Below are positions 1 through 39,320 of a stretch of DNA of 39,320 bases, piece by piece. Source of the DNA: Methylococcaceae bacterium (lineage in GTDB: Bacteria > Pseudomonadota > Gammaproteobacteria > Methylococcales > Methylomonadaceae); NCBI GenBank assembly GCA_006844585.1, contig SPJM01000089.1:1-39320 (forward strand), read 5' to 3'. A model generated the notes under the pieces. That model searched no databases. It was not told where the DNA came from and saw nothing but the letters and a program-made list of their open reading frames with translations. The translations under genes were made by a program, and so were the position numbers. Position 1 is the first letter of the stretch. Every line of letters begins with the position of its first letter.

Positions 1-349
1 CCGGCTGATAATAGCGAACTTGCTTGCCGGAAACAGTCTCTTTAAGTTTCTGCACATAACGTCGAACCGTTCGAGCTGACACCGTCAGTTCAGGGTGCTT
101 AGCCTGCAGTTTACGTTGCACCTTCACGGCGCTCAGCTGCGGGAACTTCCCTAAAAGATAAATAATCGTGTCGCGATAGTCATCCAACTGCTGGTGACGC
201 GACTTATCTTCAAGATAACGGCTAATGCTTGCCTCATCCATCGCCAGATATTTACGAACCGTATTGATGGAAATATCTAATTGCCTGGCGATGGCTTTTT
301 TACCCAAGCCATTGCCATCATCGTATAGCGCTTTAATTTTATGAATCAT
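1..349 (-). CDS. istA: IS21-family transposase IstA, N-terminal part (runs off the left edge)
   Basis: This is the large transposase (cointegrase) of an IS21-type insertion sequence; only its first 116 residues lie in the window. Reading from ATG at 349, the protein starts MIHKIKALYDDGNGLGKKAI and continues with ARQLDISINTVRKYL, a helix-turn-helix of the kind that opens IstA proteins and binds the element's ends. A second HTH-like stretch (LSAVKVQRKLQAKHPELTVS, then ARTVRRYVQKL) follows. The start is supported by a strong ribosome site, AAGGAGTGG, just upstream. The DDE catalytic core and the IstB helper would lie left of position 1. Family membership is recognised from the N-terminal pattern only, so IS21 is likely but not proven. 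Confidence 0.75.
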   Translation of the reverse strand, partial: MIHKIKALYDDGNGLGKKAIARQLDISINTVRKYLAMDEASISRYLEDKSRHQQLDDYRDTIIYLLGKFPQLSAVKVQRKLQAKHPELTVSARTVRRYVQKLKETVSGKQVRYYQP

Positions 350-458
350 GTTCCACTCCTTCAAAACCATCTCCCGTACAAATCGGGAAATGATACGGGA
401 CAACTGCCCCTTGTGTTAATACCAAAGGGGATCAATTTTGTTGTCCATTAGGGGGGCA
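1..458 (-). mobile_element. IS21-like insertion sequence, one end only
   Basis: The element enters from the left edge with istA on the minus strand. Between the istA start and the restriction gene there is about 110 bases of non-coding end sequence. It holds an inverted pair TCCCGTA (372-378) and TACGGGA (394-400), plus GATC/CCCC-rich motifs around 424-434. Short repeated end sequences of this kind are usual for IS21 ends. I place the outer tip near 457-458, where the minus strand reads TGCCCCCC, because IS21 elements commonly begin with TG. The exact tip and the target duplication cannot be fixed with one end. Confidence 0.6.
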
Positions 459-464
459 TTTTAA

Positions 465-3122
465 ATGGCCATTAACAACTACGTGCTTTGGGGTGATGAT
501 GGCAAGCCACTGGCCGTGGTCGAGGCGAAGAAAACCACCGTCGATGCCCAAGTCGGCCAGCAACAGGCCAAGCTGTATGCCGACTGCCTGGAGCAGATGC
601 ACGGCCAACGCCCGCTAATCTTTTACACCAATGGCTACGAAACCTGGTTGTGGGACGATGCCTTCTACCCACCGCGCCAGATTGCTGGCTACTATAAAAA
701 GGATGAACTTCAACGCCTGCTGCTGCGCCGGAGCCAATGCGCCACGCTGGTTGTCGCCGAGATCAAGGATGTGATTGCCGGACGTTACTACCAGAAACGT
801 GCTATCAGCAGCATCTTCACCCAGTTCGGAAAAGCACGCCGCAAGGCTCTGCTGGTGATGGCAACCGGTACCGGTAAGACCCGTACTGCCATCGCCCTGA
901 CCGATGTGCTGCAACGCGCTAGCTGGGCCAAGCGTGTGCTGTTTCTGGCGGACCGGGTCTCGCTGGTGAATCAGGCAGCCAACGCATTCAAGGCGCATCT
1001 GCCCGAATCCAGCCCGGTGAATCTGGTCACTGAGAAGGACACCGAGGGCAGGGTTTACGTCTCTACCTATCCGACCATGATGGGGTTGATTGATACCACC
1101 AAGGGCAGCGAGGCACGCTTTGGCGTGGGGCATTTTGATCTGCTGATTATCGATGAAGCGCACCGCTCGGTGTACCAGAAGTACGGCGCGATCTTCCGTT
1201 ACTTCGACTCCCTGCTGGTGGGCCTAACCGCCACGCCCCGCGAAGAAGTGGACCGCAACACCTACGACCTGTTCGAGCTGGAACCTGGCGTACCCACCGA
1301 TGCCTACGAGCTGGAAACTGCCGTCAAAGACGGCTTTCTGGTACCGCCGCGTGTGCAGCAGGTCGATCTCAAATTCCCCCGCGAGGGCATCGACTACGAT
1401 GCGCTGAGTGATGAAGAAAAAGCCGAATGGGAAAGCCTAGACTGGGGCGATGACGTGGACGAACGCGGCCTACCGACGCATGTGAACTCGGCGGCGATTA
1501 ACAGTTGGCTGTTTAACAAAGACACCGTGGACAAGGTGCTGCAATACCTGATGGAACATGGCCACAAGGTGGATGGCGGGGATCGTCTGGCCAAGACCAT
1601 CATCTTTGCCCGCAACCACGACCATGCCAAATTCATCGAGGAACGCTTCAACCACCACTATCCGCACTTCAAAGGCCAGTTTGCACGCATCATCGACAAC
1701 TACGCCAAGTACCCGCAAAGCCTGATCGATGACTTCTCACAGTACGAGAAAGCCCCGCATATCGCTATCTCGGTGGATATGCTCGACACCGGCATCGATG
1801 TGCCCGAAGTGGCCAACCTGGTGTTCTTCAAGCCGGTGTATTCCAAGATCAAATTCTGGCAGATGATCGGGCGCGGTACCCGTCTGTGCCCGGATCTGTT
1901 CGGTCCGGAAGAAGACAAGCCTGACTTCCGCGTGTTCGACTTCTGCTTCAACTTCGATTTCTTCCGCGAGAACCCGAAAGGCATTGAAGGCAGTGGGTCT
2001 GCCCCGCTGGGTACCCGCCTGTTCCGCGCACGGGTTGAGTTGCTGTCCCAGGTGCAAGGCAGCGCCGATCTCGATCCGGAAGCTCTACTGGGCAATGCCC
2101 TGACCAACGAACTGCATGGCGAGGTCACCGCCATGAACCCGGAAAATTTCATCGTGCGCATGCACCTGAAGGCCGTGGAGCGGTTTCGTGAACGCGATGC
2201 CTGGCAGCAACTGTCTGACGACGACCGGGAAACTCTGCAACAGGACGTTGCCGGCCTGCCGAATGAGCAGGCACCGGACGATATTGAATCGCGGCTGTTC
2301 GACCTGATGGCGCTGCGCATGCAACTGGCACTGGCCAAAGACGAAGGCGGTCCGTTTGAGACCCTGCGCCAGAAGGTCATCGAGATCGCCATGCTGCTGG
2401 AGGAGAAGACCAGCATCCCAGCGGTAAAACAGCAACTGGGTTACCTGGCCGACCTGCAGGAGAGTGCGTTCTGGGAGGATATGACGCTTCAGATGTTGGA
2501 AGATATGCGTCTGCGCCTGCGTGGACTGATGCCATTCCTGGACAAGAAAAAGCGCAAGATCGTCTATACCAACTTCCAGGATGAAATTATCGGGGTGCGG
2601 GAAGATGCGCCTGTCTACATGCCCAAGATGACCGGGGCGCAGTACGAGAAGAAGGTGAAGGATTACCTGCGCAATCACCAGGACCACCTGCTGATTCAGC
2701 GCCTGCGTACCAACCAACCGCTGACCGAAACCGATCTGCAGGGCCTGGAGCAGATGCTCATCGAGATCGGTGAAGACGATGGACAGGCACTGTATGAAGG
2801 CTTGCTGGAACGCAGCGGCGCTCCCTCATTGCCCTGGTTTGTCCGCAGCCTGGTCGGCATGGACCGCGCAGCCGCTCAACAAGCCTTCTCACAATTTCTC
2901 GGCGACCGTAGCCTCAATGCCCAACAGATCCGCTTCGTGGAACAGGTGATCGATCAGCTGACCGCACGCGGGGTGATGGAGGCCAAGGCGCTGTATGAGC
3001 CTCCGTTCAGTGCACTACACAGCGGTGGGCCTGATGAGCTGTTTACAGGGAGAGAGAATGTGATCGACGCTGTATTCGATGCCCTGAAATCCCTGGAACC
3101 ACAGGTCCAGGGCGTTGCGTAA
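465..3122 (+). pseudogene. hsdR: Type I restriction enzyme R subunit (HsdR), 5'-truncated at the insertion sequence
   Basis: HsdR is the motor and nuclease subunit of type I restriction systems. The 885 codons left cover the end of the HSDR_N nuclease domain (PLAVVEAKKT, residues 15-24, gives the E-x-K of the PD-(D/E)xK site), then a superfamily 2 helicase: Walker A ATGTGKT (133-139), DEAH (230-233), TATP (255-258) and the motif V/VI stretch DTGIDVPEVANLVFF onward. An EcoEI-type C-terminal domain follows. Homologues of this subtype are longer by roughly 200 or more residues at the N-terminus. Here an in-frame TAA lies directly before the ATG, next to the insertion sequence end, so the gene was cut. 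Most relatives have Asp before YVL in the nuclease motif; here it is Asn (residue 5). Base composition is clearly richer in G and C than the neighbours, suggesting transfer. No hsdM or hsdS follows. Confidence 0.85.
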
Positions 3123-3229
3123 TGATCAGCGAGGCCACAATCAGAGAATGCCCAACAAGGCGCTGTACTCGGACAGCAATTCCGCTGTGCCCCATTGCAG
3201 CAGGTGACCTTGGTCGTTAGCTGTAAAAA

Positions 3230-3388
3230 ATGGAATACGAAGATATCTACAATCTATCTATGAAATTTGGCCCTCCCAAGATTGATCTTAGGAAGGCTCA
3301 AATCCTCGATGATTACGGAGATGAATCTTATGCAAAACTGGAGAAACCAAGGGGTCAGGAAACCAAGGGGTCAGCCAACTTGAAATAG
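3230..3388 (+). CDS. Small hypothetical ORF, 52 residues, possibly not a gene
   Basis: The frame runs from ATG at 3230 to TAG at 3386-3388 and starts MEYEDIYNLSMKFGPPK. I do not recognise it. Its last 15 or so residues are encoded by the 16-bp tandem repeat, which suggests that the natural end of the reading frame has been replaced by repeat sequence, or that the frame is accidental. There is no convincing ribosome site (AGCTGTAAAAA precedes the ATG). The charged, proline-containing start could be a remnant of a larger protein lost when this region decayed. Confidence 0.25.
   Translation: MEYEDIYNLSMKFGPPKIDLRKAQILDDYGDESYAKLEKPRGQETKGSANLK
3343..3374. repeat. Perfect 16-bp tandem duplication
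   Basis: GAAACCAAGGGGTCAG occurs at 3343-3358 and again directly after it at 3359-3374 without a mismatch. The core AAGGGGTCAG recurs at 4445-4454, and close variants with CCAAAGGGG occur at 3582-3590 and, reversed, at 4479-4488. Confidence 0.9.
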
Positions 3389-3710
3389 AAGAAAAATAGG
3401 AGAGGTTTTGATTTAAATCAAGTTACCCGACTCCAATACCGCGTCCAGTGGATAATTAACCAACTGAATTACAAAGAATTACGCAATATATTTAGACTTA
3501 AGACTTGCCATTTTGTTGGGTATAATTGAATGGATAACCCCCTGTCCAAAGAAGCAATCGTAACCCATGAATAAGCCCAACCAAAGGGGGCAGCCAATAA
3601 TACCGCTACCAGTCATTTTAATCGCTAATAAATCAATTGGTTATAAATTCAATAGCGGCGCCTGTATTAGGGGGTAAAATGAACTCCGAAACTTTAGTTA
3701 TAAGTTATGC

Positions 3711-4099
3711 TCACCAGATACTATCAATTAATTTACTAGCACGAAGGTTTTCGTCAGCAGTTACCAATTGCGCGTTGTGCACGACGGATGTAGCAGCTAT
3801 GATTCTATCAGCGGGGTCGTTATTTATTTCAAAGTTTACAGAGAGTTCTGCAATTTCAGGTGAAATTGATTGAACAGAAATGTTTCTTGTTTGAAAAACA
3901 AATTTAAAAAATTAGCAGCTGATGAGTCTACTTCAAGTCGACGCTTTTTGATCAACATCGATATTTCCCATATAGAAATATCAGAAATAATTAAAGCGTT
4001 ATGTTTATCTGCTTTTTCAATGGCAAGCGTGGCTTTTTTAGATAGCTTTGACGGTTCAAGTGCATCCCAAATAATTGCACATGAATCCATTACAATCAC
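3711..4099 (-). pseudogene. vapC: PIN-domain toxin (VapC-like), frameshifted
   Basis: VapC toxins are PIN-domain ribonucleases. The first frame starts at GTG 4099 (overlapping the antitoxin stop by 4 bases; ATG 4090 is an alternative) and reads MIVMDSCAIIWDAL, with the first acidic residue, then SDISIWEISMLIKK, with the conserved Glu. It then runs into a stop at 3836-3838. The missing second half is present one frame over: ISPEIAEL, then NNDPADRIIAATS and LVTADENLRAS, ending at TGA 3711-3713. The whole span is 389 bases, one short of 130 codons, so a single-base deletion in the stretch around 3885-3905 (which has runs of T on the coding strand) explains it. All acidic residues of the PIN site exist across the two frames. 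It could be a true mutation or a sequencing error. Confidence 0.85.
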
Positions 4100-4326
4100 G
4101 ATAACCCCTCCCAGTCACAGTCGGTTGGGCTTGTTATGTCGCGAATTTTAGCTGTTGAAGCCAGAGTTTTCAGTTTTTGTTTAGCTATTTCTTTCTGGTT
4201 CACAGGTGGTGTTATTGTTGCGAGCAATTTCCCATTGGAAGTCACAGAAAGTGGTTCACCAGAATTTGCAATTTCTAAATATTTCAAAAGGTTGGCTCTA
4301 AAATCACTGATATTTATAGTTTGCAT
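4096..4326 (-). CDS. vapB: Phd/YefM-type antitoxin
   Basis: This 76-residue protein (MQTINISDFRANLLKYLEIA...) has the Phd/YefM fold signature: a short N-terminal strand, a helix, then GEPLSVTSNGKLLATITPP. Such proteins bind DNA with the N-terminal half and neutralise the toxin with the C-terminal tail, here ending DCDWEGLS. I chose ATG 4326 rather than a longer frame from 4413, because the extra 29 residues would cover the promoter and palindrome and look nothing like the family. The stop overlaps the toxin start by four bases, the usual arrangement for translational coupling. The gene appears intact although its partner toxin is broken. The symbol follows the PIN partner; by sequence it is a Phd/YefM antitoxin. 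Confidence 0.85.
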   Translation of the reverse strand: MQTINISDFRANLLKYLEIANSGEPLSVTSNGKLLATITPPVNQKEIAKQKLKTLASTAKIRDITSPTDCDWEGLS

Positions 4327-4350
4327 GGTCTTAAGAACTAAAGTGGCTGT

Positions 4351-4379
4351 ACAATATAATGGTACAATTATATGGTCAA
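4351..4379 (-). promoter_or_regulatory. Promoter with near-palindromic operator for the toxin-antitoxin pair
   Basis: On the minus strand TTGACC (4379-4374) and TATTGT (4356-4351) are 17 bases apart. The spacer and -10 overlap an 18-base near-palindrome at 4355-4372 (TATAATGGTACAATTATA on the plus strand) that matches its own complement at 16 of 18 positions. Phd/YefM antitoxins usually repress their own operon by binding such palindromes, so this is a likely operator. A second possible -10, TATAAT, lies inside the palindrome at 4372-4367. Confidence 0.55.
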
Positions 4380-4431
4380 AAGCATAACAAGGCAAATGAA
4401 CGCGGATAGCCAAAAGCGCCGTTCGCTATTG

Positions 4432-4490
4432 CCAACCAAACTTCAAGGGGTCAGAAACTTCAATGGGTCATATATGATCCCTTTGGTTGG
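4432..4490. repeat. Inverted repeat with CCAACCAAA ends
   Basis: CCAACCAAA (4432-4440) is matched by TTTGGTTGG (4482-4490). Inside lie AAGGGGTCAG (4445-4454) and a small palindrome, TCATATATGA (4468-4477). The motif family is the same as in the tandem duplication about 1.1 kb away, so the toxin-antitoxin pair is flanked on both sides by copies. Confidence 0.7.
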
Positions 4491-4617
4491 AAATTACCGT
4501 ATTATTGATAGATTACAAATCTGAGTATATTTCAATACTTACCATCAAACATGGTAAGCAAATATTACCCATTGATGAAATCAAAGCATAATCTGGATAG
4601 ATAGCTACTCAAATGCC

Positions 4618-6366
4618 CTACCCCAATTTTTCAAAGTATTCCATTACCAATTGCAAATTTCTTTGTCCGCGAAATTCATTGACGTCCATTTTGTAAGCGG
4701 CATGGACGCTACGACAACCTAGCCATTGTTCCGGTTTTTCGACAAAAAAGGCGATGGCGTCAACTAAGGCCTCTTGCCCTGATGGTTTTAATACAAATTT
4801 TAAATGTTGTTGACCAACAATACGACATTGGATGACTTCGAATTGTCCGTCGAAAACCGGTTCTGGAAAAGCTTGTCCCCAGGTGCCGGATCTTTGCAGT
4901 AATTCGGCAAATTCTTGAGTTAAATAGCTGTCGCTCAGTTCGCCGTCGGAAAAAACTTTCGGCTCCAAATCCATTTCTTGCAGTTTTTCTCTGACGATTT
5001 CTTCAAACGCTAAAGCAAAAGGCGGATAGTCGTGCATTTTAATGGTTAAGCCCGCCGCCATGGCGTGACCACCGAATTTTTCCAGTATATTCGGATGAGC
5101 GGCTGCGACTTCGCTGAGCACATCGCGTATGTGGACGCCGTTAATGGATCGGGCTGAGCCTTTGATCAAGCCATCCTGATCGGCATTAGCGAAGGCGATC
5201 ACCGGTCTGTGCAAGCGGTCTTTAATACGGGAGGCTAGAATGCCGATGACGCCTTGATGCCATTGTTCATCATACAAACAGACGCCCGCCGGCAGGTGTT
5301 TTTCATCAAAGGCTTTCATTTCCGACAACAGATTCATAGCTTCCCGTTTCATCTGCCCTTCCACTGCTTTACGATCCTGATTCAGTTCGTCCAGTTGTTG
5401 GGCGATATCCAGCGCCAGCTTTTCATCATCGCTAATCAAGCATTGAATGCCTAACGACATATCATCCATACGCCCGGCGGCGTTAAGCCTTGGGCCGATG
5501 GCAAAGCCGAGATCAGAGGCATGCAGGTTGGCTAACTGGCGACCGGAGATTTCAACTAACGCTTTGATAGCCGGATGGCATTCCCCGGAACGAATTCGCA
5601 ACAAACCTTGATGAACCAAAATACGATTCACTTGGTCCAGCGCCACGACATCTGCGACAGTGCCTAAGGCCACCAAGTCCAATAATTGCCCCAAATTCGG
5701 CTGGCGCTTGCCGCTTTTTTCAAACCAGTTTTGTTCACGTAAATGACTGCGTAAGGCCATGAGTACATAAAATATCACCCCGACGCCGGCAATATTACCA
5801 CTGGGAAATTCATCTTCCGGTAAGTTGGGATTAACAATTGCTGCGGCTTCCGGCAATTCTTTTCCGGGTAGGTGATGATCGGTGACGAGGACTTTAATAC
5901 AGGCTTGTTGGGCGGCTTTAACGCCTTCGATACTGGAGATGCCATTATCGACAGTAATGATAATATCGGGATGCTGTTGTTTAGCCAGTTCGACAATTTC
6001 CGGAGTCAGGCCGTAACCGTATTCAAAGCGATTCGGCACCACGTAAGAAACATTTTCCGCGCCTAGCAAATGCAAACCCCTCATCGCCACCGCACAACTG
6101 GTTGCACCGTCGGCATCGAAATCGGCCACAATGGTGATTTTCTGTTTTTCGAAAATGGCTAGCCTCAAATGCTCTACCATTGTTTTCATGCCCGATAATA
6201 AAAACGGGCTGGGTAAAGCCGCCAAGGTTCTATCTAATTGCACGGATTTATGAATTCCTCGGCTATTAAAAATACGGATTAGCCGCTCATCCATATTTTC
6301 CAAATAGGATTTTTTTCGGCTGACCGGTCTGGGAACAATTTGTTTTTTTACGCCTTGGGAATACAT
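4618..6366 (-). CDS. recJ: Single-stranded-DNA-specific exonuclease RecJ
   Basis: RecJ digests single-stranded DNA 5' to 3' in RecFOR recombination, base excision repair and mismatch repair. The 582 residues match the usual length (about 577 in E. coli). The DHH-family metal sites are all visible: DFDADG at 82-87, VDNG at 139-142, TDHH at 162-165 and GTVADVVALD from 235. The DHHA1 part includes GPRLNAAGRMDD, and a C-terminal OB-like region follows. Start ATG 6366 is preceded by TTGGAAAAAC, a modest ribosome site. The gene lies downstream of thrC, but a terminator stands between them, so it probably has its own promoter or relies on read-through. The recJ-thrC-hom neighbourhood is common in gammaproteobacteria. 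Confidence 0.96.
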   Translation of the reverse strand: MYSQGVKKQIVPRPVSRKKSYLENMDERLIRIFNSRGIHKSVQLDRTLAALPSPFLLSGMKTMVEHLRLAIFEKQKITIVADFDADGATSCAVAMRGLHLLGAENVSYVVPNRFEYGYGLTPEIVELAKQQHPDIIITVDNGISSIEGVKAAQQACIKVLVTDHHLPGKELPEAAAIVNPNLPEDEFPSGNIAGVGVIFYVLMALRSHLREQNWFEKSGKRQPNLGQLLDLVALGTVADVVALDQVNRILVHQGLLRIRSGECHPAIKALVEISGRQLANLHASDLGFAIGPRLNAAGRMDDMSLGIQCLISDDEKLALDIAQQLDELNQDRKAVEGQMKREAMNLLSEMKAFDEKHLPAGVCLYDEQWHQGVIGILASRIKDRLHRPVIAFANADQDGLIKGSARSINGVHIRDVLSEVAAAHPNILEKFGGHAMAAGLTIKMHDYPPFALAFEEIVREKLQEMDLEPKVFSDGELSDSYLTQEFAELLQRSGTWGQAFPEPVFDGQFEVIQCRIVGQQHLKFVLKPSGQEALVDAIAFFVEKPEQWLGCRSVHAAYKMDVNEFRGQRNLQLVMEYFEKLG

Positions 6367-6380
6367 GTTTTTCCAATAAA

Positions 6381-6402
6381 AAAGCCGACTACTGTCGGCT
6401 TT
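6381..6402 (-). terminator. Rho-independent terminator between thrC and recJ
   Basis: A perfect 9-bp stem, AAAGCCGAC (6381-6389) with GTCGGCTTT (6394-6402), closes a TACT loop. On the minus strand the stem is followed by a T-rich tail, so it should end the alaC-hom-thrC transcript. T-runs on the plus-strand side make it potentially bidirectional. Confidence 0.85.
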
Positions 6403-6496
6403 GTTTTTAACGACTTAGGACTAAAAATTTTATTACATCCTCAGTCCTTAAAATGAATGTACCGTTAGAATTTAATTAACGATATTAGCATCATTT

Positions 6497-6518
6497 GTCG
6501 GACTAAAGTCCGACCTAC
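6497..6518 (-). repeat. REP-like palindrome with GTAG foot, copy 1
   Basis: On the minus strand GTAG precedes a hairpin with arms GTCGGACT and AGTCCGAC. It lies three bases beyond the thrC stop codon. Two sister copies lie at 13251-13272 and 30882-30903. A GTAG tetranucleotide at the foot of a short palindrome is the mark of REP elements handled by RAYT transposases. Confidence 0.8.
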
Positions 6519-6521
6519 TTT

Positions 6522-7610
6522 TTACATTTTGTTTAATATGGCTTTTTTCACTTCATCCAGTGAAGCTTCAATGGTGATCGGCTGGGTGTCTTTGCATTGC
6601 ATTATCGCCGTATCCGGGTCTTTTAAGCCGTTGCCGGTTAATGTACAAACAATACGACTGCCTTCCGGGATTTTACCGGATTCTATATCTTTCAATGCGC
6701 CCGCCAATGATGTCGCCGAAGCGGGTTCACAAAAAACCCCTTCATATTGAGACAACATTTTTTGCGCTGCCAGTATTTGCTCATCAGTCATCGCATCAAA
6801 CCAACCACCGGATTGTTTCTGGGCATTCCATGCGCCTTCCCAGGATTGCGGGTGACCGATGCGAATTGCGGTGGCGACGGTTTCCGGATTATCGACCATT
6901 TTACCGGAAATAAAAGGCGCAGCGCCTGCTGCTTGGTAGCCGCACATAATCGGCGTTTTGTCGGCCACCGCTTTAATATCGCCCATATCCGTCGCGTATT
7001 CGGTATAGCCTTTCCAGTAAGCGGTGATATTGCCAGCATTACCCACCGGCAAACAGTGATAATCCGGCGCGCCGCCCAATTCATCAACAATTTCAAATGC
7101 GGCGGTTTTCTGGCCTTCGATTCTAAACGGATTGATCGAGTTAACGATGGAAACCGGAGCATGGTCGCCAATCACCTTAACAATTGACATGCCGTCGTCA
7201 AAGTTGCCTTTAATCTGGATAATTTCAGCGCCGTTCATTAAAGTCTGCGCCAACTTACCTAAGGCGATTTTGCCTTCAGGAATCAAGACGAAAGCTTTAA
7301 TGCCTGCGCGAACGGCATAAGCCGCAGCGGAAGCCGATGTGTTGCCGGTCGATGCGCAAATAATGGCTTCGCTACCCTCTTCCACCGCTTTGGTGACCGC
7401 CATCGTCATCCCACGGTCTTTAAAGGAACCGGTAGGATTCAAGCCTTCATATTTAACATAAATATCCACATCTTTAGCAATGAGTTTAGGGATATTTTGC
7501 AATTGGATTAACGGCGTGTTGCCTTCGCACAGACTGATAATGCGCGTATCGTCGCTGACCGGCAGGCGGCTTCTGTATTTTTCAATTAAACCCGTGTAAC
7601 GTGTTGACAT
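6522..7610 (-). CDS. thrC: Threonine synthase
   Basis: ThrC converts O-phosphohomoserine to threonine with pyridoxal phosphate (PLP). The 362-residue protein has the PLP lysine in GSFKDRG (Lys64), the phosphate-binding [14 protein letters not shown] stretch, and [12 protein letters not shown] near the C-terminus. The length and the short N-terminus fit the compact bacterial class (about 350-360 residues) rather than the longer E. coli/yeast class. ATG 7610 lies six bases after the hom stop with no clear ribosome site, so translation is probably coupled to hom. It is the last gene of the alaC-hom-thrC group and is followed by a REP-like repeat and a terminator. Confidence 0.96.
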
Positions 7611-7616
7611 AATATT

Positions 7617-8927
7617 TTATTTTAATGTTTCCAAACGAATCAGGTTGACTTGACCTGAGACTGTAGATAATGCTTCTATTTCGTTGATCGCTGCTTTCAT
7701 TTCCTTTTCCAAAGTTTTTTGGGTCAATAGAATCAACGGTAAAGAGGTTTCTCCAGCTTTCGGCTCTTTTTGAATCAAAGCTTCAATGCTGATTTTATAG
7801 GCGGCTAAAATACGGGAAATATCAGCGAGTACGCCGGGCTTGTCTTCCGCCGTCAAACGCAGATAATAAGCGGTGTCAATTTCATTCGCTGATAAGACGG
7901 GAATATCCACCAGAGCATCGGATTGAAACGCCAAATGCGGCACCCGGTTTTCCGGGTCGCTGGTCAAAGCTCTCACCACATCGACAACATCGGCCACCAC
8001 TGCTGAAGCTGTCGGTTCAGCGCCTGCTCCAGCGCCGTAATGTAAAGTCGGACCAACGGCATCGCCTTGCACTAGCACAGCATTCATCACCCCATCAACA
8101 TTGGCTAATAAACGACGTTCCGGAATCAAGGTCGGATGCACTCTCAGCTCCACGCCTTGTTCGGTTTTGCGGGCAATCCCCAAATGCTTAATGCGATATC
8201 CCAATTCTTCAGCATAAGCGACATCTTGCTGAGTAATGCGGGTAATGCCTTCGGTATAAGCTTTGTCAAATTGCAGCGGAATGCCGAATGCTATCGAGGC
8301 TAAAATGGTCAATTTATGCGCAGCGTCTATACCTTCCACATCGAAAGTCGGATCAGCCTCCGCGTACCCCAAAGCCTGCGCTTCAGCCAACACATCTTCA
8401 AAATCGCGGCCTTTGTCGCGCATTTCGGTCAAAATAAAATTACCGGTGCCATTGATAATGCCAGCTAACCATTCTATCCGGTTGCCGCTCAAACCTTCCC
8501 GGATGGCTTTAATGATCGGGATGCCCCCGGCAACTGCGGCTTCAAACAATACCATAACGCCTTTTTCACTGGCTTTGCTGAATATTTCATTGCCGTGTAA
8601 TGCAATCAGCGCTTTATTGGCGGTAACCACATGTTTGCCGTTTTCAATGGCTTGCATGACTAAATCTTTCGCCAAACTATCGCCGCCGATCAATTCCAAC
8701 ACTACTTCGATTTCCGGGTCATTGACGATAGCGAAGGAATCGGTGGTTAATTCTATGCCTTGAGTATCACAAATGCGTGGTCTATCCAAACTTCTGGCCG
8801 AAGCGCGGGTAATTTGTATTTCCCGTCCGGCGCGCCGAGCGATTTCTTCCGCGTTGCGGGTCAGGACATTCACTGTTCCGCCGCCCACTGTGCCTAACCC
8901 AAGTATTCCTATTTTTACCGGTTTCAA
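7617..8927 (-). CDS. hom: Homoserine dehydrogenase
   Basis: Hom reduces aspartate semialdehyde to homoserine, the branch point to threonine and methionine. The 436 residues show the NAD(P) loop GILGLGTVGGGT near residue 8, catalytic-region motifs NGKHVVTANKALI and AGIINGTGNFILT, and a C-terminal ACT domain beginning around YYLRLTAEDKPGVLADI, which normally gives feedback control by threonine. It is the monofunctional form, without an aspartokinase domain. The start is TTG at 8927, supported by GGGGAG six bases upstream; no ATG is nearby in frame. It sits between alaC (36 bases upstream) and thrC (6 bases downstream), so co-transcription is likely. Confidence 0.96.
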   Translation of the reverse strand: MKPVKIGILGLGTVGGGTVNVLTRNAEEIARRAGREIQITRASARSLDRPRICDTQGIELTTDSFAIVNDPEIEVVLELIGGDSLAKDLVMQAIENGKHVVTANKALIALHGNEIFSKASEKGVMVLFEAAVAGGIPIIKAIREGLSGNRIEWLAGIINGTGNFILTEMRDKGRDFEDVLAEAQALGYAEADPTFDVEGIDAAHKLTILASIAFGIPLQFDKAYTEGITRITQQDVAYAEELGYRIKHLGIARKTEQGVELRVHPTLIPERRLLANVDGVMNAVLVQGDAVGPTLHYGAGAGAEPTASAVVADVVDVVRALTSDPENRVPHLAFQSDALVDIPVLSANEIDTAYYLRLTAEDKPGVLADISRILAAYKISIEALIQKEPKAGETSLPLILLTQKTLEKEMKAAINEIEALSTVSGQVNLIRLETLK

Positions 8928-8963
8928 ATGTGACTCCCCAAACTTTTTAACATTAACCGAGCA

Positions 8964-10148
8964 TTATACTACGTTGTCTTTTTTCAGCATATTGCGAATG
9001 CCGCGCAAAGCTTGCCGAGTTCTATGCTCATTTTCAATCAGGCTGAAACGAACATGATCATCGCCGTATTGACCGAAACCTATGCCCGGCGACACTGCGA
9101 CTTTAGCGTCCAAAATCATTTTTTTACAGAATTCCAAAGACCCCATTGCTTTATAGGTATCCGGTATCGGCGCCCACACAAACATGGTAGCTTTCGGTTT
9201 TTCCACCAGCCAGCCCATGGCATTCAGGCCATCGCACAAAACATCGCGGCGTACTTTATACATCTCGCAAATTTCCTGCACACAATCCTGCGAGCTTTCC
9301 AAAGCGGTAATCGCCGCTACTTGAATCGGCGTAAAAGTACCGTAATCCATGTATGACTTGATGCGGGTCAAGGCTGCGACCAAGGTGGGGTTACCGCACA
9401 TAAAACCAACACGCCAACCCGGCATATTATAGCTTTTAGACAATGAAAAGAATTCAACCGCATATTCCTTAGCGCCTTCAACTTCAAGTATCGACGGCGC
9501 TTTATAACCATCAAATACAATATCCGCATATGCAATATCGTGGACTATCCAAATGTTATGTTCCTTGGCGATAGCGACCACTTTCTCAAAGAAATCCAAT
9601 TCAATACATTGCGTAGTCGGATTCCCTGGAAAATTGAGGATCAACATTTTCGGTTTAGGCCAGGAATCATCTATCGCTTTTTGCAATTCTTCAAAAAAAT
9701 CTTTACCCGGCACCAATGGCACATGTCGCAAATCAGCGCCGGCCATCACCACCCCATAAGGGTGGATCGGGTAAGCAGGGTTAGGCACCAACACCACATC
9801 GCCGGGACCCAAAGTTGCCATGGTTAAGTGTGCTAAGCCCTCTTTAGAACCAATGGTAACGATGGCTTCGGTTTCAGGATCCAATTCGACATCATAACGC
9901 TTTTTATACCAGTTACAGATCGCTTGCCGTAAACGCGGTATCCCTTTAGATACTGAATAGCGATGCGTATCATTTCGTTCGGCGGCCTCTACTAATTTGG
10001 CGACAATATGCGGCGGCGTCGCTTGATCAGGATTGCCCATACCAAAATCAATAATATCCTCTCCTTCAGAACGCGCTTTGGCCTTCAACTCATTGACGAT
10101 ATTAAATACATAAGGCGGGAGACGTTTGATACGTTGAAATTCTTCCAT
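8964..10148 (-). CDS. alaC: Alanine-type aminotransferase (AlaC family)
   Basis: This class I PLP aminotransferase follows E. coli AlaC closely in motif order: [11 protein letters not shown] at the start, [30 protein letters not shown], the PLP lysine in [15 protein letters not shown] (about Lys238), and MFVWAPIP near the end. AlaC makes alanine from pyruvate and glutamate. The open frame extends to a TTG at 10196, but ATG 10148 ([10 protein letters not shown]) aligns with the family start and has GAG about nine bases upstream, so I use it: 394 residues against 412 in E. coli. Being first in the alaC-hom-thrC cluster it could also work on other keto acids; the exact substrate is inferred from similarity. 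Confidence 0.9.
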
Positions 10149-10419
10149 TAAAGACTCTAATAAATGATTGTCACGAAAGTCTGATACACTCAGCAATTCG
10201 TCAAAGAAAAGCTTGAGCTTTTAGCTGAATGACTCAGGTTTTTGCAAAATTTTCTAAGTTACTTTTATTGTTGAAATATGTCAATCACTTTCCTGAAAAT
10301 TTAGAGCGCACAGGTTAAAATAACTCACTTAGAAAAAAACCAGGCCACTCCCGACAGTTATAAACGAGTTTTTTAATTCATTGGCGCCGCCACAATAAAA
10401 AAGCGCTTAGGAAAAATAC

Positions 10420-11994
10420 ATGCTATTTAATTCTTATATTTTTATATTTGCATTTTTACCCTTTACCTTTTTGGGCTACTTTTTCTTAGCCAAACACAAG
10501 AGCGGCGAAACAGCTATTTCTTTTCTGGTCTTGGCTTCTTTATTTTTTTATGGTTGGTGGAACCCGATATATTTGTTGTTGATTTTGGTATCGATGGCGG
10601 TCAATTACGGCTTAGGTGAAACTATCGTCCGCCGCCGAAATAGCCAAAAATTTAAGCAAGCACAAGGTTTCTTAATTTACGGCCTGATTTTCAATTTAGG
10701 TTTACTGGCTTATTTTAAATACGCTAACTTTATCGTCGATAACATCAATTCCTTATTCAGTAGCGGCTTTAACCTTGATGAAATTATTTTGCCGCTCGCC
10801 ATCTCTTTCTTCACCTTTCAACAAATCGCTTATTTGATTGACGCTTATCGCGGCATTACTAAAGAATTTAAATTTTCACATTACGCCTTATTTGTCACCT
10901 TCTTCCCCCAATTAATCGCCGGACCGATTGTCCATCACAAGGAAATGTTGCCGCAATTCATGCAGATGGATAACCTCAAACCGAAACTGGAAAATATGAT
11001 TATCGGTCTCACTATTTTCTCTTTGGGTTTATTCAAAAAAGTGGTGATTGCGGATGGCGTCGCGCAATATTCCACCCCGGTTTTTGATGCGGCGGCGGCA
11101 GGCGAGGCATTAAGCTTTTTTATTGCTTGGGGCGGCGCTTTAGCTTACAGCTTCCAATTATACTTTGATTTTTCCGGCTATTCCGATATGGCCATCGGCA
11201 TTGCAAAAATGTTCGGCATTCTGTTACCGCTAAATTTCGCTTCACCTTATAAGTCATTAAGCATTATTGAATTTTGGCGACGCTGGCATATGACCTTATC
11301 GCGCTTCTTACGCGATTATGTGTACATCAGCTTAGGCGGTAACCGCAAAGGCGACGTTCGACGATTCGCCAATTTATTCGCCACTATGCTGTTGGGCGGT
11401 TTGTGGCATGGCGCAGGTTGGACTTTCGTTTTTTGGGGCGGCCTACACGGCTTATATCTAGTGATTAACCACGGCTGGCATTATCTTCAACGTAAAGCCA
11501 AACTCGAATTTCTGCATCAAAACTTGCTATGGCGTGTTTTTAGTTGGTTTCTTACCTTTTTCGCCATCGTCAACGCCTGGGTTTTTTTCCGGGCGAGCAG
11601 CTTCACCGCCGCAGTTGTGATGATGGAAGGCATGTACGGTTTCAATGGCGTTGCCATCCCTAACGCCATCTTTGCTCGTTTAGGCGGACTGCAAACAATA
11701 TTGAATCAAATTGGCGTCACCTCGTTTATCGGCGGCGGCAGTCAATTTATGTTTACCTATCTATGGGTTTCAGCATTATTAGTCGCCGTCTTATTGCCAA
11801 ACACCCAACAAATCATGAATAGTCACCCGGACGCTCAACTGAGATCACCCTATGCTTTATGTGATCAAGGCTTATTAAGCGGCAAACTCAAATTTCGATA
11901 CGGCGTTTGTTGGGCTATGGTTTCGGCCTGCGCTTTAGTCATTGCAGTTTTTGGCCTTACCCGCGTTTCAGAATTTCTTTATTTTCAATTTTAA
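10420..11994 (+). CDS. MBOAT-family O-acyltransferase (AlgI/PatA-like)
   Basis: Membrane-bound O-acyltransferases move acyl groups, usually acetyl, across the inner membrane onto polysaccharides or peptidoglycan. The 524 residues are rich in membrane helices. They show the opening MLFNSYIFIFAFLPFTFLGY, FFPQLIAGPIVHH (160s-173), EFWRRWHMTLS (His290) and GGLWHGAGWTFVFWGGLHG, where His330 matches the catalytic histidine of AlgI. ATG 10420 has AGGA upstream. The next gene begins seven bases after the stop and encodes a membrane-anchored SGNH-like protein, the usual second component. No alginate, cellulose or other polysaccharide genes lie nearby, so the target is unknown and the AlgI name should not be taken as proof of alginate. 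Confidence 0.92.
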   Translation: MLFNSYIFIFAFLPFTFLGYFFLAKHKSGETAISFLVLASLFFYGWWNPIYLLLILVSMAVNYGLGETIVRRRNSQKFKQAQGFLIYGLIFNLGLLAYFKYANFIVDNINSLFSSGFNLDEIILPLAISFFTFQQIAYLIDAYRGITKEFKFSHYALFVTFFPQLIAGPIVHHKEMLPQFMQMDNLKPKLENMIIGLTIFSLGLFKKVVIADGVAQYSTPVFDAAAAGEALSFFIAWGGALAYSFQLYFDFSGYSDMAIGIAKMFGILLPLNFASPYKSLSIIEFWRRWHMTLSRFLRDYVYISLGGNRKGDVRRFANLFATMLLGGLWHGAGWTFVFWGGLHGLYLVINHGWHYLQRKAKLEFLHQNLLWRVFSWFLTFFAIVNAWVFFRASSFTAAVVMMEGMYGFNGVAIPNAIFARLGGLQTILNQIGVTSFIGGGSQFMFTYLWVSALLVAVLLPNTQQIMNSHPDAQLRSPYALCDQGLLSGKLKFRYGVCWAMVSACALVIAVFGLTRVSEFLYFQF

Positions 11995-12000
11995 TTTGCC

Positions 12001-13212
12001 ATGTCAATCAAAAAATACGCTTTGATCTACGGCTTATCCATTATCGTCATTACCGGCTTATTGGCATCCATCAATTATTTTATCGATCCGTATCTGCTGT
12101 ATGGAAGCAATCGCATCAGCGGTATCAATGATAAGAAACCAGCTACCGCCAACCGCTCAGCTTTATTCAAACCTTATCAGGCTATTGCCGTCAAGCCGAC
12201 TACTCTTGTGGTCGGCAACTCTCGCCCGGAGATGGGTATTAACCCGGAATCATCTTGTTGGCCGAACCATTACGGGACAATCTATAGCTTAACGTTTCCC
12301 GGTATGAGTTTTTACGGCCAAATTAGAGCGCTTTTTCATGCCGTTTCTGATAGTCCGGTGGAAAACATATTATTGGGTGTTGATTTTGTCGATTTTTTAC
12401 AATTGCGCGAACAGCCTAAAAAAAATTATTGGCCACCACGCAATTCAGATTTTTTTGATCGATTGCGGGTAGATGAAAAATCTAACTCCAACTCTAGCTA
12501 TCGCTACAATCAACTCAAGGATTTTAGCGCAGGGTTATTTTCCTTAACCGCCTTGAACGATAGCGTTTCCACTTTGCTGTCACAAAATGTAAACAGCGTT
12601 AACCGGACGCATTTGGGTTTTAATCCTGCAAGAGATTATCTCGATATCATCCGTCATGAAGGCCCGCGTGTGCTTTATCGTCAGAAAATGAATGAACTTA
12701 ATAAGCGATTCGAACAACCCGGCATGAGCGTATATGACGCCAAGCTATGGTCTACTGAGTTTGAAGGTTTAAAAAGAACAATACAATTGGCGCTGGCACA
12801 GAATATTCAACTGACAATCTATATTAACCCATATCACTACAGCTATTTCGAAGCGATAGAAAAATCCGGTTATTGGCCGGAATTTGAAGCCTTCAAAAAA
12901 GGGTTAATGCAAGTGGTAAAGCAATACGGCCAGAATAAAGTTGCGCTTTGGGATTTTGCGCTTTATTCCAACTATACCGTTTCACCAAAACCAAGCAAGA
13001 AAGAAGCAAAAAAATTCCTTCGTTGGTTTTGGGAACCGGCGCATTATAAAGCCAAACTAGGCGAATATCTTCTTAGCGATATGTATCAACAATCTTGCGT
13101 CAAAAAGAAACTGTCGCCGGTAGGCGTCAAACTCAATGACATAGATATTGATCGCCACTTAGCCAAACAACGTCAATTAAGCGCGTTTATGACCTTACAA
13201 ATTGAACAGTGA
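12001..13212 (+). CDS. Membrane-anchored SGNH-like partner of the O-acyltransferase
   Basis: This 403-residue protein has one N-terminal membrane segment (about residues 6-25) and otherwise looks periplasmic. LVVGNSRPEMGINP (69-82) resembles SGNH block I with Ser74 as possible nucleophile, and EPAHYKAKLGEYLL (345-358) resembles the last block, where relatives usually have Asp-x-x-His; here it is Glu345-x-x-His348. A middle motif, YINPYHYSYFEAI, is typical of proteins paired with MBOAT enzymes. By analogy with AlgJ/AlgX and PatB it would finish acyl transfer to the polymer outside the membrane. The start ATG lies just after the acyltransferase stop, so the two genes form an operon. Its exact reaction is inferred. 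Confidence 0.75.
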   Translation: MSIKKYALIYGLSIIVITGLLASINYFIDPYLLYGSNRISGINDKKPATANRSALFKPYQAIAVKPTTLVVGNSRPEMGINPESSCWPNHYGTIYSLTFPGMSFYGQIRALFHAVSDSPVENILLGVDFVDFLQLREQPKKNYWPPRNSDFFDRLRVDEKSNSNSSYRYNQLKDFSAGLFSLTALNDSVSTLLSQNVNSVNRTHLGFNPARDYLDIIRHEGPRVLYRQKMNELNKRFEQPGMSVYDAKLWSTEFEGLKRTIQLALAQNIQLTIYINPYHYSYFEAIEKSGYWPEFEAFKKGLMQVVKQYGQNKVALWDFALYSNYTVSPKPSKKEAKKFLRWFWEPAHYKAKLGEYLLSDMYQQSCVKKKLSPVGVKLNDIDIDRHLAKQRQLSAFMTLQIEQ

Positions 13213-13250
13213 CGAGCGGCGGCGAAGTTAAGCTGGGAACATTGCCCATT

Positions 13251-13272
13251 GTCGGGCTAAAGCCCGACCTAC
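13251..13272 (-). repeat. REP-like palindrome with GTAG foot, copy 2
   Basis: Arms GTCGGGCT and AGCCCGAC with GTAG at the minus-strand foot. It sits between two convergent genes: 38 bases after the plus-strand SGNH-like gene and 18 bases beyond the stop of the minus-strand CAP gene. It may end or protect both transcripts; no separate terminator is visible here. Confidence 0.85.
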
Positions 13273-13290
13273 GCTTCTTTTTAGGCAATG

Positions 13291-14529
13291 CTAATCCACA
13301 AAATCAGTGACTGCGCCGACATCAACCAAACCGCCAAACACATCCCCTAAAACATAAACCCTTCCCTCTTTAGTCGCCAGATAATTATTAGTATTCGAAT
13401 AGAACCTAAAAATAAAGCCGTCATAGTCCATGGTGGCTTGATTAGCGGGAGTAAAAAAATTAGGGAAGTTTTGCTCGGCAAATGCGAATAGACGATTGGA
13501 TTGCGCGACGGATTGATCGGTTTCCAATTGATAATCCAGCAATACGCTTTGGCTACCGACAGTCGCTGTTCTAAACGCTAACATGGTTAAACCGCCCTCG
13601 CTAAAAGTCGCGGTATATTCACCATCTTGCAAAATCGGTATCGCAAAACCGCCGCCTGCTGAGGTGACGGCAAAAAACTCTCCGCTGTTCGGCGTTACTT
13701 TGACATTAGCAACGCCTTCGCCATCATCAAATCTATCATTAGCGTTGAGATCTTTCCAAACCGTTCCGACCAGAAAACGATTATAATGATCAGCAGCACC
13801 GTTGAGCGCTTGGGCAAAATTTTCACTTATCACCCAGGGGCCGACATTGGTGTTGATGTCATTTTCTTCAACAATGGCGAATCCGGCATTGGTATAATCT
13901 GCATCCAACGACATAATCGCCTTGCGATGACCGCGGCCAGACTGCATCCCGCTGCCGTCATTACCACCCCAGTCAATATTGAACGCCGCATGCGCATGCA
14001 AACTGTTTTCCCCGAATGAAAAAACATTGCCGCGAAGACGAGACCAGGAAAAACCAGCATCATCTATACGTTCAAATTGATTGTTATGGTCTTGCGCATC
14101 CCGACTAATTAAATCCAATGAATGCGTTTTTGCCGCTAAATATAAGCGCCGATCAAAAGCCGCCGGGGCTTTGGCTTCATAAGAATTAAATTCCTCTAAC
14201 AATAAATCAGTATCCACAGCAAAAAAGTTGCGCCCGGAAGCAATATCCGAATGATTGGAAGTGGCTAAAAATTCGCCTTCCGCTTTAGGGTCTTGACGCG
14301 CGCGATTCATCAGCCAAACCAATTCTTGTTCAGCGCCGCTAGGGTGTAGCCCATCTTCTGTTTTATGGAACACCCACTCTTGAACAGGTAGGGCGTTTTT
14401 CGGCTGAATTTTTTGAGAATCTCTTGGGAACTTAGCTGTATTAAGCAGCACAGGCGGGTTTTCAGTGGGAAATGGCTCCGCCGATAAGGTTGTTGAAACG
14501 ATTAACAAAAAAGGCGCGATGCTTTTCAT
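13291..14529 (-). CDS. Secreted CAP (SCP-like) domain protein with SdrD-B-like and C-terminal repeat-type domain
   Basis: The 412-residue protein starts at ATG 14529 (GGGAG upstream); the open frame reaches a TTG five codons earlier that I reject. A signal peptide, MKSIAPFLLIVSTTLSA, leads into a CAP domain (about 60-255) with LVWLMNRARQDP, HSLDLISRD, FGEN and SGRGHRKAIMS, the pattern of bacterial SCP proteins. Next comes VGTVWKDLNANDRFDDGEG, an SdrD-B/Cna-type fold that starts with a calcium-loop-like segment. The end, LFAFAEQNFPNFF through FRFYSNTNNYLATKEGRVYVLG to VDVG, is a small domain I associate with many secreted proteins of methanotrophs and relatives, of unknown role. No CAP catalytic function is assured; binding or adhesion is possible. 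Confidence 0.8.
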   Translation of the reverse strand: MKSIAPFLLIVSTTLSAEPFPTENPPVLLNTAKFPRDSQKIQPKNALPVQEWVFHKTEDGLHPSGAEQELVWLMNRARQDPKAEGEFLATSNHSDIASGRNFFAVDTDLLLEEFNSYEAKAPAAFDRRLYLAAKTHSLDLISRDAQDHNNQFERIDDAGFSWSRLRGNVFSFGENSLHAHAAFNIDWGGNDGSGMQSGRGHRKAIMSLDADYTNAGFAIVEENDINTNVGPWVISENFAQALNGAADHYNRFLVGTVWKDLNANDRFDDGEGVANVKVTPNSGEFFAVTSAGGGFAIPILQDGEYTATFSEGGLTMLAFRTATVGSQSVLLDYQLETDQSVAQSNRLFAFAEQNFPNFFTPANQATMDYDGFIFRFYSNTNNYLATKEGRVYVLGDVFGGLVDVGAVTDFVD

Positions 14530-14557
14530 TTTTTTCTCCCACAATTCTATAATAAAA

Positions 14558-14588
14558 AGGCAGTGTTAACTCCAGGTTAACACTGCCT
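14558..14588 (-). terminator. Rho-independent terminator after the diiron gene
   Basis: A perfect 13-bp stem, AGGCAGTGTTAAC (14558-14570) with GTTAACACTGCCT (14576-14588), closes a five-base loop and is followed on the minus strand by TTTTTATT. It lies between the diiron gene stop and the CAP gene start, so the two are separate transcripts. Confidence 0.9.
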
Positions 14589-14627
14589 CAATGATTTCAA
14601 ACGTGAGTTATGTCAACTCAAATATTG

Positions 14628-15521
14628 TCAAGCTTTACAATAAGTCGGCACCCAGCTTCTATCTATCATGTGTTGCGGAATCGAATTAAAATCAAACGCT
14701 TTACCGTCATCAATCATTTGCTTGACATCAAACAAAAGCGCAACCTCCGGAATATCCTTGAAAAACATAGAATAAAAAGGACTTACCAACCACTCAGAAA
14801 TTTTGATGCCGGTCGGGCCGATAAAGTTCCGTCTTTGCCCGACATGCGCGACTTCATCAATGGTAATTTCATCCAATAAAGCTTTCATGCGTTCCCTGAC
14901 TTCCGGTTCATCCGCTAAAACATCATCAAACAACTTATGCAAGTGGCAATAAAAAGTCACGCCCATTAATTCCGTTACAAAAGCCGGGGTATCCATCAAA
15001 AAGCCGGGGAATTTTGGAAATTGTTCATAAACTTTTTCACTGATTGGCCCAAGCGGCACCCATTCAACTTTATCCAGGCCGCAGGTTCTCAACATTTCAT
15101 CAAACAAACGCACATGACAAAATTCTTCCGCCAAGTGGACTCGGCTGATTTTATCTTCTACAGAATGCGAGTTAGCCATGTCCGGCACCACATCCCACGC
15201 GCCTTTAATGCCAACCCATTCATGCCTGGCGAACTTGTAAATACAAGTCAGCATCAAGGTCATTTTATCCAGCGATTTAGGGTCATCCTTCATTTCAACA
15301 TAATTGCGGTAAAAAGCATCCGGATCGGCCAACGGCTTGCGTAATTTTACAGGGTTATCCTGAAATGATTTCAGTTTAGCGCGCTTTATCGCCAAATCAC
15401 GATCTTCTTCAAATAATTCACCGCCATGTTGTTGGGTAAATTCCCAATAATCATCAAAATTCGCTTTACGTTCTTCTTCAGTAGCCGGTGAAAATACCGA
15501 CAAAAATTTACCCGATCCCAT
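14628..15521 (-). CDS. Ferritin-like diiron-carboxylate protein of unknown function
   Basis: The 297-residue, mostly helical protein carries a full set of diiron ligands: Glu101, Glu133-x-x-His136 (in AEEFCHVRLF), Glu184 and Glu223-x-x-His226 (in IDEVAHVGQRRN). The two E-x-x-H motifs separated by a single Glu helix are the layout of ferritin-like oxidases, oxygenases and R2-type proteins. I cannot assign it to a known enzyme. It lacks a signal peptide, so it acts in the cytoplasm. ATG 15521 has AAGGGG upstream, and a strong terminator follows, so it is probably a single-gene unit. Neighbours (CAP protein, fructokinase) give no clear pathway. Hydroxylation of a small molecule or oxygen/iron sensing would fit; these are guesses. 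Confidence 0.8.
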   Translation of the reverse strand: MGSGKFLSVFSPATEEERKANFDDYWEFTQQHGGELFEEDRDLAIKRAKLKSFQDNPVKLRKPLADPDAFYRNYVEMKDDPKSLDKMTLMLTCIYKFARHEWVGIKGAWDVVPDMANSHSVEDKISRVHLAEEFCHVRLFDEMLRTCGLDKVEWVPLGPISEKVYEQFPKFPGFLMDTPAFVTELMGVTFYCHLHKLFDDVLADEPEVRERMKALLDEITIDEVAHVGQRRNFIGPTGIKISEWLVSPFYSMFFKDIPEVALLFDVKQMIDDGKAFDFNSIPQHMIDRSWVPTYCKA

Positions 15522-15675
15522 ATATTAAACCCCTTTGGTTTATCTTAAGAAAAATTACCAGTGACTATAATGAACTGCACATCAGCTTAATTCATTGTTA
15601 AAACTAAGGTCACTTACAGCTCAATAATCTGTCATTACCGATGCAAAACCCGGCATCCTAACACTTTGAGCAAAA

Positions 15676-16539
15676 TTAACTTTGCCAGACATCAATAAAT
15701 TGCTCATAAAGTCTTCGCTCTTGAGTAATCGCCCCTTGAATGCCGACAATTGCCGTAGCAAACGCTTGAGCACGATGCAAAGTTAAATCCAGCGGCCAAT
15801 TATATAAGATTCCCATTAAAACAACCGAACAAAACGCATCGCCTGCGCCTACCGTATCCACCTGTTTAATGGTTTCTACCGGTTTAATCTGGGACTCTGT
15901 TTGCTTGTTCCGAATGACTTCCGCGCCTTTTTCACCCTTGGTCAAGACGATGTTTGGCAAATTCTCAAAGGCGATGCCGACGCTTTGTAATTCGCTCATT
16001 TCTTCATCATTGAGTTTCAACCATTGTGCGCCAAGCAACACCTCAGCGATCAATGACACCCTCCACCAAGGCGCGCGAAGATTAACATCAACAAATCGCA
16101 AATCGGATGATTTTTGTAATTTCGGCAAGCATTGGCGTGTTACGGCTTGCCTGAAAACCAGGCTGCCGTAATAGAGTAAGGTATTTTTGGGTATTTCCGG
16201 CATTAATGCGTGATCTATATAATCATAAGCACAATCACTGACTATCTGGTAATGCGGCTGACCTTGATCAAATATCACATCTACTCGTCCGGTGGGATGT
16301 TGTTGATCGATTTGTATAGCACTAGTATCCATCCCCCATTGACGCATAGCTTCAGTAATCTCTTGGCCCGCCTGATCATCACCTATCCGGGAAATAAATA
16401 AAGGCTGTAGCCCGAAAGCTTGTAAGTGCCAAGCCACATTAAAAGGGGCGCCGCCCAAAATGCGCGCGCCATCCGGAAAACAATCAAATAAAACTTCGCC
16501 AAATATAACCGGGCGATAAGCGGCTTGAGCATTAATCAA
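15676..16539 (-). CDS. PfkB-family sugar kinase, probably fructokinase
   Basis: The 287-residue protein is a ribokinase/PfkB kinase: GEVLFDCFPDGARILGGAPFNVAWHL opens the sugar-binding face, and DTVGAGDAFCSVVLMGIL near residue 230 holds the catalytic Asp and anion hole. The N-terminal GEVLFDCFPDG pattern is typical of bacterial fructokinases. In methanotrophs such an enzyme feeds fructose from sucrose breakdown into central metabolism, but no sucrose synthase or phosphatase genes lie beside it here, so the link is only suggestive. The start is TTG 16539 (MINAQAAYRPVIFG), since no ATG is in frame near the conserved start; AAGG lies rather far upstream, so initiation may be weak. Confidence 0.85.
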   Translation of the reverse strand: MINAQAAYRPVIFGEVLFDCFPDGARILGGAPFNVAWHLQAFGLQPLFISRIGDDQAGQEITEAMRQWGMDTSAIQIDQQHPTGRVDVIFDQGQPHYQIVSDCAYDYIDHALMPEIPKNTLLYYGSLVFRQAVTRQCLPKLQKSSDLRFVDVNLRAPWWRVSLIAEVLLGAQWLKLNDEEMSELQSVGIAFENLPNIVLTKGEKGAEVIRNKQTESQIKPVETIKQVDTVGAGDAFCSVVLMGILYNWPLDLTLHRAQAFATAIVGIQGAITQERRLYEQFIDVWQS

Positions 16540-16684
16540 AATTAACCCAGCCTTGCGGAAGCAGCGCCATACCTATAACCATTTGATTTTATAATAAAAA
16601 CAACATCACCTTTTAATCCCCTAACTCCAGAAATACTTTTTCTTGTGTATCAAATATTTAAAATAAATTACTCACAAAGCTGGG

Positions 16685-17068
16685 TTAATCATATTTTATA
16701 TATTTAAATCTTGGATCATTGGGTGTTCCCTCCAAAGCCCCTTCTTGCTTGCCTGGCTGCCACATAATGACTTCTTCAATTTTATGCGCCAATTCAAAAT
16801 CTTTGTTGGTAACGCCTTTTGCCGCATGATTAACTAATTTGACGATGACAAATGCATAAGAAACCGTCAAATCAGGGTGATGGAAAGCAGCTTCAGCGAG
16901 GTGTCCAACCGTGTTAACCACCATCAAGGTCGCTTTCCAGCCGCCGGTTTTATATTTCCGTCTAATCCAGCCTTTTTCATAATACCAATGCGGCAACTCA
17001 TCCTTTAAACGTAATTCAATCTCTTCGTCGCTATAAACTTCATCATGATTTCGTTCTCGCCATCCCAT
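16685..17068 (-). CDS. Pterin-4a-carbinolamine dehydratase (PCD/DCoH family)
   Basis: PCD recycles the hydroxylated pterin formed by aromatic amino acid hydroxylases, or serves related roles in pterin chemistry. The 127-residue protein has HHPDLTVSYAFVIVKLVNHA followed by VTNKDFELAHKIEEV, the core of the family with the active-site histidine pair. It is longer at both ends than the short form of about 100 residues. I chose ATG 17068 because GAGG lies eight bases upstream; ATG 17080 is possible and would add four residues. No phenylalanine hydroxylase gene is in the window, so its partner is not known. It stands alone on the minus strand between fructokinase and a repeat region. Confidence 0.88.
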   Translation of the reverse strand: MGWRERNHDEVYSDEEIELRLKDELPHWYYEKGWIRRKYKTGGWKATLMVVNTVGHLAEAAFHHPDLTVSYAFVIVKLVNHAAKGVTNKDFELAHKIEEVIMWQPGKQEGALEGTPNDPRFKYIKYD

Positions 17069-17161
17069 AACACACCTCATCTCACTGAGTAAAAGTAATT
17101 AACTGCTTATACTCCGAAAATTCGCACCAGTACCCCACCCTCTAAAAAATAAACATTATGG

Positions 17162-17230
17162 AAATTGGGGGCACAGGCTTTAGCCTGCAAAATCAACAAC
17201 ATGTGCAGATTAAAGTCTGCACCCCAATTT
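17162..17230. repeat. Paired hairpins inside a larger inverted repeat
   Basis: AAATTGGGG (17162-17170) pairs with CCCCAATTT (17222-17230). Inside are two hairpins: CAGGCTTTAGCCTG near 17174-17187 and GCAGATTAAAGTCTGC near 17205-17220. The arrangement resembles a two-palindrome bacterial interspersed mosaic element. Confidence 0.75.
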
Positions 17231-17340
17231 GTTAGTTATTTAAGGGGTAAGGCGCTAGCTATATGCAATATTAACCCCGCTTTGCCATTGATAGCTTGTA
17301 GCCTTATGTTGCTACAAAAGAAAGACTGGGTAACTCAATC

Positions 17341-17931
17341 CTATTGTTTGCTAAAAATCAAATTAATCACACCCGGCGCTTCGCTGGCAATGGACGGCAA
17401 TTTAGCTACGGCTCTTAAAGCTTCAACGCCGCCTAACAAATCGAAATCGGCCAATTTAATAATGATAGGTTTAACGGTGGTGATTAAAAACTGCTTACCG
17501 CCTAATTTGACGACTTGTAATTCAGCAGATACGGTAGAAGTTTTACCATGCAAAGAAAGGGAAACATCTTTGACTTGCATAAAAGAATCGCCCACTTTTA
17601 GCTTATCTAAAGCCACGGCATCAATTTGCGCCGTCACTTTCGCCATTGGAAATTTTTTTGTTTCAAACAACATTTCCCGCATTCTTTCATTCCGAATCGG
17701 GATAAGCGTTTCAACGCTATCCAAATCAATCGAAATTTCTACATTGCCGTTGTTGTCGATACCGCCTTTTAGCTTTTCGAAACTATGAACTTCGGCAACT
17801 TTGGACTTTTTGACAGACACAAAATGGATGCTGGAAAGTTCCGGTTTAAGCGTCCAATTCGCTGTCGCCATTGAAGAAAATAAAATTGCCGTCAAACCAA
17901 TCCAAGTAGCGCCCAATGCTTTGATATTCAT
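17341..17931 (-). CDS. Periplasmic YceI-family lipid-binding protein
   Basis: YceI-like proteins are small periplasmic lipocalin-type barrels that bind isoprenoid-like molecules. The mature part has WTLKPELSSIHFVSVKK near the start, then FEKLKGGIDNNGNVEISIDLDSVET and LIPIRNERMREMLFETKKFPMAKVTA, the usual YceI sequence of strands. ATG 17931 gives 196 residues with a clear signal peptide (MNIKALGATWIGLTAILFSS through ATA); AAGGA lies upstream, and the longer frame to 18036 is rejected because it overlaps the previous gene. It follows the DUF3465 gene by about 70 bases and is probably the last gene of the dtd-DUF3465-YceI cluster. Confidence 0.9.
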   Translation of the reverse strand: MNIKALGATWIGLTAILFSSMATANWTLKPELSSIHFVSVKKSKVAEVHSFEKLKGGIDNNGNVEISIDLDSVETLIPIRNERMREMLFETKKFPMAKVTAQIDAVALDKLKVGDSFMQVKDVSLSLHGKTSTVSAELQVVKLGGKQFLITTVKPIIIKLADFDLLGGVEALRAVAKLPSIASEAPGVINLIFSKQ

Positions 17932-18002
17932 ACCTTTATCCTTTTTTAAGTAATTAAAACACTCTCTGCAACAACCCGCAACAACGCTACGAATCATTGA
18001 CT

Positions 18003-18440
18003 TTATTGATAAAAATTTCCTTGATGTCTCAACCAACCATCCGGATGACGACCGGCAGGATCATCATGCGTCCAATGTATCACACCTCCTTTTTTATTCC
18101 ATTCATATTCGCCAAAAAACTCAACTTTGTCGCCGGTCGCTAAATTGGGAATGCGAGGCGCAAGGTCAATATTATGAGCGATTAATATCGTCAATTTGGA
18201 ACCGTCTAATTTTAAAATAAATTTTTGATGACGCGAACCTTTTAAATCATCCGACAACAACTTAACGACAGTACCCTGTCCTCTAACCTGTATATCGCTC
18301 TGTTGATTCGCATAAGCATCCTCCAAGCGATTGTCTTCAGTAACAACAGCCGAGTTAAAGAGTTGCTCTAGCGGCAAACCTAATCGATCTGCAACTATTG
18401 ACAGTACAAACAATATTAATACAACTATAATCTTCTTCAT
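18003..18440 (-). CDS. DUF3465-family exported protein
   Basis: The 145-residue protein starts with a membrane or signal segment, MKKIIVVLILFVLSIVA, and carries the conserved block HQKFILKLDGSKLTILIAHN, then IDLAPRIPNLATGDKVEFFGEYEWN and KKGGVIHWTHDDPAGRHPDG, which I recognise as DUF3465. The pattern looks like a small OB-type beta barrel; function is unknown. ATG 18440 lies just after the dtd stop (18446-18448) and is preferred to TTG 18449. Translation is likely coupled to dtd. It is predicted to sit in the periplasm or be membrane-tethered, unlike its cytoplasmic neighbour. Confidence 0.82.
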   Translation of the reverse strand: MKKIIVVLILFVLSIVADRLGLPLEQLFNSAVVTEDNRLEDAYANQQSDIQVRGQGTVVKLLSDDLKGSRHQKFILKLDGSKLTILIAHNIDLAPRIPNLATGDKVEFFGEYEWNKKGGVIHWTHDDPAGRHPDGWLRHQGNFYQ

Positions 18441-18445
18441 TGTTG

Positions 18446-18886
18446 TCAACTCATCTGTAGGGTAAAGGTCACCGGACCGTCATTGATTAAAGAGACCTTC
18501 ATATCCGCCCCGAATTGGCCGAATTGACAATCCTGATAAATCCGGCTCGCTTTTTCCCGACAATAATTGAACATTATTTCCCCCATTTCAGGCTTAGCGG
18601 CTGCTGAAAAACTGGGTCTGTTCCCGCTTTGGGTATTCGCCGCCAAAGTAAATTGGGGAACCAACAACAAACCGCCGCCAATATCGCGTAAACTCAAATT
18701 CATTTTATCGTCTTGATCGGCAAATATTCGGTAATTGAGGATTTTTTCCAATAAGCGATCCGCTAATGGCTCAGTATCATTTTTCTCAACAGCCAACAAA
18801 GCCATAATGCCGACATCTATTTTGCCGATATCCTCACCGGCTACCGTCACTTTTGCCTGAGTGACTCGCTGAATAACAGTAATCAT
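18446..18886 (-). CDS. dtd: D-aminoacyl-tRNA deacylase
   Basis: Dtd removes D-amino acids (and glycine wrongly attached to tRNA-Ala) from tRNAs. The 146 residues match the family length. It starts MITVIQRVTQAKVTV and has the two active-site segments: PQFTLAA, where most relatives have SQFTLAA, and NDGPVTF near the C-terminus. The Ser-to-Pro change leaves the catalytic Thr in place. It is the first gene of a minus-strand group with the DUF3465 and YceI genes, and reads divergently from the nuclease gene across a 78-base shared promoter region. Confidence 0.95.
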   Translation of the reverse strand: MITVIQRVTQAKVTVAGEDIGKIDVGIMALLAVEKNDTEPLADRLLEKILNYRIFADQDDKMNLSLRDIGGGLLLVPQFTLAANTQSGNRPSFSAAAKPEMGEIMFNYCREKASRIYQDCQFGQFGADMKVSLINDGPVTFTLQMS

Positions 18887-18920
18887 TAATTTATTAACTC
18901 CCTTTTAGACAAAGATTTCC

Positions 18921-18930
18921 TATAATTATA
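18921..18930. promoter_or_regulatory. Divergent promoter region with palindromic -10
   Basis: TATAATTATA is its own complement and gives a consensus -10 on both strands, centred between the divergent dtd and nuclease genes (78 bases apart). I do not see a good -35 for either direction, so this is a candidate only. Confidence 0.4.
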
Positions 18931-18964
18931 CTTCAATCATCACATCTTAAGCCGCATACAAACA

Positions 18965-19786
18965 TTGACAAAAATTATTACTGTACTGTTACTTTGCTTA
19001 ACTTCCACTGTACAAGCTGGGATCTATCAATGGAAGGATCCTCAAGGCAATACCCATTACTCCGATCGCCCTAAGCGCCATGCAAAACGCATCGACATTT
19101 CGCCCGGCTATCATTTTCAACGGGTCAGCAAGGTTTACGATGGCGATACGATACAGCTCGCCAACGGCGAAAAAATCCGACTGGCCGGCATCAACACCCC
19201 TGAAATTGAAAGCCGTTATCGCCAAGAGGAACCAGGCGGCGATCAGGCCAAACAGTGGGTAACGGAACGCCTTGCAGGCAAAAAAATTCGCTTGGAAACC
19301 GATTTAGAAAAACACGATAAATATCGTCGAAAAATCGCCCATATTTTTGCTGAAAACAAAGAACACATCAATGCCATATTAGTCGCAGAGGGCTTGGCGT
19401 TTGTACGCATGCATCCGCCGAATTTAAAATATAGCGATTTATTATTCAACAAACAAGTTCAAGCCCGGTCAGCCAATAAAGGGATTTGGGCAAACAATTA
19501 CTATGGTCCAACACCTTACACCCAATTTTCCGACAAAGCGCCGAAACAGTGGCAACGGGTAACAGGTCGCATCACCCGCATTAAACCGACCCGAAAAAAT
19601 ATTTATCTGAAGTTTTCAGATACTTTTGCAATAAAAATTGCCAAAAAGCATCAACACCTTTTTCCAGAGCTCAATAGACTGTTAAATAAACAAATAGAAG
19701 TCAGAGGATGGATCAGAAGGTCCTATGGGAAATTACATTTACAAATCACCCATCCGGGCGATATTTCGATGATAGATACAAAATAA
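18965..19786 (+). CDS. Exported thermonuclease-like protein with DUF4124 domain
   Basis: The 273-residue protein has a signal peptide (MTKIITVLLLCLTSTVQA), a DUF4124 segment (GIYQWKDPQGNTHYSDRP, 19-36), then a staphylococcal-nuclease fold with KVYDGDTI (56-63), IRLAGINTPE (71-80) and DKYRRKIAHIF (118-128). A C-terminal extension (RVTGRITRIKP onward) looks like an extra OB-type domain. In the reference nuclease the second metal ligand is the Asp in DTPE; here it is Asn77. The Arg and Glu positions (Arg72, Glu80, Arg121/122) are kept. The start is TTG 18965 because no ATG is in frame before the signal peptide. It is followed by a strong terminator, so it is probably transcribed alone and works in the periplasm or outside. 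Confidence 0.88.
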   Translation: MTKIITVLLLCLTSTVQAGIYQWKDPQGNTHYSDRPKRHAKRIDISPGYHFQRVSKVYDGDTIQLANGEKIRLAGINTPEIESRYRQEEPGGDQAKQWVTERLAGKKIRLETDLEKHDKYRRKIAHIFAENKEHINAILVAEGLAFVRMHPPNLKYSDLLFNKQVQARSANKGIWANNYYGPTPYTQFSDKAPKQWQRVTGRITRIKPTRKNIYLKFSDTFAIKIAKKHQHLFPELNRLLNKQIEVRGWIRRSYGKLHLQITHPGDISMIDTK

Positions 19787-19814
19787 AAACGCCGCTATAA
19801 ATAGGCGGCGTTTT
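19786..19814. terminator. Bidirectional terminator between convergent genes
   Basis: AAAACGCCGC (19786-19795) pairs with GCGGCGTTTT (19805-19814), a 10-bp stem with T-runs in both directions. It begins at the nuclease stop codon and precedes the end of the minus-strand OmpA-like gene. Confidence 0.85.
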
Positions 19815-19828
19815 ATTACTACCTGATT

Positions 19829-19854
19829 GGAACGGGGTAAATACCCCGTCCCGC
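19829..19854. repeat. ACGGGGT/ACCCCGT palindrome, copy 1
   Basis: ACGGGGTA and TACCCCGT form a hairpin followed by CCCGC. A near-identical copy lies about 11 kb away at 30792-30817. It sits 12 bases beyond the stop of the OmpA-like gene. Confidence 0.8.
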
Positions 19855-19865
19855 CAAGTATGGTT

Positions 19866-21053
19866 TTAGATATCAGTTCTTTTATACACAACGCGACGAT
19901 TCTGAGCTCTACCGGACGCCGTATCATTTGGCGCTACCGGACTGGATTCGCCAAAACCTTTAGTTGTTAAGCGATCTCCGCTGATGCCTTGGCTGACTAA
20001 TTCACTTTTCACCGATTCGGCGCGGCGTTGCGATAAAGCCATGTTATAAGCATCCGATCCGCGACTATCAGTATGACCTTGAACCTCAACCGTCAACCCC
20101 GGATTCATATTCAACACCTTAATTGCATTAGTAAATAGCGGATGATAAATCGATTTGATATCACTGCTATTGGTGTCAAATAAAACGCCTTCAAAAGCCC
20201 AGCATCCTTGTTTATTGACAATCGCCCCTTTAGGGGTGTTTGGACAACGATCCAATGCATCAATCACGCCATCCCCATCGCTATCTAAGGCGGCAACAGG
20301 CGCAGGCGTTCCAGGTTCGAAAAACACTTTCTCAACGAAATTCGCCATCCCGGCATTGGAAGCAATTAATTCAGCTGAAGTTGAAAAACCGCAACCGCTG
20401 ACTGCGGCTACTTCGTCTAAAACCTGTTTACCCACTTTATCCGCTTCATTGCCCACCCAAACGGTATAAATACATAATCTTTCACCGTATTGCTGTTTCA
20501 ATTGTTCGGCAAGCGGCACAGGTGAACTAGCGTAATTATTGCCATCACTCAACACCACCATGGCAATATTCCCTGAAGCTGAAGCTAAATCAGTCGGCGC
20601 CTCTACTAATGCTGTCGTAACCGGCGTTCCCCCGCTGGAACAAGCCAATGAACTGATCGCTGAGCCAAATTGTGATGCGCTATAGGGTTGTACTGCTTGG
20701 TTCGATTGGGTAAATTGCCAATCCAAACAAGGACCAAAACCAAAACTGCGCAAACCCGCCTTTAAATCCATTTCCGGTAAAGTTTGGTTCAAACGATTCA
20801 ACAATTCCTTTTCAATGGACAATTTAGATACGCCGGTTTGAGCAGAAAAACCGGTTCCCAAATATGTCTCACTCATTGAAGAAGAAGAGTCATTAATGAC
20901 AAATAAAGTATGCGCTTTCTGTTGTAAAGCGCCGGATTGAATTTTAGGCGTTAAATCCACCGCTTGAAATGGTTGAAAAGTGTTAACCGATTGCGTCGCG
21001 CACCCGCTCAATACGACCGCAGTAACAGTTGATATGATTATAGATTGTTTCAT
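19866..21053 (-). CDS. Lipoprotein with VWA, thrombospondin type 3 and OmpA domains
   Basis: A strong AAGGAG precedes ATG 21053. The lipobox LSGC (15-18) marks Cys18 for lipid attachment. A von Willebrand A domain follows (about 48-245) with the metal site DSSSS at 55-59, Thr143 and LSDG near 170. Then comes a calcium-binding thrombospondin type 3 repeat, DSDGDGVIDALDRCPNTPKG (257-276), and an OmpA C-terminal domain (about 285-390) with GHTDSRGSDAYN and LSQRRAESV that binds peptidoglycan. So the protein is anchored to a membrane by lipid, holds the cell wall with its C-terminus, and offers a metal-dependent adhesion domain. TSP3-OmpA fusions are common; a VWA domain in front is less usual. 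395 residues; likely monocistronic. Confidence 0.9.
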   Translation of the reverse strand: MKQSIIISTVTAVVLSGCATQSVNTFQPFQAVDLTPKIQSGALQQKAHTLFVINDSSSSMSETYLGTGFSAQTGVSKLSIEKELLNRLNQTLPEMDLKAGLRSFGFGPCLDWQFTQSNQAVQPYSASQFGSAISSLACSSGGTPVTTALVEAPTDLASASGNIAMVVLSDGNNYASSPVPLAEQLKQQYGERLCIYTVWVGNEADKVGKQVLDEVAAVSGCGFSTSAELIASNAGMANFVEKVFFEPGTPAPVAALDSDGDGVIDALDRCPNTPKGAIVNKQGCWAFEGVLFDTNSSDIKSIYHPLFTNAIKVLNMNPGLTVEVQGHTDSRGSDAYNMALSQRRAESVKSELVSQGISGDRLTTKGFGESSPVAPNDTASGRAQNRRVVYKRTDI

Positions 21054-21284
21054 TCAAGTCTCCTTTCGTTCAATTATTAATATTTTTTTATACGTCATTA
21101 AAAGCTACTCCTTATTCTTTAATGAAAATCGGTAAAAACTTCCTCTTAATGATTGATTAGAGTTTAGTTTAATAATCAATATAAGTGTAAGCTTCCTTGA
21201 TTTTTTATCAACGCGACTCTATCACAAGTATAATAAACATTTTATGAATAATATTTAAAGTAAATTACACCTATAAATTCAAGC

Positions 21285-22688
21285 ATGACAATCAAAACAC
21301 GTTTCGCTCCAAGTCCTACCGGTTACTTACATGTCGGCGGCGCCCGCACCGCCCTATTTTCCTGGTTATACGCCAAAAAACATCAAGGCTCTTTTGTGCT
21401 ACGGATAGAAGACACCGATCTGGAACGCTCGACGCAAGCGTCCGTCGATGCAATTTTAGAAGGCATGGACTGGTTAGGCTTAAACTATGACGAAGGCCCT
21501 TATTACCAAACCCAACGCTTTGATCGCTATAAAGAAATCATTCAGAAACTGCTGGATCAAGGCGATGCTTATCATTGTCTTTGCAGCAAAGAAGAATTAG
21601 ACGCCATGCGCGAGCAACAAATGGCGAACAAAGAAAAGCCGCGCTATAACGGCAAATGCAGAGATTCTAATCATGATCATCAATTAGAATCGGTCATCCG
21701 TTTTAAGAATCCGACAGATGGCGAAGTAGTTATCAATGATTTGATTAAAGGCTCGATCACAGTCGCCAACCGTGAACTTGACGACCTGATCATTGCCCGC
21801 TCCGACGGTTCTCCCACCTACAACTTAACCGTTTTGGTTGATGACATGGATATGGGCATTAATTATGTGATTCGCGGCGATGATCACATTAACAATACCC
21901 CTAGGCAAATTAATATTTTAAAAGCATTGGGCGCAGAGCCGCCTCATTATGCTCATGTGCCGATGATATTAGGCGATGACGGCGCCCGCTTATCAAAACG
22001 GCACGGCGCAGTCAGCGTAATGCAATATCGAAACGATGGCTATTTACCCGCTGCGCTATTGAATTATCTAGTCAGACTGGGTTGGTCGCATGGCGACAAA
22101 GAATTATTCACAATTGATGAAATGATTAAGCTATTCGATTTGAATGACGTTAATGTATCAGCATCTACTTTCAACACTGAAAAACTGCTTTGGCTGAATC
22201 ATCAATATATAATGAATAGCGACCCTGCGGAAGTCGCCGAACACCTAGTCTGGCATTTCGCTAATCAAGGTATAGACCCGCAAACCGGCCCGGACTTGAC
22301 AGAGTTAGTTAAAACTCAACGCGAACGCTGTAAAACGTTGGTGGAAATGACCGAAGCCAGCCGCTACTTTTATCAGGACTTTGAACAATATGATGAAAAA
22401 GCGGCGAAAAAGAATTTCAAACAAGGAACGGAGCAAGTGCTGCAAACCTTGTACGATAAATTCTCCGCCGCTTCGGAATGGGATGGCGAAAAATTACATC
22501 AAATGGTTTTAAACACGGCTGAAGAAATGGAATTAAAACTGGGCAAAGTCGCCCAACCGCTACGCGTCGCCGTAACCGGCGCAGGCGTCTCACCCGCTAT
22601 CGATAAAACTTTATCTTTATTAGGCCGCGATAAAACTTTAAATCGTTTAAATAAAGCAATTCAATATTTGCATTCTAAACAATCATAA
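21285..22688 (+). CDS. gltX: Glutamate-tRNA ligase
   Basis: GltX charges tRNA-Glu. The 467 residues match the usual length. [19 protein letters not shown] holds the HIGH-type signature (HVGG), and [12 protein letters not shown] around residue 237 is the KMSKS equivalent. A cysteine set (YHCLCS and NGKCRD) suggests the zinc-binding form. ATG 21285 has no strong ribosome site. The gene is followed within 200 bases by tRNA-Ala and then two tRNA-Glu genes, so enzyme and substrate genes are neighbours. A TATAAT at 21229-21234 in the 231-base upstream gap may be its -10, with a poor -35. Confidence 0.97.
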
Positions 22689-22726
22689 TAAGGCAAAAAC
22701 GTATTTAATTTTTTTAAGCGAAAGAC

Positions 22727-22754
22727 TAGACAAAGCAAAAATACCCTGTATAAT
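22727..22754 (+). promoter_or_regulatory. Promoter of the tRNA cluster
   Basis: TAGACA (22727-22732) and a perfect TATAAT (22749-22754) are separated by 16 bases. The tRNA-Ala gene starts 18 bases after the -10. This probably drives all three tRNA genes. Confidence 0.7.
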
Positions 22755-22771
22755 TGCAGAGCTCAACTGAC

Positions 22772-22847
22772 GGGGCCATAGCTCAATTGGGAGAGCGCAA
22801 CACTGGCAGTGTTGAGGTCGGCGGTTCGATCCCGCCTGGCTCCACCA
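22772..22847 (+). tRNA. tRNA-Ala (anticodon GGC)
   Basis: A 76-base cloverleaf: acceptor GGGGCCA pairs with TGGCTCC, the D-arm includes GCTC...GAGC, the anticodon stem-loop reads ACACTGGCAGTGT with GGC in the loop, the T-loop is GGTTCGATCCC-like, and an encoded CCA ends the gene. Confidence 0.95.
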
Positions 22848-22877
22848 TTATTTTGGTAAAGTCGTTAAACAGTCTTA

Positions 22878-22953
22878 GTCCCCATCGTCTAGAGGCCTAG
22901 GACACCGCCCTTTCACGGCGGTAACGGGGGTTCGAACCCCCCTGGGGACGCCA
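22878..22953 (+). tRNA. tRNA-Glu (anticodon TTC), copy 1
   Basis: A 76-base cloverleaf: acceptor GTCCCCA pairs with TGGGGAC, the anticodon arm is CCGCCCTTTCACGGCGG with TTC in the loop, the T-arm is GGGGGTTCGAACCCCC, and the 3' end GCCA is encoded. Confidence 0.95.
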
Positions 22954-23048
22954 TATATTAACCGGCATCTAAACCGGACAACGGAGTTAGCTAATGCTAA
23001 TCATCCGCAACCTGAATAATCAGGTATTAGATAATCTTAAAAGTCTTA

Positions 23049-23124
23049 GTCCCCATCGTCTAGAGGCCTAGGACACCGCCCTTTCACGGCGGTAACGGGG
23101 GTTCGAACCCCCCTGGGGACGCCA
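23049..23124 (+). tRNA. tRNA-Glu (anticodon TTC), copy 2
   Basis: Identical over all 76 bases to the copy at 22878-22953, and the identity continues a few bases outward on both sides (AGTCTTA before, TAT after). This shows a recent tandem duplication or gene conversion. Confidence 0.95.
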
Positions 23125-23131
23125 TATTAAA

Positions 23132-23161
23132 TCGCATCCATTGCAATAGTAATGGATGCGA
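23132..23161. terminator. Terminator between tRNA genes and sensor kinase
   Basis: TCGCATCCATT (23132-23142) pairs perfectly with AATGGATGCGA (23151-23161). It ends the tRNA transcript and lies three bases from the stop of the convergent kinase gene. The T-tracts are short on both sides. Confidence 0.7.
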
Positions 23162-23164
23162 CTC

Positions 23165-26020
23165 TTACTCATCTTCCAAAATATTATTGACTGCGCTCAG
23201 CAATTTAGCAATATTAATCGGCTTGGTAATATAATCCGTAAATCCCGCATCCATTCCTTTTTTAATATCACTGTCCCGCGCATTTGCCGTCACTGCGATT
23301 ACCGGAATGCTCTTGGTCGCATCGTTCCGTTGCAAGATTTTTAAAATATCATAACCGCTTTGCCCAGGAAGGTTAATATCCAACAAAATAAGATCCGGCA
23401 AATGGGTAAAAGCTAAATCGATGCCTAGCTTCCCATCCGGCGCGGAAATTAAATCATAGGAACTGTGTTTTTGGATGACTTTAGTCACTACCGTCAAATT
23501 GGCCGGATTATCTTCCACATATAAAATCGTTTTACCCGTTTTTTCCTGAATACGCTCTTTTTGTTGCTGTTCGCCGCTGAGCAAATTTTCCGATAAATTT
23601 GCCGCCGCGCCTTCCATCTCAGATTGATACGCCTGCAACTCTATCCAAAATGAACTCCCCTGACTTATGCCGCTCTGCACACCTATTCGTCCGTCCATCA
23701 TTTCAACCAAACGTTTACTAATGACCAGCCCAATCCCTGTTCCTTCAATATTCGAATTTTCCAAGCCCATACGGTTAAATTCTTGGAAAATTTGTTGCTG
23801 ATCCTCTTCGCTGAGCCCTATGCCGGTATCGGTTACGGTGATTCTGATCGTCTCTTTGCTAAGCGCCACACATTCCACATCTACGCGCCCTTTATTTTGA
23901 TTATATTTAATCGCATTCGATAATAAATTCAATAATACCTGTTTAATCCGCATATAATCGCCTTTAACGCGAAAACGACTGACAGGCTTCTGCAAATATA
24001 TTTCTCTTTGCTCAGCTAACGGGGTAATCAGTGAAAAACATTCGGTAAAAACATCATCTAAAAGTACATTTTCAATCGATAAACTTAATTTACCGGATTC
24101 AATCGCCGCTAAATCCAAAATATCGTTAATTAATCTTAATAAATGCTCTCCCGCTTTGAGAATTTCAACCACATTTGAAATGGACTCTTCATCTTCCACA
24201 TCGATTTTCAATAACTGACCAAACCCTAAGATCGCGTTTAAAGGCGTTCTCAACTCATGACTCATGGAAGACAAAAAATCTGATTTAGCTTGACTGGCCT
24301 TCTCCGCCTGCTCTTTGGCGACAGCCAAATTGACTTCATATTTTTTATGTTCGCTTATATCGGAACACCAGATTAAAGTGGTCGCTTGAGATTTAAATTC
24401 TGTCGCAACCAAAGACATCAAACCCCAACCCTCTGTTTGATCTCGTCTTATAAATTTAACCTCTTTATTGTAAATATGCCCCTTCGCTTTTAATTCAGTC
24501 TGGATGCTTTCATAGTCATCTTCGGAAGCATAAATAAGGGCTTCTGTCATGGTCAACAAAGTTTGCTGATCACATCCCAATAATGTCGATGCGCCGTTAT
24601 TTGCAAAGGTAATTGCACCTTGTTGATTCGACATTAAAATAGCAATCGGACTGGACTGCAGAATATGCCTGAATTGACTTTCTTTGGCCCTAATTTGCGC
24701 CGTCCGCTCAATAACCTTGGTTTCAAGCTCATCGCGTGAACTATGCAAAACTCGATTAGTTCTCATCGCCATGGAAATAATAAAAACAAAAGTCCCTAAG
24801 GTAACCAAAACCACTATCGTCAAGATAAAAATAATCACATTCCGAGAAGCAAAATAAGAAGATAACGCCTCCTCCTCGTCTATTTCGGTAGTAATGCCGA
24901 TTCCCAATTTCGGCAACCAAGCCCATGCGCCTATCACCCTAACGCCTCGATAATCTCGATAACCGTCAACATTTTGCCCGATATTTCTTTTTAATACCTG
25001 TTGCGCCATTTTAGTTAAAGGTCTTTGTTCAGGAGCGGCAACAGCTTTTAAACCTTTGCTTAAGTTTACCCCCGGATCGGAAATGGTTATTGATAAAACG
25101 CTACTTTGACTCTGCTCTAACAAACCTATTTCCAACAAATGATCTTCAAAACGACTTTCTGAGATTAACAACCCCCGACTGTCTACAGCATAAGTTTCAC
25201 CGGATTCGCCAATCCGTCCGGTACGCAAAATTTCTGAAAATTGCATACCCGGATCTAACCTATTGGTAAAAACAGCAATGACAGCACCCGCCTTATTTTT
25301 AATCGGCGTCGCGATAAACATGGTTGGAGGAGTTGCTATATCTCGATGTTTTGCGGTTTTGATATGAACATCAGAATAAACAGGCGGAATGAATACCGTT
25401 TCACCGTTAAAAACCCTTTTCAATAACGCTGGCTTTTGCTCAGCGATGAGATTAACAGCCCCCAAATTACTATCTCTCATTGAACCAATATTAATATTGT
25501 TTCTATCAATTACAAAAAATCCTAAGCCCCCTAAAATCGGCTTTTCCTGTTGATGAAATTTTCTTAATGCTTGCGTCACTTCGGCCTGCAATAAAGCTTG
25601 TTTATTCGGGGGTTGTTGCATTAATTGTTCAACATAACTGACTAGCTGTTCATTTTTACCAATATGCTGAATGACCGAACTTTTATTTTGGAGCCAGACC
25701 ATTAGGCTTTCGATAGAAGTATCACGCACTGATTTAAGCATTTCTTCCGCATCCGAAAGCACTTTTTGTTTATTTAAACGTAAACCCGCCCAGCTTGTAG
25801 TTATGATGACGACCACGAAAACCAATAATGAAAACCCCATATACAGATTAAATTTACCGGCATTAAATTCATTATCCGGCTGCTCGGATTTCAATAATTT
25901 ATAAAAAAAATACAGTGAAAAAAATAAAAAAACAGTACAAAAAGCCAGAATCAACAATGGCAAACCATATTGATAATGATAAAGTTGAAAAAAATATTCA
26001 AATAAGAAATCAGCGGACAT
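23165..26020 (-). CDS. Hybrid sensor histidine kinase with extracytoplasmic sensor, PAS and receiver domains
   Basis: Numbering from ATG 26020 (951 residues; TTG two codons earlier rejected): two N-terminal membrane helices (about 18-42 and 58-80), an extracytoplasmic Cache-like sensor (about 90-385), a further helix (395-420), a PAS domain (445-560), a HisKA domain with the phospho-accepting His588 in SMSHELRTPLNAIL, an HATPase domain with NLLSNAIKYN and GTGIGLVISKRL, and a C-terminal receiver with VEDN at 835-838, Asp881 in LLDINLPG and Lys in TKP. It should sense an outside signal and pass phosphate from His to its own Asp. No response regulator or HPt gene is nearby, so its output is unknown. 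A GAGG-type ribosome site is not evident. Confidence 0.93.
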   Translation of the reverse strand: MSADFLFEYFFQLYHYQYGLPLLILAFCTVFLFFSLYFFYKLLKSEQPDNEFNAGKFNLYMGFSLLVFVVVIITTSWAGLRLNKQKVLSDAEEMLKSVRDTSIESLMVWLQNKSSVIQHIGKNEQLVSYVEQLMQQPPNKQALLQAEVTQALRKFHQQEKPILGGLGFFVIDRNNINIGSMRDSNLGAVNLIAEQKPALLKRVFNGETVFIPPVYSDVHIKTAKHRDIATPPTMFIATPIKNKAGAVIAVFTNRLDPGMQFSEILRTGRIGESGETYAVDSRGLLISESRFEDHLLEIGLLEQSQSSVLSITISDPGVNLSKGLKAVAAPEQRPLTKMAQQVLKRNIGQNVDGYRDYRGVRVIGAWAWLPKLGIGITTEIDEEEALSSYFASRNVIIFILTIVVLVTLGTFVFIISMAMRTNRVLHSSRDELETKVIERTAQIRAKESQFRHILQSSPIAILMSNQQGAITFANNGASTLLGCDQQTLLTMTEALIYASEDDYESIQTELKAKGHIYNKEVKFIRRDQTEGWGLMSLVATEFKSQATTLIWCSDISEHKKYEVNLAVAKEQAEKASQAKSDFLSSMSHELRTPLNAILGFGQLLKIDVEDEESISNVVEILKAGEHLLRLINDILDLAAIESGKLSLSIENVLLDDVFTECFSLITPLAEQREIYLQKPVSRFRVKGDYMRIKQVLLNLLSNAIKYNQNKGRVDVECVALSKETIRITVTDTGIGLSEEDQQQIFQEFNRMGLENSNIEGTGIGLVISKRLVEMMDGRIGVQSGISQGSSFWIELQAYQSEMEGAAANLSENLLSGEQQQKERIQEKTGKTILYVEDNPANLTVVTKVIQKHSSYDLISAPDGKLGIDLAFTHLPDLILLDINLPGQSGYDILKILQRNDATKSIPVIAVTANARDSDIKKGMDAGFTDYITKPINIAKLLSAVNNILEDE

Positions 26021-26160
26021 GAACAATGTAAATTAATCAATTAACTTGGATAAGCATAGTATTGATATGCTCTCTCCGCCATTAAATTAATACGCCCATC
26101 ATTATTTTTCAATTTGTTAAGCAGAATATCAAATATTGATCACTATTTTCGAAGGCTGGG

Positions 26161-28431
26161 TTAAATTTGCGACAACCAATAACGCTGATGTTGTTTCCGA
26201 GCGCTGTTAAAGATCAGTCTGCCGTTACCGGAAAATACGGTTATAGCCCCATGCTGATAACTATTCAACCACTCGATCCGATGTCGTCTATACCTATCTA
26301 TAACTTCTTGATGAGGAAAACCGAAGCGGTTTCGATATCCGGCCGGAATCAGGATTTTGTCGGGATCGACTTGCTGAAGAAAAATAACCGACGAAGAGGT
26401 TTTACTGCCGTGATGCGGAGCAATCATAACATCACTTTTCAAATTGCTTCCGTAAGCCCCCGCCAGCCATTTTTCCGCCTCTTTTTCTATATCGCCGGTC
26501 AATAAAAAACGGTGATCTTGAGCCGTTATTTTCAATACACAGGAATTGTTATTTTCAGAGCTGAACTTGTTTGTCGATGGCGGCGATAATATTTCAAACG
26601 TAACTTCATCCCAAACCCATGACTGTCCTGTTATGCATAATTGCCCAATCTGATGAAACGAATCAATGGCTTGACTTACCATAATTTGTTGTACAGAAAT
26701 CGCCTGAATGATGGATTGAGCGCCGCCGATATGATCATTATCGCCATGACTGACGATCAACATATCAACCTTACCAATTCCTTGATTAACCAAATAGGGC
26801 AAAACCGCCGCTTTACCTAAATCAAATTGATCTGAATAACGCGCACCAGCATCAAACAACAAAACATGATTTTGCGTTTCGATGACCACTGCCAAACCCT
26901 GACCAACATCCAACATCGTCAGTTTCAATTCACCGCTTTGTATTGTTTGTTTTTCAAAGGTCAACAACGGTAAAAACAAAAACATACTAAGATACCGACC
27001 TGGAACGCCTCTAGGCATAAACAAAATCAGCACGCCGAATAATGCGAAAAGCAGTGTAATATTATCCGGTGGAAAAAAATCAATTGCGGAATAAGGCAAA
27101 CTCTTTGCGTAATCTAATCCCGTCCACAGCAAATTCAAACTAAAATCACACAATCGCCATAACGGTATTGAAAAATCCGGGGCGACCAGAAATGCAATTA
27201 CAGCCGACAAAGCCATAGGCGTGACCAATAAGCTGAAAACCGGCACCGCCACCCAATTCGCTATCGGCGCAATGATTGAGACTTTTGCGAAATAAAACGC
27301 CGTTAACGGTGCCAACCCAACCGCCAGTAAGCAATGGATTTTCCCGTTCAAGAAACCGGAAGCCGCTTTCTTCAATTGTCCGCTATAGGCATACATAATC
27401 AAAAAAACGGCGGTAAATGACAACCAAAAGCTTACCGATAATACCGCCAAAGGGTCCCATAAAACAATTAACAACAAAGCGACAGAAACCGCTCTGGCCA
27501 ACGGCAAATGGCGCTGCCAAATAATTGCCGCCAAAACCACCGATAACATGATTAAAGCGCGTTGCGTAGGTAATGAAAAACCGGCCAAAGCTGCGTAGAG
27601 CAATGCGGCGACAAACGCCGAGCAGGCCGCAATAATTTGCGGCGAGTATTTTTTTATATAGATTAATGCCCAAAGCCTGATCACTAACCCATAAACCAGT
27701 CCGGCCGCCAAGCCGATATGCAAACCTGAAATAGCGATTAAATGGCTGACCCCGGTTTTTGTTAACACATCCCAATCACCAGGTGTTAACAAGGAACGGT
27801 CGCCGGTAGTCACCGCCAGCAACAAACCTTTGTAGCGGTATTCTTCAAGAAAGTATTTTAACCGTTCAATAATTTGATAACGCCATGCCGATATACTGAA
27901 TGGCGAATATTGATCCGCCAGTAACTGCGCTTGCGGTCGGTTCCTAACATAGCCAGTAGCGCCCACCTGATTAACAAAAAGCCAGCGCTCATAATCAAAA
28001 CCGCCCGGATTATAACGCCCGTAAGGTTTTTTCAGTTTCACGGTAAAGCGCCAGAATTGATTTGGTTTAACCGGTTGATCAGTTCGATACCAATTTAATC
28101 TTATTCGGGTCGGCAGTTTTTTATCGGAGTCAATAACTTTAAAATTAAACCCTACCTTATTGTTATCGCGTTTGGGATTAGATTCAATCACGCCTTGAAC
28201 GACCAATAGCCGCCCTTCTAATTCGCTGGATAAAATCGAATTAAAATGCAACTGCGCATAACCAACCACCCACACAATCCCGATAACAAAAAACATCATT
28301 CGCTTTTTTCTAAAAAAAGCTAAAACACACGCAATCACTATCAAAATAATAATGTCATAGGCATCAGGCAACGATTTCATTTGTTGTACAGCGATGACGC
28401 CCGCAACGAAACTCGCGATAGAAAAAATCAT
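26161..28431 (-). CDS. comEC: DNA uptake channel protein ComEC/Rec2
   Basis: ComEC passes single-stranded DNA through the inner membrane during natural transformation. The 756 residues are the full three-part form: an N-terminal OB-containing region (FKVIDSDKKLPTRIRLNWYR area) between early membrane helices, the competence domain with TGVSHLIAISGLHIGLAAGLVY and GFSLPTQRALIML, and a C-terminal beta-lactamase-like domain with MLDVGQGLAVVI, SHGDNDHIGGAQSI (about 560) and APHHGSKTSSSVIF. All metal-site motifs of the last domain appear present, so it may be a nuclease. ATG 28431 with AATAAAG upstream. The gene implies transformability, if pilus genes exist elsewhere. Confidence 0.96.
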   Translation of the reverse strand: MIFSIASFVAGVIAVQQMKSLPDAYDIIILIVIACVLAFFRKKRMMFFVIGIVWVVGYAQLHFNSILSSELEGRLLVVQGVIESNPKRDNNKVGFNFKVIDSDKKLPTRIRLNWYRTDQPVKPNQFWRFTVKLKKPYGRYNPGGFDYERWLFVNQVGATGYVRNRPQAQLLADQYSPFSISAWRYQIIERLKYFLEEYRYKGLLLAVTTGDRSLLTPGDWDVLTKTGVSHLIAISGLHIGLAAGLVYGLVIRLWALIYIKKYSPQIIAACSAFVAALLYAALAGFSLPTQRALIMLSVVLAAIIWQRHLPLARAVSVALLLIVLWDPLAVLSVSFWLSFTAVFLIMYAYSGQLKKAASGFLNGKIHCLLAVGLAPLTAFYFAKVSIIAPIANWVAVPVFSLLVTPMALSAVIAFLVAPDFSIPLWRLCDFSLNLLWTGLDYAKSLPYSAIDFFPPDNITLLFALFGVLILFMPRGVPGRYLSMFLFLPLLTFEKQTIQSGELKLTMLDVGQGLAVVIETQNHVLLFDAGARYSDQFDLGKAAVLPYLVNQGIGKVDMLIVSHGDNDHIGGAQSIIQAISVQQIMVSQAIDSFHQIGQLCITGQSWVWDEVTFEILSPPSTNKFSSENNNSCVLKITAQDHRFLLTGDIEKEAEKWLAGAYGSNLKSDVMIAPHHGSKTSSSVIFLQQVDPDKILIPAGYRNRFGFPHQEVIDRYRRHRIEWLNSYQHGAITVFSGNGRLIFNSARKQHQRYWLSQI

Positions 28432-28519
28432 CTTTATTATTCCATTCCAATTTCGGTTACTCTATAACGATTAAAACCTGATAGAATGAAGGAATCTGAA
28501 GCAAATTACCGTATGTATC

Positions 28520-29035
28520 ATGCCTAGAAGAATAATTAAAAAATACATGCCAGATCCTGAGTTTATCAGACAACATAAAAGCCTACAGTTTTTAGGTCAT
28601 CGCTTGCACGACCCGAACTTATGGCATTTAAACAGAAAATCAACGGCATTGGCTTTTGCGGTGGGTCTGTTTTGCGCCTGGATTCCAACCCCCGGACAAA
28701 TGGCGATTGCCGCCATGATTGCTTTTTATGTGCGCGCTAACCTACCGATTTCAGTTGTTTTAGTTTGGATCACTAATCCATTAACAATGCCGCCTATGTT
28801 CTATTTCGCTTATTGGCTGGGAATGTTTTTATTAGGCCGCGATACGCCAGGAGATGATTTCCAATTCAGTGTCGATAGCGTCTTAGCCAGCCTGGGAGAA
28901 ATTGGAGGACCGTTTTTATTCGGCTGCTTGGTGCTAGGCATTATTTCCTCAGCCGCCGGTTATTTCGGTATAAATCTTTTTTGGCGAACAGTAGTCAGAA
29001 AACGCTGGGATGAGCGTAATCAAAAAAACAACTGA
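28520..29035 (+). CDS. DUF2062 membrane protein
   Basis: The 171-residue protein has a basic N-terminus and the DUF2062 core: LHDPNLWHLNRKSTALAFAV, GLFCAWIPTPGQM, ITNPLTMPPMFYFAYWLG, and a final membrane helix around FLFGCLVLGIISSAAGYFG. Three to four helices place it in the inner membrane. The family is widespread in proteobacteria, often near comEC or exbBD-like genes, and has no established function. It is divergent from comEC with 88 bases between. ATG 28520 has only a weak ribosome site. Confidence 0.9.
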   Translation: MPRRIIKKYMPDPEFIRQHKSLQFLGHRLHDPNLWHLNRKSTALAFAVGLFCAWIPTPGQMAIAAMIAFYVRANLPISVVLVWITNPLTMPPMFYFAYWLGMFLLGRDTPGDDFQFSVDSVLASLGEIGGPFLFGCLVLGIISSAAGYFGINLFWRTVVRKRWDERNQKNN

Positions 29036-29149
29036 TATTTCCTCATACTCATTTTCTTTCAATTATCACTGTTCTTGGCTCCTCTTGTAGCTGATACCTC
29101 TGGGGAGCCACTCCATTAAGTTAAGCGCTTAAACTGTGTTTAAGCTAAT

Positions 29150-29213
29150 GTAGGTGCGGATTTATCCACACAATGCGACTCCTCCCCAAGGGCACAAGTG
29201 AATTCGCACCTAC
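29150..29213. repeat. Opposed GTAGGTGCG units (BIME-like)
   Basis: GTAGGTGCGGATTTA at the left end faces TGAATTCGCACCTAC at the right end. Both units begin with GTAG on their own strand, as REP elements do. The sequence between them is not otherwise recognisable. Confidence 0.75.
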
Positions 29214-29401
29214 AATGATCGCTACATTTACTAAACTTAATGGTATTGGAAGCAACCCTAATTCTTTCCTATTCTACTCTGCTCAACTGAGTCGCCACTT
29301 GTTTAAAAAAGTTGCTAAAAGAATGTAACTAGAGTATAAGTTAAGCATCTTGCTAATGACTACCAAACTACCCGGAATATAAGTAGCGAATAAAAAATTA
29401 A

Positions 29402-29430
29402 TTTTGCAAACCTGAATACAGTTTGCAAAA
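29402..29430. promoter_or_regulatory. Perfect inverted repeat upstream of the membrane/HTH-like gene
   Basis: TTTTGCAAAC (29402-29411) pairs exactly with GTTTGCAAAA (29421-29430), with 9 bases between the arms, about 80 bases before the next start codon. The spacing, with arm centres about 19 bases apart, would suit a dimeric DNA-binding protein. It could equally be a leader hairpin. Since the following protein has an HTH-like end, self-control is possible but unproven. Confidence 0.45.
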
Positions 29431-29511
29431 CCTCTTCGCTCACAGATAAGCCTAACACTTTGTGTTTATCAGTATTTTTTTGGATTATATACATCCATGA
29501 GAGGAAGAACA

Positions 29512-30777
29512 ATGAGTAATAATACAAACGCATTTCATTTAGGAGTTCGGTTTACCGAAATCGGCATTGCCGGCATATGGTTATTAATGCTTTATCCCAT
29601 TTTGCTATGGACTGTGGTAGGAACACTCAGCGCCTACGGTTTTCAAGACAAAGTCACTCATATTCAAGACCAGGATGGCGAAAGCCTCAGCATCCCAACC
29701 ATTATCCGTCGGGCAGAACAGTTTTATAAGATACAAGACCAAAAACAGCAATTTGAAAGTCAACTAAAACAACTTAATCAAGAAACCATCGAGATCAACA
29801 AAAAAATTATTTTTAATGAAGAAAGAAATTATCTCTGGGAACAAAAATGGGATGATTTCAAAATAAAGATCGTACCTAAATTAGATGCATTAAATGATCA
29901 GCAAAACATCGCCAATCCGGAATACTTTGATATTGCAGAAATAGGAAATGGCATTGAGAATTATAAGTCTGAACCAGACATCACTCCGCACATCAATACC
30001 TACCAACAATTCGCCTTTGAACATGAAAAAATTGAGAAAGAACATATGCGCTTTCACACCGATTTACAAAAAATCAAAACCGAAAGCCAGCTCATCAAAA
30101 AAGAAATTAACAAACACGAAGCGGAATCTTTAAAAGTGATTAAAAAAAATAATGGCGGCGATTTTATTATAGAACTGGACTATATGAGAAAGCTGAATTT
30201 CAATCACTTTGCCACCATGCCCAGCCAACTATTAACGTTGATCTTAACCATAACCATGGGAACGCTAGGAAGTTTAATTTACTTAACCATGGATTTCTTT
30301 AATGATAAAGAGAACAAATCCTTCAGTTGGTATTTATTCCGTCCATTTTTGGGCATGGTGACTGCGGTAGCTATTTTCATACTTGCCAAGGCCGGTCAGT
30401 TAACGATTTCTGACACCAGCGCCACACAAAGTCTTTCTGAAAATTTGAATCCGTTTTTTATTTCCTTCCTGGGTATTATCTCCGGTTTACTTTCCGAACA
30501 AGCCACTGAAAAGATCAGAACGGCCGGTATTTCCTTTTTTCGCTCAAGAGAAGATAAGTTCGATCAGAAACGCTGGGCGATAGGGCTTTCCAAAGCGATT
30601 CAAGAACAGGGGAAAAATACGAAAGAACTGAGCCAATATCTGAATACACCCGAAGACGTAATCAATAGCTGGGTAGAAGAGAAAAAACCGGTTCCATCAG
30701 CCGCTCAATTAATTATTTCCGCTTGGCTTAGCTTACCGGTGCGCGATCTTTTTTCGGATTTAGAGCCGGGAGCTTGA
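29512..30777 (+). CDS. Unrecognised membrane protein with coiled coil and C-terminal HTH-like segment
   Basis: I do not recognise this 421-residue protein. ATG 29512 is chosen because GAGAGGAAG lies just upstream; ATG 29497 would add five residues. It has one membrane helix (about 15-38), a charged, Gln/Lys/Glu-rich part predicted as coiled coil (63-111 and 165-210), then three hydrophobic segments (237-259, 276-295, 313-328). After a basic stretch comes a soluble tail (about 356-412) with LSKAIQEQGKNTKELSQYL and TPEDVINSWVEEKKPVPSAA, spaced like a Cro/Xre-type helix-turn-helix, ending LPVRDLFSDLE. The coiled coil would be outside the membrane and the HTH-like tail inside. A membrane-tied regulator is one reading; a tail that binds another protein is another. 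It appears to be alone in its transcript. Confidence 0.7.
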   Translation: MSNNTNAFHLGVRFTEIGIAGIWLLMLYPILLWTVVGTLSAYGFQDKVTHIQDQDGESLSIPTIIRRAEQFYKIQDQKQQFESQLKQLNQETIEINKKIIFNEERNYLWEQKWDDFKIKIVPKLDALNDQQNIANPEYFDIAEIGNGIENYKSEPDITPHINTYQQFAFEHEKIEKEHMRFHTDLQKIKTESQLIKKEINKHEAESLKVIKKNNGGDFIIELDYMRKLNFNHFATMPSQLLTLILTITMGTLGSLIYLTMDFFNDKENKSFSWYLFRPFLGMVTAVAIFILAKAGQLTISDTSATQSLSENLNPFFISFLGIISGLLSEQATEKIRTAGISFFRSREDKFDQKRWAIGLSKAIQEQGKNTKELSQYLNTPEDVINSWVEEKKPVPSAAQLIISAWLSLPVRDLFSDLEPGA

Positions 30778-30791
30778 AAATTAAAACGTTT

Positions 30792-30817
30792 GGGACGGGG
30801 TGAATACCCCGTCCCGC
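30792..30817. repeat. ACGGGGT/ACCCCGT palindrome, copy 2
   Basis: GGGACGGGGT faces ACCCCGTCCC, a 10-bp perfect stem, 15 bases after the stop of the membrane/HTH-like gene. It matches the copy at 19829-19854 at all but two positions. Confidence 0.85.
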
Positions 30818-30881
30818 TCAGGACCTTCCTTAACTTAATGGCCGTACGCTCACCCCTGCAAAAACCTAAAGCGCTTGCTTT

Positions 30882-30903
30882 GTCGGGCTGAAGCCCGACC
30901 TAC
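30882..30903 (-). repeat. REP-like palindrome with GTAG foot, copy 3
   Basis: Arms GTCGGGCT and AGCCCGAC around a short loop, GTAG foot on the minus strand, six bases beyond the leuB stop. Same orientation relative to the neighbouring minus-strand gene as copies 1 and 2. Confidence 0.85.
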
Positions 30904-30909
30904 ACGCTT

Positions 30910-32010
30910 TTATCCTTTATTTTTCAGAGCTTCAACGACTTTATCGCCGAATTCAACAGTACTGATGATATTAACGTCGCTTCCCGGTTTCGATAAATCA
31001 GCTGTGGAATAACCTTCGCCGAATACGTTTTGCATGGCGTCCCAAACATTTTTGGCTTCATCCGCCATATCAAAGCTGTTTTCCAACATCATTGCCACGG
31101 AACCGATCATAGAATAAGGGTTTGCCATGTTTTTTCCGGCAATATCCGGCGCGGAACCGTGTGAAGGTTCGTAATACGCTTTTTCATTACCAATGCAGGC
31201 TGAAGGCATTAAGCCTAAAGAACCGAGAATACCGCCGCCTTGGTCGCTTAAAATATCGCCGAACATATTCTCCATCACCATCACATCGAATTGGGTCGGA
31301 TTCAGACATAATGCCGTCGCCGCCGCATCCACTAAGATATTGACCACCTTAACGTCCGGGTAATCAGGCGCCATTTCTTCCAAAATTTCATTCCATAAAA
31401 CACTGGACTTTAACACATTGCTTTTATGAATATTGTGCAGCACTTTTTTACGACGACTGGCCAGTTTAAATGCCTGTTCTAAAATATTACGGATCTGATC
31501 TTCATCATATTCCAAGGTTTCACGCACATAACGTTTGCCATCTTCAGCGACGCCGGTTTCTTTATTGCCGAAATAAAGCCCGCCGACTAATTCTCTGACG
31601 ATGATTAAATCAATGCCCTCACCGATTATTTCCGGTTTCAACGGTGAAAAATGAGCCAATTTTTTAGGTAGTGAAACCGGTCTGAAATTCGCGTAAGTAT
31701 TGTAACGACGACGCATCGGCAACAATGCGCCGCGCTCCGGCTGTTTATCCACCGGAATTTTTTTGGATTCCTCGTGGCTTAAACCGATTGGGCCTTTCAA
31801 AATAGCATCCGCCGCATCACAAGTATCAATCGTTTCTTGTGGGAAAGCATCGCCGGTTTCAAAATATGCGCAAGCGCCGAATAAGGCTTCGTTAAGCTCA
31901 AAAGTCACATCATTTCGGCTTTCGATGACTTTCAATACTTTTAAAGCTTCACGGGTAATTTCCGGGCCTATGCCATCGCCGGCCAATACGGCTATTTTGT
32001 AATTCTTCAT
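30910..32010 (-). CDS. leuB: 3-isopropylmalate dehydrogenase
   Basis: LeuB oxidises and decarboxylates 3-isopropylmalate in leucine synthesis. The 366 residues match the family (about 360). It starts MKNYKIAVLAGDGIGPEITR and has the family substrate-loop Arg set in RGALLPMRRRYNTYANFRPV, LTYDED-like TLEYDEDQI, MVMENMFGDILSDQGGGILGSLG with the metal-binding Asp residues, and EPSHGSAPDIAGKNMANPYS for NAD. ATG 32010. leuC, leuD and leuA are not next to it in this window; a repeat element lies directly upstream, so it may be separated from them. A REP-like palindrome marks its end. Confidence 0.97.
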   Translation of the reverse strand: MKNYKIAVLAGDGIGPEITREALKVLKVIESRNDVTFELNEALFGACAYFETGDAFPQETIDTCDAADAILKGPIGLSHEESKKIPVDKQPERGALLPMRRRYNTYANFRPVSLPKKLAHFSPLKPEIIGEGIDLIIVRELVGGLYFGNKETGVAEDGKRYVRETLEYDEDQIRNILEQAFKLASRRKKVLHNIHKSNVLKSSVLWNEILEEMAPDYPDVKVVNILVDAAATALCLNPTQFDVMVMENMFGDILSDQGGGILGSLGLMPSACIGNEKAYYEPSHGSAPDIAGKNMANPYSMIGSVAMMLENSFDMADEAKNVWDAMQNVFGEGYSTADLSKPGSDVNIISTVEFGDKVVEALKNKG

Positions 32011-32040
32011 GTTTTTCTTTAACTCTTAAATGGAATATAT

Positions 32041-34856
<2,816 letters not shown>

Positions 34857-34878
34857 ATTTTCTATATCCTACTCGCAC

Positions 34879-34905
34879 AAAACGCCCCACACTGTGGAGC
34901 GTTTT
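34879..34905 (-). terminator. Terminator between hflC and hisZ
   Basis: AAAACGCCCCAC (34879-34890) and GTGGAGCGTTTT (34894-34905) pair over 12 bp with one mismatch that becomes a G-U pair in the minus-strand RNA, ending in a T-run. It should close the hfq-hflX-hflK-hflC transcript. Confidence 0.85.
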
Positions 34906-34959
34906 AAATCAGTCTATTGTAGCAACTGAACGTTTATCGCCTTAGCGATTTAAGTGATT

Positions 34960-35817
34960 TTATTTCTGTTTTTTAAAATACTTAAAGAAATCCGAATCAG
35001 GCTCCAATACAATCATATCACCTGAATTCCTAAAGGTTTTCTTATAAGCATTCATACTACGATAAAAAGCAAAAAACTCAACATCAGCGCCGTATGCTTT
35101 GGCATAAATATCCGCTGCGGCAGCATCGCCGTTACCGCGTAAAATTTCCGCATCTCTAAACGCTTCGGCCAATATAATCTCACGCTGTTTATCGGCGTCT
35201 GCGCGAATGGTTTCCGCCGCTTCCGAACCTTGCGATCTGAACTCTCTCGCCACCCGCTCACGCTCGGCTTCCATTCTTCGATAAACCGAAGAACTCACGT
35301 CGTCAGGCAGATCAATGCGCTTCACCTGCACATCGACAATCTCAATACCCAATTTGCTGGCTAAAGGCGATGCATTGGTAATTAATGCTTCACGAATAAT
35401 GCTGCGATCTGTAGAAACCAACTGTTTGATTTCCCGTTTACTGAATTCGCTTCGATAGGCGTCTTTGATAATTTGATCCAAACGCACGTTGCCTTGATTA
35501 ATATCGCCGGCGACATTGGTGTAAAAAGTTTTTACATCACCGATACGCCACTTAACAAAAGAATCGACGATAACGTTTTTCTTTTCAGCCGTCAAAAAAC
35601 GTTCAGGCGCCGAATCCATGTTTAAAATACGTTTATCGAATTTTTTAACATTATTAATAAATGGCAATTTAAAATGAATGCCGGGTTCATAATCGGCTTC
35701 AACAATTTCCCCCAAGCGAAACTTCATTGCTCTTTCTGTTTCAGTGACTGTAAATACAGTCATCGAAGCCAACAGCATAAATGCGCCCAGGGCGACTAAA
35801 ATTTTATTTGCTCCCAT
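34960..35817 (-). CDS. hflC: FtsH-modulating membrane protein HflC
   Basis: HflC and HflK form a large ring-shaped complex that surrounds the membrane protease FtsH and limits its access to substrates. The 285-residue protein has one N-terminal membrane helix (about 5-22) followed by a SPFH/band 7 domain facing the periplasm, with ERAMKFRLGEIVEADYEPGIH and KKNVIVDSFVKWRI, and a long Ala/Glu/Arg-rich helix (MEAERERVAREFRSQGSEAA onward). ATG 35817 lies one base after the hflK stop, with AGAGG inside the hflK end as ribosome site, so the two are translated in step. Confidence 0.96.
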   Translation of the reverse strand: MGANKILVALGAFMLLASMTVFTVTETERAMKFRLGEIVEADYEPGIHFKLPFINNVKKFDKRILNMDSAPERFLTAEKKNVIVDSFVKWRIGDVKTFYTNVAGDINQGNVRLDQIIKDAYRSEFSKREIKQLVSTDRSIIREALITNASPLASKLGIEIVDVQVKRIDLPDDVSSSVYRRMEAERERVAREFRSQGSEAAETIRADADKQREIILAEAFRDAEILRGNGDAAAADIYAKAYGADVEFFAFYRSMNAYKKTFRNSGDMIVLEPDSDFFKYFKKQK

Positions 35818-35818
35818 G

Positions 35819-37012
35819 TTAACGGCCTCTCACGTCTCGCCCGCGAATGCTGCTGGGCCTAATATTTCTGTTAATGGTTCTAGCCGGCTGTTTGCTGAAA
35901 GTCTGCGCCGCCGTATTAGTCATAGGCGCGTTGCTCACATTTCTCGAGCCTCCGCCTATTCTATCTAAAGGCAAATAAAGGAGATTATTACCGCCGTCAA
36001 CATCAACCATGACCGTATCGGTATTTTCAAGCACGTCTTCCATCGCTTCTATATAAATACGCTGACGAGTGACTTCCGGAGCCTTTTTATATTCGAACAG
36101 TAATTGTTCAAAACGGCTGATTTCACCATTTGCTTGCGCAATGACTTTCTCTTTATAAGCTTCTGCTTCTTGCACCAACCGCGAAGCACCCCCGCGCGCT
36201 TTCGGCACTACATCATTAGAATAAGCTTCCGCCTCATTAATCAAACGCTGTTTATCCTCACGCGCTTTAATGGCGTCTTCAAAAGCGCCCTGAACCTGTT
36301 CAGGCGGTTGCGCATCTTGCAAGTTTACACTGGTGATTAAAATACCGGCTTGGTAAGTATCCAAAACCTTTTGAATCTCCTGCTTGATTTCCGAAACAAT
36401 TTCACTACGTCCTTCGGTTAACACGAAATCCATATTGTTATGACCGATCACACCACGCTCAGCGCTCTCCGTCACTTGTTTCAAAGTCGCCGCAGGATTC
36501 AAAACATTAAAAGCAAAATCTTTGGCGCTCTTAACTTGATATTGCACAGCCAAACGCACATCAACAATGTTTTCATCTTTCGTCAGCATCAAGGCTTCTC
36601 TCGGAACCGACCCGGCCCCTTGCCTGCCGCTGGAGCGATAACCGACCTCAATAAAACGTTGCTTCTTAACGTCGACAATTTCAACTTTTTCAACGGGTCT
36701 GGGAATATGCCAATTCAAGCCCGGCATAGTAGTCTCAACATAAGCGCCGAATCGCGTTTCAACGCCGCGGGTTCCTTCATCAACGATGTAGAATCCGCTT
36801 AAACCCCATAAAAGCGCAGCCCCGGCAAACAAAAACCCCAAGCCCTTCATAGAAGAGCCATGATGATCTCCGCCACCGGAACCGCCGCCAAACAAACCAC
36901 CTAATTTTTCTTGCATAGAACGGATTGCTTCATCAAGGTCAGGCGGGCCGTTTTGATCGTTTCGTCCGCTCCAAGGATCTTTATTGTCGCCACCGGGTTC
37001 ATTCCAGGCCAT
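35819..37012 (-). CDS. hflK: FtsH-modulating membrane protein HflK
   Basis: This partner of HflC has 397 residues from ATG 37012, supported by GGAG eight bases upstream; the longer frame to 37087 is rejected because homologues begin MAWNEPGG. A Gly-rich cytoplasmic tail (NKDPWSGRNDQNGPPDLDEA, GGLFGGGSGGG) precedes one membrane helix (about 57-77), then the SPFH domain (GFYIVDEGTRGVETRFGAYV, GLNWHIPRPVEKVEIVDV, ALMLTKDENIVDVRLAVQYQ) and a long helix rich in Ala, Glu and Arg. The C-terminal part (RTINRNIRPSSIRGRDVRGR) is basic. It is 119 bases downstream of hflX and probably shares its transcript. Confidence 0.96.
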   Translation of the reverse strand: MAWNEPGGDNKDPWSGRNDQNGPPDLDEAIRSMQEKLGGLFGGGSGGGDHHGSSMKGLGFLFAGAALLWGLSGFYIVDEGTRGVETRFGAYVETTMPGLNWHIPRPVEKVEIVDVKKQRFIEVGYRSSGRQGAGSVPREALMLTKDENIVDVRLAVQYQVKSAKDFAFNVLNPAATLKQVTESAERGVIGHNNMDFVLTEGRSEIVSEIKQEIQKVLDTYQAGILITSVNLQDAQPPEQVQGAFEDAIKAREDKQRLINEAEAYSNDVVPKARGGASRLVQEAEAYKEKVIAQANGEISRFEQLLFEYKKAPEVTRQRIYIEAMEDVLENTDTVMVDVDGGNNLLYLPLDRIGGGSRNVSNAPMTNTAAQTFSKQPARTINRNIRPSSIRGRDVRGR

Positions 37013-37131
37013 ACTAAATGCTCCAATCGGAAATAATATTGTTTTTAAATCCCTATTAATCGTAATTTTACAAACTTCCCTGTGCAAAATTCTTTATAAC
37101 AAACTCTTTATTCTAACTTAATTTTAGAATT

Positions 37132-38397
37132 TCAGCTTAATTCTTCTATTTTTATATCTTTCAACAACCCCAAATATTTTTTATCGATTTCCACAGCCAT
37201 TTCCCAGCCGCCGGTTTCATTAACTTCTTCCTGTAAAATTTTTGCAAAATCAAACAATTTGGCCCTGACCCCTGCTTGCCGAGCTTGAATAAAACATTTT
37301 CGCCTCACTTTTGTCCCGGCAAATAACTCGGCTAATGCGGTCTTTAACAAATCACAGCCGATTTCATTTAAAGCCGACATCCAGACCCGAACCGGTTTAC
37401 CGGTATCGTCATAATCAATATGAGGCTCAACATTGTCCAACAAATCGATTTTATTATATATATGCAATTGCGGAATCTCATGAGCGTCAATTTCTTCCAA
37501 CACCTCATTAACATGGGCGATTGTTTCGTCCCTGTCTTCAGCGTTGGCGTCGACCACATGCAAAAGCAAATCCGCTTCACTGGCTTCTTGAAGCGTTGAT
37601 TTAAAAGCCGCCACCAATTCATGTGGAAGATGGCGAATAAAACCGACGGTATCGGCAATCACCAAGTCAGCGCCGTTATTCAGGGCTAAATTGCGTAAGG
37701 TGGGATCCAGAGTGGCGAACAACTGATCAGCCGCATAAATATCAGCCTGGGTGGCGACATTAAACAAGGTCGATTTACCGGCATTGGTGTAACCGACTAA
37801 TGCGACAGTCGGCACCTCGGCCTTTTTTCTTTTTTGACGGCCTTGATGGCGTTGCTTTTCGACCTTTTGCAAACGGCGTTGAATTTGCTTGATGCGCATC
37901 CCTAATAAACGACGGTCTGTTTCCAACTGGGTCTCACCGGGACCGCGCAAACCAATACCGCCTTTTTGTCGCTCCAAATGCGTCCACCCACGCACCAAAC
38001 GGGTTGATAGATGCTTTAGTTGCGCCAATTCAACTTGCAATTTACCTTCAAAAGTTTGCGCGCGCTGTGCGAATATATCTAAAATGAGGCCATTTCGATC
38101 CACCACCCGCACATTTAAGGACTGCTCTAAATTCCGCTCCTGACTGGGCGATAAAGGATGATTGAATAACACAATATCAGCATCATAAAGCTGTATCTCC
38201 GCCTTTAACTCTTCAACTTTACCTACCCCGATAAAATATTTAGGATCCGGCTTATGACGACTGCCGCTAACGGTATGTACGGGTTCTGCGCCAGCCGATT
38301 TCGCTAATTCTTTCAGCTCATATAAATCTTCTTGACTGGCTTGCAGATTCAGATGAACCAGAATTACCCGTTCACCCGCATCAGGTCTTTCAAACAA
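37132..38397 (-). CDS. hflX: Ribosome-associated GTPase HflX
   Basis: HflX binds ribosomes and splits stalled ones, especially after heat shock. The 421 residues show the N-terminal nucleotide-binding-like domain, the linker signature GLRGPGETQLETDRR (149-163), and a G domain with VGYTNAGKST (201-210), DTVGFI and the NKID base-recognition motif. The start is TTG 38397 with GGGAG six bases upstream; no ATG lies nearby in frame. It begins 14 bases after the hfq stop, the standard hfq-hflX arrangement. Confidence 0.96.
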   Translation of the reverse strand: MFERPDAGERVILVHLNLQASQEDLYELKELAKSAGAEPVHTVSGSRHKPDPKYFIGVGKVEELKAEIQLYDADIVLFNHPLSPSQERNLEQSLNVRVVDRNGLILDIFAQRAQTFEGKLQVELAQLKHLSTRLVRGWTHLERQKGGIGLRGPGETQLETDRRLLGMRIKQIQRRLQKVEKQRHQGRQKRKKAEVPTVALVGYTNAGKSTLFNVATQADIYAADQLFATLDPTLRNLALNNGADLVIADTVGFIRHLPHELVAAFKSTLQEASEADLLLHVVDANAEDRDETIAHVNEVLEEIDAHEIPQLHIYNKIDLLDNVEPHIDYDDTGKPVRVWMSALNEIGCDLLKTALAELFAGTKVRRKCFIQARQAGVRAKLFDFAKILQEEVNETGGWEMAVEIDKKYLGLLKDIKIEELS

Positions 38398-38411
38398 AAA
38401 AGGCTCCCAAA

Positions 38412-38651
38412 TTATTCTTCTACGTGCTCGCTATCTCGACTCATTCTAACAGGCTTACCCGGAACAATAGTCGATATCGCATGTTTATAGACCATTTGAC
38501 TCACCGTGTTTTTCAACATGATGACATATTGATCAAAAGAATCCACACGGCCCTGCAATTTAATGCCATTAACTAAAAAAATAGAAACAGGCGTATGTTC
38601 TTTTCTAAGTGTATTCAGGAAATTATCCTGCAAGTTTTGTACTTTAGACAT
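38412..38651 (-). CDS. hfq: RNA chaperone Hfq
   Basis: Hfq forms a hexamer ring that pairs small RNAs with mRNAs. The 79 residues have the Sm1 part ([20 protein letters not shown] then [16 protein letters not shown]) and the Sm2 motif YKHAIS at 55-60. The C-terminal tail is short ([17 protein letters not shown]), unlike the longer tail of enteric Hfq. ATG 38651 has an excellent ribosome site, AAGGAG, nine bases upstream. The 146 bases between miaA and hfq are AT-rich and probably hold a promoter, but I see no convincing -35/-10 pair. Confidence 0.98.
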
Positions 38652-38797
38652 TCCGTTTCTCCTTATTATTATTCGCCTGTGAAAGGCATTGATGGCGACA
38701 AAATCAACATATTTGTACTGCGATCCTTTTAAAAGAAATAATTAATTTAACAATTGGGACAAATCAATCATTTTCAAGTTCATTGTCGATAATATTT

Positions 38798-39320
38798 TTA
38801 CAATGCTATCGAATGTAAAGCCTTTTCCAGTAAATTTGCAGCCTCACTGAGCAAGCGTATCGCATCGGTATGTTTCCGCAACCAGGTAAATTGACGCTTC
38901 GCCAGTTGCCGAGTCGCTACGATGCCTTTTTCAGTCATCATGTCATAATCATAGCGACCTTGTAAATACGCCCAAGCTTGTCGATAACCAACCGCCCTGA
39001 CTGCGGGCATGGATTCATCCAGATCGCCTCTATAATATAACTGCTCGACTTCTTCCAACAAGCCGTTTTGTAACATCAACTGAAACCGAAGCGCTATCTT
39101 ATCATGCAGCGTTTTGCGTTCCTGCGGCGCAATAATTAATTTAATTTTCCGATACGGTAGCGGCTGATCCGACGCCTCGTTAATAATCTCAGTCAACGGC
39201 TTGCCGGTTATTTCATAAACTTCTAAAGCGCGCTGGATTCTTTGCGGATCATTCGGGTGAATGCGCGCCGCCGACTGCGGGTCAATTTTTTGCAAGCGTT
39301 GATGCATCTTTTCGCCGCCT
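38798..39320 (-). CDS. miaA: tRNA dimethylallyltransferase MiaA, C-terminal part (runs off the right edge)
   Basis: MiaA adds a dimethylallyl group to A37 of tRNAs that read codons beginning with U. About 173 residues are visible; the frame is open to the window edge, so the true start lies beyond 39320 (the ATG at 39307 is internal). ARIHPNDPQRIQRALEVYEI is the family's signature for tRNA and substrate contact, followed by GLLEEVEQLYYRGDL, AVGYRQAWAYLQG and TRQLAKRQFTWLRK. The missing first half would contain the P-loop. It stands upstream of hfq as in many gammaproteobacteria. Confidence 0.96.
   Translation of the reverse strand, partial: GGEKMHQRLQKIDPQSAARIHPNDPQRIQRALEVYEITGKPLTEIINEASDQPLPYRKIKLIIAPQERKTLHDKIALRFQLMLQNGLLEEVEQLYYRGDLDESMPAVRAVGYRQAWAYLQGRYDYDMMTEKGIVATRQLAKRQFTWLRKHTDAIRLLSEAANLLEKALHSIAL

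Follow-up and report, generated by a model that had tools for sequence, protein, structure and literature searches.

The window analysed here, a stretch of 39,320 nucleotides, carries gltX, a hybrid histidine kinase gene, comEC, a DUF2062 gene, leuB and purA, and between the DUF2062 gene and leuB lies an open reading frame for a protein of 421 residues, P0001 (Table 1). The frame was found exactly where a sequence-only reading of this DNA had placed it, and its longest form opens upstream of the ATG at 29512, at the ATG at 29497. Comparison with a relative from a Spirochaetes MAG (L002) gave identities of 0.59, 0.73 and 0.34 at the three codon positions (408 codons), indicating that the gene is protein-coding. 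The earlier observation of a membrane protein encoded at this locus is confirmed.

Table 1. Features of the P0001 locus, in window coordinates.
Feature	Position	Strand	Basis
10-bp perfect inverted repeat, TTTTGCAAAC-9-GTTTGCAAAA, 9-base spacer; putative function only	29402..29430	.	sequence
Likely ribosome binding site AGAGGA	29500..29505	+	read from sequence; 6 bases before ATG 29512
Gene for membrane protein P0001 (421 residues)	29512..30777	+	ORF list; codon-position identity with L002
TM helix 1 (residues 17-35)	29560..29616	+	hydropathy
Helical hairpin (residues 61-211), presumably outside	29692..30144	+	AlphaFold2 model, two sequences
Three-TM core (residues 231-343), best conserved part	30202..30540	+	alignment; 87/113 identical to L002
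TM helix 2 (residues 240-258)	30229..30285	+	hydropathy
TM helix 3 (residues 274-292)	30331..30387	+	hydropathy
TM helix 4 (~residues 314-332)	30451..30507	+	alignment with both relatives
Likely Xre/Cro-like HTH tail (residues 352-414), presumably cytoplasmic	30565..30753	+	profile comparison, model, PHROGs
HTH helices 2-3 (residues 370-391), contact positions P-E-D	30619..30684	+	alignment with Xre domains

P0001 consists, in order, of one TM helix, a long, charged middle part of ~190 mostly helical residues, three further TM helices and a tail, and the order proposed in the sequence-only reading (a helix, a coiled-coil-rich part, three helices and a tail) was upheld by hydropathy and by alignment with two relatives. 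At a hydropathy threshold of 1.4, three segments were called in P0001 and four in each relative, TM helix 4 being under the threshold in P0001 and over it in both relatives. In an AlphaFold2 model made with two sequences, the middle part forms two long helices (residues 61-130 and 158-211) with block pLDDT values of 62 to 92, mostly ~90; the full-length model is of poor quality, its mean pLDDT being 58.6, with low confidence outside this arm, and its TM packing was left unused. We infer that the N-terminus and the tail lie inside and the arm outside. Basic residues outnumber acidic ones after TM helix 4 (7 to 4, residues 332-355), and the TM3-TM4 loop holds 1 basic and 2 acidic residues; since the N-terminus carries 1 of each and the TM2-TM3 loop 2 basic and 3 acidic, the positive-inside signal in P0001 is modest. 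The N-terminus of L002 carries 5 basic residues and 1 acidic. Structural and profile searches with the whole protein gave candidates that were rejected: in a viral Foldseek search of the full-length model nothing reached E 0.001, and the best 50 of 432 rows were for the most part tape measures and other long coiled-coil proteins, a HipB-type regulator standing at rank 31 (E 0.63), and a PDB profile search returned TRIM25 coiled coils (E 0.031 and 0.045) and four weaker matches.

Neither the curated family models nor the PDB sequences contained a match to P0001, and at E 0.1 it matched nothing in Pfam or NCBIfam. The statement that no named family has such a layout thus held in the libraries searched (Pfam, NCBIfam, PADLOC and PDB sequences), and among the literature matches listed no title dealt with this layout. 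Two sources yielded relatives with the whole layout, namely a 4.3-kb contig of the Spirochaetes MAG (L002, 43% identical, found by genome-contig scan, with the binning as given) and a Rhizobium etli plasmid (36.7% identical over residues 217-419 and 27% over the full alignment). The contig scan, which detects close relatives only, yielded this one relative out of 36 candidate stretches, and a single plasmid relative was obtained, the identical R. etli record being returned from three queries; no relatives were found in phages or in viral contigs. In whole-genome counts, which were made within the phylum and each include the source genome itself, the whole layout was present in 1 of 101 related genomes and the tail profile matched 1 of 369 genomes of the class, in both cases its own genome only. 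The full-protein profile matched 3 of the 369, the other two without the tail, and 8 of 398 genomes in the phylum sample matched, the seven besides its own by the TM core only. A profile of the core was found in 9 of 398 genomes of the phylum and 4 of 201 of the order, the three-TM core alone occurring in ~2% of sampled genomes. We conclude that the bacterial membrane protein encoded at window 29512-30777 is real, rarely found and without a name.

Conservation along the protein is uneven. Identity to L002 is 21/41 in the N-terminus with TM1, 43/176 in the arm, 87/113 in the TM core and 32/78 in the tail (10/38, 26/167, 48/112 and 22/76, respectively, for the R. etli relative), and the L002 values place the tightest constraint on the TM core, not on the HTH. 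The core recurs at low identity in unnamed proteins without an HTH tail (L004-L010, L016, L017 and L091-L093), where it stands beside other coils, TIG domains (L091, Pfam) or little else; in the members tested, the core gave no significant match in Pfam or NCBIfam. These proteins and P0001 have a loosely kept core in common. An alignment of the core (A3, 10 rows, the near-duplicates L008, L010 and L011 omitted) contains five invariant columns, four Gly and one Ala. One of these proteins, L016, combines the core with an N-terminal TM helix and a long middle part; the tail is absent, and no HTH-like sequence was found in frame past its stop. Because the core recurs with other parts and L016 keeps it without the tail, it appears to be a reusable module to which the tail has been added. 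In another, from a genome of the same family, the gene for a TIG/three-TM-core/TIG protein (L091:664-2076) is followed by a KAP/AAA-like NTPase gene at 2196-3287.

The surroundings of the gene differ from locus to locus. The synteny sample comprised 9 of the 16 relatives that had a DUF2062 match, with ~1.4 to 4.9 kb downstream covered; ComEC lay beside DUF2062 in seven of these nine stretches, and the P0001 gene or leuB in none. The G+C content of the gene is 38.6% versus 44.1% for the window, which, together with the 0/9 synteny and the patchy distribution, fits a recent arrival. The Rhizobium relative lies on a plasmid typed conjugative, with restriction- or defence-like genes (McrC-, UvrD-, MBL-fold and LmuA/Avs1a-like) nearby, and L002 adjoins a divergent gene without family assignment that has weak PADLOC effector matches (2.7e-4). 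Genomic neighbours shared by the homologues, a check proposed in the sequence-only reading, did not emerge, as none was common to the window, Rhizobium and Spirochaetes loci. On the R. etli plasmid (L003:4216-9457), a gene with a partial MBL-like domain overlaps an S8 peptidase gene; with McrC and UvrD genes close by, this may be a defence island. PADLOC models comprised 0 families matching P0001 and matched 3 of 10 window proteins (ComEC, the hybrid histidine kinase and an OmpA/MotB-like protein), matches that we read as shared general domains.

The tail had been described as spaced like a Cro/Xre HTH, and we compared it with a home-made Xre profile. This was built from 20 Xre domains (20 of 30 loci returned), all of them found in the order to which the window genome belongs and some of them near-duplicates. 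A profile of the three tails aligned with the Xre profile over 55 columns at P 6.3e-5 (probability 36%) and, with the same columns rewritten, at P 3.9e-5 (probability 70%), a value reached by 0 of 200 column shuffles (best 0.014), while the reversed alignment gave 0.007. All ten other windows of P0001 scored 0.23 or worse against the Xre profile, and a window overlapping the tail 1.5e-4. Single tails gave P values of 0.0041, 0.018 and 0.004, with three of the 151 control windows, which were taken from neighbouring genes, at 0.0065-0.0096, ahead of the Spirochaetes tail, and an HMM of the Xre set scored the three tails at 6.8, 3.4 and 2.7 bits. The window tail had five families listed in PHROGs, four of them transcription regulators (best E 0.0046); of these, phrog_2328 (phage repressors) is a weak match at that E value, matched by two of the three tails, and the best E over all three tails, 0.003, belongs to phrog_23615, a family of unknown function. 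HTH models of Pfam and NCBIfam did not match P0001, and in Pfam up to E 10 two of the three tails had no match at all, the Rhizobium tail reaching HTH_Tnp_1 (0.069) and HTH_26 (0.21), both below cut-offs. A PDB profile search with the tails returned a designed helical repeat protein (0.00024), a sigma factor (0.39) and EDF1 (4.1), all of which were rejected.

The tail appears as five short helices of low pLDDT in the whole-protein model and, when folded alone, as five helices with a core pLDDT of ~80 (mean 72.6 in the best model and 54.0-64.1 in the other four). Foldseek matches of this model are weak (best E 2.0, rmsd ~9), with 16 of 28 rows being Cro/C1-type HTH chains by title, 11 of the 16 representing one protein; among the VIA rows, six of seven are Cro/C1-type HTH chains at Z 2.0 to 2.4, and a HAD hydrolase also stands at 2.4. 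The sequence-only reading had made its case depend on a predicted HTH structure, and in this respect the outcome is mixed, with five helices and Cro/C1-type chains among the matches on one side, and E values of 2.0 or worse, Z of at most 2.4 and a HAD hydrolase at the same level on the other. The tail of P0001 is likely, though not proven, to be an Xre/Cro-like HTH.

The residues expected to face DNA are unusual in this tail. The three positions that we take to be contact positions, from Xre structures and by alignment, lie where the recognition helix begins and read PED, PEH and DKE in the three tails. Acidic residues fill 5 of these 9 cells, whereas in the 20 Xre domains they fill 2 of 60 (Fisher 2e-4, a value that treats three related tails as independent and counts some near-duplicate comparators), and the helix-2 Gln, kept in 15 of the 20 Xre domains, is by eye T, A or V in the three tails. 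The tails thus lack the usual DNA-reading residues of helices 2 and 3, and these helices are poorly kept (9/22 and 4/22). Acidic recognition helices are compatible with DNA binding. Given the acidic contact positions and a TM core better kept than the tail, DNA binding by the tail appears doubtful; of the proposal of an HTH-like, DNA-binding tail, the Xre/Cro resemblance therefore survives and the DNA binding, with contact positions unlike those of the 20 Xre domains, is left unsupported.

The 10-bp perfect inverted repeat reported about 80 bases upstream is real and lies 81 bases from the ATG at 29512. When the 476-base gap was shuffled, 22 of 2000 base shuffles gave a perfect 10-bp repeat with a spacer of up to 20, and such repeats are not rare in the window, which holds 8 comparable sites (13 overlapping rows). 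No further copy was found in the genome at up to 3 mismatches, the two relatives carry inverted repeats of different sequence upstream, and read on the minus strand the repeat also resembles a terminator hairpin. With this single genomic copy and no similar repeat in front of the relatives, its proposed role as the gene's own operator was unsupported. The description of the flanks as repeat-rich was partly right: a pattern modelled on 29149-29171 has 3 further matches at 2 other genome places at up to 2 mismatches. A REP-like hairpin, GTCGGGCTGAAGCCCGAC, at window 30882-30904 is one of 10 genome matches at up to 2 mismatches, another being at window 13251. Between leuB and purA we observed a ~260-base MITE-like element (window 32103-32362) whose imperfect terminal inverted repeats are 37 bases long (81%) and which has a hairpin inside. 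Perfect inverted repeats of at least 10 bp also stand at gene ends or between genes (window 14558-14588, 19786-19814 and 23132-23161) and inside the histidine kinase and comEC genes (window 23755-23792 and 27759-27792).

To summarize, our verdict is that P0001 is a probable membrane-anchored HTH protein built on an unnamed three-TM core. At a probability of roughly 0.4, we regard it as a RodZ-like membrane sensor or adaptor with a protein-docking HTH rather than a gene switch, and prefer docking over DNA binding from the membrane. The two-helix arm would reach into the periplasm and meet an envelope signal or partner, the three-TM core would transmit the input of the arm or do the main work in the membrane, and the cytoplasmic Xre-like HTH, lacking the usual DNA-reading surface, would dock a partner protein. 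The gene, the succession of its parts, the Xre resemblance of the tail in profile comparison and the uneven conservation are established, and from them we infer the docking, the signal and the partner alike. This reading is favoured because the tail resembles Xre domains and yet has acidic contact positions and lacks the helix-2 Gln, and because the core is best conserved and the tail-less L016 keeps the TM helix, the middle part and the core. A RodZ study (PMC6946637) describes an Xre-family HTH of a membrane protein that binds protein, not DNA. RodZ resembles P0001 in that an Xre-like HTH is attached to a membrane protein with a further, periplasmic portion. Counting against the adaptor reading are the Xre assignment itself, which is not proven, the weak positive-inside signal, and the architecture of RodZ, which is opposite in order, with an N-terminal HTH, one TM helix and a C-terminal periplasmic domain, whereas in P0001 the HTH-like part is C-terminal and follows several TM helices.

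The main rival reading, to which we give somewhat less credence, is that P0001 is a polytopic transmembrane transcription regulator, in which the arm would sense and the HTH would bind DNA from the membrane, perhaps at its own upstream repeat. The HTH resemblance in profile comparison, the weak phage-repressor matches to two of three tails (phrog_2328) and the perfect repeat 81 bases upstream, rarely equalled in shuffles, are in keeping with it, but it is opposed by the acidic contact positions, the poorly kept helices 2-3 and a repeat that is unique in the genome, unmatched at the relatives and terminator-like on the minus strand. Of the traits of a transmembrane transcription regulator, P0001 has the TM segments, and a DNA-binding-type domain by profile comparison only. 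Regulators of the ToxR/CadC type are single-pass, with an OmpR-type domain. They are like P0001 in being membrane-anchored with a cytoplasmic DNA-binding-type domain, as is HigX, for which PMC13384398 gives four predicted TM helices, a LytTR domain and no apparent periplasmic domain; the unusual contact positions and the long arm set P0001 apart from both. Transmembrane regulators are widespread according to a survey (PMC10269533), ~27% of those surveyed apparently having more than two TM regions.

It is improbable that P0001 is a mobile stress or anti-phage membrane component, with the three-TM core as effector or transmission unit and a tail that senses or is gated by a partner. The patchy distribution, the low G+C, the absence of the gene and leuB beside DUF2062 in all nine stretches of relatives, the conjugative-typed Rhizobium plasmid with its McrC-, UvrD- and LmuA/Avs1a-like genes, and the KAP/AAA-like NTPase gene that follows the distant core protein L091 point this way, but PADLOC had no match to P0001, a single island is an anecdote, and the low G+C equally fits a Lys-rich coiled coil. 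Least probable of all is that the tail is a small helical domain that is HTH-like by chance, as the near-empty Pfam results, the weak Foldseek and VIA scores with their HAD hydrolase, the modest single-tail P values alongside the three control windows and the low HMM bits would allow, since the three-sequence profile withstood all 200 shuffles, 16 of 28 Foldseek rows are Cro/C1-type HTH chains, albeit 11 of one protein, and repressor families recur in PHROGs.

Returning to the adaptor reading, its broader form, which we consider rather unlikely as a whole, makes P0001 the founder of a polytopic membrane protein family. In this family an Xre-type HTH would have been turned from DNA to protein docking and wired through a conserved three-TM core, which also serves unrelated domains, to a periplasmic coiled-coil arm, the whole being a transmembrane signalling module not described before. 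A cytoplasmic HTH domain readily leads to a membrane protein being taken for a gene regulator. If the adaptor reading is true, P0001 would give a further example of RodZ-type behaviour, with a conserved membrane core and an optional tail that lacks the usual DNA-reading face, and a membrane module without a significant Pfam or NCBIfam match in the members tested would gain a name.
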